64,000 nucleotides of DNA, taken from Aliiroseovarius zhejiangensis (GTDB taxonomy: Bacteria; Pseudomonadota; Alphaproteobacteria; Rhodobacterales; Rhodobacteraceae). The stretch is from NCBI RefSeq assembly GCF_014656375.1, contig NZ_BNCH01000002.1, forward strand, positions 62,001 to 126,000, read 5' to 3'. The notes under the pieces are model-generated. The model worked only from the letters and a program-made list of their open reading frames with translations, was not told where the DNA came from and searched no databases. Every line of letters begins with the position of its first letter. Within the stretch, counting starts at the first letter, position 1. Of the stretch, positions 1 through 64,000 are shown piece by piece. The position numbers and the translations under genes are program-made.

Positions 1-345
1 AAACACCGCGACGACACAGGGCAGGCGTTCGCCCTCATGCGATTTCGTGTAGGAGTAAAAGCCCAGCACCTCGTGGCTCAACTTGCCCTCGACACCCGCT
101 TCTTCGAAGGCTTCCTTGGCCGCCGCGCCGGCAGGGGTTTCCCCATCCATCGGCCAGCCCTTGGGCAGGATCCAGCGGCCCGACCCGCGCGTTGTGATCA
201 GCAGCACTTCGACCTTGCCGTCTTTCACGCGATAGGGAAGGGCACCGAACTGCGTGCGCACGGACCGCTTGTCCCCAAGCGAAAGCCGTATCGGCCGTGG
301 CTTACCCTTAGCGATCGTCACTTTATTGCTGCCCTTGATACCCAT
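1..345 (-). CDS. Nudix hydrolase, 3' part cut by window edge
   Basis: The first 115 residues of a Nudix hydrolase are present; the gene runs off the left edge. The Nudix box is visible around residues 57-79 (G-x5-E-x7-K-E-A-x-E-E-A-G-V), with Lys in place of the usual first Arg. It is preceded by a beta-strand core (VEVLLITTRGSGRWILPKGW) like that of the diphosphoinositol-polyphosphate/Ap4A hydrolase type. The family hydrolyses a nucleoside diphosphate linked to another moiety; the substrate here cannot be read. The start is an ATG at 343-345 with GGAAAG immediately upstream. It lies downstream of metG on the same strand but a hairpin separates them. Confidence 0.85.
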   Translation of the reverse strand, partial: MGIKGSNKVTIAKGKPRPIRLSLGDKRSVRTQFGALPYRVKDGKVEVLLITTRGSGRWILPKGWPMDGETPAGAAAKEAFEEAGVEGKLSHEVLGFYSYTKSHEGERLPCVVAVF

Positions 346-424
346 CTTTCCGGTGAAAACACCCGGTTATTGTTCTGCTAATGTCAAGATAGCCCGTTTG
401 GAAGGAAAGGAAAGAGAAAAGCCA

Positions 425-457
425 TATGTGGTGCGGGTGCGCATGGCACCCGCCACA
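425..457 (-). terminator. Probable metG terminator hairpin
   Basis: An imperfect inverted repeat (ATGTGG-TG-CGGGTGC / GCACCCG-CCACAT, 2-nt bulge) is followed on the minus strand by a pyrimidine run (CTTTTCTCTTTCC). It lies between the metG stop at 482 and the Nudix start, so it probably ends the metG transcript. Confidence 0.5.
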
Positions 458-481
458 TCCGGTATGAATATGCCGGGTCGG

Positions 482-2200
482 TCAGTCTCGCGTACCAGCA
501 AAACGTTCCTGCCAGCTTTCCCGATCCTCGTCCGAGATCTTCGCGAAGACGTTCTCCGGCACGCTAAAGCTGTGCCCGGCGGGCAATGCGCCAAGCGCTG
601 CGGGCACGTCGTCGGGCCAACTGTCATCCTCCGTGTTCATCGCCTTGAGCATTGTGTCCGCCGCATCAGGGATGAAGGGCGCTGACAACACGGCATAGAG
701 ACGGATCAGGTTCAGCGCCAGACGGATTTGCGCCGCCGCCTGATCAGGATCTGTCTTGAAGGTCGTCCACGGGGCCGCCGTTTGCAGATATTCGTTACCC
801 GCAACCCAGATGCCGCGCAATTCCTGCGCGGCTTTGCGGATATCCATCGCTTCCATATGCGCCTCATAAGCGCGGACCTTGGCGGTCAGATCGGCGATCA
901 GAGCGTTTTCCAGATCGCCATAGCTGCCACCCTCCGGCACGGCTTCCGAGAATTTCGAACGGCAGAACTTGGTCACGCGGCTGACGAAATTGCCCAGCAC
1001 GTCTGCCAGATCCTTGTTGACGCTGGCCTGGAAGTTCTCCCACGTAAATTCACTGTCCGAGTTTTCCGGCGCGTGGCTCAGCAGCCACCAGCGCCAGTAA
1101 TCCGCGGGCAGAATCGACAGCGCCTGATCCATGAACACACCGCGCCCCTTGGAGGTCGAGAACTGCCCGCCATCATAGTTCAGGTAGTTGAACGACTTGA
1201 TGTAATCGACCAGTTTCCACGGCTCACCCGACCCCATGATGGTCGCGGGGAAGCTGAGTGTGTGGAACGGCACATTGTCTTTGCCCATGAACTGGACATA
1301 GCGGACATCGTCAGCCCCTTTGTCAGTGCGCCACCAGCGGTGCCAGAACGCGTCAGGTTCGCCCAGCTTGTCGGCAAGCTCGGCGGTGGCGGCGATATAT
1401 TCGATGGGCGCGTCGAACCAGACATAGAACACCTTGCCTTCCATGCCCGGCCAGTCTTCATCGCCCTTCTTGACCGGCACACCCCAATCCAGATCACGGG
1501 TGATGCCGCGGTCTTGCAGCCCGTCGCCGTCATGCAGCCATTTCTTGGCGATGGACGTGGTCAAAACCGGCCAGTCAGTCTTGGTGTCGATCCACTGATC
1601 CAGTTTGTCCTTCAGTTTGGACTGGCGCAGATACAAATGCTTGGTCTCACGCACCTCAAGGTCAGTGGACCCGGAAATTGCCGAGCGCGGGTTGATCAGG
1701 TCTGTGGGATCAAGCTGCTTGGTGCAGTTTTCACACTGGTCGCCGCGCGCGCCGTCGTAACCGCAGTTGGGGCATTCGCCTTCGATATAGCGGTCCGGCA
1801 GGAACCGTCCGTCGGCATTGGAATAGACCTGCTTCTCGCTGACCTCTTCGATCAGCCCGTTTTCGGCCAGCTTGCCCGCGAAATGCTGGGTCAGCTTGTG
1901 GTTCCGCGCGGACGAGGAGCGCCCGAAATTGTCAAACGACAGGCGGAACCCATCAGCGATCTCTGATTGCACCGCGTGCATCTCGGCGCAGAACTCGGCC
2001 ACAGGCTTGCCAGCTTTGGCGGCGGCCAGTTCGGCGGGTGTGCCGTGCTCGTCCGTTGCGCAGATGAACATGACCTCGCGACCCCGGCCACGGTTATAGC
2101 GGGCGTAAAGATCGGCAGGCAGTTGCGAGCCGACCAGATTGCCAAGGTGCTTGATCCCGTTGATATAAGGAATAGCCGAGGTGATAAGGACGCGGTTCAT
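482..2200 (-). CDS. metG: Methionine--tRNA ligase
   Basis: Charges tRNA-Met with methionine in the cytosol (class I aminoacyl-tRNA synthetase). The 572-residue protein shows the HIGH-type signature as HLGN at about residues 18-21 (context [10 protein letters not shown]). A four-Cys zinc knuckle (CPNCGYDG...CENC) lies near residues 140-157, and a KMSKS-equivalent FSTSKG near residue 347. Length fits the form without the C-terminal tRNA-binding domain. The ATG at 2198-2200 is chosen over a longer frame because GGAG sits 5 nt upstream and the protein then begins [12 protein letters not shown] as in the family. Nothing unusual. Confidence 0.97.
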
Positions 2201-2302
2201 GTGAGCTCCGGTTCTGCGGTTTGCTTGCGGTTTTCGGGCCGTATACGCCAAGCCCCTCGCCAATGCCAGAGGGTGGCACGCAGATCGCCACAGGGGGCCG
2301 CC

Positions 2303-3526
2303 TCAGCCGCGATCCCGCATCTTGCCGAACAGCCGCCCCATCGAGAACGAGGTGCGCGGCGTATAGGTATAGGGCGTGCGAACGTCGCGGGTGGGGCGCT
2401 GTCGGCTGCGGGCAACCCCGAAGACGATCAGGCCAAGGTGACCGACCGCAATGAAGGCAAACAGCGCCGGGGGGCCAAAGCGTTCGATCAGCCCGGATGC
2501 CATCAAGGGCGAGGCGATGGCCCCGACCGCATAGAAGAACATCAGGGCTGCGGACAGCTCGACCCGTTGTTCGCTGGTGGCAAAGTCATTGGCATGCGCC
2601 GCCGAGATCGAGAAGATCGGAAAGGTGGTGAAGCCGAAGAACCCGGCCGTCAGGAAGGCCACGCCTTGCCCCATGCCAGATGCCATGACGGTGATGGCGC
2701 AGCTTGCGACCGCGGCGGCAGACAGCCAGATCAGCACCCAGCGGCGGTCGTATCGGTCTGCCAGCCAACCCACCGGCAGTTGCGCCAGTGCCCCGCCCAG
2801 CACGAAACTGGCCAGAAACCAGGCCAGTTGCCCGGTGGCCAGCCCGACCTCTTGCCCATAGACCGGGCCGACCATCCGAAATGCCGCCGAGGTGATCCCC
2901 GCCACGATCACGCCCGCCACAGCAAGCGGCGAGCATGTCCAGGCCAGTGCCGGCCGCAGGCGCGGGGCCAGGGGCGTGTCGGGTTGCGGGGTGCGGGTCA
3001 GCGCAAGCGGCAGGATCGCCGCGCAGCAGGTCAGCGCCAGCACGTTGTAGGACACGTAATGCGCAGGCTCCAGCACACCGATCAGAAGCTGGGCGGCCAA
3101 CGACCCGCCCAGATCGACCAGGCGATAGCCCCCCATCGCGCGACCGCGTGTTTCATTGGTGATGCGGGCGTTCAGCCAGGCCTCGATCACCGTGTAAGCC
3201 CCCGCGATGCTGAGGCCTGTGGCAATCCGCATGACCGCCCAGGGCCAGGGCGCGATCCACAGCATATGCGCCAGAAGGCCGATGGCGCCCATCGCGGTGA
3301 ACCCGGCGAAGGCGCGGGCATGGCCGACGCTGCCCATCAGCCGCGGGGCCCACCAGCAGCCCACGAAGAAGCCGACGAAATGCGCCGACCCCAGAAGCCC
3401 GATCTCGGCCTTGGTGAATCCAATCACCAGCCCGGACACCGCGTCCAGTGGCCCCACGCCGCCCGAACTGAGTTGCAGCAGGATGACAGACAGCAAAAGC
3501 GGCGCAAAGGAAATCAGAAAACGCAT
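2303..3526 (-). CDS. MFS transporter (YcaD-like)
   Basis: A 407-residue major facilitator protein with about 12 hydrophobic segments across the inner membrane. The first half carries the stretch GAYTVIEAWLNARITNETRG, typical of the YcaD-like subfamily, and the second half has the loop-8/9 GWLADRYDRR, the MFS DRxGRR-like motif. The C-terminal tail of about 35 residues is basic and cytoplasmic. The start at 3526 is preferred because GAGG lies 6 nt upstream; an ATG at 3553 (416 aa) has no clear ribosome site. Substrate is unknown. It is upstream of metG on the same strand with a 100-nt gap. Confidence 0.85.
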   Translation of the reverse strand: MRFLISFAPLLLSVILLQLSSGGVGPLDAVSGLVIGFTKAEIGLLGSAHFVGFFVGCWWAPRLMGSVGHARAFAGFTAMGAIGLLAHMLWIAPWPWAVMRIATGLSIAGAYTVIEAWLNARITNETRGRAMGGYRLVDLGGSLAAQLLIGVLEPAHYVSYNVLALTCCAAILPLALTRTPQPDTPLAPRLRPALAWTCSPLAVAGVIVAGITSAAFRMVGPVYGQEVGLATGQLAWFLASFVLGGALAQLPVGWLADRYDRRWVLIWLSAAAVASCAITVMASGMGQGVAFLTAGFFGFTTFPIFSISAAHANDFATSEQRVELSAALMFFYAVGAIASPLMASGLIERFGPPALFAFIAVGHLGLIVFGVARSRQRPTRDVRTPYTYTPRTSFSMGRLFGKMRDRG

Positions 3527-3740
3527 CAAGGCCTCGGGGGTTTTGACCAGCATCCGGGATTTGCGGGCCAAGGCTAGGCCGAAAACGACCCTATGGGGGC
3601 GGGCCGTGTCGTATCTGCGACAAATCCGGCGACGGGCTTGCGGGTGAAATTGGGGGCTGATATGCCCAGTCAAAGCCTGATGGATTTCATCGGGTATCTG
3701 CCCGCATCTGCGGGACCGGCACAGGAACGATCTTGTAACC

Positions 3741-4862
3741 ATGGACGGGACCAATTTGACCACCGCACGGCTGGACATCCGCGATCTGCACCGGGAATTC
3801 GGGGGGCGCCCCGTGGTGCGCGGCGTGTCCCTGTCGCTTCAGGCCGGGCAGGTCACGGGGCTGCTTGGCCCGTCGGGCTGCGGCAAGTCCACCACGCTCA
3901 GGATCATCGCGGGGGTGGATCAGCAAACCTCGGGCGAGGTATGGATCGACGGTCAGCAAGTGGCAGGGCCGGGGGTGTTCGTGCCGCCGGAACGGCGCCA
4001 GATCGGCTTGATGTTCCAGGATTTCGCCCTGTTTCCGCACCTGTCCGTGGCCGACAATGTGGCCTTTGGCCTGAAAGGCTCGCGCACGGAAAAGCGGATC
4101 AGGGTGCACGAGCTTCTGGAGAAGGTCGGGCTGGCGCGGTTCATCGACAGCTTTCCGCATGAACTGTCGGGCGGTGAGCAGCAGCGGGTGGCACTGGCGC
4201 GCGCTCTGGCCCCGCGCCCGTCGATCATGCTGATGGACGAGCCGTTCTCGGGCCTTGACAACCGTCTTCGCGACGGCATCCGGGACGAGACGCTGGGCAT
4301 TCTGAAGGACGAGGGTGCGGCGGTGCTTCTGGTCACGCACGAGCCGGAAGAGGCGATGCGCATGGCCGATGAAATCGCCCTGATGCGCGACGGGCGCATC
4401 GTGCAAAGCGGTGCACCCTACAACATCTACAACGCGCCGGTGGACCTGAAGGCGGCGGCGTTCTTTTCCGATGTGAATGTGATCTCCGGGGTGGTCGAGG
4501 GCGCGTTGACCGATACGGCCTTCGGGCAGTTCCTGGCCCCCGGCGTTCCCGACGGGGCCAAGGTGGATATCGTGATCCGCCCGCAGCACCTGAAGATCGA
4601 CTTTGATCGCGGTGGGAAGGGGCCAAGCCCGACCCATGACCACGGAGTCTGGGCGCGCGCGCTGGTGGATCGGGCACGTTTCATCGGCAAGGAAAGCCTG
4701 GTGGATTTCCGGATGGAGAACGATGGCTCGATCCTGACGGCGTCGGTCCCGTCAGTGTTTCTGCCGCAGCCGGGCACGCCGCTGTGGATCGCGATTCGCC
4801 GTGACCGGTGTTTCGTGTTTCGCCACGGCGACAGGCCGGGGCCGGATGCCCCGCCGCATTAA
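3741..4862 (+). CDS. ABC transporter ATP-binding protein (FbpC/PotA-type)
   Basis: A 373-residue importer ATPase. Walker A GPSGCGKST is at residues 43-51, Q-loop MFQDFALFP, signature LSGGEQQRVALARAL, Walker B IMLMDEPFSGLD and switch His in LLVTHEPEEA. The C-terminal third contains a TOBE-like region (IVIRPQHLKI), the layout of ferric iron, polyamine or sulfate importer ATPases (CUT1/FbpC type). No permease or binding protein is next to it: upstream is a divergent MFS gene and downstream tatA. It therefore energises a transporter encoded elsewhere, and the substrate cannot be assigned from context. Confidence 0.85.
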   Translation: MDGTNLTTARLDIRDLHREFGGRPVVRGVSLSLQAGQVTGLLGPSGCGKSTTLRIIAGVDQQTSGEVWIDGQQVAGPGVFVPPERRQIGLMFQDFALFPHLSVADNVAFGLKGSRTEKRIRVHELLEKVGLARFIDSFPHELSGGEQQRVALARALAPRPSIMLMDEPFSGLDNRLRDGIRDETLGILKDEGAAVLLVTHEPEEAMRMADEIALMRDGRIVQSGAPYNIYNAPVDLKAAAFFSDVNVISGVVEGALTDTAFGQFLAPGVPDGAKVDIVIRPQHLKIDFDRGGKGPSPTHDHGVWARALVDRARFIGKESLVDFRMENDGSILTASVPSVFLPQPGTPLWIAIRRDRCFVFRHGDRPGPDAPPH

Positions 4863-5069
4863 CGCGCAATCCGCGCCGGTTGGCGCCGGGCGAAAACGCG
4901 TGATCAGAGCCATGACGGATGGGCGATAAAACGCGCCTGCGCGCATTTTGCACATCATTTTCCCGCCAGTTTTGCGCTTTGGGGCTTTGAACTTGCCCCG
5001 CAAAGCAATAAATGTGTCAGGCGTTATTGATGTGGACGGGCCAAACGCCCCTCCGAATGGGAGAATACA

Positions 5070-5294
5070 ATGCTCAACAATATCGGCCTTCCGGGCCTTC
5101 TGCTGATCGCCGTCGTGGTGCTGGTTCTGTTTGGCCGCGGCAAGATCTCGTCCTTGATGGGCGAAGTGGGCAAAGGCATCACCGCGTTCAAGAAGGGCGT
5201 GGACGAAGGCAAGCAAGAAATCGAAGACCAAGCCGCCGACGTCGCCAAGGATGTCACCCCGAAGGAAGACGAAAAAGACAAGGAAAAGGCGTAA
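5070..5294 (+). CDS. tatA: Sec-independent translocase subunit TatA
   Basis: A 74-residue membrane protein that forms the protein-conducting assembly of the twin-arginine translocase, exporting folded proteins. It has one N-terminal transmembrane helix (about residues 5-21), the [17 protein letters not shown] hinge and amphipathic helix typical of TatA/E, and a short acidic/lysine tail. Ribosome site GGGAG lies 7 nt before the ATG. It is the first gene of tatA-tatB-tatC, with 27 nt to tatB. The 207-nt region upstream holds no other gene and should contain the operon promoter. Confidence 0.95.
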
Positions 5295-5321
5295 GCCCGA
5301 CCGCTTTGGGGGGCGTAGCCC

Positions 5322-6002
5322 ATGTTTGATATCGGGTTTTCCGAACTTCTGGTGATCGGGGTTGTGGCCCTGATCGTCGTCGGTCCAAAGGATTTGCCGG
5401 GCATGTTCCGCACGCTGGGCCGGTTCACCGCGCGCGCCCGTCAGATGGGGCGGGAATTCAGCCAGGCAATGAACGAGGCCGCGGACGAAGCCGGGGCCAA
5501 GGATATCGCCGACACGTTCAAATCGGCCACTTCATCCAAGGCGATGGGGCTGGATGCATTGAACAAGGCCGCGGACGGGTTCGAAAAATGGGATCCCACC
5601 AAATCGCTGCGGGATCAGAAATCATCGGACAAGAAGCAGAAATCCGATGACAAGGACGATGACGGGGCAACCGCGGCGGACACGGCAGGCGATGTCGCTG
5701 GACGCAAGATGCAGGACGCCACCGCAACATCAGCCGCCGATCGCAAAGCCGCGGATGAGGCGCGCAAGGCCGAGATGCTGAAGGTCAAGCAACCCCCGTC
5801 AAAACGCCCCAATGAACGTCGGATCGGCGAAGACCCCGCACCGGCGAGCCCGGCGCCGAAGCCCGCCGCGAAACCCGCAGCCAAGACACCTGCTGCCAAG
5901 AAACCCGCTGCCAGGAAACCGGCCAAAACTCCGGCGTCGAAATCCAGGGCGAAACCGAAATCCGCCCCCAAGCGCAAACCCACGGACACCTCTGACGCAT
6001 GA
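5322..6002 (+). CDS. tatB: Sec-independent translocase subunit TatB
   Basis: TatB forms the twin-arginine signal receptor together with TatC. The 226 residues start with [26 protein letters not shown], the TatB helix with its conserved Glu and the Gly-Pro hinge, followed by an amphipathic helix. The last ~60 residues are a low-complexity Ala/Lys/Pro tail (repeats of [15 protein letters not shown]). This makes the protein longer than the 171-residue E. coli form, as is common in alphaproteobacteria. Its stop overlaps the tatC start by 4 nt (ATGA), indicating translational coupling. Confidence 0.95.
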
Positions 6003-6904
6003 GCGACACTGACGAGATCGAAGACAGCTCGGCCCCGTTGATCGAGCATCTGACCGAACTGCGCACGCGCCTGATCCATTCGGCGCTGGCCTTTGTTGTC
6101 GCGATGGTGATCTGTTTCACCGTCTGGAACCCGATTTTCAACTTTCTGACTGAGCCGCTCTGCGCCACCATGGCCGAACGCGGCCAGGACCAATGCGGAC
6201 TGATCCTGATCAAGCTGCAGGAAGGCTTCTTCGTCGCGATCTCGATCTCGCTGTTCGGCGGGCTGGTGTTGTCGTTTCCCTTTATCAGCTATCAGCTGTG
6301 GCGCTTTGTGGCGCCGGGGCTCTACAAATCGGAAAAGAACGCCTTTCTGCCCTTCATGATTGCCTCGCCGGTGATGTTCTTCATCGGCGCGTCCTTTGCT
6401 TTCTACGTTGTGATGCCGCTGGCATTCGACTTCTTCCTGGGCTTCCAGCAGGCCGGCAATGTCGCCGATACCGGGGTCGAGGCGTCAATTGATTTCCAGG
6501 GGTCGGTGCAGGAATATCTGCGCCTGACCATCAAGTTCATCGTGGCCTTCGGCCTGTGTTTCCAACTGCCCGTTCTGCTGACCCTGATGGGCAAGGCGGG
6601 GCTGGTCAGCGCGCAGGGTCTTGCCGAGGTGCGCAAATACGCGGTGGTGGGCATTCTTGTGCTGGCCGCGCTGGTCACGCCGCCCGATGTCATCACGCAG
6701 GTGATCCTGTTTGTCGTGGTCTACGGGCTTTATGAAATCTCGATCCAGCTTGTGAAACGGGTTGAACGCAAGCGCGAAGCCGATCTGCGCGCGCAGGGCC
6801 TGTGGTTTGAAGACGACGAAGACGAGGCCGACGAGGATGAGTTGATGGCCGAGTTCGATGCGGATGAGGACGACGATCCCGGCCAGGTGGAGAAGGGTCA
6901 GTGA
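5999..6904 (+). CDS. tatC: Sec-independent translocase subunit TatC
   Basis: TatC recognises the twin-arginine signal peptide. The 301-residue protein has the conserved N-terminal [12 protein letters not shown] motif, six transmembrane segments and a conserved first periplasmic loop, with [11 protein letters not shown] between helices. The C-terminus is an unusually acidic cytoplasmic tail from about residue 262 (runs of D/E), longer than in E. coli. It overlaps tatB by 4 nt and the next gene by 4 nt (GTGA), so tatABC and the DUF815 gene are probably one transcript. Confidence 0.96.
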
Positions 6905-7746
6905 GCGACGCGGAGGCTCTGACGCGGATCGCCGATGCGCTGGAGCGGATGTCGCCTGCGCCTCTGTCTGCCCCGGATTTCTCGACCGAGGACGCTTTTG
7001 TCTGGCACACCGCACCGGATCGGCTGGAACCGATCGCGAAGGTCAACCGCGTTGCAATCGAGCTTCTGGTCGGGGTCAACCGGTCGCGCGATACGCTCCT
7101 GGACAACACTCTGCAATTCGCGCGCGGCTTGCCCGCCAACAACGCTCTGTTGTGGGGCGCGCGGGGGATGGGGAAATCCTCGCTTGTGAAAGCGGTGCAT
7201 GCCGAGGTGTTGCGCCGGGGCGAGGTGCTGAAGATTGTCGAGGTACAGCGCGAGGATTTGCCTTCGATCAGCCGTCTGCTGGGCCTTCTGCGTGATGCAC
7301 CGCAGCGGTTTTTGCTGTTCTGTGATGATCTGAGCTTCAGCCATGACGACCAGCATTACAAAAGCCTGAAAGCGGTGCTGGATGGCGGGATCGAGGGGCG
7401 GCCCGACAACGTGGTGTTCTATGCCACCTCAAATCGCCGCCACCTGATGCCGCGTGACATGATCGAGAATGAACGCTCGTCCGCAATCAACCCGTCCGAG
7501 GCGGTGGAAGAGAAAGTATCGCTGTCCGACCGGTTCGGGCTTTGGCTGGGCTTCCACCCCTGCGATCAGGACGAATACCTGGCGATGATCCGGGGCTACT
7601 GCGACGCCTATGGGGTCACGATTGACGACGACACGCTGCGCGCGGAAGCCATCGAGTGGCAGGCGACGCGGGGCGCGCGGTCAGGCCGGGTGGCGTGGCA
7701 GTATTTTGTTGATCTGGCAGGGCGCAAGGGCGTGGCGTTGAGCTAG
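6901..7746 (+). CDS. DUF815 AAA+ ATPase
   Basis: A 281-residue P-loop ATPase of the DUF815 family. Walker [10 protein letters not shown] is near residues 84-92 and Walker [10 protein letters not shown] follows about 60 residues later. A sensor-like segment [14 protein letters not shown] comes next, then a C-terminal lid region. It starts with GTG at 6901, overlapping the tatC stop. The family's function is not established. Persistent linkage to tatABC and serS in Rhodobacterales, which I recall from other genomes, hints at an envelope or protein-quality role but proves none. Confidence 0.85.
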
Positions 7747-7748
7747 GG

Positions 7749-7821
7749 GGGGGGCCTTGCCCCTCTGCGCCCCTGTCGGGCCGCATTCACCCCAGGATAT
7801 TTTTTGGCCAGAAGAAGCCGG
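7749..7821 (-). repeat. Copy 1 of recurrent 3'-UTR element
   Basis: Read on the minus strand, it begins 7 nt after the serS stop: CTTCTTCTGGCC, AAAAAATATCCTGGGGTGAAT, then GC-rich sequence ending in AGGGGCAAGGCCCC. The same order of parts recurs at 24788-24856 and 42619-42690. It lies between the convergent DUF815 and serS genes. Confidence 0.6.
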
Positions 7822-7824
7822 GAG

Positions 7825-9117
7825 TCAGACGAGGTCACCGTCGGCGGTGATCCGGGTCTTGCCTCGCAGGTAGGGATGCAGCGCGTCGGGCAGGGTGACC
7901 GAACCATCTGCGTGTTGTCCGTTTTCCAGAACCGCGATCAGCGCACGGCCCACGGCAAGCCCTGATCCGTTCAGCGTATGGACGAACTGCGGCTTGCCAC
8001 CATCTGCGGGTTTGTAGCGCGCGTTCATCCGGCGGGCCTGAAAATCCCCGGCCAGCGAAACCGAGCTGATTTCGCGATACTGGTTCTGGCCGGGCAACCA
8101 GACCTCGATATCATGGGTGCGTCTCATGCCGAAGCCGAGATCGCCGGTACACAGAACAACGGTGCGGTAGGGCAGGCCCAGGCGTTCCAGAATATCCTCG
8201 GCGCAGCGGGTCATGCGTTGATGTTCGTCGACCGAATTTTCCGGGTGGGTGATCGACACCATTTCGACCTTTTCGAACTGGTGTTGGCGCAGCATGCCCG
8301 CCGTGTCGCGGCCCGCCGATCCGGCCTCGGACCGGAAACACTGGGTATGGGCGACGTAGCGGCGGGGCAGATAGTTGTCGTCGATTGTCACCCCGTTGAC
8401 GATATTCGTCAGGGTGACCTCGGCGGTTGGCACAAGCCACCAGCCATTGGTGGTCTGATAGCTGTCTTCGCCGAATTTGGGCAGTTGGCCCGTGCCATAC
8501 ATCATCTCTTCCTTGACCAGAACCGGGGTCCAGGTTTCGGTCAGGCCGTTTTCTTCGGTGTGCACGTCCATCATGAACTGGGCCAGCGCACGGTGAACGC
8601 GCGCGACGGCCCCCGACAGCACCATGAAACGCGAGCCGGACAGCTTGGCGGCGGTCTCGAAATCCATGCCGGATGTGACGGCGGGCAGTTCGTAATGCTC
8701 CAGCGGTTTGAAATCAAAATTCGCGGGCGTACCCCAGCGGTTGATTTCGACATTGTCGTTTTCGTCTTCGCCGTCGGGCACATCGTCGCCCGGAATGTTC
8801 GGCAGGCCCATCAGAAGATCGGTCAGCTTCGCATCCAGCGCTTTGGCCTCGTCATTCAGCTTGGCGATTTCAGATTTCTTGTCGGCCACCAGCGCGCGCA
8901 GGCGTTCAAATTCCGCCTCGTCGCCCGAGGCTTTCGCGGCACCAACCGATTTCGCGGCCTTGTTGGCGTCCGCCTGTGCGGTTTCGGCCGCCAGAATCGA
9001 GGCGCGCCGCGCTTCGTCCAGCGCCAGGATTTCGCCTGACAGGGGCGACAGGCCACGACGGGCCATTCCGGCGTCGAAGGCTTCGGGATTGTCGCGGATC
9101 AGACGAATATCATGCAT
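7825..9117 (-). CDS. serS: Serine--tRNA ligase
   Basis: Charges tRNA-Ser and tRNA-Sec with serine. The 430-residue class II synthetase starts [22 protein letters not shown]. An N-terminal coiled-coil arm (about residues 30-100) contacts the tRNA long variable arm. Motif 2 ([22 protein letters not shown]) and motif 3 ([18 protein letters not shown]) are both present. The ATG at 9115-9117 has GGAAG 6 nt upstream. It is transcribed opposite to the flanking tat and sec genes. Confidence 0.97.
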
Positions 9118-9273
9118 GGCGGTCTTCCTTGTTTTTCTTGCCCGGCATATGCCAGATGCGGGCGCGAGGGGGAAGGGGGAATGATCATCACCCGCTTGCT
9201 GGACAACCCCAAGACCCGCATATAGTGTGCGCCAACGTTTGGGGCCAAGGCCCGCTTGAGAAGGAATATCCAT

Positions 9274-9603
9274 ATGTTTGCCACTCCTGCTTTTGCACAG
9301 GCCGCGGGTGCGCCCGCCGGTGGGCTTTTGAATTCGATGCTGGTGCCAATGCTGCTGGTGTTTGCGATCATGTATTTCTTCATGATCCGTCCGCAGCAAA
9401 AGAAGATGAAAGAGCATCAGGCGATGCTGGCCGCTTTGCGCAAGGGCGATCAGGTGGTGACGCAGGGTGGTCTGATCGGCAAGGTCTTGAAGGTCAAGGA
9501 TGACAGCGAGGTCGAGGTCGAAATCGCAACCGGCGTCAAGGTCCGCGTTGTGCGGGCGACCATCGTCAAGGTGATGGGCAAGACCGAGCCGGTCGAAAGC
9601 TGA
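9274..9603 (+). CDS. yajC: Preprotein translocase accessory subunit YajC
   Basis: A 109-residue single-pass membrane protein that associates with SecDF-YidC at the Sec translocon. One transmembrane helix ([16 protein letters not shown]) is followed by the conserved [23 protein letters not shown] segment and a small beta-domain. The start at 9274 is chosen because AAGGA lies upstream; a frame opening at 9256 would add six residues with no ribosome site. It lies 59 nt upstream of secDF and is very probably co-transcribed with it. Confidence 0.95.
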
Positions 9604-9662
9604 CCGGGGGCGGGTGAGCCGCCAAATCGCCAATATATCAAACGCTTGTTAGGCAGGGGCTG

Positions 9663-12293
9663 ATGCTTCAAATCGCGACTTGGAAACGTCTTGTGATCTG
9701 GGGGCTGGTGGCCCTTGGCTTGTATTTTGCGGCACCGAACGGGTTCTATACCCGGGTTGAGCAGCACAATGATGCGGTCTCGAAGATCGAGACAACGGGC
9801 ACCACCGCCGAGCTTGAGGCGGATCGCTCGGCCTGGCCGGACTGGGCGCCCAATTCGCTGGTCAATCTGGGGCTGGACCTGCGTGGTGGTGCGCATCTGC
9901 TGGCCGAGGTTCAGGTCGAGGATGTATATGCCGCGCGGATGGATGCCCTGTGGCCCGAGGTGCGCGATGCGCTGCGCGACGAACGCGCTACGGTCGGCAC
10001 GATCCGCCGCCAGGACAGCGCCGACGATGAGTTGCGCGTGAAGGTGTCACAGCCCGAAGGCTTGCCGCGCGCGATTGAGGTGGTGCGGTCCCTCGCGCAG
10101 CCGGTTGTCAGCCTGTCCGGTGTCGGGTCCACCGATATCGAGGTCTCCACCGGTCGCGAAGGCGAACTGGTCGTCACCCTGTCACAGGCGGAACGCGTGG
10201 CCACGGATGATCGGACCATCCAGCAAACCCTTGAAATCATTCGCCGTCGTGTGGACGAGGTGGGCACGCGCGAACCCACGATCCAGCGTCAGGGTGATGC
10301 GCGCATCCTGATTCAGGTGCCGGGGATCGGCAGTGCATCTGAACTGAAAGAAATCATCGGCAAGACCGCAAAGCTGACCTTCCATCCGGTGGTCAGCCGG
10401 TCCACCGACCCGACCACAACGCCTGGTCCGCGCAACGTGCTCTATCCGTCGCTGGACGAAGAGGGCGTGTTCTACGTGCTGGAACAGACTCCTGTCGTGA
10501 CGGGTGAAGAGTTGAATGATGCGCAACCGGCCTTTGATCAGAACGGCCAGCCTGCGGTGAATTTCCGCTTCAACGTGTCGGGCGCGCGCAAGTTCTGCGA
10601 TTATACCGGTGCCAATGTCGGCGCCCCCTTCGCCATCGTATTGGATCAGGAGGTGATTTCCGCCCCGCGTATCAACGAACAGATTTGCGGCGGATCCGGG
10701 ATCATCACCGGGAACTTCACCATCGAGGAATCGACCAACCTGGCGGTGCTGCTGCGCGCCGGTGCGCTTCCAGCGGAACTGACCTATGTGGAAGAACGCA
10801 CCATCGGCCCGGAGCTTGGGCAGGACAGCATTGATGCAGGCAAGATCGCCTCGATCGTCGCCTTTGTCGGCGTGCTGGTCTTTATGGTGGCCGCTTATGG
10901 CTGGTTTGGCCTGATCGCCAATGTGGCACTGATCCTGAACGTGGGCATGATTTTCGGCCTTCTGTCGATGATCGGGGCCACCCTGACCTTGCCCGGTATC
11001 GCCGGGATCGTCCTGACAATCGGTATGGCGGTGGATGCCAATGTGCTGGTGTTTGAGCGCATAAGGGAAGAGCTGAAATCCGGCCGTGGGCCAGCCCGCG
11101 CCATCGAGCTTGGCTATCAAAAGGCACTGTCAGCCATTCTGGACGCCAACATCACGACCTTCATCACGGCGGTGATCCTGTTCATCATGGGCTCTGGCCC
11201 GGTGCGCGGCTTCTCGGTCACGCTGGCGCTGGGGATTCTGACATCGGTGTTCACGGCGATCTATCTGACCCGGCTGATGCTGGTCATGTGGTTCGAGCGC
11301 AAGCGCCCGCGCACGCTTGAGATCAAGGGGCTTCGCCTGCGACCGAAAGCACGCGTGTTCGACTTCTTCCGCCGATCCATCGCCACCTTGGGCGCATCCG
11401 GCCTGGCGATGATCGCGTCGGTTCTTCTGTTCCTGATCGTCGGATTGAACTTCGGTATCGACTTCCGCGGTGGCACGACGATCCGCACCGAAAGCACCCA
11501 GGCCGTCGATGTGGGAGAGTATCGCGATGCGCTTTCCCCGCTGGGGCTGGGCGACATCTCGATTGCGCAGGTGTTTGACGTGAATTTCGCCGAAGATCAG
11601 CACGTGGCACAGATTCGCATCGAAGCGCAGGAAGGGCAGGAGGCGATCACGCCCGAAACCATCCAGACCATCGAAGACGCGCTGGTGCAGGTCGATCCCT
11701 CGATCACCTTCCCGAGCGTGGAAAGCGTCGGGCCGAAAGTGTCGGGTGAACTGGTGACAACGGCCATCCTTTCGGTGGTCGCTGCGCTGGCGGCGGTGCT
11801 GGTCTATATCTGGCTCAGGTTCGAATGGCAGTTCAGCCTGGGCGCGGTTATCTCGCTTGTGCATGACGTGGTGTTGACGATCGGGATATTCAGCCTGCTG
11901 GGCATCAAGTTCGACCTTGCAATCATCGCTGCCCTTCTGACCATCGTCGGCTATTCGCTGAACGACACGGTGGTGGTTTTTGACCGGGTGCGCGAGAATT
12001 TGCGCCGCTACAAGAAGATGGACCTGAAAGAGGTTCTGAACCTGTCGATCAACGAAACCCTGTCGCGCACGATGATCACGTCACTGACAACCCTGGTCGC
12101 GCTGATCGCGCTTTACGTGCTGGGGGGCGATGTGATCCGTGGCTTCGTCTTTGCGATGATCTGGGGTGTGGTCGTCGGAACCTATTCCTCGATCTTCATT
12201 GCCTCCGCAATCCTGCTGAAACTGGGCGTGAAGCGCGACTGGTCGAAGCCTGATGCCAATGCGGGCAACCAGTTTGCGGATGTAGATGCCTGA
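9663..12293 (+). CDS. secDF: Protein translocase SecD-SecF fusion
   Basis: An 876-residue RND-type protein that uses the proton gradient to pull exported proteins through the Sec pathway. SecD occupies roughly residues 1-545 (LGLDLRGGAHLL; D4 motif GMAVDANVLVFERIREE). SecF covers about 560-876 (LNFGIDFRGGTTI; GYSLNDTVVVFDRVREN). Each half has one helix, a periplasmic domain and five more helices. The reading frame is continuous across the junction, so this is a real fusion, unlike the separate secD and secF of E. coli. Its stop overlaps the next gene by 8 nt. Confidence 0.96.
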   Translation: MLQIATWKRLVIWGLVALGLYFAAPNGFYTRVEQHNDAVSKIETTGTTAELEADRSAWPDWAPNSLVNLGLDLRGGAHLLAEVQVEDVYAARMDALWPEVRDALRDERATVGTIRRQDSADDELRVKVSQPEGLPRAIEVVRSLAQPVVSLSGVGSTDIEVSTGREGELVVTLSQAERVATDDRTIQQTLEIIRRRVDEVGTREPTIQRQGDARILIQVPGIGSASELKEIIGKTAKLTFHPVVSRSTDPTTTPGPRNVLYPSLDEEGVFYVLEQTPVVTGEELNDAQPAFDQNGQPAVNFRFNVSGARKFCDYTGANVGAPFAIVLDQEVISAPRINEQICGGSGIITGNFTIEESTNLAVLLRAGALPAELTYVEERTIGPELGQDSIDAGKIASIVAFVGVLVFMVAAYGWFGLIANVALILNVGMIFGLLSMIGATLTLPGIAGIVLTIGMAVDANVLVFERIREELKSGRGPARAIELGYQKALSAILDANITTFITAVILFIMGSGPVRGFSVTLALGILTSVFTAIYLTRLMLVMWFERKRPRTLEIKGLRLRPKARVFDFFRRSIATLGASGLAMIASVLLFLIVGLNFGIDFRGGTTIRTESTQAVDVGEYRDALSPLGLGDISIAQVFDVNFAEDQHVAQIRIEAQEGQEAITPETIQTIEDALVQVDPSITFPSVESVGPKVSGELVTTAILSVVAALAAVLVYIWLRFEWQFSLGAVISLVHDVVLTIGIFSLLGIKFDLAIIAALLTIVGYSLNDTVVVFDRVRENLRRYKKMDLKEVLNLSINETLSRTMITSLTTLVALIALYVLGGDVIRGFVFAMIWGVVVGTYSSIFIASAILLKLGVKRDWSKPDANAGNQFADVDA

Positions 12294-13041
12294 TCTGCTG
12301 GCCCAGACCCTGGCGCTGCCGGGGCTGGGCTGGCTGGTCATCATTGCCTTTGTCGCCGGTCTGGTGCGTGGGTTTGCGGGCTTTGGGACGGCGCTTGTCT
12401 TTCTGCCTGTCGCCGCCCAGATCATTGATCCGGTCTGGGCAGTAACCGTTCTGATCGTGATGGATCTGGCCGGACCGGCGCCTGCTATTCCGCGCGCCCT
12501 CAAGGACGGACACCCCAAGGATTTGCTGCGACTGGTGGCGGCGACAGCACTGGCCTTGCCCTTTGGGATGGCGGTGTTGTTTGCGGTCGACTCAAACCTG
12601 TTCAAGCTGGCGGTGTCGGTGATCAGCCTGATTATGCTTGTGATCCTGATGTCCGGAAAACGATATCAGGGAAAGGTCACGCCCCCCATCGTATGGACCA
12701 CCGGCGGTATCGCTGGGGTGCTTGGCGGCGCGGCTGGCATTCCCGGCCCACCTGTCATCTTGCTTTACATGGCGTCGTCCCATCCGGCGCGGGTCATCCG
12801 CGCCAACACAACCGCCTATCTCTTTTTCTTCGACGCGATGATGTTGATCGGTTTTGCTTTTGTCGGAAGACTTGCAGGCTTGCCGCTGTTCCTCGGGCTT
12901 CTGGTCATGGTGCCAAACCTGATGGGCAATCTTGTGGGTGGAGCAGTCTTTAATCCCAGATACGAATCCCTCTATCGTTATGTGGCCTATCTGATCATCG
13001 CGGCCTCCAGCCTATCCGGGCTTTTCGCCGCCGTATTCTGA
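12286..13041 (+). CDS. TauE/SafE-family permease
   Basis: A 251-residue integral membrane protein with about eight helices. Two repeated motifs are typical of TauE/SafE (DUF81) anion exporters: AGLVRGFAGFGTALVFLPV near the N-terminus and GGIAGVLGGAAGIPGPPVIL in the middle. The family moves sulfite, sulfoacetate or related organic anions; the substrate here is not defined. The start overlaps the secDF stop by 8 nt, so it is translationally coupled to secDF. Confidence 0.85.
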   Translation: MPDLLAQTLALPGLGWLVIIAFVAGLVRGFAGFGTALVFLPVAAQIIDPVWAVTVLIVMDLAGPAPAIPRALKDGHPKDLLRLVAATALALPFGMAVLFAVDSNLFKLAVSVISLIMLVILMSGKRYQGKVTPPIVWTTGGIAGVLGGAAGIPGPPVILLYMASSHPARVIRANTTAYLFFFDAMMLIGFAFVGRLAGLPLFLGLLVMVPNLMGNLVGGAVFNPRYESLYRYVAYLIIAASSLSGLFAAVF

Positions 13042-13061
13042 CCCAACCGGAAGGACCCGAT

Positions 13062-13415
13062 ATGCAGTTTCACGAAGTCACCTATGACAGCGCCCAGCCG
13101 GTCGACAGCTATGGCCCCGGCTTCTTTCGCGTGGCGGGCGAGGTGATCCACGGCGCCGTCCTTGTGACCGAGGATGCAGCAATCAGTTGGGAGGGTCCCG
13201 AGGATATGGCGCCACTCTTGGCATTGGCGGGCAAGATCGACGTGTTGTTTTATGGCACGGGCGCCGATCCGGCCCATCCACCCGCCGCCCTTCGCGAAGC
13301 AATGGAAGAGGCAGGCATCGGGGTCGAGGCGATGGCATCTGCGCCAGCCTGCCGCACCTATAATGTGCTGATCGCAGAGGGACGGCGCATTGCGCTGGCC
13401 GCCCTTCCGGTCTAA
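13062..13415 (+). CDS. Mth938-like domain protein (DUF498)
   Basis: A 117-residue soluble protein of the Mth938/NDUFAF3 fold. The core [19 protein letters not shown] and the later [21 protein letters not shown] match the family. The mitochondrial relative NDUFAF3 helps assemble complex I, but the bacterial role is unknown. It lies 20 nt after the TauE-like gene and 10 nt before ccmA. In alphaproteobacteria it commonly follows secDF (recalled, not checked). Confidence 0.85.
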
Positions 13416-13425
13416 GGCTTCTGGC

Positions 13426-14067
13426 ATGGAAATGAAGGTTGAAAACCTGTCCGTCGCGCGTGGCGGTGTGCCGGTTCTGGAAGGTGTGAATTTCACCCTT
13501 TCTGCCGGGCATGTGCTGATTCTGCGTGGGCCGAACGGGTCGGGCAAAACCACGCTTCTGCGGACGCTCGCCGGGTTGCAGCCTCCCATTGCGGGGCAGG
13601 TATCGGCAGACCCGGAACACATCACCTATGGCGCACATGCCGACGGGTTGAAAGCCACCCTGACGGTCGAGGAAAACCTGCGCTTCTGGGCGTCGGTGCA
13701 CGGGATCGGCCGTATTGACGCTGCCGTCGAGGGGTTCAACCTGACCGGTCTGACCCATCGTCCGGCGGGCAACCTGTCAGCTGGTCAGAAACGTCGCCTG
13801 GGACTGGCGCGGCTTCTGGTCACCGGGCGGCCGATCTGGCTGCTGGACGAACCGACCGTGTCGCTAGACGCAGCCTCGGTCGGCCTGTTTGCCGACGCCG
13901 TGCGCGCCCATGTGGCGGGCGGGGGCGCGGCCCTGATCGCGACCCATATCGATCTGGGTTTAAAGGCGGATACGTTTGACATCGGACCGTTCCGCGCCAA
14001 CGGTGAACGCGCGACATCCTCTCAACAACGCGACCGCTACGCAGACTTTGACGAGGCGTTTTCATGA
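13426..14067 (+). CDS. ccmA: Heme exporter ATPase CcmA
   Basis: A 213-residue ATPase of the CcmABCD complex, which releases holo-CcmE during cytochrome c maturation. Walker A is GPNGSGKTT, signature [15 protein letters not shown], Walker [12 protein letters not shown], and the His switch ATHIDLG. The start is placed at ATG 13426; another ATG two codons later is equally possible. It overlaps ccmB by 4 nt. Confidence 0.95.
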
Positions 14068-14720
14068 TTGCGCTGCTGGTTCGCGACATGCGCTTGGCAA
14101 TCCGCGCCGGCGGCGGGTTTGGCCTGGGTCTGGCCTTTTTCCTGATCGTCTCGACCCTCGTGCCCTTTGGCGTCGGACCCGAGGCCGCGATCCTGTCCCG
14201 TATCGCGCCAGGCATCTTGTGGGTGGGCGCCCTGCTGGCCTGCCTTCTGTCGCTGGATCGCATTTTCCAGTTGGATTTCGAGGATGGGTCGCTGGACCTT
14301 CTGGCCACCGCCCCGATCCCGATGGAGGGAACCGTGGCGATCAAGGCGCTTGCGCATTGGCTTGTCACCGGTTTGCCACTGACACTGGCTGCGCCCGCCT
14401 TCGGAGCGCTGATGAACCTGCAATCGCCGGGGCATTATTGGATCTTCGTCACTTTGTTGATCGGCACGCCCGCGCTGTCGATGATCGGTGCCTTTGGTGC
14501 GGCGCTAACCGTGGGGCTGAAGCGGGGCGGGCTTCTGTTGTCCTTGCTGGTCCTGCCGCTCTACATTCCAACGCTGATCTTCGGGGCCGAGGCCGCGACG
14601 CGCGGCACCGCCGGGTTGTCGGCGCTGACGCCGCTTCTGATGATGGCGGGCATTACGGCCGGATCAATCGCGCTTTTGCCCTTCGCCGCCGCCGCCGCAC
14701 TGCGGATCAATCTGAGATAG
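14064..14720 (+). CDS. ccmB: Heme exporter permease CcmB
   Basis: A 218-residue, six-helix membrane partner of CcmA. It has the family hallmark [17 protein letters not shown] after helix 2 and the helix/loop segment [13 protein letters not shown]. It overlaps ccmA by 4 nt (ATGA). A 67-nt gap precedes ccmC, with GAGG before the ccmC start. Confidence 0.94.
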
Positions 14721-14787
14721 GTCAAGTCGCCGTGAGTTGAGACCCACTATGCTTGCGCAAATCACAGCCACCGAATAGAGGAAGCAA

Positions 14788-15522
14788 ATGTCACTTTGGG
14801 AATTCGCAAACCCGGTCAAGTTCATGGCGCTCAGCGGCAAGGTTTTGCCCTGGGTCGTCGGACTGACCGTGTTGACGCTGGTGCCGGGCATGATCTGGGG
14901 CTTCTTCTTCACGCCCGAGGCCGCCAATTTCGGAAATTCGGTCAAGATCATCTATATCCATGTGCCGTCGGCAATGATGGCAATCAACATCTGGGTGATG
15001 ATGCTGGTCACGTCGCTGATCTGGATCGTGCGCCGCCACCACGTGTCGGTGCGCGCGGCCAAGGCAGCGGCGCTGATTGGCGTCACCATGACGGTGATTG
15101 CCCTGATCACCGGTGCGATCTGGGGCGAACCGATGTGGGGCACCTATTGGGCCTGGGATCCGCGCCTGACCAGTTTCCTGATCCTGTTTCTGTTCTATCT
15201 CGGCTATATGGCGCTGTGGGCAGCGATCGAGAACCCGGATACCGCGGCCGACCTAACCTCGGTCCTGTGTATCGTGGGGTCGGTCTTTGCGCTGCTCAGC
15301 CGCTATGCGGTAAACTTCTGGAACCAGGGCCTGCATCAGGGCGCGTCGCTGTCGATGGACAAGGAAGAGCATGTGGCGGATGTCTATTACCTGCCGCTGC
15401 TTCTGTGCATCGCAGGGTTCATCCTGTTGTTTGTCGCCCTTGTGCTGATCCGCACCCGGACCGAGCTGCGCCTTGTGCGTCTGCACCGGCTGGAGATTCG
15501 CGAAAGGATGAAAGATGTTTGA
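14788..15522 (+). CDS. ccmC: Heme-handling protein CcmC
   Basis: CcmC attaches heme to the chaperone CcmE in the periplasm. The 244-residue protein has six helices, the tryptophan-rich WGxxW motif as GAIWGEPMWGTYWAWDPRLT, and the two heme-ligand histidines in YIHVPSA and NQGLHQG. The stop codon overlaps the ccmD start by 8 nt (ATGTTTGA). Confidence 0.96.
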   Translation: MSLWEFANPVKFMALSGKVLPWVVGLTVLTLVPGMIWGFFFTPEAANFGNSVKIIYIHVPSAMMAINIWVMMLVTSLIWIVRRHHVSVRAAKAAALIGVTMTVIALITGAIWGEPMWGTYWAWDPRLTSFLILFLFYLGYMALWAAIENPDTAADLTSVLCIVGSVFALLSRYAVNFWNQGLHQGASLSMDKEEHVADVYYLPLLLCIAGFILLFVALVLIRTRTELRLVRLHRLEIRERMKDV

Positions 15523-15670
15523 TCTGGGGAAATATGCAGATGCGATTCTGTCCTCGTGGGGGATCACTCTCGCGCTTTTGATCGCTCTGGTCCTTGTCAC
15601 CTGGCGCCGTTCGGTCCAAGTGAAGAAGGCACTTCATGCAGCTGAACAAAGGGCGTCAAAAAATGTCTGA
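15515..15670 (+). CDS. ccmD: Small membrane protein CcmD
   Basis: A 51-residue protein that stabilises the CcmABC-CcmE complex. It starts MFDLGKYADAILSSWG, has one transmembrane helix (LALLIALVLVTWRRS) and a basic, Arg/Lys-rich C-terminus, as usual for CcmD. It overlaps ccmC by 8 nt and ccmG by 8 nt, with the same overlap form (ATG-NNN-TGA written as ATGTTTGA and ATGTCTGA). Confidence 0.9.
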   Translation: MFDLGKYADAILSSWGITLALLIALVLVTWRRSVQVKKALHAAEQRASKNV

Positions 15671-16232
15671 CAATGACGTGGTAACGGAAAAGAAAAAAGG
15701 CATCTCGTGGCTGATGCTGTTGCCGCCGATCCTGTTCGTTGCACTGGCGGCGATGTTTCTGTGGGGCATGAAGCAGGAAGACCGCAACACGCTGCCCTCA
15801 ACCCGAGAGGGCGGTATGGTGCCGGCGTTGCAAGTGACCGCGTTCGAAGGGGCTGACGGGTTCACCCATGACGACCTGACCACGGGTGGCGTGAAGCTGG
15901 TGAATTTCTGGGCCAGCTGGTGTGCGCCCTGCCGTGCCGAACACCCGCAGTTAGAGACGCTGGCCAAAGAGGGCGTTGTGATCAACGGGATCAACTACAA
16001 GGACGATCCGGCCAATGCGCGCCGTTTTCTTGCACAACTTGGCGATCCCTATTCCGCGTTGATGGCCGACAATGACGGGCGCACGGGGTTGGAATGGGGG
16101 CTGTATGGTGTGCCGGAAACCTTCATCATCTCTGCCGATGGGACGGTTGTGAAACGCTTTGCCGGGCCGATCACCGAAAGCATCCTGGAAAGCGTGATCC
16201 GACCGGCAATCGCGGACGCCGCAAGCCGCTAG
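15663..16232 (+). CDS. ccmG: Thiol:disulfide interchange protein CcmG/DsbE
   Basis: A 189-residue membrane-anchored periplasmic thioredoxin that reduces apocytochrome c before heme attachment. One N-terminal helix precedes a thioredoxin fold with active site NFWASWCAPCRAEHPQ and cis-Pro loop YGVPETFI. The start at 15663 gives the same 8-nt overlap used by ccmC/ccmD. An upstream in-frame ATG at 15636 has a decent ribosome site (AAGAAGG) and would add nine residues. Last gene of the ccm run; ccmE, ccmF and ccmH are not here. Confidence 0.95.
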   Translation: MSDNDVVTEKKKGISWLMLLPPILFVALAAMFLWGMKQEDRNTLPSTREGGMVPALQVTAFEGADGFTHDDLTTGGVKLVNFWASWCAPCRAEHPQLETLAKEGVVINGINYKDDPANARRFLAQLGDPYSALMADNDGRTGLEWGLYGVPETFIISADGTVVKRFAGPITESILESVIRPAIADAASR

Positions 16233-16341
16233 AGCATTATACGAAATACCCAGAACTGGCGATTTCAGGAAACGCGCGCGACCCATCCATGTCGTGCGCG
16301 TGTCGCAGCGATCTGATGTCACAGGTTAAAGGCGACACGCT

Positions 16342-16431
16342 TCAACCGGCGGCGTTCAACATCAGGATAAACGCGCCAAAAGCCAGGGTTTCCAGAAGCG
16401 GAAGCGGGACTTGGCGCAAGAGATTAAGCAT
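16342..16431 (-). CDS. Possible 29-residue membrane peptide
   Basis: A short minus-strand frame encodes MLNLLRQVPLPLLETLAFGA and a further nine residues (total 29), consistent with one transmembrane helix and a basic/Pro-rich start. An AGG lies about 7 nt before the ATG. I do not recognise it from any family; chance occurrence in a gap is a real alternative. Confidence 0.3.
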   Translation of the reverse strand: MLNLLRQVPLPLLETLAFGAFILMLNAAG

Positions 16432-16659
16432 GATTGACCTGTCCAATAGCGATCTAAAATTCGTTTCAAACTGGCCAGAGAAAATTTCCGACCTTGCCGG
16501 GTGGTAACACTCCCGAGAACGGGACAGCAAAGTTTCCCGACACGATCTACAAGTTACGTCCGGGAAAGATTAACGCCGTTCTCCGATTCCCGCTGTGCTT
16601 CTGGTCACATCTGCCGTCACCGGCGAAAACCCGCCCAGCAGGTTCCGGCTTGAACGAAA

Positions 16660-16685
16660 AAACGCGCCCATTCGCGGGCGCGTTT
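16660..16685 (-). terminator. Rho-independent terminator of the TM2 gene
   Basis: Perfect 10-bp stem AAACGCGCCC / GGGCGCGTTT with a 6-nt loop, followed on the minus strand by TTTTTTC. It lies 42 nt after the TM2 gene stop. Confidence 0.85.
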
Positions 16686-16727
16686 ACATTCGTGTCTTCT
16701 GGTCAGGTCCGGGGAATGGTGCTCCCG

Positions 16728-17057
16728 CTAGTGGCTCATCACGCCAAGTTCGTTCGAAATCTGAACGCGTTTCTGCTTGGCGTCCGTCTCGATCATTCCG
16801 GGAATCAGGAAGGCATCAACCAAGAGCCAAATGCCCAGAGCGATCAGGAAAGCAAACCCGACAACGAAAGCGACGGTCAGCCAACCCAGGACAAACAAGA
16901 TGATCTGACCGACTGCGCTTCCGGTCTTTCCAAGGTAAAAACGGTGTGCACCAAATCCACCCAGAAAGCCCCAAAGCAAATAGGCGACAACAATGGATTT
17001 CTTGTCATTGGCAAGGCGTTGTTCAACGAGCATTTGCTGCTCAGTGGTAAGAGTCAT
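16728..17057 (-). CDS. TM2 domain protein
   Basis: A 109-residue membrane protein of the TM2 family. It has a conserved first helix and turn (YLLWGFLGGFGAHRFYLGKTG), two helices joined by a short loop, then a charged tail. Function of bacterial TM2 proteins is not defined. It is a single-gene unit: its own terminator lies downstream and an AT-rich promoter-like region of about 150 nt lies upstream. Confidence 0.8.
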   Translation of the reverse strand: MTLTTEQQMLVEQRLANDKKSIVVAYLLWGFLGGFGAHRFYLGKTGSAVGQIILFVLGWLTVAFVVGFAFLIALGIWLLVDAFLIPGMIETDAKQKRVQISNELGVMSH

Positions 17058-17163
17058 CTTTGTTCCTCATCTACTAATACTCACAAGGTGATACACCAAA
17101 AACGCGAGTAGGTGAGGGCGAAAAATCGTTATAAATGTGTTATTTTGAAGAATGTACGTTCTC

Positions 17164-17187
17164 GCAGGCGACCGCTGGGCCGCCTGC
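17164..17187 (-). terminator. Hairpin after acnA
   Basis: Inverted repeat GCAGGCGGCC / GGTCGCCTGC (minus strand, 10 bp with one G-U pair, loop CAGC) starts 21 nt after the acnA stop. No clear T run follows, so it may be a weak or Rho-assisted terminator or an mRNA-stabilising hairpin. Confidence 0.4.
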
Positions 17188-17208
17188 TGAAGTAGGCTCA
17201 GAGAACCC

Positions 17209-19959
17209 TTACGACTTGGCCAGGTTGCGCAGCACGTAGTGCAGCACGCCACCGTTTTCGACGTATTCAATCTCGACTTCCGTGTCGATCCGGCATTTCA
17301 GCTCGATTTCTTTAACGGTGCCGTCGGCATAGGTGATTTCGCACGGAACGTTCGACAGCGGTTTCAGATCACCCGCCAGGCCCTTGATCGACACGGTCTC
17401 ATCCCCGGTCAGGCCCAGTGTCTTGCGGGTGTCACCGCCGGTGAATTCGAACGGGATCACGCCCATGCCAACCAGGTTCGACCGGTGGATACGTTCAAAC
17501 GATTCGGCGATCACGGCCTTGACGCCCAAGAGGCTGGTGCCTTTGGCCGCCCAGTCACGTGACGACCCCGCGCCATATTGTTCGCCGCCAAAGACGACCA
17601 GCGGGGTGCCGGCTTCCTGATAGGCCATCGAGGCGTCATAGATCGACGTCTGCTTGCCATCGGGGCCTTTGGTGTAGCCGCCTTCGACGCCTTCCAGCAT
17701 CTCGTTCTTGATGCGAATGTTGGCAAACGTGCCGCGCATCATGATCTCGTGGTTGCCGCGGCGCGAACCGTAGGAGTTGAACTCGCGCGGGGCGACCTGG
17801 CGTTCGGTCAGATACTGACCGGCAGGCGAAGTTACCGGGAACGAGCCGGCGGGCGAAATGTGGTCGGTGGTGATCATGTCACCCAGAACCGCCAGCACCT
17901 TCGCGCCTTCGATGTCCGAGATCACGCCTGCATCCTTGGACATGCCCTGGAAATAGGGCGGGTTCTGGATATAGGTCGACGACGCGGGCCAGTCATAGGT
18001 TTCGGCGTCCGTCGTTTCGACCGATTGCCACTTCTCGTCGCCCTTGAACACGTCAGCATATTTCGACTGGAACGCGTCGCGGGTGACGGTTTGCTCCACC
18101 AGTTCCGCAACTTCTTGCGTGGTGGGCCAGATGTCTTTCAGATAGACATCGTTGCCGTCCTTGTCCTGTGCAATAGGGTCGTTGACCATATCGATGTTCA
18201 TGTCACCGGCCAGCGCATAGGCGACGACCAGCGGCGGCGATGCCAGATAGTTGGCGCGCACATCCGGCGAAATCCGCCCTTCGAAGTTGCGGTTGCCCGA
18301 CAGGACCGAGGTTGCGATCAGGTCGTTTTCGGCAATCGCTTCGGACAGTTCTTTCTGGATCGGGCCAGAGTTGCCGATACAGGTGGTGCAGCCATAACCG
18401 ACAAGGTTGAAGCCGACGGCGTCCAGATCTTCTTGCAGGCCAGCAGCCTCAAGATAGGCGGATACGACCTGCGAACCGGGGGCAAGCGAGGTTTTCACCC
18501 ACGGCTTGCGGTTCAGACCCAGCGCGCGGGCCTTGCGCGCCACAAGGCCGGCGCCGATCATCACATAGGGGTTCGACGTGTTGGTGCAGGAGGTGATCGA
18601 GGCGATCACCACCGACCCGTCACGGATCTTGTAATCCTCACCTTCCACAGCGGCCGTTTTGCGTGGGTCGGCGGGGGCTTTCGGAGCAGGACCCTCGGCT
18701 GCCATTTCGGCGGCGGCGGGTTCATCGTCAATGCCACGATACTCGTTCACCACGTCCAGAAAGGCTTTCGACGCCTGATCCAGCGGGGTGTAATCCTGCG
18801 GACGTTTCGGGCCGGAAATGGCAGGCACGATGGTGCCCATGTCCAACGACAGCGTGTCGGTATAGATCGGGGCATAATCCGCGTCGCGCCAGAAGCCGTT
18901 TTCCTTGGCATAGGCTTCGACCAGCGCAATGCGGTCCTCGTCGCGACCGGTGGTGCGCAGGTAGCGCAGGGTTTCATTGTCGATCGGGAAGAAGCCACAG
19001 GTGGCGCCGTATTCCGGTGCCATGTTGGCGATCGTGGCCCGGTCGGCCAGCGGCAGACGGTCCAGACCTTCGCCATAGAATTCGACGAACTTGCCGACCA
19101 CGCCTTTTTCGCGCAGCATTTCGACCACTTTCAGCACAAGGTCGGTGCCCGTGGTGCCTTCGACCATTTCGCCGGTCAGCTCGAAACCGACGACCTCGGG
19201 AATCAGCATTGAAATCGGTTGGCCCAGCATCGCGGCTTCGGCCTCGATCCCACCGACACCCCAGCCCAGAACGGCCAGGCCGTTGACCATGGTGGTGTGG
19301 CTGTCGGTGCCGACCAGCGTGTCGGGGTAAGCAACCTGCTCGCCGTTCTGATCCTCGTCTGTCCAGACGGTCTGGGCCAGATATTCCAGGTTCACCTGGT
19401 GACAGATGCCGGTGCCGGGGGGGACAACGCGGAAGTTGTTGAACGCCGACTGTCCCCATTTCAGGAAGGTGTAACGCTCAAGGTTGCGTTCATATTCGCG
19501 GTCGACGTTCATCTGGAACGCGCGCGGATTGCCAAATTCGTCGATCATGACCGAGTGGTCGATGACCAGATCAACCGGGTTCAGCGGGTTGATCATCTGG
19601 GCGTCGCCCCCCAGCGCCTTGATGCCATCGCGCATTGCGGCAAGGTCAACCACAGCGGGAACGCCAGTGAAGTCCTGCATCAGAACGCGGGCCGGTCGAT
19701 AGGCGATCTCACGCGGGTTCTTGCCGCCCTTGTCGGCCCATTCGCTGAACGCCTTGATGTCGTCCACGCTGACCGTGCGGCCGCCATCTTCAAACCGCAG
19801 CATGTTTTCCAGCACAACCTTCAGCGCGGCGGGCAGGCGCGAGAAGTTTCCAAGGCCGGCGGCCTCGGCAGCGGGGATCGAGTAATAGGCGACGGATGCA
19901 CCACCTGCCGTCAGCGACTTGCGCGTCTTGGCGGTGTCTGAACCTACGATAATGGTCAT
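17209..19959 (-). CDS. acnA: Aconitate hydratase A
   Basis: A TCA-cycle [4Fe-4S] enzyme interconverting citrate and isocitrate. The 916-residue protein begins MTIIVGSDTAKTRK. Cluster cysteines are visible in SITSCTNTSNP and YGCTTCIGNSG, and the swivel domain in YGAGSSRDWAAKG. A Pro/Ala/Glu-rich linker (about residues 412-440) precedes the cluster cysteines. The start at 19959 is chosen over a longer open frame, because the longer N-terminus is unlike the family. It is divergent from the DUF1223 gene across about 225 nt. Confidence 0.96.
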   Translation of the reverse strand: MTIIVGSDTAKTRKSLTAGGASVAYYSIPAAEAAGLGNFSRLPAALKVVLENMLRFEDGGRTVSVDDIKAFSEWADKGGKNPREIAYRPARVLMQDFTGVPAVVDLAAMRDGIKALGGDAQMINPLNPVDLVIDHSVMIDEFGNPRAFQMNVDREYERNLERYTFLKWGQSAFNNFRVVPPGTGICHQVNLEYLAQTVWTDEDQNGEQVAYPDTLVGTDSHTTMVNGLAVLGWGVGGIEAEAAMLGQPISMLIPEVVGFELTGEMVEGTTGTDLVLKVVEMLREKGVVGKFVEFYGEGLDRLPLADRATIANMAPEYGATCGFFPIDNETLRYLRTTGRDEDRIALVEAYAKENGFWRDADYAPIYTDTLSLDMGTIVPAISGPKRPQDYTPLDQASKAFLDVVNEYRGIDDEPAAAEMAAEGPAPKAPADPRKTAAVEGEDYKIRDGSVVIASITSCTNTSNPYVMIGAGLVARKARALGLNRKPWVKTSLAPGSQVVSAYLEAAGLQEDLDAVGFNLVGYGCTTCIGNSGPIQKELSEAIAENDLIATSVLSGNRNFEGRISPDVRANYLASPPLVVAYALAGDMNIDMVNDPIAQDKDGNDVYLKDIWPTTQEVAELVEQTVTRDAFQSKYADVFKGDEKWQSVETTDAETYDWPASSTYIQNPPYFQGMSKDAGVISDIEGAKVLAVLGDMITTDHISPAGSFPVTSPAGQYLTERQVAPREFNSYGSRRGNHEIMMRGTFANIRIKNEMLEGVEGGYTKGPDGKQTSIYDASMAYQEAGTPLVVFGGEQYGAGSSRDWAAKGTSLLGVKAVIAESFERIHRSNLVGMGVIPFEFTGGDTRKTLGLTGDETVSIKGLAGDLKPLSNVPCEITYADGTVKEIELKCRIDTEVEIEYVENGGVLHYVLRNLAKS

Positions 19960-20184
19960 GGATTGGCTCCCTTTTAGGTCAGGATACAGGGTTGGGCTGG
20001 CTTGCATTTGCCCTGAAAACGAGGGGCGGCGCAAGGGGATTCCGGGGTTTTGTATACGATTGCACACCAGAAATCGACCCCCTTCCGCCTTGAACGGCGA
20101 AAACTGTAACAAACCCCTCGCAAAACCTTGATTGGCGACACCCCAAGCGGCGCGTTATCTAGGGAAAGAGCCCAACGGAAAAGA

Positions 20185-20925
20185 ATGTTGATGAGAGCAG
20201 CCCTTCCCCTGATCCTGTTATGCGCCGTTTGGTTTGGTGCCGTTCCCGCCACCGCTGATGAGCGCCCGGTCACTGTGGTCGAGCTGTTCACCTCTCAAGG
20301 GTGTTCGTCCTGCCCGCCCGCAGACGCGTTGCTGGGCAAGCTGGGCGAGTACGAGGAAATCCTGCCACTGGCGCTGCATGTCGATTACTGGGATTACATC
20401 GGCTGGAAGGACACGTTTGCCCGGGCGGCGCATACCAAGCGGCAAAAGGCCTATGCCTACAGCTTTGGCACAAGATCCATCTATACCCCCCAGATGGTGA
20501 TAGGCGGGGTCGATCAGGCGGTTGGCAGTCACGCGGTCGAAGTGATGGACGTGATTCATCGGCACAAGGCCAAGCCGCAGCGCGTCGCGATCCGGACGAC
20601 GCAAGCCACGGATGGGGTGGCGCGCATCAGGATCGAACGTATGACGCATCGCGATCTTCCGGCCGAGATGCTGGTTCAGATCGTGCGATTTGTGCCGCGG
20701 GCGAAAGTAGATATCAGCCGGGGCGAGAATGCCGGGCTGTCGATCACATCCACAAATGTCGTCACGGATATTCAGGGCTTTGGCGTCTGGAACGGGATGG
20801 ACGCTGCCGAGTTCGACCTGCCCAATCCCATCGCCCCCGAGGGGCAGGCGGCGGCCATCATCCTGCAGGCGGCGCGCAAAGGCGGGTATCCCGGCGAGAT
20901 CCTGGCCGCGATCAAACTGGACTGA
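20185..20925 (+). CDS. DUF1223 secreted thioredoxin-like protein
   Basis: A 246-residue protein with an N-terminal signal peptide (hydrophobic core LPLILLCAVWFGAVPATA). The DUF1223 signature follows: VELFTSQGCSSCPPAD carries a CxxC pair at the position of a thioredoxin active site. Downstream YWDYIGWKDTFA and IYTPQMVIGG are also typical of the family. It is predicted periplasmic and may have a thiol redox role, but the function is not established. ATG 20185 and 20191 are both possible starts; CGGAAAAG lies just upstream. Confidence 0.85.
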   Translation: MLMRAALPLILLCAVWFGAVPATADERPVTVVELFTSQGCSSCPPADALLGKLGEYEEILPLALHVDYWDYIGWKDTFARAAHTKRQKAYAYSFGTRSIYTPQMVIGGVDQAVGSHAVEVMDVIHRHKAKPQRVAIRTTQATDGVARIRIERMTHRDLPAEMLVQIVRFVPRAKVDISRGENAGLSITSTNVVTDIQGFGVWNGMDAAEFDLPNPIAPEGQAAAIILQAARKGGYPGEILAAIKLD

Positions 20926-20950
20926 CCCTGACTGCGCGGCGTGTTTTGCC

Positions 20951-21841
20951 CTAGGTGCCTGTGTCGTCGTCGGGCAATTGCCAGCGGTTATGGATCCACA
21001 GGAACTGGTCCATGTTCTGGCGCACGCGGGCCTCGAACCGATCGTTGAATTCCTGCATCATGGTCTCGGCGTCGCTGTGGGCGATCGGCTCTTCCACCAC
21101 AACGTCGAAATCCAGACCGTTTTCCTTGCGGATGGCAAAGACCGGGATGAACAACGTGTCGTATTTCAGCGCCATTTCCGCCACTGCCAGCGTGGTCATC
21201 GCGGGTTGACCAAAAAAGCTGAGCTTTTCGCCCTGATCTTCGCGCTGGTCCAGAAGGATCGCCAGAAGCCCGCCCTTGCGCAAGTGTTTGACCATCTCGG
21301 CCATGCCGCGACGGGATTGTTCAAAAGCCTTGCCTTCGAACCCTTCCATTCGGGCCTTGTAGCTTTCGTTGAAATAGGCGTTGGACATCGGACGATACAG
21401 CGCGCCGGTATTGAACCCCGCCTGGATGGTCACCGCGCGCGCGGCGTCATAATTGCCGAAATGCCCGGAAATCGCGATGATCGGCCGCCCTTCGGCCTTG
21501 GCCTGTTCCAGCGCGGCCAATCCGGGGCCGGACAGTCTGGTGTCCGTCAGGCGGTCATAGAAGGTTTTGCCGGACCACATTTCGGCCAGGAAACGACCGG
21601 CATTGGTCAGGACGGCGCGCACCATCTGATCGACTTGCGCGGGTGGCATATCCGGGCAGGCCAGAGCCAGATTGTTGCGGATGCGCTTGTCATAGCCGGC
21701 AATCGGGCCGACCACATGCGCCGCCAGCCAGCCCACAGCGGGCAGACGCCAGCGATAGGGCAAAAGGCGCGGCAGGTTCAGAACGGCGGACAGTGCCAAA
21801 TGCGTCAGATAAGGGCCAATCCCCCGTTTTTCTTGCACCAT
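20951..21841 (-). CDS. LpxL/HtrB-type lipid acyltransferase
   Basis: A 296-residue membrane-associated acyltransferase of the lauroyl/lysophospholipid family. It probably adds secondary acyl chains to lipid A, or acylates another lipid. The HxxxxD catalytic motif is present as ISGHFGNYDAARA at about residues 126-138, followed by the substrate-binding segment YRPMSN and the later LLDQREDQGE. An N-terminal hydrophobic anchor is visible. It is convergent with the DUF1223 gene. The exact acceptor cannot be read from sequence. Confidence 0.8.
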   Translation of the reverse strand: MVQEKRGIGPYLTHLALSAVLNLPRLLPYRWRLPAVGWLAAHVVGPIAGYDKRIRNNLALACPDMPPAQVDQMVRAVLTNAGRFLAEMWSGKTFYDRLTDTRLSGPGLAALEQAKAEGRPIIAISGHFGNYDAARAVTIQAGFNTGALYRPMSNAYFNESYKARMEGFEGKAFEQSRRGMAEMVKHLRKGGLLAILLDQREDQGEKLSFFGQPAMTTLAVAEMALKYDTLFIPVFAIRKENGLDFDVVVEEPIAHSDAETMMQEFNDRFEARVRQNMDQFLWIHNRWQLPDDDTGT

Positions 21842-21967
21842 TCTGCCTGTCTCCTGGGGCGCGGCGTCGTGGATGCGCGCGCGCGGGGTCTATCCGGGCT
21901 CAGACATACAAGCGGGGACGCAGGCTCGCAAGCACTTGCAACTTTGATGCGCGCAAGAGGTGGCCGG

Positions 21968-23083
21968 TCAGTCGTCATCATCATCGGGGATCAGGGCGAT
22001 TTCCTGAGCAGCCTCAAGGGCGCGGATCTGCGCCACGATGGCAGACATCGCCGCCTCGCCGTCCTTGGGCTTCACCGGACCACGTTCCGCCATTTCCTCG
22101 CGGATTTGTTCGGACATGCGTTTGGAAATGGCGCCAAGGATGAAATCGGCGACTGTTACCAGATCGTCCGTGGCCGCCACCAGCGCCGTGACCAGCACCG
22201 CCTGATCCACATCCCGCGTGATTTTCGGGACATCGGTTGGTGTGATCCGCGCGGGGATGTCGGCGAATGTGAAGATCGCCTTGCGCACCGCCGTGGCAAA
22301 AGCAGTGTCATCCTGATCCAACCCGTCCAGCACATCGTCGCGCGTTGCTGCGGGCGAGGCATTCAGGATCGCGCCCACCCGTTCGACCGGTCCGTCATCA
22401 AAGGCCCGGGGCGGGCGCGCGCCCAGTTGATCGGCCAGGGACCGGCCGATCCGTTCCACCACATCCGGTGCAATCGCACCGGTTTGCGACACGGCATAAG
22501 CCACCTTGCGCGCGCGCGGTCCGGGCAGTTGCCCCAGCAGATCGGCCGCGACCGAGACTTTCAGTTTTGACAGCAGCACCGCCGCGATTTCCGTGCTTTC
22601 CGTTTCCAGAACCTCCAGCAAAAGCGCCGGATCCAGCGCCGCGATTGTGGCCCACGGGTCGCCGGTCAGCCGGACACCGGCCATTTTGCGCATCCGCGCT
22701 GCGGTTGACGGGCTGATCGCGCCATCCAGGATCGACAGGGTGGTTTCAATATCCCCGGGGAAGGCAAGGCCGATATCCTCGATCTCGTGCACAAATTCCT
22801 CGATCACCGATTTCAGGGTGGCGCGGTCGACATAGCGCAGGTCCGACATCTGGCGGATCAGCTCGGCTTGCAGCGACTCGGGCAGGTCCTGCAAGGACAG
22901 AACGGCCCCCTCCGCCAGCAATAGACGCACAATGATTGCGGCCTTCTGCTTGCGTGTCAAAATCCGCGTGACCGCCGCGGCGCGACCGGGCGGAGCCATG
23001 TCTTTCGAGGAAACAAAGTCAGTAGACGACAACGCCGCCTTCATCGGCACGATGTCGGTTTGGTCGGTATCCAATGCGGTCAA
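21968..23083 (-). CDS. fliG: Flagellar motor switch protein FliG (isolated)
   Basis: FliG sits on the cytoplasmic face of the flagellar MS ring and transmits stator torque. The 371-residue protein shows the armadillo-like N and middle domains and the conserved C-terminal torque helix region (ISKRMSEQIREEMAERGPVK). In the middle domain the EHPQ motif that contacts FliM reads as ETESTEIAAVLLSKL, so the His-Pro-Gln is missing. The N-terminal ~40 residues are an extra low-complexity extension. No other flagellar gene lies within this 64 kb, so it is separated from the main cluster. Confidence 0.85.
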   Translation of the reverse strand: MTALDTDQTDIVPMKAALSSTDFVSSKDMAPPGRAAAVTRILTRKQKAAIIVRLLLAEGAVLSLQDLPESLQAELIRQMSDLRYVDRATLKSVIEEFVHEIEDIGLAFPGDIETTLSILDGAISPSTAARMRKMAGVRLTGDPWATIAALDPALLLEVLETESTEIAAVLLSKLKVSVAADLLGQLPGPRARKVAYAVSQTGAIAPDVVERIGRSLADQLGARPPRAFDDGPVERVGAILNASPAATRDDVLDGLDQDDTAFATAVRKAIFTFADIPARITPTDVPKITRDVDQAVLVTALVAATDDLVTVADFILGAISKRMSEQIREEMAERGPVKPKDGEAAMSAIVAQIRALEAAQEIALIPDDDDD

Positions 23084-23155
23084 CGCGCGGCCTCTTCTTC
23101 TGGTTTGTGCCAGATTGCCACGGTCGGGTTAAGGCGGGCTTACCGCCACCGCGAT

Positions 23156-23317
23156 TTAGCTGGATACAGCGTCAACGCAGGATTGCGTGGCGTCGTCCCA
23201 GGTTTGACCTGCGTCACAGCTTGCCACCGTGTGCTTGCCCCGTTCGCAGCCCATCGCAACGGACAGTGTCGGCAATACGGTCAGCACAAGTGCGCAGAGT
23301 AGGGTCTTGAATTGCAT
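23156..23317 (-). CDS. Small secreted cysteine protein
   Basis: A 53-residue predicted secreted protein. A signal peptide (MQFKTLLCALVLTVLPTLSVA) is followed by about 32 residues with three Cys in the spacing C-x9-C-x12-C. The motif CDAGQTWDDATQSCV resembles the end of a peritrophin/CBM14-like chitin-binding fold, though this is only a pattern resemblance. GGAGG lies 6 nt before the ATG at 23315-23317. Downstream gene is fliG and upstream is purB, both on the same strand. Confidence 0.7.
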   Translation of the reverse strand: MQFKTLLCALVLTVLPTLSVAMGCERGKHTVASCDAGQTWDDATQSCVDAVSS

Positions 23318-23393
23318 TGGGGCCTCCTTTCGGACGCCCCATGATAGCATGAAACAGTGCGTTTCCCAAATTGCTTCGCGCGTTCACATTCTG

Positions 23394-24701
23394 TCAGCTA
23401 TCGCCGAACACGCGTTTGAAGATCGTATCGACATGCTTGGTGTGATAGCCCATGTCGAATTTCTCGTTGATCGCCTCCACGCCAAGCGCGTCGACCACGG
23501 CTTCGTCGGCCAACAGCAACTCGCGGAAATCAAGGCGTTCTTCCCAGACTTTGAGCGCATTGCGCTGCACCATGGCGTAGGCGTCTTCGCGGCTGACGCC
23601 AGCCTGCGTCAGGGCCAGCAACACACGCTGCGACATGACGAGGCCGGGGAACTTGTTCATGTTGTCCAGCATGTTGTCGGGGAAGATCAGCATTTTGTCG
23701 ATGACGCCGGCCAGACGGTGCAAGGCAAAGTCCAGCGTGACGGTTGCATCCGGGCCGATGCCGCGTTCGACCGAGGAATGCGAGATGTCGCGCTCATGCC
23801 ACAGCGCCACGTTCTCCATCGCCGGGATCACGGTCATGCGGACCAGACGGGCCAGGCCAGTCAGGTTCTCGGTCAGCACAGGGTTTTTCTTGTGCGGCAT
23901 GGCGGACGAGCCCTTTTGACCCATCGAGAAGAACTCGGCCCCTTCCAGAACCTCGGTGCGCTGCATGTGGCGGATTTCGACGGCGATGTTTTCGATCGAC
24001 GAGGCGATGACGCCCAATGTGGCGAAGAACATGGCATGGCGGTCACGCGGGATGACCTGCGTCGAGATCGGCTCGGGCCGCAGGCCCAGCTTCTCGCAGA
24101 CATGTTCTTCGACAGCAGGGTCGATATTGGCGAAGGTGCCAACGGCGCCGGAAATCGCGCCGGTCGCCACTTCCCAGCGGGCTTTTTCAAGACGGTTCTT
24201 GTTGCGGTCCATTTCGGCATAAAAACGCGCGAAGGTCAGGCCCATGGTGGTGGGTTCGGCGTGGATGCCGTGGCTGCGGCCCACGCGTACGGTGTCTTTG
24301 TGTTCAAAGGCGCGTTTCTTCAGGGCGGCCAGGACCTTGTCCATGCCCACCAGCAGCAGGTCGGCGGCGCGGACCAGTTGCACGTTCAGGCAGGTGTCAA
24401 GCACGTCGGACGAGGTCATGCCCTGATGCACGAAGCGGGCTTCTTCCGATCCCACGTGTTCAGCCAAGTGGGTCAGGAAGGCGATGACGTCGTGCTTGGT
24501 GACGGCTTCGATCTCGTCAATCCGCGCCACGTCAAACTCCACGTCCTTTGCTTTCCAGACCGCATCCGCATTTTCGCGCGGGATGACACCCAGATCGGCC
24601 ATCGCATCGCAGGCATGGGCTTCGATCTCGTACCAGATCTTGAACTTGGTTTCGGGGGACCAGATGGCGACCATGTCGGGGCGGGCATAGCGTGGGATCA
24701 T
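23394..24701 (-). CDS. purB: Adenylosuccinate lyase
   Basis: Catalyses two fumarate-releasing steps of purine synthesis (SAICAR to AICAR; adenylosuccinate to AMP). The 435-residue protein shows the superfamily signature GSSAMPHKKNPVLTEN and the catalytic-His segments GRSHGIHAEPTT and HQGMTSSDVLDT. The ATG at 24699-24701 gives the usual start MIPRYARPDM. A recurrent intergenic element lies just upstream. Confidence 0.96.
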   Translation of the reverse strand: MIPRYARPDMVAIWSPETKFKIWYEIEAHACDAMADLGVIPRENADAVWKAKDVEFDVARIDEIEAVTKHDVIAFLTHLAEHVGSEEARFVHQGMTSSDVLDTCLNVQLVRAADLLLVGMDKVLAALKKRAFEHKDTVRVGRSHGIHAEPTTMGLTFARFYAEMDRNKNRLEKARWEVATGAISGAVGTFANIDPAVEEHVCEKLGLRPEPISTQVIPRDRHAMFFATLGVIASSIENIAVEIRHMQRTEVLEGAEFFSMGQKGSSAMPHKKNPVLTENLTGLARLVRMTVIPAMENVALWHERDISHSSVERGIGPDATVTLDFALHRLAGVIDKMLIFPDNMLDNMNKFPGLVMSQRVLLALTQAGVSREDAYAMVQRNALKVWEERLDFRELLLADEAVVDALGVEAINEKFDMGYHTKHVDTIFKRVFGDS

Positions 24702-24787
24702 GCGGACAGGCTTTCCTGAATTGGTGGCAGTCGCCGCTTTCATAGACTGCTGCGCCGCAGCGAACAAGAGAAGGCTTTGGGGCGGGA

Positions 24788-24856
24788 AGGGGCCTTGCCC
24801 CTCTTGCCCCCGATGGGGGCAATTCACCCCAGGATATTTGAAGCCAGAAGAAGCAT
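24788..24856 (-). repeat. Copy 2 of recurrent 3'-UTR element
   Basis: On the minus strand, 6 nt after the FosA-like stop: CTTCTTCTGGC, TTCAAATATCCTGGGGTGAAT, hairpin GCCCCCATCGGGGGC and AGGGGCAAGGCCCC. The order and sequence closely match copy 1 at 7749-7821. Confidence 0.6.
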
Positions 24857-24859
24857 GGG

Positions 24860-25267
24860 TCAGTCGTGGAGGCGCACAGGTTTTTCTGGATGCGCGCGAT
24901 AATGTTCCAGGCGGGTGTCGAGGGTGCCCTGGTGCAGTTCCAGCTTGTGGCCGTCCGGGTCGAGGAAATAGACCGATGCGCCTTCGGATGTGTTGTTCTG
25001 CCAAAGTCGGGCTGTCTGGCGGATCCGGGTGGCGAGGGTGGGAAAATCGGCGGGAACGCAGGACAGGGCGATGTGGGAATAGTCGGTGCGCGGTGCGATG
25101 GGGTGCGCGGACAGGGTCAGGCAGAGCCAGAGTGCGCCCAGTTCGAGATAAGCCCCGCTGTCCCATTACGCACGCAATCGCCCGCCCAGAAGGTCAGTAT
25201 AGAAGGTAATCGCGCGCGGCAGATCCGTGACCGCAAGGGTGATGTGGTTCACGCCGGTGACGGTCAT
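24860..25267 (-). pseudogene. FosA-like glyoxalase gene with one premature stop
   Basis: A VOC-superfamily frame of 136 codons, the same length as P. aeruginosa FosA (135 residues). It is interrupted by a single TAA at codon 34 (25166-25168), where relatives have ARWDxGAYLELG. Beyond the stop the frame continues intact to 24860. The metal ligands are all present at family positions: His8, His65, Glu110 (context DPDGHKLELH). The potassium-loop SEG is kept, but the family Lys90 is Gln. No frameshift or other stop is seen, so the lesion is recent or a base-call error. It starts in a TGATG overlap with dnaB, so was presumably co-translated. Confidence 0.85.
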
Positions 25268-26766
25268 CAGAAGCCGCCGTCGGACCCTTGCTGCCATTTC
25301 TGGACGAGGTTGCCAAAGCGGGTGAACTGCGCTTCGAAGGACAGCTCGACCGTGCCGATCGGGCCGTGGCGCTGTTTGCCGATGATCACCTCGGCCTTGC
25401 CGTGCAGGTTCGACATTTCGTCCTGCCACGCCGCCATCTTGTCCAACTCGTGATCACCGGGTTTTTCGCGCTCCTTATAGTATTCTTCACGGAACACGAA
25501 CATGACCACATCGGCGTCCTGCTCGATCGAGCCGCTTTCGCGCAAGTCCGACAATTGCGGGCGCTTGTCGTCGCGGCTTTCCACCTGACGGCTGAGCTGC
25601 GACAGGGCGATGACGGGGATGTTCAACTCCTTGGCGATGGCCTTCATGCCCATCGAAATCTCGGCAATCTCGTTCACGCGGTTGTCCGCCGTGCCGCGGC
25701 AGAGTTGCAGATAGTCGATGATCAGAAGGTCCAGCCCGTGGGTCCGTTTCAGGCGCCGGGCGCGGGCGGCCAACTGGCTGATCGGCAGCGCGGGCGTGTC
25801 GTCGATGAAAAGCGGGCAGCTTTCCAGTTCCTTGGCAGCGTTGACGAAGCGGCGAAACTCGCCTTCATCCATGTCGCCTTGTCGGATCTTGTGGGACGAG
25901 ATTTCGGACGCCTCGGCCAGGATACGACCGGCAAGCTGTTCGGCGGACATTTCAAGCGAGAAGAACCCGACGACACCGCCGTCAATCGCGCCTTCGGTCC
26001 CGTCAGGCCGGGTGCCTTTCTTGTAGGCCTTGGCCACGTTGAACGCGATGTTGGTCGCCAGCGAGGTTTTCCCCATCGACGGGCGACCCGCAAGGATCAG
26101 AAGGTCGGACGGGTGCAGCCCGCCCAGCTTGGTGTCAAGATCGGCAAGGCCGGTCGACACACCGGCAAGACCGCCTTCACGTTGATAGGCGGCGTTGGCC
26201 ACTTGAACAGCGTCGGTTACGGCCTTGAGAAAGCTCTGAAACCCGGTGTCGGTCTGGCCCGCTTCGCCCAGTTTGTAAAGCGCCTGCTCGGCCTCAACGA
26301 TCTGCTCCTTGGGCTCGGACGAAATGTCGACCTTCTGCGCCTTGGTCGAGATGTCCTGACCCAGTTGGATCAACTGGCGCCGGATCGCCAGGTCATAGAT
26401 CATCTGTGCATAGTCACGCGCCGCGAAGCTTGAGATCGCCGCGCCCGCCAGCCGCGCCAGATAGGCGGGGCCGCCGAGTTCCTTCAGCCCTTCATCATCC
26501 TCCATGAATGCTTTCAGCGTCACGGGGCTGGCCAGCGCGTTCTTGGAAATGCGGCTGGCAGCGATTTCCCAGATACGCGCGTGCACGGGTTCATAGAAAT
26601 GACCGGCATTGATGATCGAGGCGACCCGGTCATAGACGTCGTTGTTGGTCAGGATCGCGCCCAGAAGCTGCTGTTCGGCTTCGATGTGATGCGGCAGGGC
26701 ATCCTGCACATCATTGCCCGCGCCCGTCGTGTTTGCGCCCTGAGGAATACTGCTGATCTCGTTCAT
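25267..26766 (-). CDS. dnaB: Replicative DNA helicase DnaB
   Basis: A hexameric 5'-3' helicase that unwinds DNA at the replication fork. The 499-residue protein has the N-terminal primase-binding domain (begins [24 protein letters not shown]) and a RecA-like domain. Walker A is [12 protein letters not shown], Walker [10 protein letters not shown], and the later [24 protein letters not shown] segment matches the family. No intein interrupts it. ATG 26766 is taken; a GTG one codon earlier is possible. A perfect DnaA box lies 78-86 nt upstream. Confidence 0.97.
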
Positions 26767-26843
26767 CACTGCCTGCCCCTTTTGCGGGGATGTTTAGCGC
26801 CTTGGGGTGGCCCAAGGCAAAATGTATGTTTTTGTGACTATCG

Positions 26844-26852
26844 TGTGGATAA
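26844..26852 (-). promoter_or_regulatory. DnaA box upstream of dnaB
   Basis: TGTGGATAA on the + strand is TTATCCACA on the dnaB strand, the perfect consensus DnaA box. It lies in the 155-nt dnaB-pyrE gap, about 80 nt upstream of the dnaB start. Confidence 0.6.
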
Positions 26853-26863
26853 GTCGAAAACAC

Positions 26864-26895
26864 GCGGGATCCTACCAGATTTGGTGGGATCCCGC
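26864..26895 (-). terminator. Terminator of the pyrC-pyrE unit
   Basis: A 14-bp stem (GCGGGATCCCACCA / TGGTAGGATCCCGC read on minus, one G-U pair) with a 4-nt loop, followed by GTGTTTTCG. It begins 29 nt after the pyrE stop and separates pyrE from dnaB. Confidence 0.75.
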
Positions 26896-26924
26896 AAAAT
26901 GGTACCTATAGGTGGTGGAGTGCG

Positions 26925-27605
26925 TCAGCCGTTCATGCGTGCTTTTTGCCAGGCGCGCGGGTCTTTCAGAAAGCGTTCTACCTCGTCCAGGGTCTCGGTC
27001 GAAAACACGCCCTGGGCCTTGGCTTCGGCCAGCACATCCCACCAGGTGCATAGGTGGATCAGTTGAACGCCATGATCGGACAGGGTTTTTTCCGTCTCGG
27101 GGAAAATGTCGTAGTAAAAGATCACAGCGGTGGCCGCGCAGGTCGCCCCGGTGTCGCGAATCGCATCGACGAAGCTGAGCTTGGATCCGCCATCGGTGGT
27201 CAGATCCTCGACCAGCAGCACACGCTGCCCCTCGGACATTGCGCCCTCAATCCGTGCGTTGCGACCGTAGCCCTTTGGCTTTTTCCGCACATAGGTCATG
27301 GGCAGGGCCAGGCGCTCTGCCACCATCGCGGCAAAGGGGATGCCGGCCGTTTCGCCGCCCGCGATGTTGTCGAAGGCTTCAAACCCGGCTTCGCGCATGA
27401 TCTCGACCGCCATGAAATCCATCAGGGTCGAGCGGATGCGCGGGAAGCTGATCAGCTTACGGCAGTCGATATAGGACGGGCTGGGCAGACCCGAAGCCAG
27501 CGTATACGGCTCGTCCGTATTGAAGTTCACGGCCTCGATTTCCAGCAGCATCCGCGCGGTCAGGCGGGCAATCTCATCCTTGGTGGGGAAGGTCGAAGGG
27601 ATCAT
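26925..27605 (-). CDS. pyrE: Orotate phosphoribosyltransferase
   Basis: Joins orotate and PRPP to orotidine 5'-phosphate in pyrimidine synthesis. The 226-residue type I PRTase has the PRPP loop [20 protein letters not shown] and the flexible-loop lysines in [20 protein letters not shown] 27605 is chosen because the protein then starts [15 protein letters not shown]; an in-frame extension to 27644 runs into the pyrC end. It lies 20 nt after pyrC on the same strand. Confidence 0.96.
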
Positions 27606-27625
27606 GGGCAGCGTCCTTGTTCTGG

Positions 27626-28666
27626 TTAAGCCTGCACCCGCCAATGCAGCGGAAAGCCGGGGTCAAAGGTGGTGACGGTATGGTCGCCTGCCTGCAAGGT
27701 CGCAGGGTAGCTGACCGGGTCGCCCTTGGTCAGCGTGATCGTGTCCTCGTTCACGGGCAGGCCATAGAAGGCCGGGCCGTGGAGCGACGTGAAGCCTTCG
27801 AGCTTGTCCAGCGCCCCCGCGGCCTCGAATGTTTCGGCCAGGATCGACAGGGCGTTTGGTGCGGTGAAACACCCGGCAGAGCAGCATTCGCTTTCCTTGG
27901 CGTGGGTGGGGTGTGGCGCACTGTCCGTTCCAAGAAAGAAGCGCGGGTCCCCTGAAGTGGCCGCAGTCATCAGCGCCTCGCGGTGTTCGCGGCGCTTCAG
28001 GATCGGCAGGCAGTAATAGTGCGGGCGCATCCCACCGACGAGCATGTCGTTGCGGTCAAGGATCAGGTGCTGCACCGTGATGGTCGCGCCGATATTGGTG
28101 TCATTTGCCCGGACGTAGTCTGCACCGTCCTTCGTGGTGATATGTTCCATCACCACACGCAGATCGGGGGTCGCGCGGCGGATCGGGTCCAGCACTCGGT
28201 CAATGAACACCGCCTCGCGGTCGAAGATGTCGATGTCCCGGTCGGTGACTTCGCCATGCACGCAGAGCGACAGGCCGATTTCGGCCATCTTCTCAAACAC
28301 CGGGCGGACCTTGTCGAAATCCTGCACGCCGGAGGCTGAGTTGGTTGTGGCGCCTGCGGGATAGAGCTTCACAGCTTTCACCAAGCCGCTGGCCGCGGCT
28401 TCGGCCACGTCATCGGGGTCGGTGTCTTCTGTCAGATAAAGCGTCATCAACGGCTCAAACTGCATGTCGGCGGGCAGCGCGGCCAGAATGCGCTCGCGAT
28501 AGGCGGCGGCATCGGCGCTTGTGACCACCGGCGGCACGAGGTTCGGCATGATGATTGCGCGGGCAAAATGGCGCGCGGTTTCGGGCAGGACGGCTTGCAA
28601 CATCGCGCCGTCGCGCAGATGCAGGTGCCAGTCATCGGGGCGGCGGAGTGTCAGGATCTGGGTCAT
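27626..28666 (-). CDS. pyrC: Dihydroorotase (class II)
   Basis: Cyclises carbamoyl-aspartate to dihydroorotate. The 346-residue amidohydrolase has the metal-binding DWHLHLRDG near the N-terminus and the carboxylated-lysine segment [12 protein letters not shown]. Further metal ligands lie in VHGEVTD and EHITTKD, and FLGTDSAPH is near residue 248. ATG 28666 gives the usual start [16 protein letters not shown]. It forms a unit with pyrE. Confidence 0.96.
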
Positions 28667-28787
28667 CGGCACAGGGCATAGCGCAGCAACCGGGTTCGTT
28701 CCAGATGATTCGGCTCCACCGGACAAATCGTTCGATGGTCGGGTCTAGTGACGACCCGCCCGCCCCCCTTTCGCGTTGCGATCAGGT

Positions 28788-29744
28788 TTAGGACGACCCC
28801 TGTGCCAGCGCGCGTTCAGCCCTGAGCAGTGCCCGATGGAAACGTGGGGCTTGCTTATGGGATGCAACGGAAGACAACACGAACGTCGCCAGTCGCTTGA
28901 CCAGCAACGGGCCGCCGCGCGCCTCGGCCAAAGCCAGCAGGTTACGCAGATAGGGGCGGTATCGCCGCCGCTGGCGCAATGCGCGATGGCAGTTGTGCGG
29001 CGTCAGAGCATCCTTTGCGGCCTGTGTGATCAGATCGGGTGTGACGCCCATGTCGCACAGCGCCCGCGCCAGCATGTCCCCAAAATGGCGGCAGGAGATG
29101 TGATGGATATGATCGCCGTGAAACATCGCAGCGTGCGTTGTGTCTTCTGTGATTGCCGGGTCAAAAAGCAAAAACACGTCGCGCGCCATTTCGACCATGT
29201 CCGGGGCATAGGCATACCGATCTGTGAAATCACGGTGTCGCGCCTTGGGAAAGCGGGTGTCAAACGCCGCCTGCGCCGGATCCAGCGTGGCCTGGGGTTG
29301 AATGGCGATGACCGTGACCTCGGGTGCCACGACGGAAAACGCCGCAGCGGCATAGCCACACATGCCCGCGCCCAAGAACACCACCTTGTCAAATTCTTCA
29401 AAGAACCCGTCTTCGATCAGGCGGTCGAAATAGCCATAGACGGCGGGGTCGCGAAACCAACTGTCCGTATGGGCCAGCAGACACAGGTTGGACCATCCGT
29501 TCTGACGCACAAGGCGCCACCCCTGCGGTTCCTGCAAGGGCGAGTTGTCGCGAATGTCGCGGACCGTTTCGAAAGTGACCAGCAGCGTCCGTCCCTCATC
29601 GGTCAGGATTGCCGAATGCTCTTTGCCAAGCTGTTCGAAATACCCTCGCTCGTCGCCGAGCTCCTCCAGTTCTGCCAACCACGGATCATCGGGAGTGATG
29701 ATGGAATCGGTCGTTGTCTCGCCCGTTGACGGGTCGTCCTGCAT
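28788..29744 (-). CDS. Conserved hypothetical (often labelled PAPS reductase in roseobacters)
   Basis: A 318-residue soluble protein. A segment VVFLGAGMCGYAAAAFSVVAP resembles a nucleotide-binding turn or the nucleophile elbow of an alpha/beta fold, and is followed by VTVIAIQPQATLDP. I recall relatives annotated as phosphoadenosine phosphosulfate reductase, but no CysH motif (the CC pair or ECGIH) is present and that name looks wrong. It sits next to a family-2-like glycosyltransferase on the same strand, suggesting a link to surface glycans. Function unknown. Confidence 0.6.
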   Translation of the reverse strand: MQDDPSTGETTTDSIITPDDPWLAELEELGDERGYFEQLGKEHSAILTDEGRTLLVTFETVRDIRDNSPLQEPQGWRLVRQNGWSNLCLLAHTDSWFRDPAVYGYFDRLIEDGFFEEFDKVVFLGAGMCGYAAAAFSVVAPEVTVIAIQPQATLDPAQAAFDTRFPKARHRDFTDRYAYAPDMVEMARDVFLLFDPAITEDTTHAAMFHGDHIHHISCRHFGDMLARALCDMGVTPDLITQAAKDALTPHNCHRALRQRRRYRPYLRNLLALAEARGGPLLVKRLATFVLSSVASHKQAPRFHRALLRAERALAQGSS

Positions 29745-29876
29745 CTCGCTTATCCCGGTATTATTTATTCCATCCCCACGTTATTTTTCGAGGTGAAACG
29801 GGGCAGATTTAGGCGCGCAATGCGGCAAAATATGGGAGAGTTTGACCACCCGCAGGTTATTGTTTCCGCGCAGATT

Positions 29877-30926
29877 CTAATCTTCCGAGAAGCGTCGGAT
29901 TTGCGCGAATTTGTATATTCGTTGCGCGGCGTCCAGGGGAATCGGACGCGCCGGTGGTGTCATCAAAAGCCGACCGAACAAGGCGCGGTTTGCTTCGTCC
30001 TGCATCAATATCTGAAACCGCTCTCTGCGCCACTCGACCGCCGTCTGGTGCAGCTTTGCCAGGGTCGGGTCAGACATTAGGTTCGCAAGGGCAGCCCTTC
30101 GGGGGGCCTCTGTCACGCGGATCGTATCGTCGTCAACGCAGCACCAGTTCCGCTCGCACCAGTAATCCATTCCGATGGGGTGGTCTGCCCGGTTCACGCG
30201 GCCCCGGTCGCATTTCAGAATGAAACTTTCCATCGCGCCAAGCGGATAGTGGTTCAACTGCACCAGATCGTAATTCGGGCGGTTGAACGGGGAAAAGATC
30301 TGACCGCGCTGATATGCCGGGTCCAGTGCCCGGCCGGACCCGTCAAACCAGCGCGTGGCCTCAACCCGCCCATCCACTGGCGCGCGCGGACGATGGACGC
30401 CCAGCTTGCGATAGGCGCCCTGATTGCGAAAGAGCGTCTTGAACATGAAGGCGCGCCAAGGCCATGTCATGATGTCGGGCGCGGCGCGGGTGAATTGTGT
30501 TGTGACGGGCCGGTCTTCATATTCGATGACACCGTCATTGCCAAAAAGCCGCCAGGTCAGGGTGATCGCATCCGCATCGGGCAGGGCGGCAAGCAGGGCC
30601 GGGATGGTGTGATCCCCGACGTGAATGTTTACGAACTCGTCTATATCAAGTGTCATAAGCCAGTCGGCCTGGCGCACCAGCGGGTGGGAGTCGGCGATCT
30701 TGAACCCGGTCCACTGGATGCCGCCCTTGTCATAGGGGCCATCGTTGCGCAGATGGGTCAGAAGACCCATCTGTTCCAGCCGATCCAGCATCAGGTCGGT
30801 GCCATCATCGCACTCATTGGACAGGACCAGAAAATCGGTGATCCCGATCGCCGTGTGATGGGCAAGCCATTCCAGAAGGAATGCGGCCTCGTTCTTGACA
30901 CAGGTGACGGCAGTGACGCGCATCAT
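29877..30926 (-). CDS. Glycosyltransferase family 2-like protein
   Basis: A 349-residue cytosolic glycosyltransferase of the GT2-like type (PF13704). The N-terminal TAVTCVKNEAAFLLEWLAHH is the fold's start and WLMTLDIDEFVNI holds the DxD metal/nucleotide-sugar site near residue 95. The later segment LVQLNHYPLGAMESFILKC is typical of roseobacter members. Two tandem ATGs (30926, 30923) are possible starts. The donor and acceptor are unknown; the neighbour at 28788 is likely a partner. Confidence 0.8.
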   Translation of the reverse strand: MMRVTAVTCVKNEAAFLLEWLAHHTAIGITDFLVLSNECDDGTDLMLDRLEQMGLLTHLRNDGPYDKGGIQWTGFKIADSHPLVRQADWLMTLDIDEFVNIHVGDHTIPALLAALPDADAITLTWRLFGNDGVIEYEDRPVTTQFTRAAPDIMTWPWRAFMFKTLFRNQGAYRKLGVHRPRAPVDGRVEATRWFDGSGRALDPAYQRGQIFSPFNRPNYDLVQLNHYPLGAMESFILKCDRGRVNRADHPIGMDYWCERNWCCVDDDTIRVTEAPRRAALANLMSDPTLAKLHQTAVEWRRERFQILMQDEANRALFGRLLMTPPARPIPLDAAQRIYKFAQIRRFSED

Positions 30927-31355
30927 GCGGCCATGTCGGGGCGATAACAGGGGGGCGGTGGGACAAGGTTTTCGTTCTGTAACATATGCTTGGCCGATGA
31001 CCCTTCCTGCCGTGCCGGGCGCGGCACCCGCCCCGGTCGACATTGGCAGACGTGGCAGAACCCGTCAACGTAGCGCCGTCGCCTGCGTCCACGCCTTATC
31101 GCAACGGTAGAGTTTACGTGACGAAAGGCCATATTTTCTTGCCCCAACCAATCTCTGGATGTCATTTATCCTCGAGCCCGTAACGTGGAATCAGTTGTGT
31201 ATGTCGGTTGCCTGAAGCCGCGATCGCGACTCGCATGGGCCGGGTTCAGGAGGCGTGGCGGCCATTGCTTGCAGGGCCGACGCGCACCGGATGTGTATGG
31301 TAAATGGTATGCTCCATAATGGGCCGCCTGATCTTTCAGGCGGTCCGTTTACGTT
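30927..31355. other. 429-nt intergenic region with a terminator hairpin
   Basis: The gap between the divergent glycosyltransferase and XdhC genes has no convincing coding frame. The right end carries a terminator-like hairpin on the + strand immediately before the XdhC frame, so a short non-coding transcript may be made here. I cannot assign it to a known RNA family. Confidence 0.45.
31321..31346 (+). terminator. Terminator-like hairpin upstream of XdhC
   Basis: Stem GGGCCGCCTGA / TCAGGCGGTCC (11 bp, one G-U pair) with loop TCTT, followed by GTTTACGTT. No + strand gene precedes it for more than 2 kb, so it should end an unannotated transcript or attenuate xdhC. Confidence 0.55.
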
Positions 31356-32408
31356 ATGCGGGTTGCAAAGCCGCCGCGTGCCGGTGACAGTTCGCCTTTG
31401 AACGGCAAGTATGGGTCAACCGGTGTGACAAGGGTCAGCACAATTCCGCAAGCGGCGCTGCATTGGATGCGCGCGGGCAAGCGCGTGGCGCTTGCCACGG
31501 TCGTGGACACCTGGGGCAGCGCGCCGTGCCCGGTGGGCAGCCAATTGGTGGTTGATGCCGATGGCGCCATCGAAGGGTCGGTTTCGGGCGGGTGCGTCGA
31601 AGGTGCCGTCGTGACCGAAGCCCAAGAGGTAATCGCAACAGGCCAGCCGCGACTTTTGCAGTATGGTGTGGTGGATGAGGACGCGTTCAGCGCCGGGTTG
31701 GCCTGTGGCGGCACCATCCGCATACTGGTCGAGCCGATTTTAAACGCGGGTCCCGCCGGGGGTGCGCTTTCGGTCGACCTGTTGGAAACCCTCGTCCGGG
31801 CACAAGCCGCGCGCGCGGTTGCAGTGTACCGGGTGGACCTGACCACATGGGCGCGGCGGGTCGAGCTGCCGGACGCTGATCCGGGCCGGAGCTCTGCGCA
31901 AGAAACCTCGGTGAAGGACGGAGTGTTCACGCTTGTCCTTGCCCCGCCGCCCCGTCTGATCCTTGTCGGCGCGGTGCATATCGCGCAAGTGCTGGCGCCG
32001 ATGGCACAGGCCGCAGGGTTTGCGCCCCTCGTAACCGACCCGCGCTCAAGCTTTGCTACGCCCGCGCGCTTCCCCGGTGTGCAGGTGATTTGCGACGACA
32101 GCGACACCGCCCTGTCACAGATCGGGGTGGATCGGCACACCGCAATCGTCACGCTGGGCCACGATCCCAAGATAGATGACCCTGCGATCATGGCAGGGCT
32201 GGCGGGCGGTGCTTTCTATCTCGGATGCCTGGGATCGCGACGCACCCATGCCGCCAGACTGGACCGGCTGCGCAAGCAGGGTCTGACGGATCAGGCGCTG
32301 GCACGGCTGCATGGCCCTGTTGGGCTGGACATCGGCGCAAAAGGCCCTGCCGAGATCGCGGTGTCGGTCCTGTCGCAGTTGATCGCAGCGCGGCGCGGTC
32401 GGTTATGA
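31356..32408 (+). CDS. XdhC-family protein
   Basis: XdhC/CoxF-type chaperones insert sulfurated molybdenum cofactor into molybdenum hydroxylases. The 350-residue frame has the N-terminal XdhC/CoxI domain (GSAPCPVGSQ, EGSVSGGCVEGAVV, GLACGGTIRI). The C-terminal Rossmann domain follows (LILVGAVHIAQVLAPMA and YLGCLGSRRTHAARL). The start is uncertain: the ATG at 31356 has no ribosome site and lies 10 nt after a hairpin; GTG 31425 is an alternative. No xanthine dehydrogenase or CO dehydrogenase gene is nearby, so it acts at a distance. Confidence 0.85.
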   Translation: MRVAKPPRAGDSSPLNGKYGSTGVTRVSTIPQAALHWMRAGKRVALATVVDTWGSAPCPVGSQLVVDADGAIEGSVSGGCVEGAVVTEAQEVIATGQPRLLQYGVVDEDAFSAGLACGGTIRILVEPILNAGPAGGALSVDLLETLVRAQAARAVAVYRVDLTTWARRVELPDADPGRSSAQETSVKDGVFTLVLAPPPRLILVGAVHIAQVLAPMAQAAGFAPLVTDPRSSFATPARFPGVQVICDDSDTALSQIGVDRHTAIVTLGHDPKIDDPAIMAGLAGGAFYLGCLGSRRTHAARLDRLRKQGLTDQALARLHGPVGLDIGAKGPAEIAVSVLSQLIAARRGRL

Positions 32409-32418
32409 CCAAAGCAGT

Positions 32419-33039
32419 CTAGGCGCTGTCGCGTGGCGGTTTGATACGCAGGACCAAAAGGCGCGCAATTAGGATCGTGGCAAAGCCAAGGCCCGCCGCC
32501 AGTGCATCGCCCAGATAGGTCAGCATCACCAGATAGACTGCTCCGCCCAACAGCGATAGTGTGGCATATAGGTCTTCTTTCAGCAGGCTTGGCGTCATGT
32601 TGCACAAAAGGTCGCGGATCATGCCGCCCGCGGTTCCGGTGACACAGCCGATCACAATGGCCAGCAAGGGGGTGATCCCCGCATCCAGCGCCACCTGAAC
32701 CCCGGTCAGCGTGAACAGGGCCAAGCCGATGGCATCCAGTTGCATCAACACCCTGAGCCTGCGCCCGTAACCCGATGACATACGCGTCGCCAGCGCGAAA
32801 CTGATCAGCGCCACCGGGACTGCGACGGCAAGATACCGGCTGTCGGTGATCCAGAACACGGGCGTCAGCCCCAGAAACAGATCGCGCAACGTGCCGCCCC
32901 CCATCGCGGTGGCAATCGCCAGAACGGTGGCGCCAAACGGGTCCATGTGCACCCGATGCGCCTGGATAGCCGCCGAGGCTGCCATCACGGCCGTTGCCAG
33001 CAAGGACAGCGGAACAAACAGAAAGGACAGTGTTTCCAT
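32419..33039 (-). CDS. TRIC/UPF0126 family membrane protein
   Basis: A 206-residue protein with seven predicted helices formed from two related halves. The UPF0126 motif appears twice, as AMGGGTLRDLFLG and GTAGGMIRDLLC. Prokaryotic members of this YicG/TRIC family form trimeric cation channels in crystal structures; the substrate and role are not known in bacteria. ATG 33039 is chosen over the TTG one codon earlier. Confidence 0.8.
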   Translation of the reverse strand: METLSFLFVPLSLLATAVMAASAAIQAHRVHMDPFGATVLAIATAMGGGTLRDLFLGLTPVFWITDSRYLAVAVPVALISFALATRMSSGYGRRLRVLMQLDAIGLALFTLTGVQVALDAGITPLLAIVIGCVTGTAGGMIRDLLCNMTPSLLKEDLYATLSLLGGAVYLVMLTYLGDALAAGLGFATILIARLLVLRIKPPRDSA

Positions 33040-33138
33040 CAAGACCCCCAGATGGCCGGACGAACGATAAGATGTGGCGGTATCCGTATCAGATGGCGTG
33101 CTATGGCACTTCTGTTGGGTGACGGATGATGAAAACGA

Positions 33139-34038
33139 TCATTTTTCCGGCGGGCGCGACAGAAACACGGCCAGCGTGTCGAAAATGAGACGGATGCGCG
33201 GGCTGGTGTGCAGGTCGCGATGGGTGATCAGCCAGACCGGAAAGACCACGGGCGGCATATCGGGCAACACCCGCTCGATCCCCGGTGTGGTGTCGCCGAT
33301 ATCGGCGGACATGAAGGCAATGCCCAGCCCACGCTGCACATATTCCCACGCAACCACACCGCTGTTCGATCCCAGATGAAAATTCTGCGCGGTCACGTGA
33401 ATGCCCAGCGGCGTGAGATAGCTGATCATCTCGTCCGTCGATCCGAAATTGATGAAATCGTGCTGTGACAGATCAGCCTTGTCCTGCGGACGCCCCCGGC
33501 GCGACAGATAGCTGGTGGCGGCATAAAGATGGGCTTCGGCCTCGTTGACCAGCCGGGCATAAAGCTCGGGTTGGGCGGGGCGGACATGGCGGATCGCGAT
33601 ATCCGCTTCGCGCCGCTGGATGTCGCGGATATCGTTGGCGGCGATGATCTCGACCTCGAGCCGCGGCGCAAGGCTCCTCAGGTGTTGCAGCATGGGCGGC
33701 AGGATATAGGCGGCAAACACGTCCGAGGCGGTGATGCGCACCTTGCCCTCGATCCCCTGTGTCTGGCCGGCTGCCACCAACGAGATCTGGACCGCTGCCT
33801 CGGCCATCTTGTGAACATGTTCCAGCACCGCGCGCCCCGACGGCGTCAGGACCAATCCCCGCCCGATCCGCTCGAACAGGGCGATGCCCAGCGTATCTTC
33901 CAGCCCCGCGACCTGTCGTCCGATGGTGGGCTGGGTCTGTCCCAGGACGCGGGCGGCGGCAGACAATGACCCTTGGTCTGCCGTGGCCATGAACGCCCGA
34001 ACCTGGTTCCAGTCAAACGAGATGGTGTCCCAATTCAT
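33139..34038 (-). CDS. LysR-family transcriptional regulator
   Basis: A 299-residue LysR regulator. The N-terminal winged helix (NQVRAFMATADQGSLSAAAR ... QTQPTIGRQVAGLE) is followed by a periplasmic-binding-like effector domain. The start at 34038 gives the usual beginning of the family. It is divergent from a methyltransferase gene with 85 nt between, the standard LysR-target geometry, so it probably controls that gene and itself. The 85-nt gap is AT-rich with repeated TAT steps. Confidence 0.88.
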   Translation of the reverse strand: MNWDTISFDWNQVRAFMATADQGSLSAAARVLGQTQPTIGRQVAGLEDTLGIALFERIGRGLVLTPSGRAVLEHVHKMAEAAVQISLVAAGQTQGIEGKVRITASDVFAAYILPPMLQHLRSLAPRLEVEIIAANDIRDIQRREADIAIRHVRPAQPELYARLVNEAEAHLYAATSYLSRRGRPQDKADLSQHDFINFGSTDEMISYLTPLGIHVTAQNFHLGSNSGVVAWEYVQRGLGIAFMSADIGDTTPGIERVLPDMPPVVFPVWLITHRDLHTSPRIRLIFDTLAVFLSRPPEK

Positions 34039-34123
34039 GCATATATGTATAGCTCTAAGGCAAAGATAGGCAATTCCCCTTGCTGGCACGCATGGATAAA
34101 CACGTCCTTGAAGGAGATGACAC

Positions 34124-34756
34124 ATGATTCAAGCGGCTAAATTCTGGGACGGCATCGCGGCGAAATATGCGAAATCGGCGATCAGGGACCCCGAAGGGTA
34201 TCAGTTCACGCTGGATCGCACACGCGCCTATCTGGGCGCGCAGGACAAAGTGCTGGAAATCGGTGCAGGCACGGGAACGACCGCCCTGGAACTGGCCCCG
34301 TCTGTCGGACATGTCACGATCACCGATATCTCGCCCGAGATGATCCGGATCGGCAACGCCAAGGCGGAAGAGCAGGGGATCGGCAATGTATCCTTTCAGG
34401 TGACGGACGCGACTTTGGGCGACGTGACGGGGCCGTATGACGCAATCCTCGCCCATAACGTGCTGCATCTGGTGGATGACCTGCCTGGCGCGTTGGCGCG
34501 CATCCATGACCTGTTGGCCCCAGGTGGTGTGTTCATCTCGAAAACCTTCTGCAAACCGGTGCGCCGAGGGCCGTGGTTCTATTACGCGATGCGTCTGGCG
34601 CTGCCGCTGATGCAACTGGTCGGCAAAGCGCCCTATGTCGCGATAATGCGCGTTGACGAGCTTGAGGCAAAGCTGACCGCGCAAGGGTTCAGGATCGTGG
34701 AAAGCGGAAATTTCCCGGCCCGCGAACTGCGCCGCTACATTGTCGCCCGGCGCTGA
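34124..34756 (+). CDS. Class I SAM-dependent methyltransferase
   Basis: A 210-residue Rossmann-fold methyltransferase. Motif I is VLEIGAGTGTTALELA, followed by the acidic post-I loop (ITDISPEMIRIGNAKA) and motif IV/V (PYDAILAHNVLHLVDD). The ribosome site AAGGAG lies 7 nt before the ATG. The methyl acceptor is not identifiable. It is divergent from, and probably regulated by, the LysR protein at 33139. Confidence 0.85.
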   Translation: MIQAAKFWDGIAAKYAKSAIRDPEGYQFTLDRTRAYLGAQDKVLEIGAGTGTTALELAPSVGHVTITDISPEMIRIGNAKAEEQGIGNVSFQVTDATLGDVTGPYDAILAHNVLHLVDDLPGALARIHDLLAPGGVFISKTFCKPVRRGPWFYYAMRLALPLMQLVGKAPYVAIMRVDELEAKLTAQGFRIVESGNFPARELRRYIVARR

Positions 34757-34787
34757 CAGGGCATTTGCCATCATGACGCCCAAACGC

Positions 34788-34815
34788 AAAACGCCCCGCA
34801 GAAGCGGAGCGTTTT
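34788..34815. terminator. Bidirectional terminator between methyltransferase and infC
   Basis: Stem AAAACGCCCCGC / GCGGAGCGTTTT (12 positions, one C-A mismatch), loop AGAA. A and T runs flank both sides, so it can serve both convergent genes. Confidence 0.75.
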
Positions 34816-34845
34816 CGTGTGCGTGAAGACGTGGCGACCGGGTCG

Positions 34846-35391
34846 CTATTTCGAGACCGGTCCGATCATCATGACCATCTGGCGGCCTTCCATCTTCGGC
34901 ATGTTTTCAACCTTGCCGATCTCCTTGACGTCCTCGGCAACCCGTTCCAGCAACTCACGGCCAAGATTCTGGTGGGCCATTTCGCGGCCACGGAACCGCA
35001 GGGTCACTTTGACCTTGTCGCCGCCTTCCAGGAACTTGAACACGTTGCGCATCTTGACGTCATAGTCATGCGTGTCCGTGTTCGGGCGGAACTTGACCTC
35101 TTTCACGTCGATGGTTTTCTGCTTCTTGCGGGCTTCGCTTTCCCGCTTCTGCTGTTCATATTTGAACTTGCCGAAATCCATGATCTTGCACACGGGCGGG
35201 TTGGCGTTGGGCGAAATCTCGACCAGGTCAAGCCCGGCGTCTTCGGCCATCACCAGGGCCTGCGCAGGCGTGACCACGCCGACGTTTTCGCCATCGGCGC
35301 CAATCAGTCGAATTTCGGGGGCTTTGATGCGTTCGTTCACGCGGGGGCCGGTATCGCGCGTGGGCGGCGCGTTGTGAGGTCTGCGGGCTAT
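34846..35391 (-). CDS. infC: Translation initiation factor IF-3, AUA start proposed
   Basis: IF-3 prevents subunit joining and proof-reads the start codon. From the first ATG/GTG (GTG 35340) the frame would be 164 residues and lack the usual N-terminus. The reading frame continues upstream as [20 protein letters not shown], the familiar alphaproteobacterial start, back to an ATA at 35391-35389. A ribosome site AGAAGGA lies exactly 8 nt upstream. That gives 181 residues, matching E. coli IF-3 (180). No in-frame ATG/GTG/TTG is positioned there. E. coli infC uses the rare AUU and IF-3 autoregulates through it; AUA here would do the same. Confidence 0.85.
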
Positions 35392-35691
35392 TGTGTCATT
35401 CCTTCTGACGTTTCAGGGTTCTTCGGATGCGGAAGGTAAGGCCCCTGCGGGCGCGTTTCAACCCGATAAAGCGTTTTGCGAAGGATTGTTTCGGCTCATG
35501 CGCCAATTCGACCTGGATAGACGCGGGTCTGGGGCGGCGGCGCAGGAATTTATGAATTTTTCCGCGGCGTTGGCGTATTGACGCGCATTCCCGCAATCTC
35601 CCCTTGCGCCGGGCGGGTTTAGACCTCACATGCCTAGGGGATGCTGCGCAGTTCTGCGCCGCGCATGTATGGACAAGTTGAGGATGTCGAC
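35392..35691. other. 300-nt gap between infC and the Ala-rich gene
   Basis: This divergent gap should hold the promoters of both genes. The infC ribosome site AGAAGGA (35400-35406, minus) and a three-codon frame ATG-ACA-CAA-TAG overlapping the infC start are inside it. A minus-strand frame of 77 codons exists but is Arg-rich, has no family resemblance and ends on the infC ribosome site. Confidence 0.6.
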
Positions 35692-36417
35692 ATGAAAAAT
35701 ACCATTATCGCCGCTGGGATCGTCGTTGTGGCCGCCGTGGGTGGTTATATCTGGTACAACAACAACCAGGCCAAGATGATCGCGGAAGAAGCTGCCGCCG
35801 AAGCGGCTGCCGAGGCAGAGGCCGCCGAACAAGCTGCGGCTGAAGCTGCCGCGAAGGCTGAAGCCGAAGCGAAAGCCGCTGCTGACGCCACCGACGAACA
35901 GGCCGCCGCCGCCAAACACCTCGCCAAGGAAGCAGCACAAGAGGCCGCCGATGAAGCTGCCGCCGCAGCAGAGGCAGCCGGTGACGCCGTTCAGGATGCC
36001 GCCGACGCCGCCGGAGAGGCTGTTCAGGGTGCCGCTGAAGCGGTGGGCGAGACGCTGAATCAGGCCGGCGAGGCCGTGACCGATGCCGTCGAAGGGGCGA
36101 TCGACTCCGTCACTGGCGCCGCCAGCGACGCCGCAGACACCACCGCCGGTGAGGCCGGAGCAGAGGCGACCACCGAAGGTGCGGCAGAGGCCACAACCGA
36201 AGGCTCTGATGCTGCCGCTGACACGTCGACCGAAGCGACGCCGGACGCGCTGACCAAACAGGGGTTTGACGCCCCGAAGGTGAACGAAATGATCGAAAAC
36301 TCGTCGCTGGGCGAGGCCGAGAAAGCCGGGCTAAAAGCTGCTGTTGAAGCTGCCGCCAACAATCCGGCCCTGCTGGAAGCCGCCATCGCGCAGGTGAAAT
36401 CTGCGCTGGGCATGTAA
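35692..36417 (+). CDS. Membrane-anchored alanine-rich helical protein
   Basis: A 241-residue protein: an N-terminal anchor (TIIAAGIVVVAAVGGYIWY) followed by about 150 residues composed almost only of Ala, Glu, Asp, Gln and Lys. This is probably a long amphipathic helix or coiled coil outside the membrane. From about residue 180 a less biased domain begins (ALTKQGFDAPKVNEMIENSS ... LGEAEKAGLK). GAGG lies 8-11 nt before the ATG. A strong terminator follows. I do not recognise a named family. The composition recalls LEA or apolipoprotein-like stress proteins, as inference only. Confidence 0.75.
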   Translation: MKNTIIAAGIVVVAAVGGYIWYNNNQAKMIAEEAAAEAAAEAEAAEQAAAEAAAKAEAEAKAAADATDEQAAAAKHLAKEAAQEAADEAAAAAEAAGDAVQDAADAAGEAVQGAAEAVGETLNQAGEAVTDAVEGAIDSVTGAASDAADTTAGEAGAEATTEGAAEATTEGSDAAADTSTEATPDALTKQGFDAPKVNEMIENSSLGEAEKAGLKAAVEAAANNPALLEAAIAQVKSALGM

Positions 36418-36437
36418 ACCCGCGCCATATGACACGG

Positions 36438-36470
36438 AAAACGCCGCGCAGGACACCCGTGCGGCGTTTT
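36438..36470 (+). terminator. Terminator of the Ala-rich gene
   Basis: Stem AAAACGCCGCGC / GTGCGGCGTTTT (12 bp, one G-U), then T-rich sequence. It starts 21 nt after the stop and also faces the convergent SRAP gene. Confidence 0.8.
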
Positions 36471-36500
36471 TCATTTCTGCCGTTGCGATGCGCTTTGTCG

Positions 36501-37220
36501 TCAGCCCGGCGGGCGAAGGTCGAACTTGCTGGCCTCAAGCGGTTCGATCAGTTCCGGGCCATCGTCCTTCAGGCCGAACTTTGCCACCGGATCCACCAGA
36601 AACCGCCCGTCCCAATGGGTGCCGAAGCTGTCGCGAATGGTGTCATCCGATGCCGTTTTGTCCAGCCAGGCCGTGGCCTCGTCGGCGGTCAGGATGACCG
36701 GCATGCGTGGATGCAAGGCCTCGATGTCGGGCAGGGCGGGGCGGGTCAGGACCGTGCAGGTGCGACGCCCATCCGACAGTTGGCTGTGCAGGCCCGCCAG
36801 CAGCATTACCGGCTGATTCTGGGACAGTCGCACATGGTTTGGCATCCGTTTGGTCTTCGGGCCGCTCCATTCATAATACCCGGTGGCGGGGATCAGGCAG
36901 CGCCCGGATGACCAGGCTTGCCGGAAGCTGGGTTTCTCAAACGCGGTTTCGATCTTGGCGTTGAAGGTCGTGGGCTTCCAATCTTCCGCCGCACCCTTGA
37001 ACCAGCTGGGCACAAGCCACCAGCGCGCGGTCGACGCCATCACGGCGCCGCCCTGTGGAAAGACAATATTCACCTGCTGCGTGGGCTTGATGTTGTAGCC
37101 GGTCTCGGCAGGCGGCGCGTCCACGTCGATCACCACCGAGCGGGTCGGATAGACAAAGCCTTCGATGATCGCCAGCATCTGGGCCTGCGTCATGTTGCCT
37201 GCGATAAGTCGTCCACACAT
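36501..37220 (-). CDS. SOS response-associated peptidase (YedK/HMCES)
   Basis: A 239-residue SRAP-domain protein. The family's N-terminal Cys2 forms a stable thiazolidine link to abasic sites in single-stranded DNA and shields them. Here the frame starts MCGRLIAG so Cys2 is in place. The other active-site residues are also present: Asn in TTFNAKIET, Glu in GYYEWSG and His in EALHPRMPVIL. ATG 37220 must be the start because Cys2 has to be exposed by Met removal. It is divergent from the remnant at 37282. Confidence 0.9.
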   Translation of the reverse strand: MCGRLIAGNMTQAQMLAIIEGFVYPTRSVVIDVDAPPAETGYNIKPTQQVNIVFPQGGAVMASTARWWLVPSWFKGAAEDWKPTTFNAKIETAFEKPSFRQAWSSGRCLIPATGYYEWSGPKTKRMPNHVRLSQNQPVMLLAGLHSQLSDGRRTCTVLTRPALPDIEALHPRMPVILTADEATAWLDKTASDDTIRDSFGTHWDGRFLVDPVAKFGLKDDGPELIEPLEASKFDLRPPG

Positions 37221-37281
37221 GAGGGCAGTCTGCCCGCAGACCCTGCGTCTGTCCATCGCGAAGGCGGAAAGGGACCACATC

Positions 37282-37371
37282 ATGTATGCCCGTGTCACGC
37301 CTTACAAAATGAAACCCGGAAGCAAAGCTGTTGCAACCAGGATCATGGAAAGCCTGAGGGTCGCCACATGA
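37282..37371 (+). pseudogene. Truncated ABM-like (monooxygenase-fold) gene remnant
   Basis: A 29-codon frame with a good ribosome site (AAAGGGA) starts MYARVTPYKMKPGSKAVATR. I recall this as the N-terminus of a ~95-residue ABM-fold protein common in roseobacters. After ...SLRVAT the frame stops, and no downstream frame on this strand resembles the missing half before the cupin gene ends at 37396. It looks like a 3' deletion, but a genuine short peptide cannot be excluded. Confidence 0.45.
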
Positions 37372-37395
37372 CCGCGCTGTATGGCGTGACACGTT

Positions 37396-37761
37396 CTATT
37401 CGTGCTGGATGATGACGGCTTCGAAATCGACATCGCTCGTGACCATTGTGTGATGACCTTTGCCGCGCTTGTCTTCCATGTGCCAGACGTCGCCCTGGGC
37501 GATCTCGCGGGTTGCTCCGTCGCTTGCGGTGACTTTGATGCTGCCTGCCAGACAGATCAGCTTTTGGCGCACTGGGGTGGGATGGATTGGTTCGTTCCAC
37601 CCAGCGCGCAATCGCAAAAACATCATCTGACGCGCAGGCTCCGGGTCCGAGACCTCAATGCCTTGCGCGGGTGGCGCGAAGCTGCGCGGTGCAAGCGTGA
37701 TGTCGATATCTCGCCAATGACTTTCGCCCGCATCATCGGCATAGAGTTTGGCGTAGTGCAT
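37396..37761 (-). CDS. Cupin-domain protein
   Basis: A 121-residue single-domain cupin. Core motifs are the first block (WNEPIHPTPVRQKLICLAG) and second block (GDVWHMEDKRGKGHHTMV); the His set is degenerate compared with metal-binding cupins. Substrate and function unknown. Short stand-alone gene with no obvious partner. Confidence 0.7.
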   Translation of the reverse strand: MHYAKLYADDAGESHWRDIDITLAPRSFAPPAQGIEVSDPEPARQMMFLRLRAGWNEPIHPTPVRQKLICLAGSIKVTASDGATREIAQGDVWHMEDKRGKGHHTMVTSDVDFEAVIIQHE

Positions 37762-37867
37762 GATGTCCCCCCGTTGGCCCAATACCCGCGCAAGGATATC
37801 ATATCCTTTGGTTATGACCTATGCGCGTGCGGCACGTTCAAAACGCCTCGCAATGAGAAGAACGAGA

Positions 37868-37894
37868 AAAGGGTGGATCGATCATCCACCCTTT
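37868..37894 (-). terminator. Terminator of ferredoxin-NADP reductase gene
   Basis: Perfect 11-bp stem AAAGGGTGGAT / ATCCACCCTTT with a 5-nt loop; minus-strand tail TTTTCTCG. It lies 45 nt after the reductase stop. Confidence 0.75.
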
Positions 37895-37938
37895 ACGTTT
37901 TGTGTTTTCGACGCTGGACGGGCCAGATTAATGCCGCT

Positions 37939-38793
37939 TCATTCCAGAAACGCCTTCTCAACCACGTATTGCGCGGGTTTCGAGTTTGCGCCTTCCTCAA
38001 GCCCCGCTTCTTCCAGCAGTTCCTTGAGCTCAAGGTTGAAGGGCAGGTTGCCGCAAATCATCGCGCGGTCATTCTGCGGGCAGATCGGGTCGATGCCCAG
38101 ATCGTCGAACACCTCGCCCGAGCGGATCAGGTCGGTGATCCGGCCCATCTTGGGGCTCTCTTCGCGCGTGGTTGTGGGGTAGTATTTGATCTTTTTCCAG
38201 AAGCCATCCCCGATCACCTCGTTCAGAAGCTCGTCGTCTTTCAACGCCTCGATCAGGTTGCGTCCATAGGTTAGCTCGCCCACTTCGCGGCAGGTGTGGG
38301 TGATGATGACCTCGTCGTAATCCTCATAGGTCTGCGGCTCGCGCAGAAGCGAGGCGAAGGGCGCAAAGCCCGTGCCGGTGGCGAAGAACCAGATACGTTT
38401 GCCGGGCAGCAGTGCGTCATGCACCAGTGTGCCCACGGGCTTGGGACGCAGGATGATCTGGTCGCCGGGCTTGATGTGTTGCAGCTTGGACGTCAGCGGG
38501 CCATCGGGCACTTTGATCGAATAGAACTCCAATTCCTCGTCCCATGACGGGCTGGCAATCGAGTAAGCGCGCAGAAGCGGTTTTTGTTTGCCGGTTTTGG
38601 GGTCCGGGTCGCCCATCAACCCGATCATCACAAATTCGCCCGACCGGAAGCGCAGCGTTTGCGGCCGTGTGCAACGGAACCGGAACAGGCGGTCGGTGTA
38701 GTGCTCCACCTCGGTCACGGTTTGCGCGTCGGGCAGGGTGGGGACGGGTTTTACTTTGGCTTCGGCATCCATAATGGGCGTCACTTCATTCAT
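37939..38793 (-). CDS. fpr: Ferredoxin--NADP+ reductase
   Basis: A 284-residue FAD enzyme moving electrons between NADPH and ferredoxin or flavodoxin. FAD-binding motif RAYSIASPSWDEELEF is near residue 76. The NADP-binding GTGFAPFASLLREP follows, and a C-terminal CGNLPFNLELKELLEEAGLEEG region matches the bacterial subclass I enzymes. A longer N-terminus than E. coli Fpr (about 30 extra residues) is usual in this group. It lies directly upstream of a terminator and alone on the strand. Confidence 0.92.
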   Translation of the reverse strand: MNEVTPIMDAEAKVKPVPTLPDAQTVTEVEHYTDRLFRFRCTRPQTLRFRSGEFVMIGLMGDPDPKTGKQKPLLRAYSIASPSWDEELEFYSIKVPDGPLTSKLQHIKPGDQIILRPKPVGTLVHDALLPGKRIWFFATGTGFAPFASLLREPQTYEDYDEVIITHTCREVGELTYGRNLIEALKDDELLNEVIGDGFWKKIKYYPTTTREESPKMGRITDLIRSGEVFDDLGIDPICPQNDRAMICGNLPFNLELKELLEEAGLEEGANSKPAQYVVEKAFLE

Positions 38794-38861
38794 GTGCTTC
38801 AACGGGGCACGCGGCCCCGTCCTTTCCTGTCTGCGTATATAGGGAGGTTCAGGGGCAGGGT

Positions 38862-39272
38862 CTAGCCGGTCAGCCGCGACCTATAGTCATAGGCCTGCCA
38901 GTCCGCGCGGGACAGCCAGTCGGCTTCCGGCTGGCGCAGGGACAGGTCTTCACTGATCTCAACCTCGTCAAAGCCAGAGCGGCGCGCCATGGCGTATTGG
39001 TCCGAGATGACATGCCCGTGGGCGCGCAAGCGACCCTTGTAGCCCAGCAAGCGCAGCTGACGCGCCAGCGAAAAGCCGCGCCCATCGGCGAAAGACGGAA
39101 AGTCGATGCGGATCATGTCAACGCCCACTATCAGATGCGCCAGGGCGGCGGGGTCGGTGTCGGACGTCAGATGCAACCCGCGCGTGTCGTTGGCGGCGCG
39201 CTCGTCCGGCGTGGCAAAGCCATTGTCCCAGTCATCATGGGAAAAGCCCGTGTCGGTGACGATTACAGTCAT
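38862..39272 (-). CDS. DUF934 protein of sulfur assimilation cluster
   Basis: A 136-residue DUF934 protein. The conserved second half contains IRIDFPSFADGRGFSLARQL and YKGRLRAHGHVISDQYAMARRSGFDEVEI. The family always accompanies sulfite/nitrite reductase and cysH genes; function is not established. It overlaps the cysH stop by 4 nt (ATGA), indicating coupling. Confidence 0.85.
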   Translation of the reverse strand: MTVIVTDTGFSHDDWDNGFATPDERAANDTRGLHLTSDTDPAALAHLIVGVDMIRIDFPSFADGRGFSLARQLRLLGYKGRLRAHGHVISDQYAMARRSGFDEVEISEDLSLRQPEADWLSRADWQAYDYRSRLTG

Positions 39273-40009
39273 GCGCTTGCTCCTATCCGCTGCATTTTTC
39301 CATCGACAAAGTGAATGCCGCATTCCGTCTTTTCTGCCCCGCGCCAGCGCCCGGCGCGCGGGTCTTCGCCCGGTTTCACCGGTGATGTGCACGGCGCACA
39401 GCCGATTGACGGGAACCCACGCCCGACCAGCGGGTGGCGCGGCAGGCGGTTGTTGATCATATAATCGCGCACGTCCTCGGACGCCCAATGTGCCAGCGGG
39501 TTGACTTTCAGGCGTCCCTCTTCGGCCTCGAAGAACTGCAAATCGACACGTTTGCCACCCTGAAACCGCTTGCGCCCGGTGATCCAGCCGTCAAAGCCCG
39601 TTAGGGCGTTTTCCAGCGGTTCGACCTTGCGCAAGTCGCAGCAGGCATCCGTGTCAGCCAGATGCAGGATGTTGTCCGGGTCGCGTTTGAACAGCTCGTT
39701 CGCGTCGGGGTGAATGACACGCACATCAGTCAGGCCCAGTTTTTCTGACACCTCGACCTGATAATCGAGTGTTTCCTGAAACAGCATCTGCGTGTCCAGA
39801 AAGATCACCGGAACCGAGCGGTCGATGCGCGCCACCATGTGAAGCAGCACGACGCTTTCCGCACCAAAGCTGGACACCATCGCCAGCGCGCCGATGGTGC
39901 TGTCGGTCAACGCGCGTTCGATCACCGAGGTCGCCGAATGGTGCTTATAGCGCGCATTCAGCGTCTCGACCCGCTCAGCGGGGGCGGGAAGGGGGGCTTC
40001 AAGCGGCAT
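39269..40009 (-). CDS. cysH: APS reductase (CysH, Fe-S type)
   Basis: Reduces adenylylsulfate to sulfite with thioredoxin. The 246-residue protein has the SSFGAESVVLLHM PP-loop, and the two cysteine pairs that bind a [4Fe-4S] cluster in APS reductases: CCDLRKVEPL and, about 80 residues later, IGCAPCTSPV. The C-terminal catalytic ECGIH is present. The cluster motif marks it as the plant/bacterial APS type rather than the E. coli PAPS type. It overlaps the sulfite reductase gene by 11 nt. Confidence 0.93.
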   Translation of the reverse strand: MPLEAPLPAPAERVETLNARYKHHSATSVIERALTDSTIGALAMVSSFGAESVVLLHMVARIDRSVPVIFLDTQMLFQETLDYQVEVSEKLGLTDVRVIHPDANELFKRDPDNILHLADTDACCDLRKVEPLENALTGFDGWITGRKRFQGGKRVDLQFFEAEEGRLKVNPLAHWASEDVRDYMINNRLPRHPLVGRGFPSIGCAPCTSPVKPGEDPRAGRWRGAEKTECGIHFVDGKMQRIGASA

Positions 40010-41669
40010 TGGTCTTGGCCTCCTCGGGGTAAAGGGCGGCCTTGAACGGCGCTTCGCCCAGACGGCGGAAGGCGTCGATGAAGGTCTCGCTCTCGTCCTC
40101 GCGCAGGTCCAGATAGGCCAGAACAAGACGCTCGATGGCAGGCACGATCTGGTCATAGGCAAAGCCCGGCCCGGCGCGTTTGCCAATCACGGTGTCGGGG
40201 CCAGCATCACCGCCAAGCGTGATCTGGTAGTTCTCGACCCCTGCGCGATCCAGCCCAAGAATGCCGATATGGCCCAGATGGTGGTGCCCGCAGGCATTGA
40301 TGCAGCCCGAGATCTTGATCTGAAGGTGGCCGATGTCATGTTCGATCTTCAGCGCATCGAACCGTTCGGCAATCTCCTGCGCCACCGGGATCGAACGGGC
40401 TGTCGCCAGCGCGCAGTAATCCATGCCGGGGCAGGCGATGATGTCCGAGATCAGACCGGCATTCGCCGTTGCCATCCCGTGGTCGCGCAGCGCGGCGAAC
40501 AGCGCAGGCAGGTCGGCGCGATGCACATGCGGCAGGATCACGTTCTGTTCGTGGCTGATGCGGATGTCGCCATGGCCGTATTGCTCGGCCAGTTCGGCGA
40601 TCACGCGCATCTGGTCGGCGCTTGCGTCCCCCGGCGTGGCGCCGTGTGCTTTCATCGAGATGGTGACGATCCCGTAGCCGTCGGCGCGGTGGTCGTCCAC
40701 GTTGGTATCGCTCCACGACCGGAACACCGGGTCGGCGTCGCGGGCGGCGTGATAGGCGTCCAGTGGCGCGGTCTTGAACGTGGGCACTTTGAAGTTCGCG
40801 ACGATATCGGCGAAATGCGCCTGATCGACGCCGCTAAAGAGCGGGCGTATTTGGGCAAACCGTGCCTCGACCAACTCGCTGATCTTGTCGATCCCGTTCT
40901 CCATCGTGGTGATCTTGATGCGCGCTTTGTACTTGTTGTCGCGGCGACCCAGCGTGTTGTAGACACTGACGATCGCCTCGACATAGGGCAGCAGGTCGGC
41001 ACGGGGCAGGTAGTCTTTCAGGACCTGCCCGACGACGGGCGTTCGGCCAAGTCCACCACCGACAAGGATCTGATAGCCAACTTCGCCTGCGTCATTCGTG
41101 ACGATGCGAATGCCAATATCGTGGGCCTTGGTGACGGCACGGTCGGCCTTGGATCCGGTCACGGCGAGCTTGAACTTGCGCGGCAAGAACTGGAATTCCG
41201 GATGGTCGGTGGACCACTGGCGCAGAAGCTCGGCGGTGGGGCGGGGGTCTTCAACCTCGTCCGCGGCGGCACCGGCGAAATGGTCGGCGGTCACGTTGCG
41301 GATCGTGTTGCCCGAGGTCTGGATGGCGTGCATTCCCACATCGGCCAGCGCGTCCAGCATGTCGGGAATGTCGGCCAGGCGCGGCCAATTGTACTGGATG
41401 TTCTGGCGCGTGGTCCAATGGCCATAGCCCTTGTCCCAACGCTCCGAGATCATCGCAAGCTGGCGCATCTGGCCCGGGTTGAGCGAGCCATAGGGGATTG
41501 CCACCCGCAACATATAGGCATGCAGTTGCAGATAGACGCCGTTCATCAAGCGCAGCGGGCGGAATTCATCCTCGGTCAGCGCGCCCGAAATGCGACGGGC
41601 GACTTGGGCGCGGAATTGGCTGACGCGGTTGCGCACGAAGCCTTCGTCGAAATTGTTGTAATCATACAT
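39999..41669 (-). CDS. cysI: Nitrite/sulfite reductase (siroheme hemoprotein)
   Basis: A 556-residue siroheme-[4Fe-4S] reductase that makes sulfide from sulfite. The cluster/siroheme cysteines are in CPGMDYCALA and, 40 residues on, SGCINACGHHH (C-x5-C and C-x3-C). Two duplicated ferredoxin-like halves are visible. Start ATG 41669 gives MYDYNNFDEGFVRNRV. It overlaps DUF2849 by 8 nt. Clustered with cysH it is assigned to sulfite reduction; nitrite activity cannot be excluded. Confidence 0.9.
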   Translation of the reverse strand: MYDYNNFDEGFVRNRVSQFRAQVARRISGALTEDEFRPLRLMNGVYLQLHAYMLRVAIPYGSLNPGQMRQLAMISERWDKGYGHWTTRQNIQYNWPRLADIPDMLDALADVGMHAIQTSGNTIRNVTADHFAGAAADEVEDPRPTAELLRQWSTDHPEFQFLPRKFKLAVTGSKADRAVTKAHDIGIRIVTNDAGEVGYQILVGGGLGRTPVVGQVLKDYLPRADLLPYVEAIVSVYNTLGRRDNKYKARIKITTMENGIDKISELVEARFAQIRPLFSGVDQAHFADIVANFKVPTFKTAPLDAYHAARDADPVFRSWSDTNVDDHRADGYGIVTISMKAHGATPGDASADQMRVIAELAEQYGHGDIRISHEQNVILPHVHRADLPALFAALRDHGMATANAGLISDIIACPGMDYCALATARSIPVAQEIAERFDALKIEHDIGHLQIKISGCINACGHHHLGHIGILGLDRAGVENYQITLGGDAGPDTVIGKRAGPGFAYDQIVPAIERLVLAYLDLREDESETFIDAFRRLGEAPFKAALYPEEAKTNAA

Positions 41670-41988
41670 GAGCGAAACCCTCCTGCGACGCCGTGGCGGT
41701 TTGTTTGCCATGGAAACGGTTCGACGGGCCTCTGGCGCGGAACGCTTCGCGGAAATGGGTGGGGACGGGGCCATTGGGGCCAGCCTTGGCATCAGCTAGA
41801 TAGGCGCCCACGGCGATCTCGGGCTGGGTTTCGGCCAGCGCAAGTTGGGTGGTGGCTTCGGCCTCATCCTCGATCAGCCAGGCCATGCACATATCACGCA
41901 CCCAAGCCCCATCGCGGGCCAAATAGATCACGTCGCCTTCGACAAGGTCGTTCGCGGTTACCACTTTGGGAGTGAAGGGGCGGGGCAT
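41662..41988 (-). CDS. DUF2849 protein
   Basis: A 108-residue protein of DUF2849, always next to sulfite reductase genes in alphaproteobacteria. It has the signature VVTANDLVEGDVIYLARDG. Function unknown. First gene of the sulfur unit, divergent from the Lrp-type regulator. Siroheme synthase cysG, which often precedes it in relatives, is not here. Confidence 0.85.
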   Translation of the reverse strand: MPRPFTPKVVTANDLVEGDVIYLARDGAWVRDMCMAWLIEDEAEATTQLALAETQPEIAVGAYLADAKAGPNGPVPTHFREAFRARGPSNRFHGKQTATASQEGFAHV

Positions 41989-42128
41989 GGCCAGTCCTTT
42001 CCTGTTGCGTTCCCGCCCTATATAGGACATTTTCCCAACAAACGGCGATACCACGCGGTAGATAAGGAATTATGTTTCGGTTTTCCGCCCTCGCAGAACG
42101 TATGGACCAAATGAAGGAAAAAATCGAA

Positions 42129-42590
42129 ATGCCTGTTCGGCTGGACGAGATAGACCGGAAAATCCTGCGCGAGCTTCAGCGCGACGCGGGGCAGTCACTG
42201 GACGTGATCGCCAAGAAAGTCGGGTCGTCCAAGACCCCGGTCTGGAACCGGATTCGCAAGATGCGCGAAGGGGGTGTGATCGGCAAAAACACGATGGTGA
42301 TGGATGCCGAAAGCCTTGGGTTCGAGGCTTGTTTCTTCGTTCTGATCCGCACTTCGGAGCACGAAGCGGATTGGCAGGAAAAGTTCCTGGCCGCCCTGCG
42401 CGCCCGTCCCGAAGTGATGGAAGCGCATCGGTTGGCGGGCGAGATTGACTATATCCTGAAGGTCCGCGTCGAGAACGCTCGCGCCTATGACGCGTTCTAT
42501 CAGGCGCTGATTTCCGAGGTGAAGATCTTCAATGTCACTGCGCTTTTGTCGATGGAAGAGATCAAGTTCTCGACCGAGTTGCCGATCTGA
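42129..42590 (+). CDS. Lrp/AsnC-family transcriptional regulator
   Basis: A 153-residue DNA-binding regulator. The N-terminal helix-turn-helix (RLDEIDRKILRELQRDAGQS ... KTPVWNRIRKMREGGVI) is followed by the RAM effector domain. It is divergent from the sulfate assimilation unit over about 140 nt, so it probably controls sulfur metabolism rather than branched-chain amino acids. AAGGA lies about 10 nt before ATG 42129; an in-frame ATG at 42072 (with its own AAGGA) would add 19 residues. Confidence 0.88.
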   Translation: MPVRLDEIDRKILRELQRDAGQSLDVIAKKVGSSKTPVWNRIRKMREGGVIGKNTMVMDAESLGFEACFFVLIRTSEHEADWQEKFLAALRARPEVMEAHRLAGEIDYILKVRVENARAYDAFYQALISEVKIFNVTALLSMEEIKFSTELPI

Positions 42591-42618
42591 TGTGACGGGC
42601 AATGGCGCGCATGGCGCG

Positions 42619-42690
42619 CCTGAGGGGCGCTGCCCCTCCGCGCAAAGCCTGCGGCTTTGCACTACCCCGGGATATTTCTGGCCAAAAGAA
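42619..42690 (-). repeat. Copy 3 of recurrent 3'-UTR element
   Basis: Read on minus, 17 nt after the P450 stop: CTTCTTTTGGCC, AGAAATATCCCGGGGTAGT, hairpin GCAAAGCCGCAGGCTTTGC, then GAGGGGCAGCGCCCCTC. Same parts order as copies 1 and 2. Confidence 0.6.
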
Positions 42691-42707
42691 GCAGGCAGGA
42701 GGGCGGA

Positions 42708-43883
42708 TCAGCATCGCACCATGAGGCGCTTGAGCCCGTGAAAGTGGTAAACATTGCCGAATTGCGGCGGGGCGGTAAGGTGCAGATCGGGGCAGCGGTC
42801 AAACAGGATCGGCAGGGCGCGCGTCAGTTCAAGCCGCGCCAGCGGCGCACCAATGCAGAAATGTGCCCCCGCCCCGAAAGAGGTGTTGGGCTTGATCGGG
42901 CGCGCGGGGTCGAAGTCGTTCGGGTCGTCCCAGACATCCGGGTCGCGATTGGCCCCACCCAGAAGCAAGCCGATCTTGTCGCCACGCTTGAAGTTTTCGC
43001 CGTAAAGCACTGTATCTTCGTAAACATATCGCGTGAACATATGCAAAGGGGGGTCGAACCGCAGCGTTTCTTCGACGGTGGCGTCGCGGGTGTCAGGGGT
43101 CAGGAATGACGGGTCGACTGCCTGCTCCAACAGGGTTTTCACGGCAATCGCCATGGCATGGACCGTGGCCTCGTGCCCCGCATTCAAAAGCAGGATGCAG
43201 GTCGAAATCAACTCGTCCGTCGACAGGCGTTCGCCCGCTTCCTCAGCGGCGATCAGTTCCGTGATCAGGTCATCGCGCGGGTCGTTTCGCCGTTGGTCCA
43301 CATAGTCGCGCATGAAGGCGACGAAGGCTTCTGTGGCGGCGACGGCTTCGTCTTCGATCGCGCGGGTGCGCCGCGCCTGATACATCGAGACCATGGCGTT
43401 CGACCAACTGAGCAAGTGATCCGCCATATCTTCGGGCACCCCGAGCAGGCGGCAAATGATGATCACGGGAATGCGGGTCGCAAAGGCGGGCAGCAGGTCG
43501 AAGTCATCGCTGGGAAAGTCGTCGATCAACTGATGGGCCAATGCGTCGATTTCAGGTCCAAGCCCCGCGATACGGCGGCTTGTGAAGGCGCGCAGCACCA
43601 GCTTGCGCAACCGCGTGTGCCTTGGGGCTTCCAATTCCAGCATTGAATGCGCCTCGACCGCATAAAATGGCGCGAGGTGGTCGGGAAACGCAATTGGCTC
43701 AACCGGTTCACGCCCAAACCTGCGATCGCGCAGCAGCGCGTTCACCGCGCGAAAGCTAACCGCCATCGGCATGTCGTAATCGTCCCACCAGACAATATCA
43801 CCACCCTTACGGGCGCGGTCATAAAACGCATAGGGGTTCTGGATGAAGTCGGGGTCCGTCGGGGACTGGGTCAGGCGCAACAT
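42708..43883 (-). CDS. Cytochrome P450
   Basis: A 391-residue soluble bacterial P450 mono-oxygenase. Heme-Cys loop FGAGAHFCIGAPLARLE, K-helix EETLR (ExxR) and the I-helix NAGHEATVHA with its acid-Thr-like pair are visible. The substrate is unknown. No ferredoxin or reductase is adjacent, though fpr lies 4 kb away. Single-gene unit. Confidence 0.92.
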   Translation of the reverse strand: MLRLTQSPTDPDFIQNPYAFYDRARKGGDIVWWDDYDMPMAVSFRAVNALLRDRRFGREPVEPIAFPDHLAPFYAVEAHSMLELEAPRHTRLRKLVLRAFTSRRIAGLGPEIDALAHQLIDDFPSDDFDLLPAFATRIPVIIICRLLGVPEDMADHLLSWSNAMVSMYQARRTRAIEDEAVAATEAFVAFMRDYVDQRRNDPRDDLITELIAAEEAGERLSTDELISTCILLLNAGHEATVHAMAIAVKTLLEQAVDPSFLTPDTRDATVEETLRFDPPLHMFTRYVYEDTVLYGENFKRGDKIGLLLGGANRDPDVWDDPNDFDPARPIKPNTSFGAGAHFCIGAPLARLELTRALPILFDRCPDLHLTAPPQFGNVYHFHGLKRLMVRC

Positions 43884-43942
43884 GGGCGCATGTTCCCCAA
43901 AGCCACTGGCCTTTGCAAGCGGGGCTTTCTATTCTTCGCGTC

Positions 43943-45700
43943 ATGTTTCGATACTTGCGCACGAAATGGTTTTTTCCCTTTCTCCTGGCCACCCTTGCGG
44001 TCAGCGCGGGGGCTGGGGCGTTGGCGTGGCGCGCGGCGCTGGTGCCCTTGTCGGAACAGGCGGCATCCGAACTGGCGCTGGCGTCGGACCAGTTGACGCG
44101 GCATCTGTTTCGGTATCGCGAGCTGGCGGTGGTTCTAGCCGAGCATCCGGTGTTGCGTGACCGCCTGGGTGGCGAGGTGGACAGCGAGGGCGAGGCCGAT
44201 CGCCTGTTGCAGGCAATGGCGGACATGACGGGGGCGTACCACCTGTCGCTGGTCGGGCTGGACGGCAAGGTGTTGGCAGCTTCGGGCGAGGGCGAGGCAC
44301 AGCTGGATCCTGCGGCCCCTCTCATCCATCGCGCGTTGACGGGTGCGCTGGGGGTTGAGGCACGGTTTCAGCCAGTGCCATCGGGCGCAACGCAGCGCAT
44401 CTTTTCGTTCGCCGCGCCGATACATAGCCGCCAGGGCAAACCGCTGGGCACGGTGGTGGCGCGCACCGACCTGCTGGACTTTGAAGAGAACTGGCCGTCC
44501 ACCGATGCGGCGCTGTTCTTCACGCTGCAAGGCGACCGGGTGTTTGCCGCCAATCGGCTGGAGCTTGCCGGGGCTGAGCGTCCGCGGGAAGGTTTTCTGA
44601 AAAACACGGTCAGTCGCTGGGCCGGGCACGAGGTCTGGACGCTGGATGCCGGTCCCTATCTGCCGGACCGGGCCTTGCACCTGACCCGCGACCTGCCGGT
44701 CATCGGCCTGATGGGAGAGATACTGCTGGACACGGCACCTGCCGAACGCACAGCTGTTTTGCTGTCGGCAATTGCCGCCGCGATCTGTCTGGGGATCGGG
44801 GCGCTGCTGCTTGCCGTGGGGGAACGGCGGAGGGCGTTGAACAATCAATTGCGCCTGAAAGCGGCCGCCAATGCCCGGCTTGAGGCACGCGTGGCCGAAC
44901 GCACCAGGGCGCTGTCGGCGGCCAACACCGATTTGTTGCGTGAAAACAGGGAGCGTCGCGAGGCCGAAGCCGCCTTGAAGAAGGCGCAGGCCGATCTTGT
45001 GCAGGCAGGCAAGCTGTCGGCGTTGGGGCAAATGTCAGCGGGCATCAGCCACGAACTCAACCAGCCCCTGATGGCGATCCGGTCTTTCGCGGACAATGGG
45101 ATGGTGTTTCTGGAACGTGGGCGGACCGACCAGGCCGAACAGAACCTGAGCCGTATTTCGCAGCAGGCGGGCCGCATGGACCGTATCATCAAGAACCTGC
45201 GGGCGTTTGCGCGGCAGGAAAGCGAACCGATCGGGGACGTGGATCTGGTTCATGTCGTCGATCAGGCGCTGGAAATGCTTGGGCCGCGGATCCAGTCCGA
45301 TCGCGTGCACGTGGACTGGTCGCGACCAGCCACTGCGCCCAAGGTGCGTGGCGGTGAGGTGCGGCTTCAGCAGGTGGTGATGAACCTGATGTCCAACGCA
45401 ATGGATGCGATGGCAGAGCGGGTTCACAGAAAGATCGAGATCACGATGGAGCCGTCCACGGATCGGGTGACCCTGTCGGTGCGCGACACGGGGCCCGGCA
45501 TTGACGAACCCGACCGCATTTTCGACCCGTTCTATACAACCAAAGAGGTCAGCCCGACCGAGGGGATGGGGCTGGGGCTGTCGATCTCCTATGGTCTGGT
45601 GCAGAGTTTCGGAGGGGCGATACGGGGGCGCAACCATCCAGACGGCGGGGCCATCTTCACCGTGGAACTTGACCGCGCAGGCGTGCAGGAGGCCGCATGA
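43943..45700 (+). CDS. dctB: C4-dicarboxylate sensor kinase DctB
   Basis: A 585-residue membrane sensor kinase. Two helices near residues 10-30 and about 273-298 flank a periplasmic dCache sensor. A coiled coil (AAANARLEARVAERTRAL) leads into the HisKA H-box SAGISHELNQPLMAIRSFAD with the phospho-His near residue 370. The HATPase domain contains NLMSNAMDAM and DTGPGIDEPDRIF. It senses succinate/fumarate/malate in relatives. It overlaps dctD by 4 nt, so kinase and regulator are co-translated. Confidence 0.92.
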   Translation: MFRYLRTKWFFPFLLATLAVSAGAGALAWRAALVPLSEQAASELALASDQLTRHLFRYRELAVVLAEHPVLRDRLGGEVDSEGEADRLLQAMADMTGAYHLSLVGLDGKVLAASGEGEAQLDPAAPLIHRALTGALGVEARFQPVPSGATQRIFSFAAPIHSRQGKPLGTVVARTDLLDFEENWPSTDAALFFTLQGDRVFAANRLELAGAERPREGFLKNTVSRWAGHEVWTLDAGPYLPDRALHLTRDLPVIGLMGEILLDTAPAERTAVLLSAIAAAICLGIGALLLAVGERRRALNNQLRLKAAANARLEARVAERTRALSAANTDLLRENRERREAEAALKKAQADLVQAGKLSALGQMSAGISHELNQPLMAIRSFADNGMVFLERGRTDQAEQNLSRISQQAGRMDRIIKNLRAFARQESEPIGDVDLVHVVDQALEMLGPRIQSDRVHVDWSRPATAPKVRGGEVRLQQVVMNLMSNAMDAMAERVHRKIEITMEPSTDRVTLSVRDTGPGIDEPDRIFDPFYTTKEVSPTEGMGLGLSISYGLVQSFGGAIRGRNHPDGGAIFTVELDRAGVQEAA

Positions 45701-46938
45701 CCAACACCGTTCTTCTGGTCGATGATGACGCGATGGTGCGCGAGGCTCTGGGTCAGACGCTGGAGCTGGATGGGCTGACCACCATCCAGGCGGGCAGTTA
45801 TATCGAGGCCAAGGACCACATCGCGGCAGGTTTCGACGGGGTCATCCTGTCGGACATCCGTATGCCCGGAAAGGACGGGTTCGCCCTTTTGGCCCGTGCG
45901 CAATCCGTTGACCCGGAACTACCGGTGATCCTGTTGACGGGGGAAGGGGATGTTCCCACTGCCGTGCGCGGAATGAACGAGGGGGCGTTTGATTTTCTGG
46001 AGAAACCCTGCGAACCGGCGGCGCTGCTGGCGGTGGTCGGGCGGGCCTTGCGCACCCGCGCGCTGGTTCTGGAAAACCGCGCGTTGAAGGCGCGGGCAGA
46101 AACCGGCGATGCAGCGGCGCGCCTGCTGTTCGGCGAAAGCGTGCTGGCCGAGGAACTGCGCAACCGGGTGCGGGCGGCAGCCCGTGCACAGGCTGAGGTG
46201 CTGATCTGCGGCGAACCTGGCTCGGGCACGTCGAAAGTGGCCGAGGTGGTGCATCTTTTGTCCGGCGACGCCACGCGCCCCTTTGTCAAGCTGCCCGCTG
46301 CCGGGCTGACCGCCGCGGCGCTGGACGCGGCGTTCGACCGCGCCGATGGCGGCACTTTGTTTCTGGACGAGGTCGCCGCGCTTGAGGCGGGCGCGCAATA
46401 TCTGTTGCTTGACCTGCTGGACCGGGTTGCCAAGACGCGTGTGGTCGCGGGCACCTATCGTGACCTGGAGGCCGAGGTCGCCGCCGGGCGGTTCAATCCC
46501 GATCTGTTCTACAAGCTCGACGTGCTGCGCATCCGCATCCCGGCGCTGCGCGAACGCAAGGACGACATTCCGGTATTGTTCCGCCACTATGTTTCGATCG
46601 CCAGCGAACAGGCGGCGTTGACCCCGCCCGAGATAGAACATGACGTCATCGCGCAATTGATGGCGCAGGATTGGCCAGGCAACGCGCGCGCCCTGATGAA
46701 CGCGGCGATGCGATTTGCCATGGGGCTGGGGCTGGCGGATGCCGAAGGGGCGGCCCAGGACGCCCGGCCCGGACTGTCCGAGCAGCTTGCCCAAGTCGAA
46801 CGCTCGCTTCTGATCGAGGCGCTCAGGCGGCATGAGGGCGGGGCGACGGCAGCGGCGCAAGAGCTGCGCCTGCCCCGCAAGACCTTCTATGACAAGCTGG
46901 CACGGCACAAGATTCGGCCCGAAACCTATCGGCCCTGA
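45697..46938 (+). CDS. dctD: Response regulator DctD with degenerate AAA+ domain
   Basis: A 413-residue NtrC-type regulator of the dct genes. The receiver domain is intact (Asp53, Thr81, Lys103). In the AAA+ domain, Walker A reads GEPGSGTS (172-179), so the lysine is replaced by Thr178. The stretch from there to Walker B (GGTLFLDEV, about 218-226) is roughly 25 residues shorter than in normal members and contains no GAFTGA loop. Arg-finger region and C-terminal Fis-like HTH (residues about 380-410) are kept. Without GAFTGA it should not contact sigma-54, as with Rhodobacter capsulatus NtrC. Confidence 0.9.
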   Translation: MTNTVLLVDDDAMVREALGQTLELDGLTTIQAGSYIEAKDHIAAGFDGVILSDIRMPGKDGFALLARAQSVDPELPVILLTGEGDVPTAVRGMNEGAFDFLEKPCEPAALLAVVGRALRTRALVLENRALKARAETGDAAARLLFGESVLAEELRNRVRAAARAQAEVLICGEPGSGTSKVAEVVHLLSGDATRPFVKLPAAGLTAAALDAAFDRADGGTLFLDEVAALEAGAQYLLLDLLDRVAKTRVVAGTYRDLEAEVAAGRFNPDLFYKLDVLRIRIPALRERKDDIPVLFRHYVSIASEQAALTPPEIEHDVIAQLMAQDWPGNARALMNAAMRFAMGLGLADAEGAAQDARPGLSEQLAQVERSLLIEALRRHEGGATAAAQELRLPRKTFYDKLARHKIRPETYRP

Positions 46939-46939
46939 C

Positions 46940-46957
46940 TGTGCGGTTTTCCGCACA
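46940..46957. promoter_or_regulatory. Palindromic operator 1 upstream of dctP
   Basis: Perfect inverted repeat TGTGCGG-TTTT-CCGCACA, 2 nt after the dctD stop and about 217 nt upstream of dctP. No T run follows, which argues against a terminator. It is the likely DctD site. Confidence 0.6.
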
Positions 46958-46972
46958 ATGCCGCAGGCGGGA

Positions 46973-46990
46973 TGTGCGAACTTTCGCTCA
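46973..46990. promoter_or_regulatory. Palindromic operator 2 upstream of dctP
   Basis: TGTGCGAA-CT-TTCGCTCA, a near-perfect palindrome sharing TGTGCG with operator 1. Its centre is 33 bp from that of operator 1. Confidence 0.5.
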
Positions 46991-47173
46991 CCTATGCCGA
47001 TCGAGACATGCGGAAGGGATGAGATATGGCCGATAGAACTTTGTTATAAAAAGATAATATCAAATATTACGCCGGTGTGACTGTTTTTCTTGGTGCCGCA
47101 GCCGAACCGTGCCCCAATAGCGGACAGGCGCCCAACCGGGCTGCCGGAGGATATCTGTCTGGGAGGACACCTT

Positions 47174-48181
47174 ATGAAATTCCTGACCATGGCCGTATCG
47201 GCGATCGCGCTGACGGCAACTGTAAACACCGCTTCTGCTGCCTGTGACGAAGGCGAGCTTGTGATCAAGTTCAGCCATGTCACCAACTCTGACAAGCACC
47301 CCAAGGGCATCGCAGCATCGCTGTTGTCAGATCGTGTGAACGAAGAAATGAACGGCAAGGCTTGTATGGAGGTCTATCCGAACTCGACCCTCTACAATGA
47401 CGATCAGGTGCTCGAGGCGATGTTGCAAGGCGACGTACAACTGGCCGCACCATCGCTGTCGAAGTTCGAGGCCTTCACCAAGCAGTTCCGCATTTTCGAC
47501 CTGCCGTTCATGTTCAAGGATATGGCTGCCGTCGATGCGTTCCAGAACTCGGAAACCGGGCAGGCGATGAAGGAATCCATGGCGCGTCGTGGTCTGTTGG
47601 GGCTGGAGTTCTGGCACAACGGCATGAAGCAATTCTCGGCCAACAAGCCGCTGATCGAACCCGGTGACGCTGCCGGGCTGAAATTCCGCGTGCAGCCCTC
47701 TGACGTGCTGGTCGCCCAGATGCAGGCGCTGGGTGCAAGCCCGCAGCCGATGGCCTTCTCGGAAGTTTACGGCGCGTTGCAACAGGGCGTTGTGGATGGC
47801 CAGGAAAACACCTGGTCGAACATCTATGGCAAGAAGTTCTTCGAAGTGCAGGACGGCACGACCGAGACCAACCATGGTGTGCTGGACTATCTGGTCGTGA
47901 CCAATGTCGACTGGTGGGAAGGTCTGGATGCAGACATTCGCGACCAACTGTCCACGATCCTGCGTGAAGTCACCGAAACCCGCAACGCGGCTGTTGGCGA
48001 AGTTGACGCCGAAGCCCGTCAGGCGGTTCTGGATGCCGGCGGTGTGATCCGCGAATTGACGCCGGAGCAGCGCCAGGCATGGGTTGATGTCATGAAACCG
48101 GTCTGGAGCCAGTTCGAAGCCGATGTCGGTGCCGAAAACATCGCCATCGCACAGGAAATCAACGAACAGTTGACAAACTGA
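47174..48181 (+). CDS. dctP: TRAP solute-binding protein DctP
   Basis: A 335-residue periplasmic binding protein for C4-dicarboxylates (succinate, fumarate, malate). A signal peptide ends near MAVSAIALTATVNTASA. The conserved ligand Arg is in GLKFRVQPSD and the TRAP signature follows (PQPMAFSEVYGALQQGVVDG). GGGAGG precedes the ATG at 47174. The 235-nt region upstream carries the two operators; a TATAAT-like TATAAAAAGATAAT lies near 47045. Confidence 0.93.
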   Translation: MKFLTMAVSAIALTATVNTASAACDEGELVIKFSHVTNSDKHPKGIAASLLSDRVNEEMNGKACMEVYPNSTLYNDDQVLEAMLQGDVQLAAPSLSKFEAFTKQFRIFDLPFMFKDMAAVDAFQNSETGQAMKESMARRGLLGLEFWHNGMKQFSANKPLIEPGDAAGLKFRVQPSDVLVAQMQALGASPQPMAFSEVYGALQQGVVDGQENTWSNIYGKKFFEVQDGTTETNHGVLDYLVVTNVDWWEGLDADIRDQLSTILREVTETRNAAVGEVDAEARQAVLDAGGVIRELTPEQRQAWVDVMKPVWSQFEADVGAENIAIAQEINEQLTN

Positions 48182-48187
48182 CAATCC

Positions 48188-48214
48188 GGGGCCCGCGCAT
48201 CATGCTCGGGCCCC
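48188..48214 (+). terminator. Intercistronic hairpin between dctP and dctQ
   Basis: Perfect 8-bp GGGGCCCG / CGGGCCCC stem, 11-nt loop, starting 7 nt after the dctP stop. It is followed by TGTTGTAT, so partial termination or 3' stabilisation fits better than full termination, and would raise DctP over DctQM. Confidence 0.6.
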
Positions 48215-48292
48215 TGTTGTATCCCACTTTGCGCCCCATAAAAATCTGACTTTGGGTAAACGGCGCCCCCGGCAACATGGGAAGGGACAGCC

Positions 48293-48952
48293 ATGAGCAC
48301 TCATTCCAACAATTCCAACGGGTTCGAGGAAACGTTGATCGCCCTGATCCTCGGCCTGATGACAATGATTACCTTCGTGAACGTGGTTTTGCGTTACGTG
48401 TTCAACTCCTCGCTGATCTGGGGGCTTGAGGTGACGCTGATCCTGTTTGCATGGCTCGTGCTTCTGGGCGTGAGCTATGGCGTGAAAGTTACCGCGCATC
48501 TTGGTGTAGATGCATTGACAAACCTTCTTTCGGACGGACCACGCCGGTTTCTGGCCCTGACGGCCGCAGCGATCTGTATCGTCTATTCGTTCCTGCTGCT
48601 GAAAGGTGCGTGGGATTACTGGGCACCTTATGCGGCCCTCGATCGCACGTCGGGCAGGTGGTTCCCTACTGGCTTCGAGCAGACCCGCGATCAGGCCTGG
48701 TACATCACTGATCAGGTGCCAATGCTTGATTTCCTGCGGTTTTTGGAAGGCTGGATCAATCAGGGCGAAACCTATGACAAGCTACCGCGCGTGATCCCCT
48801 ATGCGGTTCTGCCGGTCGGCGTGGCGCTGCTGCTGTTTCGGTTCATTCAGGCCACCATCCGGATCTGGCGGGGCCAGCAGGACAGCCTGATCGTCAGCCA
48901 CGAGGTGGAAGACGAGCTGGAAGAACTGCAACACAAGTCCGAGGAGGCATAA
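48293..48952 (+). CDS. dctQ: TRAP small permease subunit DctQ
   Basis: A 219-residue four-helix membrane subunit of the dicarboxylate TRAP transporter, including the conserved WGLEVTLILFAWLVLLGVSYGV. Unlike short DctQ, a periplasmic insertion (residues ~110-150) is present, which is usual for DctQ of the C4-dicarboxylate type. It lies 111 nt after dctP and 3 nt before dctM. Confidence 0.9.
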   Translation: MSTHSNNSNGFEETLIALILGLMTMITFVNVVLRYVFNSSLIWGLEVTLILFAWLVLLGVSYGVKVTAHLGVDALTNLLSDGPRRFLALTAAAICIVYSFLLLKGAWDYWAPYAALDRTSGRWFPTGFEQTRDQAWYITDQVPMLDFLRFLEGWINQGETYDKLPRVIPYAVLPVGVALLLFRFIQATIRIWRGQQDSLIVSHEVEDELEELQHKSEEA

Positions 48953-48955
48953 GCC

Positions 48956-50347
48956 ATGGACGTCCTCTTCCTTTTCGCCATGGTCGTCGGGTTCCTGATG
49001 ATCGGCGTGCCGATCGCGATTGCCCTTGGCATGAGCTCGATCATCTTCCTGCTGCTGTTTTCCGACACATCACTGGCATCGGTTGCGCAGAGTTTCTATC
49101 AGGCCGAAGCCGGGCATTATACGCTCCTGGCGATCCCGTTCTTCATCCTCGCGTCCAGTTTCATGTCAACAGGTGGTGTGGCGGCGCGGATCATCCGCTT
49201 CTCGATTGCCTGTGTGGGCCACTTTCGGGGCGGCTTGGCGATTGCGGGTGTGTTTGCCTGTATGCTTTTCGCCGCCCTCTCCGGCTCGTCGCCTGCCACC
49301 GTGGTTGCCATCGGGACAATCGTGATCGCCGCGATGCGCCAGGTCGGCTACACCAAGGATTTCGCCGCCGGTGTCATCTGTAACGCGGGCACGCTGGGCA
49401 TCCTGATCCCGCCCTCTATCGTGATGGTGGTCTATGCCTCGGCTGTGGAAGTGTCGGTGGGCCGGATGTTCCTAGCCGGTGTCATTCCCGGCATCCTTGC
49501 TGGTGTCATGCTGATGATTGCGATCTACGTGATCGCCACGATCAAGGACATGCCGAAAGGCGAATTTGCTGGCGTCCGTGAAGTGCTGGAAAGCTTCGGC
49601 GACGCGGTCTGGGGCCTTCTTCTGATCGTTATCATCATGGTCGGCATCTATGGCATTCCCGGCATCACGGGTGCGCTGTTTACACCAACCGAAGCCGCCG
49701 CCGTTGCCTCGGTCTATGCGTTCATCGTCGCCACATTTGTCTATCGCGACATGGGGCCGCTTGCCGACAAGGGCGAAGGCAAGAAGAACCTGCTGCAAAA
49801 ACCGCAGGCTCTGGTCACCGCGTTCTTCCACGCCGATACGCGCCGGACGCTGTTCGATGCGGGCAAGTTGACGATCACGCTGATGTTCATCATCGCCAAC
49901 GCGCTGATCCTGAAACACGTTCTGACAGACGAGCAGATTCCGCAGCAGATCGCCGGCGCGATGCTGTCGGCCGGCTTTGGCAAGATCATGTTCCTGATCA
50001 TCGTGAACATCATCCTGCTGATTGGCGGGCAGTTCATGGAGCCGTCGGGCCTGATCGTGATCGTGGCGCCGCTGGTGTTCCCGATTGCCATCGAACTGGG
50101 TGTCGACCCCATTCACCTGGGCATCATCATGGTGGTCAACATGGAGATCGGGATGATTACGCCACCGGTCGGCCTGAACCTGTTCGTCACATCGGGCGTT
50201 GCTGGTATGCCGATGATGAAGGTGGTGAAAGCCGCGCTGCCCTTCCTGGCCGTGCTGTTCGTTTTCCTGATCATGGTGACCTATATCCCGTTCCTGTCGA
50301 CCTGGTTGCCGACCACGCTGATGGGACCAGAGATCATCACCAAATAA
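48956..50347 (+). CDS. dctM: TRAP large permease subunit DctM
   Basis: A 463-residue sodium-coupled permease of 12 or more helices. Conserved helices include FFILASSFMSTGGVAARI, AALSGSSPATVVAIGTI and the C-terminal NMEIGMITPPVGLNLFVTSG. A cytoplasmic insertion of about 45 residues (from ~residue 260) separates the two halves. GAGGAGG precedes the ATG. A strong terminator follows. Confidence 0.95.
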   Translation: MDVLFLFAMVVGFLMIGVPIAIALGMSSIIFLLLFSDTSLASVAQSFYQAEAGHYTLLAIPFFILASSFMSTGGVAARIIRFSIACVGHFRGGLAIAGVFACMLFAALSGSSPATVVAIGTIVIAAMRQVGYTKDFAAGVICNAGTLGILIPPSIVMVVYASAVEVSVGRMFLAGVIPGILAGVMLMIAIYVIATIKDMPKGEFAGVREVLESFGDAVWGLLLIVIIMVGIYGIPGITGALFTPTEAAAVASVYAFIVATFVYRDMGPLADKGEGKKNLLQKPQALVTAFFHADTRRTLFDAGKLTITLMFIIANALILKHVLTDEQIPQQIAGAMLSAGFGKIMFLIIVNIILLIGGQFMEPSGLIVIVAPLVFPIAIELGVDPIHLGIIMVVNMEIGMITPPVGLNLFVTSGVAGMPMMKVVKAALPFLAVLFVFLIMVTYIPFLSTWLPTTLMGPEIITK

Positions 50348-50387
50348 GAAGGCCGGGCTGCATAAGCGGCCCGCCCCTCAAAAACAC

Positions 50388-50414
50388 AACGCCGGGCGGA
50401 TATCGCCCGGCGTT
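50388..50414. terminator. Bidirectional terminator after dctM
   Basis: Perfect 11-bp stem AACGCCGGGCG / CGCCCGGCGTT, 5-nt loop, 41 nt after the dctM stop. Faces the convergent DUF2892 gene. Confidence 0.8.
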
Positions 50415-50467
50415 CACCGTTTCACTCGTTACACCCTCGGGTCTAACGATCAAAAGTTGAAAATTGC

Positions 50468-50662
50468 TTAGTTTTTCAGCTTGCAGGTATTGATCCCCAA
50501 AAGGCTGTACAACGCGCAAAACCCCAATGCGCCAGTGGCCAGTGGAACGATCCCGATCAGCGCCCAGACAGGGCCACCTGCGAAAAAGTACCACCCCAGA
50601 AGGGCAAGACCCACGACGATCCGGATGATGCGATCGATATTGCCGGTGTTGGTCTTGAACAT
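50468..50662 (-). CDS. DUF2892 small membrane protein
   Basis: A 64-residue protein with two helices (RIVVGLALLGWYFFAGG and ALIGIVPLATGALGFCALY) and the family ending CALYSLLGINTCKL. Often found with a rhodanese; here the upstream neighbour is a Crp/Fnr regulator. Role unknown. Start ATG 50662; AGGAG precedes it by a few nt. Confidence 0.8.
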   Translation of the reverse strand: MFKTNTGNIDRIIRIVVGLALLGWYFFAGGPVWALIGIVPLATGALGFCALYSLLGINTCKLKN

Positions 50663-50721
50663 GGTGATCTCCTTTCTTTGTCCTGTTTGCCTGACCCTAG
50701 AAAATGCTGCTGGAAAAAGCA

Positions 50722-50736
50722 TGTGACGTGGTCACA
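50722..50736. promoter_or_regulatory. Palindrome upstream of DUF2892
   Basis: Perfect inverted repeat TGTGAC-GTG-GTCACA, 60 nt upstream of the DUF2892 start and 12 nt past the regulator stop. It resembles a CRP/FNR-type site (TGTGA-N5-TCACA). Confidence 0.5.
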
Positions 50737-50747
50737 CAGAAACCCGG

Positions 50748-51407
50748 TCAAAATGCCGCGCCGCGCACGATGTCGTTCAATGCGCTGCGGTTCAGGATCG
50801 TCACGCTGCCGCGTTCCTGCGCCACCGCACCCGCCTGTGCCAACTTGTCCAACCGGCGCGAGATCACTTCGCGGGCGGTGCCAACCGCCGTGGCCATCTC
50901 GGCCTGTGTCATGTGCAAACAGCCATCAGGGCCGGCGCGATCCAGAATCAGCGCTGCAAGGCGCGATTCCACCGACATGAAGGACACGTTTTCGATCAGT
51001 TGCATCATCGACTGCATCCGCTCTGCAAATGCGGCAAACACCAACCGCCGAAACCCCGGCGAACTGTCAAGAAGCGCAAAAAACACATCGCGGGGGATCA
51101 AGACCAGCCGTGCCGATGTTTCGGCCATCGCCTCGCCGGTGTAGGCGTCCCCACCCAGCAGACCCAGAGTGGACTGGATGCAGCTTTGCCCCGGCTCTAC
51201 CCGGTACAACAGAATGTCGCGTCCATTGGGGCCGATCAGGTTCACATCGACCTGCCCGGACAGCATGACCACATATCCTTTCACCGCCTCGCCGGGACAG
51301 AACAGCACAGTGCCCCTTGGCACCTCGACCGGATCCAACGTCCCCAAAAGCGCACGCGCCGGGGCGTCAAGTGCCGCAAACTCGGTGTTGTCGTCGACCC
51401 AGTTCAT
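50748..51407 (-). CDS. Crp/Fnr-family transcriptional regulator
   Basis: A 219-residue regulator with a cNMP-like sensor domain and a winged helix (MTQAEMATAVGTAREVISRRLDKL). The recognition helix reads RE-x2-SR, the FNR-type set rather than the CRP set. It has no N-terminal Cys cluster, so no oxygen-sensing [4Fe-4S]; the only cysteines in the sensor half are two isolated ones. Effector unknown. It probably controls DUF2892, next downstream. Confidence 0.85.
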   Translation of the reverse strand: MNWVDDNTEFAALDAPARALLGTLDPVEVPRGTVLFCPGEAVKGYVVMLSGQVDVNLIGPNGRDILLYRVEPGQSCIQSTLGLLGGDAYTGEAMAETSARLVLIPRDVFFALLDSSPGFRRLVFAAFAERMQSMMQLIENVSFMSVESRLAALILDRAGPDGCLHMTQAEMATAVGTAREVISRRLDKLAQAGAVAQERGSVTILNRSALNDIVRGAAF

Positions 51408-51426
51408 TGGATTTCATGCCTCCGGC

Positions 51427-51483
51427 GGGGATATTTAGAACAAGAAAAAAACACGGATCGTCTTTTTCTTGTTCCAAATATCC
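51427..51483. repeat. Inverted-pair form of the recurrent element
   Basis: Two 22-nt arms (GGGATATTTAGAACAAGAAAAA and its near-perfect complement, 21 of 22 matching) flank a 13-nt loop. They form a long hairpin between the Crp start and the mmsB end. GATATTT and GAACAAGAA relate it to the dispersed element. Confidence 0.6.
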
Positions 51484-51543
51484 CGGGGGAGGCGGGCCCC
51501 GCAAGGGGCGCGCCGTGGGGGCAGCGCCCCCGTCGATCTCCTG

Positions 51544-52416
51544 TCAACTGCGTGACCGTTTTTCAAAGCGCGGAAGCATGGCCGAGAAGTCCATACCCCG
51601 TCCGTCCTCAGATTCGACAAACTGCTGGTAAAGCGCGGTGGCGGCTTGGCCCAACGGTGTGTCAGCATCGGCAGCCTCAGCGGCCTGCTGGCTCAGCCGC
51701 AGGTCTTTCAGCATCAGTTCGGCGGCAAAGCCGGGCTTGTAGTCATTGTCGGCGGGCGATTGCGGGCCGACACCGGGCGCGGGGCAATAGGCGTTCATCG
51801 ACCAGCTGTAGCCCGACGAGGTCGACACCACATCGAACATCTTTTGCCGGTCCAGCCCCAGCTTGTCGGCCAGCGCGAAGGCTTCACAGGTGCCGATCAT
51901 GGTAATGCCGAGGATCATGTTGTTGCAGATCTTGGCGGCTTGACCCGCGCCGCTGTCGCCGCAATGAACGGCTTTCTGACCCATGATGTCAAACAGGGGT
52001 TCTGCCTTGGCAAAGGCGTCCACCGAGCCGCCGGCCATGAAGGTCAGTGTGCCGGCTGTTGCCCCGCCGACACCGCCTGACACCGGCGCATCCACGGGCA
52101 AAAGCCCTGCGTCCGCGGCTTGTTTGGCGACGTCGCGGGCGCTTTCCACATCCACGGTCGAGCAATCGACGAAAGTTGTTCCGGCGTCCATCGCGGGAAT
52201 GATCTCATTCGCCACCGCGCGCAGGATCTGGCCGTTGGGCAGCATGGTGATGACCACGTCCCGTCCCATGGCCGCTTCAGCGCCCGAGGCGGCCATGGTC
52301 ACACCGTCAATGTCGACGGGCACCATGTCGAAGCCTGTTACCTCGTGGCCAGCCCTGGCAAGGTTCGCGGCCATCGGTCCGCCCATGTTGCCCAGTCCGA
52401 TAAATCCGATTTTCAT
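51544..52416 (-). CDS. mmsB: 3-hydroxyisobutyrate dehydrogenase
   Basis: Oxidises 3-hydroxyisobutyrate to methylmalonate semialdehyde with NAD+ in valine degradation. The 290-residue protein begins KIGFIGLGNMGGPMAANL (Rossmann). It has the substrate-loop DAPVSGGVGGATAGTLTFM and the catalytic lysine segment GQAAKICNNM. It overlaps the upstream hydrolase gene by 4 nt. Confidence 0.94.
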   Translation of the reverse strand: MKIGFIGLGNMGGPMAANLARAGHEVTGFDMVPVDIDGVTMAASGAEAAMGRDVVITMLPNGQILRAVANEIIPAMDAGTTFVDCSTVDVESARDVAKQAADAGLLPVDAPVSGGVGGATAGTLTFMAGGSVDAFAKAEPLFDIMGQKAVHCGDSGAGQAAKICNNMILGITMIGTCEAFALADKLGLDRQKMFDVVSTSSGYSWSMNAYCPAPGVGPQSPADNDYKPGFAAELMLKDLRLSQQAAEAADADTPLGQAATALYQQFVESEDGRGMDFSAMLPRFEKRSRS

Positions 52417-53456
52417 GGCAGGTCTCCTTCGAAGGTCAGTGTGTTTTCACCCAGCGGGGCAAGCATCTTGTCGACGGCGTCGTCGGGCAGGTCGTCCAGG
52501 CCGTGCTTCCAGTTCGGGCTGCGGTCTTTGTCGATGACGGCGGCGCGGATGCCTTCCATCAGGTCTGACTGGTCAAGTGCGCGATAGACGAAGCGGTACT
52601 CCAGTTCCAGTGACTTGCGGACATCGTGGGTCGTTGACAGGCGGTGGATCATTTCGACGGTGCAGGCCATCGACAGGGGCGAGTTGCGGCCGAGCACTTC
52701 GAGGGTATTGGATGCAAAGACGCTATCGTCGCTGCGCAGAGAGGCCACGATTTCTCCGAGGCTACCGCCACCGAAATGGGCGTCGATCATCGGCAGCATT
52801 GCAGACAGGTTGCCGGGAATCGCGGGGATGGCGGCTTCGTTGACGTGGCTGGGGTCGCCAGTGCGGATCAGATCGGCTTTGAGGGCGGGCCATTCTGCCT
52901 GCCGGATCACGTAATCCGCGAAACCTGCGTGGATCGCATCGCCCGGTGCCATCCGCGCACCCGTCATGCCGATATATTCGCCCAGCCGTCCCGGTGCATG
53001 GGCCAGGATCAGCGACCCCCCCACATCCGGCACCAGCCCTATGCCGCATTCCGGCATCGCCATACGCGAGGATCGCGCCATGATCCGGTGCGAGGCATGG
53101 CAGCCCACACCGACGCCGCCGCCCATGGTGAACCCTTGCATGAAGCTGACGATGGGCTTGGGAAATTGGAACAGGCGCGCGTTCATCCGGTATTCGTCAC
53201 GCCAGAAGTTTCGGGCGCGAGTCGGATCGCCGGACTGGCCGATCTCGTAGATCTCTCGAATGTCGCCGCCGGCGCAGAAAGCGCGGTCGCCTTCAGCGTC
53301 GATGATGATCAACGCGACCTCGTCGTCGTCGATCCAGTCGATCAGGGCGACGTCAATCGCCAGACACATGTCGTAGGACAGCGCGTTCAGGGCGTCTGGC
53401 CGGGTCAGGGTGATCCGCCCGGCCTTGCCTTCTTTCCGAATCGAGATATCAGACAT
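52413..53456 (-). CDS. 3-hydroxyisobutyryl-CoA hydrolase
   Basis: A 347-residue crotonase-fold enzyme releasing 3-hydroxyisobutyrate from its CoA ester. Oxyanion-hole segments are AFCAGGDIREI and GFTMGGGVGVGCHASHRI; the catalytic region is MPECGIGLVPDVGG, and MEGIRAAVIDK near the C-terminus matches HIBCH rather than plain enoyl-CoA hydratase. It overlaps acd by 1 nt (TGATG) and mmsB by 4 nt, so the three genes are translationally coupled. Confidence 0.9.
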   Translation of the reverse strand: MSDISIRKEGKAGRITLTRPDALNALSYDMCLAIDVALIDWIDDDEVALIIIDAEGDRAFCAGGDIREIYEIGQSGDPTRARNFWRDEYRMNARLFQFPKPIVSFMQGFTMGGGVGVGCHASHRIMARSSRMAMPECGIGLVPDVGGSLILAHAPGRLGEYIGMTGARMAPGDAIHAGFADYVIRQAEWPALKADLIRTGDPSHVNEAAIPAIPGNLSAMLPMIDAHFGGGSLGEIVASLRSDDSVFASNTLEVLGRNSPLSMACTVEMIHRLSTTHDVRKSLELEYRFVYRALDQSDLMEGIRAAVIDKDRSPNWKHGLDDLPDDAVDKMLAPLGENTLTFEGDLP

Positions 53457-54607
53457 CAGCCGCGGTCGCGTTCTGCCAGCAATTGACGGGCAACGATCAG
53501 GCGCATGATCTCGTTCGTGCCTTCCAGAATCTGGTGGACCCGCAGGTCACGCACGATCTTTTCGATCCCATAATCGGCCAGATAGCCATAGCCGCCGTGC
53601 AGTTGCAGGCAGCCATTGGCCACGTCAAAGGCGGCGTCTGTCACCATCAGCTTGGCCATGGCGCAGAATTTCGAGGCATCTGGCGCGTTGTTGTCCAGCT
53701 TCCATGCCGCTTGGCGCAGGAAGGTGCGGGCGGCTTGCAGGCGGGTTTCATATTCAGCCAGCCGGAATTGCAGCGCCTGGAACTGGTCGATGGTGCGGCC
53801 GAACGCCTTGCGTTCGCCCATATACTGCAGCGTCAGGTCCAGCGCCTTCTGTGCGCCACCAAGGGCACCTGCCGAGATGTTCAGGCGGCCGCCATCCAGC
53901 CCGGCCATGGCATAGGTAAAGCCCTTGCCTTCCTCGCCCAGCAGGTTTTCGTGCGGCACGGCGCAATCGTCGAACTGAACCTGGCTGGTCGGTTGCGCCT
54001 TCCAGCCCATCTTGCGTTCATTCGCGCCGAAGCTCAGCCCCGGTGTGCCCGCTTCGACGATCACGGTTGAAATCCCCTTTGGACCGTCTTCTCCGGTGCG
54101 GCACATGGTGACGTAGACGTCGGAATAATTGCCGCCCGAGATGAACGCCTTGTTGCCGGTCAGCACATAGCTGTCATTGGTTTTTTCGGCGCGGGTTTTC
54201 AGGGCGGCGGCGTCGGACCCCGACCCCGGTTCTGTCAGGCAATAGGAAAACACCTTTTCCATCGAACACAGGGCAGGCAACCATTTCTGCTTGTCTTCGT
54301 CCTTGCCAAACTTGTCGATCATACCGCCGCACATATTGTGGATCGACAGAAAGCTGCCGACAGCGGGGTCGGCCATCGCGAGAGCTTCAAAGACCAGCGT
54401 TGCGTCGAGCCGGGAAAGGCCAGACCCGCCGTATTCTTCCGAGACATAGATGCCGCCCAGACCCAGTTCGGCCAGTTGCGGCCAGAGGTCTTTCGGGATC
54501 GTGCCCTCGGCCTCCCATTTCTCGGAATTGGGGGCGATGTTTTCTTCGCCGAACCCTTTGGCCATGTCGAAGATGAGGGTCTGTTCCTCGGAAAGCGCGA
54601 AATCCAT
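53456..54607 (-). CDS. Acyl-CoA dehydrogenase (likely isobutyryl-CoA)
   Basis: A 383-residue FAD enzyme oxidising branched acyl-CoA. FAD-binding CLTEPGSGSDAAAL is near residue 124, the catalytic Glu in HQILEGTNEIMRL, and QLHGGYGYLADY matches the isobutyryl-/short-branched group. Context with 3-hydroxyisobutyryl-CoA hydrolase and mmsB supports valine degradation. Confidence 0.88.
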   Translation of the reverse strand: MDFALSEEQTLIFDMAKGFGEENIAPNSEKWEAEGTIPKDLWPQLAELGLGGIYVSEEYGGSGLSRLDATLVFEALAMADPAVGSFLSIHNMCGGMIDKFGKDEDKQKWLPALCSMEKVFSYCLTEPGSGSDAAALKTRAEKTNDSYVLTGNKAFISGGNYSDVYVTMCRTGEDGPKGISTVIVEAGTPGLSFGANERKMGWKAQPTSQVQFDDCAVPHENLLGEEGKGFTYAMAGLDGGRLNISAGALGGAQKALDLTLQYMGERKAFGRTIDQFQALQFRLAEYETRLQAARTFLRQAAWKLDNNAPDASKFCAMAKLMVTDAAFDVANGCLQLHGGYGYLADYGIEKIVRDLRVHQILEGTNEIMRLIVARQLLAERDRG

Positions 54608-54742
54608 GTCTTTCTCCCGTCCAGGTATTTTCCGGTTACGTTATGGCGCAATCCTTACAGGAGTTTTTCAAGCCGGAGGAGAGTTCCGTCGCGTCGCAAG
54701 CTGCCGTTACGTCAGATGAGCGGATGTGGCGGGAAGGGCGGG

Positions 54743-55876
54743 TCAAAGATCGGCGTGGTATTCCTCGATCAGGTGGCGCACAACGTCTTGAAGCGCATAC
54801 TCTTTCGGCTTTTCCGCCTGAATGCTGTCGTGATAGACGGCGCGCTGGCGATCCGCTGAAATCCCGGTCTCAAGAACGCCACGCGTGGCTTCGACCTCGA
54901 TGGTGCAGCCAAGGGCCTCGGCATCTTGTTCAATCAGGAGAAACATATCCTCAAGCAGTTGCGGGAACTCCACGATCTCGCCGATGCCGAAGTCGATCAG
55001 CCCGCCCGCGATGCCATATCGCTGCGCGCGCCAGCGGTTTTCTGCGACCAGAAAATTGTCATAAAGCCGCCAGCGTTGGTTCTTGGCTTTCAACCGCCAC
55101 AACATGCGGGCCAGACACTGGGTCAGCGCGGCCAGGCCGATTGTGTGTTCCAGTCGCGGTTGCACATCGCAAATCCGGCTTTCGATCGTGGGAAAGCGCG
55201 ACGAGGGGCGCAGATCCCACCAAATTTTCGAGCTGTCTTCGATCACGCCGATATCGACCAGCGCCTGCACTGAGCGGTCAAATTCGGACCAGCCGGACAG
55301 ATGCGGCGGCAAGCCGGTGCGCGGCAGGTTGTCGAACACCGTCAGCCGATAAGAGGCCAGCCCGGTATCATCGCCCTGCCAGAACGGCGAACTGCCCGAC
55401 AGCGCCAGCAGGTGGGGCAGGAAGTAACGAAGCTGGTTGACCAGGTCGATCCGCGTGTCGGGATCGGGAATGCCGACATGCACATGCATCCCGCAAATCA
55501 GCATCCGGCGCACCACACCGGCCAGATCCCGTTTCAGGTCGTTATAGCGGTCTTTGTCGACATGGTGCTGTTCCTTCCAGTCCGCAAACGGGTGGCACGA
55601 GGCGGCAATCGGGGCCAGGCCATAGGTCTTTGCATGTTTGGCAACGGTCGCACGCAGGCGTTTCAGGTCTTCGCGCGCCTCAGAGACATTGGCACAGACG
55701 CGGGTGCCGATCTCGATCTGGCATTGCAGGAATTCGGGGCTGACCTGACCTTCAAGCTCGGCCTTGCAATCGTTCATCAACCGATCGGGAGCGCGGGCCA
55801 GCGCATAGCTTTCACGATCCACCAGCAGGTATTCTTCTTCGATCCCAATCGAAAACGGCGGTTCTTTCAAGGCCAT
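54743..55876 (-). CDS. Carboxylate-amine ligase (YbdK-type)
   Basis: A 377-residue member of the ATP-dependent carboxylate-amine/glutamate-cysteine ligase family 2. Core motifs: [14 protein letters not shown] at the N-terminus, [11 protein letters not shown] in the middle and [13 protein letters not shown] later. YbdK shows weak gamma-glutamylcysteine synthase activity; the physiological substrate here is unknown. ATG 55876 is taken, giving the conserved [16 protein letters not shown] start. Confidence 0.88.
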
Positions 55877-56052
55877 GAGCTGTCCTTTCGGTCGTGCTGG
55901 TCTCAGCTTTGCATCATTGAGGGCAGTCGACAAGCATTTGGCGCCGGGATCACTTACGGCGCGGCAAACGAAAAAGTTTCTGGCGTTCTGAGGTTGACCT
56001 TGGGTAAGCCACGCGCTTTGTTTGAGGTGGCGCAATCGCGCCGGGGTTGAAA

Positions 56053-56487
56053 ATGCATACTGCCACCTATTTTGAAAACGAGAACTTTTTGCTTGTCCGA
56101 TGCACCGCGCATGTTCATTTCGCAAGCCTGATCGCGCGGGTCGCCGAGTGGATCATCACCATTGATGCCCCCAAGGGGCGACTGGTGCTTGTCGATCTGC
56201 GCGACTTGCGCACGATTGATCGGCCGAATGAAGGGCCGGTAGAATATGTGCAGATGCAAAAGAAGCTGTCGCGTGAATATCATTTCGCCAGCAAGGTGGC
56301 GTTGCTGGCCCCGCAACCCGAGGCGTTCGTTCTGGCACGGATCTTCGAACAATCCGCGCAGGGCCAGATCCCGACCGAGATGGATGTGTTTCGAAGCGGG
56401 GCTGAGGCGCTGTCCTATCTAGGCATTGCTGCCGATGATGTGGACCTATTCATCCAGACCCTGGGGGACGGGCGGCCGCTGGATTGA
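56053..56487 (+). CDS. Hypothetical protein, STAS-like pattern
   Basis: A 144-residue soluble protein. Alternating strands and helices ([37 protein letters not shown]) resemble a STAS/SpoIIAA-like fold, but no signature settles it. Located alone between the ligase and mmsA, opposite to both. No function assigned. Confidence 0.6.
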
Positions 56488-56490
56488 AAA

Positions 56491-56514
56491 AGCCCCGGTC
56501 CAAGGACCGGGGCT
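56491..56514. terminator. Bidirectional terminator before mmsA
   Basis: Stem AGCCCCGGTCC / GGACCGGGGCT with almost no spacer; on the minus strand TTTTTC follows. It ends mmsA and the convergent 56053 gene. Confidence 0.8.
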
Positions 56515-56540
56515 GTGTTGTTCAGAGTGCCAACTGGCGC

Positions 56541-58040
56541 TTAGTCCATCGCTTTGAAGTTGAACTCGCCACCTTCCTTGATGCCCGAGGGCCAGCGCGA
56601 GGTCACGGTTTTGGTGCGGGTGTAGAACTTGAACGCATCCGGACCGTGCTGGTTCAGATCGCCAAAGCCCGACTTTTTCCAGCCGCCAAAGGTGTGATAG
56701 GCCAGCGGCACCGGGATCGGAACGTTGATGCCAACCATGCCGATGTTGATCCGGTTGGCAAAGTCACGGGCGGTGTCACCGTCACGGGTGAAAATCGCGG
56801 TGCCGTTGCCGTATTCGTGGTTCATGGCGTGGCCGATCGCTTCTTCGTAATTCTCGGCACGGACCATGGACAGGACAGGGCCGAAAATCTCGGTCTTGTA
56901 GATGTCCATGTCTGTGGTCACCCGGTCAAACAGATGTGGCCCGACGAAGAAGCCGTCTTCATAGCCTTGCAGGCTGAAATCGCGGTTGTCCACAACAAGG
57001 TCCGCGCCCTGTTCGATACCTGAGTTGATCAGTCGCAGGATGTTTTCCTTGGCCGCCGCAGTGACGACCGGGCCGTAATCCACATCATCGCCCGCAGTAT
57101 AGGGCGCGACTTTCAGCTTCTCGATGCGCGGCACCAGCGCGTCGCGCAGCTTGTCGGCGGTTTCCTCGCCCACGGGCACGGCGACCGAGATCGCCATGCA
57201 GCGTTCGCCCGCCGCGCCAAAGCCCGCGCCGATCAGGGCATCGGCGGCCTGTTCCATATCCGCATCGGGCATCACGATCATGTGGTTCTTGGCACCACCA
57301 AAGCACTGCGCCCGTTTGCCGTTTGCCGTGGCGCGCGAGTAGATGTAATGCGCAATCGGGGTCGACCCGACGAAAGCCACGGCCTGGATGGTCTCGTTGT
57401 CAAGGATCGCGTCCACGGCGTCCTTGTCACCATTCACCACCTGCAACACACCGTCGGGCAGACCGGCTTCCTTGCACAGCTCGGCCAGCATCAGCGGGAC
57501 CGAGGGGTCACGCTCGGACGGTTTCAGGATCATCGCGTTGCCCGAAGCCAAGGCCGGGCCCATGCCCCAGAGCGGGATCATGGCGGGGAAGTTGAACGGC
57601 GTGATCGACGCAACGACACCCAGCGGCTGGCGCATGGAATACATGTCGATGCCGGGGCCCGCACTGTCGGTGAATTCACCCTTCATCATCTGGGCGGCAC
57701 CGATGCAGTATTCGATCACCTCAAGCCCGCGCTGAACGTCACCCTTGGCATCCGGGATGGTCTTGCCGTGTTCGCGCGACAGCGCCTCGGCCAGTTTGTC
57801 CATGTCGCGGTTCAGAAGGCCAACCAGGGCCATCATCACGCGGCCACGTTTCTGCGGGTTGGTCGCACCCCATTCCTTTTGCGCCTCGGCGGCCTTTGCG
57901 ACGGCGGCGTCCAGTTCGTCTTTCGTGGCCAGGGCCACTTTCGCCTGAACCTCGCCGGTTGCGGGGTTGTAGACGTCGGCGGTGCGGCCCGATGTTCCGT
58001 CGACCAATTGGCCGTTGATCCAGTGTCCCAGTGTCTTCAT
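56541..58040 (-). CDS. mmsA: Methylmalonate-semialdehyde dehydrogenase (CoA-acylating)
   Basis: Converts methylmalonate semialdehyde, NAD+ and CoA to propionyl-CoA, the last step of valine degradation and also of inositol/thymine degradation. The 499-residue aldehyde dehydrogenase has the catalytic Cys in GFGAAGERCMAISVAV and the NAD-binding INPFNFPAMIPLW-type segment as TPFNFPAMIPLWGMG. Length fits the family. Divergent from a LysR gene, with two palindromes in between. Confidence 0.95.
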   Translation of the reverse strand: MKTLGHWINGQLVDGTSGRTADVYNPATGEVQAKVALATKDELDAAVAKAAEAQKEWGATNPQKRGRVMMALVGLLNRDMDKLAEALSREHGKTIPDAKGDVQRGLEVIEYCIGAAQMMKGEFTDSAGPGIDMYSMRQPLGVVASITPFNFPAMIPLWGMGPALASGNAMILKPSERDPSVPLMLAELCKEAGLPDGVLQVVNGDKDAVDAILDNETIQAVAFVGSTPIAHYIYSRATANGKRAQCFGGAKNHMIVMPDADMEQAADALIGAGFGAAGERCMAISVAVPVGEETADKLRDALVPRIEKLKVAPYTAGDDVDYGPVVTAAAKENILRLINSGIEQGADLVVDNRDFSLQGYEDGFFVGPHLFDRVTTDMDIYKTEIFGPVLSMVRAENYEEAIGHAMNHEYGNGTAIFTRDGDTARDFANRINIGMVGINVPIPVPLAYHTFGGWKKSGFGDLNQHGPDAFKFYTRTKTVTSRWPSGIKEGGEFNFKAMD

Positions 58041-58075
58041 GGTCTGTCTCCCATCTGTTCGGGGGCAAGATAGCC

Positions 58076-58089
58076 TTGCATTTATGCCG
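58076..58089. promoter_or_regulatory. Half-degenerate TTGCA-N4-TGCAA site
   Basis: TTGCA-TTTA-TGCCG, 36 nt upstream of the mmsA start, partner of the perfect site at 58118-58131. Confidence 0.45.
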
Positions 58090-58117
58090 GGAAAAGAGGC
58101 AGTTTTCCAAAAAGGTT

Positions 58118-58131
58118 TTGCAAAAATGCAA
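58118..58131. promoter_or_regulatory. Perfect TTGCA-N4-TGCAA site
   Basis: TTGCA-AAAA-TGCAA palindrome in the mmsA/LysR intergenic region, centred 42 bp from the other site, a spacing of exactly four helical turns. Probable regulator binding site. Confidence 0.5.
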
Positions 58132-58150
58132 GTCCTCGCGGCACCGAGAG

Positions 58151-58190
58151 GGCGGGAGCCTCCGGCGGGGATATTTGGAGCCAGAAGAAA
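58151..58190 (-). repeat. Copy 4 of the recurrent element (no flanking stop)
   Basis: Minus strand: TTTCTTCTGGCTCC, AAATATCCCC, then GCCGGAGGC. It lies between mmsA and LysR and does not follow a stop codon on its strand, unlike copies 1-3. Confidence 0.5.
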
Positions 58191-58220
58191 CCCGATGGCG
58201 CTGATGTCGAAAGGTGAGAG

Positions 58221-59111
58221 ATGGACTGGGATGATTTGAAGGTGTTTCTGGCCGTCGCGCGGGCCGAAAGCCTGTCGCGCGCTGGCAAGGTGCTGCGGCG
58301 GGATGCCGCGACCGTGGGGCGGCGGGTGGCGAAGCTGGAGGGGGATCTGGGGCAGCCGCTGTTCACCAAATCTCCGCAGGGCTATGCGCTGACCGAGGCC
58401 GGGTCACGGCTTTTGGCGCATGCGGAACAGACCGAACAGGCGGTGTTGTCGGGGGTGGACGAGTTGGCGGGACCGTCGGGGCAATTGTCGGGGCAGGTGC
58501 GCATCGGGGCGACGGACGGGTGTGCAAGCTATATCCTGCCGCAGGTCTGCACCGCGATCCGGAAACAGCATCCCGAGCTGGAATTGCAGATCGTGGCCTT
58601 GCCGCGGGTGATCAACCTGTCCAAGCGCGAAGCGGATATGGCGATCACCGTCTCGCCTCCGCAGGCGGGGCGGTTCACGGTGCAGAAGATTACGGATTAC
58701 CATCTGCACCTGGCGGCGGCGCGGGATTATCTGGATGCGGCTCCGCCGTTGCGAAATCTGGAGGATCTGCGCGCCCATCCCGTGGTGGGGTATATCCAGG
58801 ACATGATCTTCTATCCGGAACTGGACTTTCTGACCGGGATGGGGATCGAGAAGGTGGCTTTGGCCTCGAACCTCGTGTCGGTTCAGCTTGGCATGGTCCG
58901 GCAGGGGGGCGGTGTGGGGATCACCCATGATTTCATTCTGCCCTTTGCGCCCAATCTGGTGCGGGTTCTGGTCGAAGAGCTGTCGATCACACGTTCCTTC
59001 TATCTGATCCGACATGAAGGCGACGTGCGGGTCGAACGCTTTGCCCGCGTTGCCGAAGCCTTGACGCGGGGGATCCGGGACGAGGTGGCCCGGCTGGAAG
59101 CAATGGTGTGA
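58221..59111 (+). CDS. LysR-family transcriptional regulator
   Basis: A 296-residue LysR regulator. The winged helix begins WDDLKVFLAVARAESLSRAG and contains RRDAATVGRRVAKLEGDL. It lies divergent from mmsA and so probably regulates the mmsA side of valine degradation through the TTGCA-N4-TGCAA sites. AAGGTGAG precedes the ATG at 58221. Confidence 0.87.
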   Translation: MDWDDLKVFLAVARAESLSRAGKVLRRDAATVGRRVAKLEGDLGQPLFTKSPQGYALTEAGSRLLAHAEQTEQAVLSGVDELAGPSGQLSGQVRIGATDGCASYILPQVCTAIRKQHPELELQIVALPRVINLSKREADMAITVSPPQAGRFTVQKITDYHLHLAAARDYLDAAPPLRNLEDLRAHPVVGYIQDMIFYPELDFLTGMGIEKVALASNLVSVQLGMVRQGGGVGITHDFILPFAPNLVRVLVEELSITRSFYLIRHEGDVRVERFARVAEALTRGIRDEVARLEAMV

Positions 59112-59219
59112 GGCAGTTTTTCCTTTGCTGCGATTGCAAACAGCCCTTGACATATTGTTGCGCTTGGGGTGACGCTGAGGACAGAAAAATACAAGAATTA
59201 CACCAGAATGGAGGGCACT

Positions 59220-59654
59220 ATGCTCATTCACCAGATCCTGAAAAACAAAACGCTGGCGGGTGTTGCGACGGTCAAGCCGGGCAGCAAAGTTGCCGACGCG
59301 GCAAACCTGTTGTCCGAGAAAAAAATTGGTGCGGTGATTGTTTCGCAGGATGGTGTGCGCCCGGTCGGGATCCTGTCCGAACGTGACATTGTGTCGGCGT
59401 TGGGGAAGGTGGGTTCAGGGTGTCTGGATCAGGTGGTGGATGATCTGATGACGTCGAAGCTGGTCACCTGTGCGCCCGGCGATCGGGCCATTCAGGTGCT
59501 GCAAATCATGACCGAACGCCGGTTCCGCCACATGCCGGTGATGGAGGGGGACGAGATGATAGGCCTTGTATCCATCGGCGATGTGGTCAAGGCGCGGCTG
59601 GACGAGCTGTCGCAGCAGGCGGATGCGTTGAAAAACATGATCATGGGGTACTGA
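59220..59654 (+). CDS. Tandem CBS-domain protein
   Basis: A 144-residue protein made of two CBS domains (a Bateman module), which bind adenosine nucleotides. The two domains are visible by the repeated GILSERDIVSAL and GLVSIGDVVKARLDEL segments. No catalytic domain is attached; it is a regulatory subunit or stand-alone sensor. GAGGG lies 5 nt before ATG 59220, ruling out the longer open frame. Confidence 0.85.
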   Translation: MLIHQILKNKTLAGVATVKPGSKVADAANLLSEKKIGAVIVSQDGVRPVGILSERDIVSALGKVGSGCLDQVVDDLMTSKLVTCAPGDRAIQVLQIMTERRFRHMPVMEGDEMIGLVSIGDVVKARLDELSQQADALKNMIMGY

Positions 59655-59758
59655 TCCGGGTGGGATAGCAACGGCACGGTCAAGCGCCGCGCTGCGGAAA
59701 AGACTTGCAATGCCGGTCGCAATATTGTTGCGTGCCGGCATTTAAGAAAGGCCAGATC

Positions 59759-60256
59759 ATGCGCGTCGGACTGTACCCCGGAACCTTTGACCCGATCACG
59801 TTGGGGCATACGGACATTATTCGGCGGGCCTGTGCGCTGGTGGACCGTCTGGTAATCGGCGTGGCGATCAACACAGGCAAGGGGCCGGTTTTTTCCTTGG
59901 AAGAGCGTGTCGCAATGGTCGAAGCAGAATGCGCCAAGCTGACCGCCGAGACCGGCACCGAGATCATCGCGCATCCGTTCGAAAACCTGCTGATTGATTG
60001 CGCCCATGATGTGGGGGCACAGATCATCATTCGCGGCCTGCGGGCTGTGACCGATTTCGAGTATGAATATCAGATGGTTGGCATGAACCGCGCGATGGAT
60101 GCCAGCGTCGAGACCGTGTTTCTGATGGCCGAGGCCAAGTATCAGGCGATTGCATCGAAACTGGTAAAGGAAATCGCCAAACTTGGCGGGGATGTGTCGA
60201 AGTTTGTCTCGCCCAGCGTGAAAGACCAGTTGTATCTGAAAATCGGACGGGACTGA
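59759..60256 (+). CDS. coaD: Phosphopantetheine adenylyltransferase
   Basis: Makes dephospho-CoA from 4'-phosphopantetheine and ATP. The 165-residue hexameric nucleotidyltransferase has the TFDPITLGHTDIIRRA motif (TxGH) and the ISxxxIK-equivalent near ASKLVKEIAKLGGDV. ATG 59759 gives the standard start MRVGLYPGTFDPI. It follows the CBS gene by 104 nt. Confidence 0.96.
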   Translation: MRVGLYPGTFDPITLGHTDIIRRACALVDRLVIGVAINTGKGPVFSLEERVAMVEAECAKLTAETGTEIIAHPFENLLIDCAHDVGAQIIIRGLRAVTDFEYEYQMVGMNRAMDASVETVFLMAEAKYQAIASKLVKEIAKLGGDVSKFVSPSVKDQLYLKIGRD

Positions 60257-60283
60257 GGTTGAACCTGCGACGGATGCAGGTGG

Positions 60284-61204
60284 TCATCCCAGTGCCGTGA
60301 CCACATAGGCGGCATATCCTGTCAGCATCACCACGCCCAGCCAGCGTCCAAGCCGGGGCCGCAGAAGCAGCGCCGCAGCAAGGGATGCCGTCACGGCTAT
60401 CAGGATGGGAAGGTCGAAACTTGCAAACCGCCTGGCCAGCGGAATGGGTGTGATCATCGCCGTCACCCCTAAAATGCCCAATAGGTTGAAGATGTTCGAG
60501 CCGATCACATTGCCGATCGCTATATCAGACTGGCGCCGCATCGCGGCAATGACCGAAGTGGTCATTTCGGGCAGAGAGGTGCCGATGGCGACGATGGTGA
60601 GGCCGATGAACGCTTCGGACACGCCGAAGCCACGGGCAATCGAGGCCGCACCATCGACCAGAAAACGCGCGCCCAGGAGCAAAACGGCCAACCCGCCCAG
60701 CAACCAGAGCGCTGAAGCAAAAGCCGTGGGGCTGGTGACCATCGTATCGGGGCTGGTGGGCGTCTTGCCGGCAGCGAGATAGGCCCATGTCAGATAGCCG
60801 ATCAGGCCTGTCACGAGAAGTGCGCCTGACACGCGGCTGATCTCGGCGAAGGCGAAGATGGGCAACAGCAGCAGCGTCGCGATCATCATGACGGTGACGT
60901 CCCGGCGCAGCGTGGAGCCGGATACCTGTATCGGCCAGATCAGGCAGGTCAGCCCGAGGATCAGCAGGATATTGGCGATGTTCGAACCGATCACGTTGCC
61001 GATTGCAATATCCGGCACCCCACGCAACGCGGCGTCCATCGACACCAAAAGTTCCGGGGTTGACGTGCCGAACCCGACGACGGTCAGACCGATCAGCAGC
61101 GGCGGGATGCCCAATCGGTTGGCCAAGCCAACGCTGCCGCGCACCAGGGCTTCGCCACCAAAAAACAGCGCCAGCAAACCTGCGGCGACAAAGAGATAGT
61201 CCAA
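60284..61204 (-). CDS. Calcium/sodium antiporter (YrbG-type), TTG start
   Basis: A 306-residue cation exchanger of 10 helices built from two inverted repeats. The alpha-motifs are GLTVVGFGTSTPELLVS and GLTIVAIGTSLPEMTTS, each followed by IAIGNVIGSNI. The longer open frame upstream to 61570 runs into the gap gene and lacks family match. The TTG at 61204 (MDYLFVAAG in relatives) has AAGGA 8 nt upstream and is taken as start. Confidence 0.85.
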   Translation of the reverse strand: MDYLFVAAGLLALFFGGEALVRGSVGLANRLGIPPLLIGLTVVGFGTSTPELLVSMDAALRGVPDIAIGNVIGSNIANILLILGLTCLIWPIQVSGSTLRRDVTVMMIATLLLLPIFAFAEISRVSGALLVTGLIGYLTWAYLAAGKTPTSPDTMVTSPTAFASALWLLGGLAVLLLGARFLVDGAASIARGFGVSEAFIGLTIVAIGTSLPEMTTSVIAAMRRQSDIAIGNVIGSNIFNLLGILGVTAMITPIPLARRFASFDLPILIAVTASLAAALLLRPRLGRWLGVVMLTGYAAYVVTALG

Positions 61205-61291
61205 CCCAGCGATCCTTGCCCGAGAAATGTAACCTTGGCGCTTAGATAGGGAGCGGCTGATCCACTCTGCAAGAGCGGCTGGCGCGGCGTG

Positions 61292-61364
61292 TGATAATAT
61301 TTCTGGCGAAGTCGCGAAACGGGGATGCGGCGCGTCGAACCGACGGGCCAGGGGCGGCGCCCCC
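61292..61364. repeat. Degenerate copy of the recurrent element
   Basis: TAATATTTCTGGCGAAG resembles the GGATATTTCTGGCC core of copy 3 and is followed 60 nt on by GGGGCGGCGCCCC. It lies between the gap and antiporter genes. Confidence 0.35.
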
Positions 61365-61388
61365 GGCGTCGTCCTGGATGCACGTGGG

Positions 61389-62387
61389 TCAGAGGTGTTT
61401 TGCCATTTCCGCTGCTGTATCCAGCATGCGGCAGCTGAAGCCCCATTCGTTGTCATACCAACTGAGCACACGCACCATGTTGCCATCCAGCACCTTGGTC
61501 TGATCCAGCGCGAAACTTGACGAATGCGGGTCGTGGTTGAAATCGCTTGAAACCAGCGGGCGGTCGACAACGCCCAGGATGCCCTTCATCGGGCCGGTCG
61601 CGGCGGCGATGATGGCGGCGTTGATTTCGTCCACCGTGGTGTCGCGCGCAGCCTCGAATGTCAGGTCCACACAGGACACGTTCGGGGTAGGCACCCGGAT
61701 CGCCACGCCGTCCAGTTTTCCTGCCAGATCAGGCAGAACAAGGCCAACGGCGCGGGCAGCCCCGGTGGTCGTGGGGATCATGCTGAGCGCGGCGGCGCGG
61801 GCGCGATAGAAATCCTTGTGCAGCGTGTCCAGCGTCGGCTGGTCGCCGGTATAGCTGTGGATGGTCGTCATGAAGCCCTTGTTGATGCCAATGGCGTCTT
61901 GCAGAACCTTGGCAACCGGCGCCAGACAGTTGGTCGTGCACGACGCACACGAGACATGCACATCGGCTGCGCCCAGCGTGTCATGGTTTACACCATAAAC
62001 GATGGTCTTGTCCGCGCCCGAGGACGGCGCTGACACCAGCACCCGGCGGGCGCCGTTTTCAAGATGCACCTCGGCCTTGTCGCCTTTGAAGATACCGGTG
62101 CATTCCAGCACGATGTCGATATCGCCCCACGGCAGGTCGGCGGGATTGCGGATCGCGGTGACGCGGATCGGGCCGCGGCCCGCATCTATCGTGTCATCGG
62201 TATAGGTCACCTCGTTCGGGAATCGTCCATGCACACTGTCGAATTGCAGAAGGTGGGCGTTCATCTCGACCGGTCCGAGGTCATTGATCGCCACCACCTC
62301 GATATCCGTGCGTCCTGTTTCATGCAGGGCGCGCAGCACCAGCCGCCCGATCCGTCCAAATCCGTTGATGGCCACTTTGACTGTCAT
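61389..62387 (-). CDS. gap: Glyceraldehyde-3-phosphate dehydrogenase, copy 1
   Basis: A 332-residue GAPDH. Rossmann start VAINGFGRIGRLVLRAL; catalytic loop SCASCTTNCLAPVAKVL; catalytic His in HSYTGDQPTLD. ATG 62387 has AAGGA 8 nt upstream. A LacI-type operator (62446-62459) is 59 nt upstream. Paralogue of the gene at 62772. Confidence 0.94.
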   Translation of the reverse strand: MTVKVAINGFGRIGRLVLRALHETGRTDIEVVAINDLGPVEMNAHLLQFDSVHGRFPNEVTYTDDTIDAGRGPIRVTAIRNPADLPWGDIDIVLECTGIFKGDKAEVHLENGARRVLVSAPSSGADKTIVYGVNHDTLGAADVHVSCASCTTNCLAPVAKVLQDAIGINKGFMTTIHSYTGDQPTLDTLHKDFYRARAAALSMIPTTTGAARAVGLVLPDLAGKLDGVAIRVPTPNVSCVDLTFEAARDTTVDEINAAIIAAATGPMKGILGVVDRPLVSSDFNHDPHSSSFALDQTKVLDGNMVRVLSWYDNEWGFSCRMLDTAAEMAKHL

Positions 62388-62445
62388 GTTCTTCATCCTT
62401 GCATGAGGTGACACAGGTCGAAACCCGGTGCGGTCAACCGAGATG

Positions 62446-62459
62446 TGTGAGCGCTAACA
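62446..62459. promoter_or_regulatory. LacI-type operator upstream of gap copy 1
   Basis: TGTGAGCGCTAACA, one mismatch from the perfect palindrome TGTTAGCGCTAACA, which I recall as the CceR (LacI-family) motif in Rhodobacter. Confidence 0.5.
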
Positions 62460-62512
62460 TCAACATTTCGCTCAAAAGGTCAAGAGAAGATCCTGACGCG
62501 CCGCTGCAGTGA

Positions 62513-62656
62513 TCAGCGCCAGAAGGCAATCCATTCCGTGAATTCAAGGAATTTTCTGGACAGAAACAACAGGCTGGCCCCGTCGGCAAGCAGCAGGTCC
62601 GCCCCGATCAACCCGACGATCAATATGCCAAGGCTCAGCGCGATCTGGTTTGTCAA
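62513..62656 (-). CDS. Small membrane protein between the gap genes, TTG start
   Basis: A 47-residue protein, MTNQIALSLGILIVGLIGAD and a further helix ending FLEFTEWIAFWR. Two short hydrophobic stretches. I recall a similar small protein between gap genes in relatives. The TTG at 62656 with AGGAG about 7 nt upstream is the likely start; an ATG 20 codons earlier gives an unlikely His/Pro-rich extension. Confidence 0.6.
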   Translation of the reverse strand: MTNQIALSLGILIVGLIGADLLLADGASLLFLSRKFLEFTEWIAFWR

Positions 62657-62721
62657 AGCCTGCTCCTGCCTGTTTGGCGCATTGTTGCAATGGCGGACGG
62701 GCAGGGGCAAGGGCAAAAGAA

Positions 62722-62748
62722 AACCCCGCCACCAAAGGGGGCGGGGTT
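62722..62748 (-). terminator. Terminator of gap copy 2
   Basis: Stem AACCCCGCC / GGCGGGGTT (9 bp, 9-nt loop), minus-strand tail TTTTCTTTT, 24 nt after the stop. Confidence 0.8.
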
Positions 62749-62771
62749 GAAATTTCGGATGGCGCGTCGGC

Positions 62772-63770
62772 CTAGAACGAGCCCATTTTCACCGCGACAT
62801 CGGCCATGCGGGTCGAAAACCCCCATTCGTTGTCATACCAGCCCATCACGCGCACGGTGCGGCCGCCCACAACCTTGGTCTGGTCCGGCGCGAAGATCGA
62901 GCTTTGTTCGGTATGGTTGAAGTCGATCGAGACCTTGGGCTCTGCGTCATAGCCCAGCACACGGGACATGGTGCCCTCGGCGGCTTTGCGCACGATCTCG
63001 TTCACTTCGTCCACCGACGTGTCGCGCCCGGCCTCAAACGTCAGGTCGATGGCCGAGACGTTCGGGGTCGGCACACGCATCGCGGTGCCGTCCAGCTTGC
63101 CGGCAAGTTCCGGCATGACTTCGCCCAAGGCTTTGGCCGCGCCGGTCGAAGTCGGGATGATCGCCATGGCGGCTGCGCGGGCGCGATACAGATCCTTGTG
63201 GCGGCGGTCCAGCGTCGGCTGGTCGCCGGTATAGGAATGGATGGTGGTCATGATACCACGCTCGATCCCCAGCGCCTCGTGCAGCACCTTGGCCAGCGGG
63301 GCCAGCCCGTTGGTGGTGCAGGATCCGTTCGAGACCATGTTGTGATGGGCTTCAAGCTCTTTGTCGTTCACGCCCAGCACGATGGTCTTCTGCACGTTTT
63401 TTGCGGGGGCCGAGATCAGAACCTTGCGCGCACCCCGTTCGATGTGGCGCTTTGCCTTTTCACCGTCATTGAAATTGCCGGTGCATTCCAGAACCACATC
63501 ACAGCCGGACCAGTCCAGTTCGTCCAGGTCATAGGTCGACATCATCTGCATCGGGCCACGCCCCACATCCATGGTGCCATCGCCCAGGGTGATCTGGTTG
63601 GGGAAGCGTCCGTGGATGCTGTCGTATTTCAACAGGTGCGCGGCGGTCTCAAGCGGGCCGGTCGCATTGACCTTCACCACGTTGATGTCATTGCGCCCCG
63701 ATGCAGCGATTTGCGCCAAGGTGCAGCGGCCGATGCGGCCAAATCCGTTGATACCCACTGTGACGGTCAT
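62772..63770 (-). CDS. gap: Glyceraldehyde-3-phosphate dehydrogenase, copy 2
   Basis: A 332-residue GAPDH: VGINGFGRIGRCTLAQI, catalytic loop SNGSCTTNGLAPLAK (second Cys of the usual CTTNC replaced by Gly) and HSYTGDQPTLD. The replaced cysteine is not the catalytic one. Start at ATG 63770. Two tandem operators lie about 100 and 135 nt upstream. Confidence 0.94.
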   Translation of the reverse strand: MTVTVGINGFGRIGRCTLAQIAASGRNDINVVKVNATGPLETAAHLLKYDSIHGRFPNQITLGDGTMDVGRGPMQMMSTYDLDELDWSGCDVVLECTGNFNDGEKAKRHIERGARKVLISAPAKNVQKTIVLGVNDKELEAHHNMVSNGSCTTNGLAPLAKVLHEALGIERGIMTTIHSYTGDQPTLDRRHKDLYRARAAAMAIIPTSTGAAKALGEVMPELAGKLDGTAMRVPTPNVSAIDLTFEAGRDTSVDEVNEIVRKAAEGTMSRVLGYDAEPKVSIDFNHTEQSSIFAPDQTKVVGGRTVRVMGWYDNEWGFSTRMADVAVKMGSF

Positions 63771-63872
63771 GCGTCTTCCCCTCAGGTTTTGGCCCGATGG
63801 CCCGAAAACTTTCCGCTGATATAGCGACCCTGACGCCGTGGCCCAACCCGCAAAACGCGTTTGACACCAGTT

Positions 63873-63886
63873 TGTTAGCGAAAACA
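63873..63886. promoter_or_regulatory. LacI-type operator upstream of gap copy 2 (proximal)
   Basis: TGTTAGCGAAAACA, two mismatches from TGTTAGCGCTAACA. Confidence 0.45.
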
Positions 63887-63902
63887 TGATGGGTGAACGA
63901 GT

Positions 63903-63916
63903 CGTTAGCGCAAACG
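63903..63916. promoter_or_regulatory. LacI-type operator upstream of gap copy 2 (distal)
   Basis: CGTTAGCGCAAACG, centred 30 bp from the proximal site, with the same TTAGCG half. Confidence 0.4.
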
Positions 63917-64000
63917 ACCTAGGGGATTTACGTGCCCGTGCCGTGATCGACAAGTGCTTCACCCCGCGCGCGAAAGTGATTAGTCTCCGTTTCAACACAA

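Follow-up and report, generated by a model that had tools for sequence, protein, structure and literature searches.

A widespread DctD lineage with a degenerate AAA+ domain, a probable sigma-54-independent activator of the dctPQM transporter operon

In a stretch of 64,000 nucleotides from Aliiroseovarius zhejiangensis (contig NZ_BNCH01000002.1, positions 62,001 to 126,000; hereafter the window), we found a response regulator of the DctD/bEBP kind whose AAA+ domain is degenerate. We are rather confident that this protein is a sigma-54-independent activator of the adjacent dctPQM TRAP operon, probably working without ATP hydrolysis, at a sigma-70-type promoter. The evidence comes from the conserved losses within the protein, from the operator and promoter elements upstream of dctP, from the distribution of rpoN, and from published mutant phenotypes in Ruegeria pomeroyi.

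The dctD open reading frame occupies exactly positions 45697-46938 of the forward strand, and its product is 413 aa long. An ATGA overlap joins its start to the stop of a dctB-like sensor histidine kinase gene on the same strand (43913-45700; an open reading frame whose start codon is uncertain), in which HisKA and HATPase_c score above cut-off and dCache_1 falls under its own. Downstream, also on the forward strand, lie dctP, encoding the TRAP solute-binding protein (47174-48181; TIGR00787, 263 bits), dctQ, encoding the small permease (48293-48952; PF04290, 8.1e-26), and dctM, encoding the large permease (48956-50347; PF06808, 6e-110). The receiver and HTH of DctD, previously described as intact, were both recovered by Pfam: the receiver at residues 5-114 (45709-46050; 2.2e-23), with the codon of the phospho-acceptor Asp53 at 45853-45855, and the Fis-type DNA-binding domain HTH_8 at residues 364-403 (46786-46905; 5.3e-9). 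Between them Pfam also recovers the lid, and the sigma-54 activation domain matches, but with gaps.

The P-loop reads GEPGSGTSK (46210-46236): its glycines are present, Thr178 stands at the position of the canonical Walker A lysine, and a lysine follows two residues later (K180), placed by the predicted model in the helix after the P-loop (H178-188). Compared with two GAFTGA-bearing relatives, loci L076 and L110, the protein lacks 19 residues of loop 1 (deletion point 46326/46327), such that the stretch from PFVKL to Walker B spans 27 aa in DctD and 46 aa in the relatives. Loss of the Walker A lysine and loss of GAFTGA, the two changes on which the original prediction was built, are thus confirmed. 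Alignment with the same two relatives further revealed that the pre-sensor I loop, the second loop that contacts sigma-54, has been cut by about 12 residues, to 32 aa versus 44 (46431/46432), and that the arginine fingers have changed from FRxDLxYRL to FNPDLFYKL, both arginines being substituted in the segment GRFNPDLFYKL (46486-46518). Neither the loop 2 deletion nor the arginine-finger changes had figured in the earlier reading of the window. Walker B (LFLDEV, 46357-46374) and the sensor II arginine (R331) are retained, and the AlphaFold model has an AAA+ fold (pLDDT 94.2) whose nearest solved structures are NtrX and NtrC1, with VpsR also among the nearest folds. The sensor I residue was considered as a further loss and dropped as an argument for decay, because L076, L110 and L097, which are canonical, have Lys rather than Asn at this position as well.

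These changes are shared across a large group of relatives. We sampled the family with 149 genomes, one per genus, and read 90 loci picked from ranked matches; the degenerate form was present in 66 of the 149 genomes, with 52-70% identity in those other than our own. Together with six sequences from an order-level draw, these 66 (our own included) make up the 72 sequences that we call clade A. The canonical Walker A lysine occurs in none of them (0/72), its place being taken by Ile in 37, Thr in 19, Val in 11 and other residues in five, and the same 27-aa segment, with its 19-aa loop 1 deletion, is found in all (72/72), so that the changes in DctD go beyond chance. The lysine equivalent to K180 and the sensor II arginine are each present in 72/72, the P-loop glycines in 71, 72 and 72 sequences, and Walker B D224 and E225 in 69/72 and 60/72. 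Of the arginine fingers, the first is absent throughout (0/72) and the second remains in 55/72, and Asp53 is conserved in all 70 sequences covering that position. Within clade A, mean pairwise identity is lower for the AAA+ core (0.50) than for the receiver (0.69) or the HTH (0.72). The core is nonetheless under purifying selection, with dN/dS values of 0.14, 0.105 and 0.12 between the window and three congeners.

To place clade A among its relatives, we built quick trees, without bootstrap, from receiver, lid and HTH columns, omitting the AAA+ core. Clade A (70 sequences, two partial ones left out) forms one group with an SH-aLRT support of 98, or 97 when long-branch rows are removed. L076 and L097 branch first, followed by L110, then L074, and then clade B together with clade A, the intervening forks having support of 83-92. 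L097, the third GAFTGA-bearing row, sits on a long branch, and neither an operator pair nor dctP was found near it. The eight sequences of clade B have kept the lysine and lost Walker B, and L074 is an intermediate in which GAFTGA is lost and the ATPase residues are kept. On the evidence of this single intermediate sequence, GAFTGA and the -24/-12 element appear to have been lost before the ATPase residues decayed. By descent, clade A is a DctD lineage: it groups with GAFTGA-bearing DctD, neighbours dctP and carries a tandem operator of the DctD type.

In the window this operator consists of a perfect inverted repeat, TGTGCGGTTTTCCGCACA (site 1, 46940-46957), lying just past the dctD stop and having no other perfect match in the genome, and of TGTGCGAACTTTCGCTCA (site 2, 46973-46990), 33 bp from site 1. 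Defining a pair as two sites with at most four mismatches each and seven together, 31-35 bp apart and no more than 1300 bp downstream, we detected pairs in 61/72 clade A loci; 35 of these pairs are no further than 20 bp from the stop and eight are more than 200 bp away. In the remaining loci there is one good site in six and none in five (L019, L026, L050, L055 and L107). The pair is also present in L076, L110 and L074, and beyond clade A it occurs in 1/27 loci of other EBP types and in 0/8 of clade B. A downstream dctP was detected in 60 of 66 loci; in one of the rest the sequence was too short for the check. As a side control, we examined 80 named loci, of which 76 have GAFTGA or GAFSGA; three contain similar pairs (Ensifer sp. 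LC163, Pseudomonas fuscovaginae and Pseudomonas izuensis), and these adjoin -24/-12 elements that score 9-11 of 11. A genome-wide scan allowing up to two mismatches returned 22 sites versus 25 in the reversed control, and since it did not rise above that control, we claim no wider DctD regulon.

A -24/-12 element before dctP would have spoken for sigma-54, and a search of the window yielded none above chance: the best candidate scored 7 of 11, which was equalled by 0.85 of shuffles (mononucleotide, as in all cases here). In L110, TGGCACGCATCTTGAA begins 97 bases past site 2 and scores 10 of 11 (0/200 shuffles equal), with GA in place of the -12 GC, and in L076, TGGCATGGATTCTGCA begins 51 bases past site 2 and scores 9 of 11 (0.04 of shuffles equal). 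Scores in 67 clade A regions were 6-8 in 65 and 9 in two (0.035 of shuffles each), and by shuffles L076 is no better than these two. Only L076 stands out once the GG-N10-GC core is demanded, with 8 of 10 (0.03 of shuffles), compared with 6 in L110 and at most 7 in 61 clade A regions.

Expectation maximisation instead recovered in clade A a fixed-distance element, [TC]AA-N4-[CT]TG with an AT-rich flank, which we take to fit the IHF consensus. In the window this IHF-like core (YAR-N4-YTG) lies at 47034-47043, at the conserved distance from site 2, and the gene for IHF-alpha is present in the genome. By a score built on the element itself it occurs in 56/61 regions, and in its strict form in 34/60 versus a shuffle mean of 0.64; L076 also has an IHF-like core, overlapping its -24. 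Reading this AT-rich element at offset 42 as a -35 or an extended -10 was rejected, there being no TANNNT peak 17 bp downstream, and the IHF consensus is presumably the better fit. Further downstream, in a search window preset to offsets 94-103, the clade A consensus is [CG]TTGAG, located at 97-98 in 41/61 regions, followed after 17 bp by TTCACT, giving a consensus form of TTGAGC-N17-TTCACT. No selection was applied to the -10 columns, whose last T is present in 46/60; TTG-N20-TWNNNT at offset 96-100 occurs in 24/60 regions versus a shuffle mean of 0.1, counts that are inflated, as for all these promoter elements, by kinship among the sequences. The window itself has a predicted -35, TTGGTG (47090-47095, forward strand), at the conserved distance, and after a 17-bp spacer a predicted -10, CCCAAT (47113-47118), which is weak, does not fit TWNNNT and is identical in three congeners. 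L074 has its IHF-like core at offset 42, with GTTGATC following at 97. Judged by these predicted boxes, the clade A -35/-10 occupies the former -24 place relative to L110, not relative to L076, and in the window dctP transcription would start near 47125, putting the operator sites at about -143 and -176 and the IHF-like core at about -86.

We next turned to sigma-54 itself. No match to PF04552 or PF04963 was found in the A. zhejiangensis genome, stated to be 100% complete, whereas the models matched in 4 of 14 control genomes, E. coli and Caulobacter included. Six open reading frames of the genome contain EBP-type domains, three weaker matches in other frames aside, and none of the six has GAFTGA (0/6); the five besides DctD, unassigned as to family, retain the Walker A lysine. 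With rpoN absent, both contact loops cut and no -24/-12 element before dctP, the proposal that this DctD acts independently of sigma-54 is well supported. The absence of rpoN is not general in the clade. An rpoN match passes the cut-off in 44 of the 149 sampled genomes. Among the 66 of clade A, 12 carry a clear one (partial and with a stop in one case), and one more has a match of 23 bits. In a separate search of six clade A genomes, three have it and the three congeners do not, PF04552 having no match there. In a further 80 genomes, taken at a best hit above 400 bits and motif-checked for the clade in R. pomeroyi alone, 16 are clear and 18 pass the cut-off, R. pomeroyi among those with rpoN. 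rpoN is present in the L076 and L110 genomes, and the family-sample search gave no match for the genome of L074 (G057). The degenerate form therefore occurs both with and without sigma-54, and its decay as a simple consequence of rpoN loss was rejected given the 12/66 and 16/80 genomes that retain the gene.

Hints on function in vivo come from Ruegeria pomeroyi DSS-3, whose DctD is of the clade A type (GPAGSGISK, no GAFTGA) and whose dctP is preceded by an operator pair, an IHF-like core and TTGAGC-N17-TTCACT, and followed by two open reading frames that stand where dctQ and dctM would be. Judging from its location and the order of the genes, the orthologue is presumed to be SPO2630, beside SPO2626-2628. 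Fumarate, succinate and malate are the reported substrates of the transporter, and the SPO2630 mutant reportedly lost 96.9% of its growth on fumarate and 81.8% of that on succinate, while its drawdown fell by 94.9% and 58.0%, respectively; on malate the growth change was not significant and drawdown was 62.7% lower (PMC10130141). In the same report a dctM mutant lost 99.1% of its growth on fumarate (PMC10130141), and another study gives SPO2630 a fitness change of -0.25 in a single setting (PMC10041152). Since the SPO2630 mutant loses growth on fumarate as the transporter mutants do, this phenotype points to an activator, with the reservation that these are transposon-library mutants, in which an insertion in dctD could have a polar effect on dctP downstream of it.

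Combining these results, we propose that DctB would phosphorylate Asp53 of DctD, as in the wider family, with dicarboxylates as the presumed signal. On the grounds of its conservation and of the descent of the protein, the tandem palindrome just past the dctD stop codon would be the binding site, from which DctD would activate a sigma-70-type promoter, probably helped by a bend at the IHF-like site. Contact with sigma-54 is not expected, given the deletions in both contact loops and a genome in which no sigma-54 was found. The original prediction also held that the protein works without ATP hydrolysis; the losses in the Walker A motif and the arginine fingers agree with this and lead us to infer such independence, hydrolysis being very probably impossible, although the function itself is read from sequence. 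The AAA+ domain may have been conserved for a role in structure or oligomerisation. A more elaborate version, in which the ATPase-dead protein acts in the manner of an enhancer-binding protein from about -143/-176 through an IHF-assisted loop, its pocket repurposed around the shifted lysine (GxGxxK) and holding a ligand or nucleotide without turnover, is one that we hold only tentatively, at less than even confidence.

Whether nucleotide still plays a part bears on the closest alternative, in which DctD binds ATP, perhaps via the shifted lysine, and binding rather than hydrolysis drives sigma-70-type activation, as in R. capsulatus NtrC. The invariance of K180 and of the sensor II arginine, and the near-complete conservation of the P-loop glycines and the Walker B aspartate, fit such a protein, and R. 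capsulatus NtrC reportedly needs ATP binding (PMC10274813); against this stand the canonical lysine and first arginine finger missing from every clade A sequence and the position of K180 inside a helix in the model, and we regard this alternative as rather unlikely. It overlaps with our preferred explanation, which leaves nucleotide binding through the invariant shifted lysine possible. A protein that has lost its activation machinery and kept its DNA-binding domain and operator could also merely occupy DNA and block dctP transcription as a repressor or anti-activator. Its sites, however, do not cover the predicted -35, being some 100 bp upstream of it, and growth on fumarate is reportedly abolished without the presumed R. 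pomeroyi orthologue (PMC10130141), making repression improbable. The missing rpoN would be consistent with a non-functional relic or pseudogene that survived by chance after the loss of sigma-54, yet the form is spread over 66 of 149 genomes, 12 of which still have rpoN, its AAA+ core is under purifying selection, operator and promoter elements are conserved along with it, and the reported R. pomeroyi mutant has a phenotype (PMC10130141); we consider a relic very improbable. A sequencing or assembly error in our own genome has a negligible chance, the same changes recurring in 71 relatives (three congeners and 68 other loci).

Our preferred reading, a sigma-54-independent activator, can be set against characterised systems. 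Canonical DctD as represented by L076 and L110, which we take to be of the S. meliloti type, shares with clade A the receiver, the Fis-type HTH, a tandem operator of 18-bp sites spaced 32-33 bp apart, and dctP as target, but differs in keeping the Walker A lysine, GAFTGA, loop 2 and the arginine fingers, and in having -24/-12-like elements and rpoN. By mechanism, the window DctD is thus no sigma-54-dependent bEBP, departing from that class in Walker A, GAFTGA, loop 2, arginine fingers, -24/-12 element and rpoN alike. Other regulators without GAFTGA reportedly act with sigma-70, namely TyrR, DhaR and HupR (PMC3162934) and the NtrC proteins of R. capsulatus and Caulobacter as well as VpsR (PMC10274813). 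Their reported use of ATP varies: R. capsulatus NtrC binds without hydrolysing, Caulobacter NtrC binds and hydrolyses, and VpsR does neither (PMC10274813). R. capsulatus NtrC and HupR resemble our DctD in a deleted or changed loop 1 and, if the predicted dctP promoter is right, in acting at sigma-70-type promoters (PMC10274813, PMC3162934). The parallel originally drawn with R. capsulatus NtrC accordingly holds for the missing GAFTGA and the predicted promoter type and breaks down over nucleotide, since R. capsulatus NtrC reportedly depends on binding ATP but not on hydrolysing it (PMC10274813), and the window DctD has lost its Walker A lysine. Caulobacter NtrC, also GAFTGA-less and regulating sigma-70-dependent promoters, differs in a deletion of eight residues and in its reported requirement for Walker A and B residues (PMC10274813). 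Vibrio cholerae VpsR is similar in lacking GAFTGA and reportedly working without ATP (PMC10274813), and differs in binding c-di-GMP (according to PDB titles) and in controlling polysaccharide production (PMC3162934). To these the DctD clade adds the loss of the Walker A lysine and of loop 2, a series within one lineage, and an operator that was inherited while the promoter was apparently replaced. A literature search by title and abstract opening returned no description of this DctD form.

Here, one gene and its promoter appear to trace a path from ATP- and sigma-54-dependent activation to activation of the sigma-70 type, in which the operator was kept, the promoter class exchanged, the contact loops cut and the catalytic residues lost, apparently later. 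The best domain matches of the protein are still named 'sigma-54 interaction domain', an annotation that would mislead. The degenerate DctD is widespread in a family that includes Ruegeria, and the clade makes the role of an AAA+ domain without ATP hydrolysis testable.

All five other EBP-type proteins of the window's own genome (L001, L002, L003, L004 and L006), which yielded no match to the sigma-54 gene rpoN, also lack GAFTGA. Each carries the Walker A lysine (5/5), and DctD (45697-46938) is the only EBP-type protein of this genome without it. The sole intermediate DctD found, L074 (genome G057), retains this lysine, the pre-sensor I loop (loop 2) and both finger arginines, and is missing the GAFTGA of loop 1. 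Its promoter elements are of the type seen in clade A, the 72 DctD sequences that include the window's, and G057 was not among the rpoN matches in the family sample of 149 genomes.

Related regulators (L080-L091, L095, L096, L112-L115, L117-L122) have GAFPGA, GAFAGA, GAYPGA or similar at the GAFTGA position, and rpoN matches are absent from several of their genomes (e.g. G264, G156 and G255). Passages of one published study (PMC3162934) describe proline as favoured in place of the threonine. One GAFPGA-type regulator, L090 (G093), adjoins a dctP with 78% identity to the window's (47174..48181); the palindrome there, TGGGTGGCAATCCACCCA, is unlike the window's operator.

The sister regulators of clade A, clade B (L075, L078, L079, L092, L093, L109, L111 and L116), are missing both loops, and a search of these eight loci found no operator pair. 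With the Walker B aspartate gone from these sequences and the Walker A lysine retained (8/8), their predicted ATPase loss is the reversed counterpart of that in clade A.
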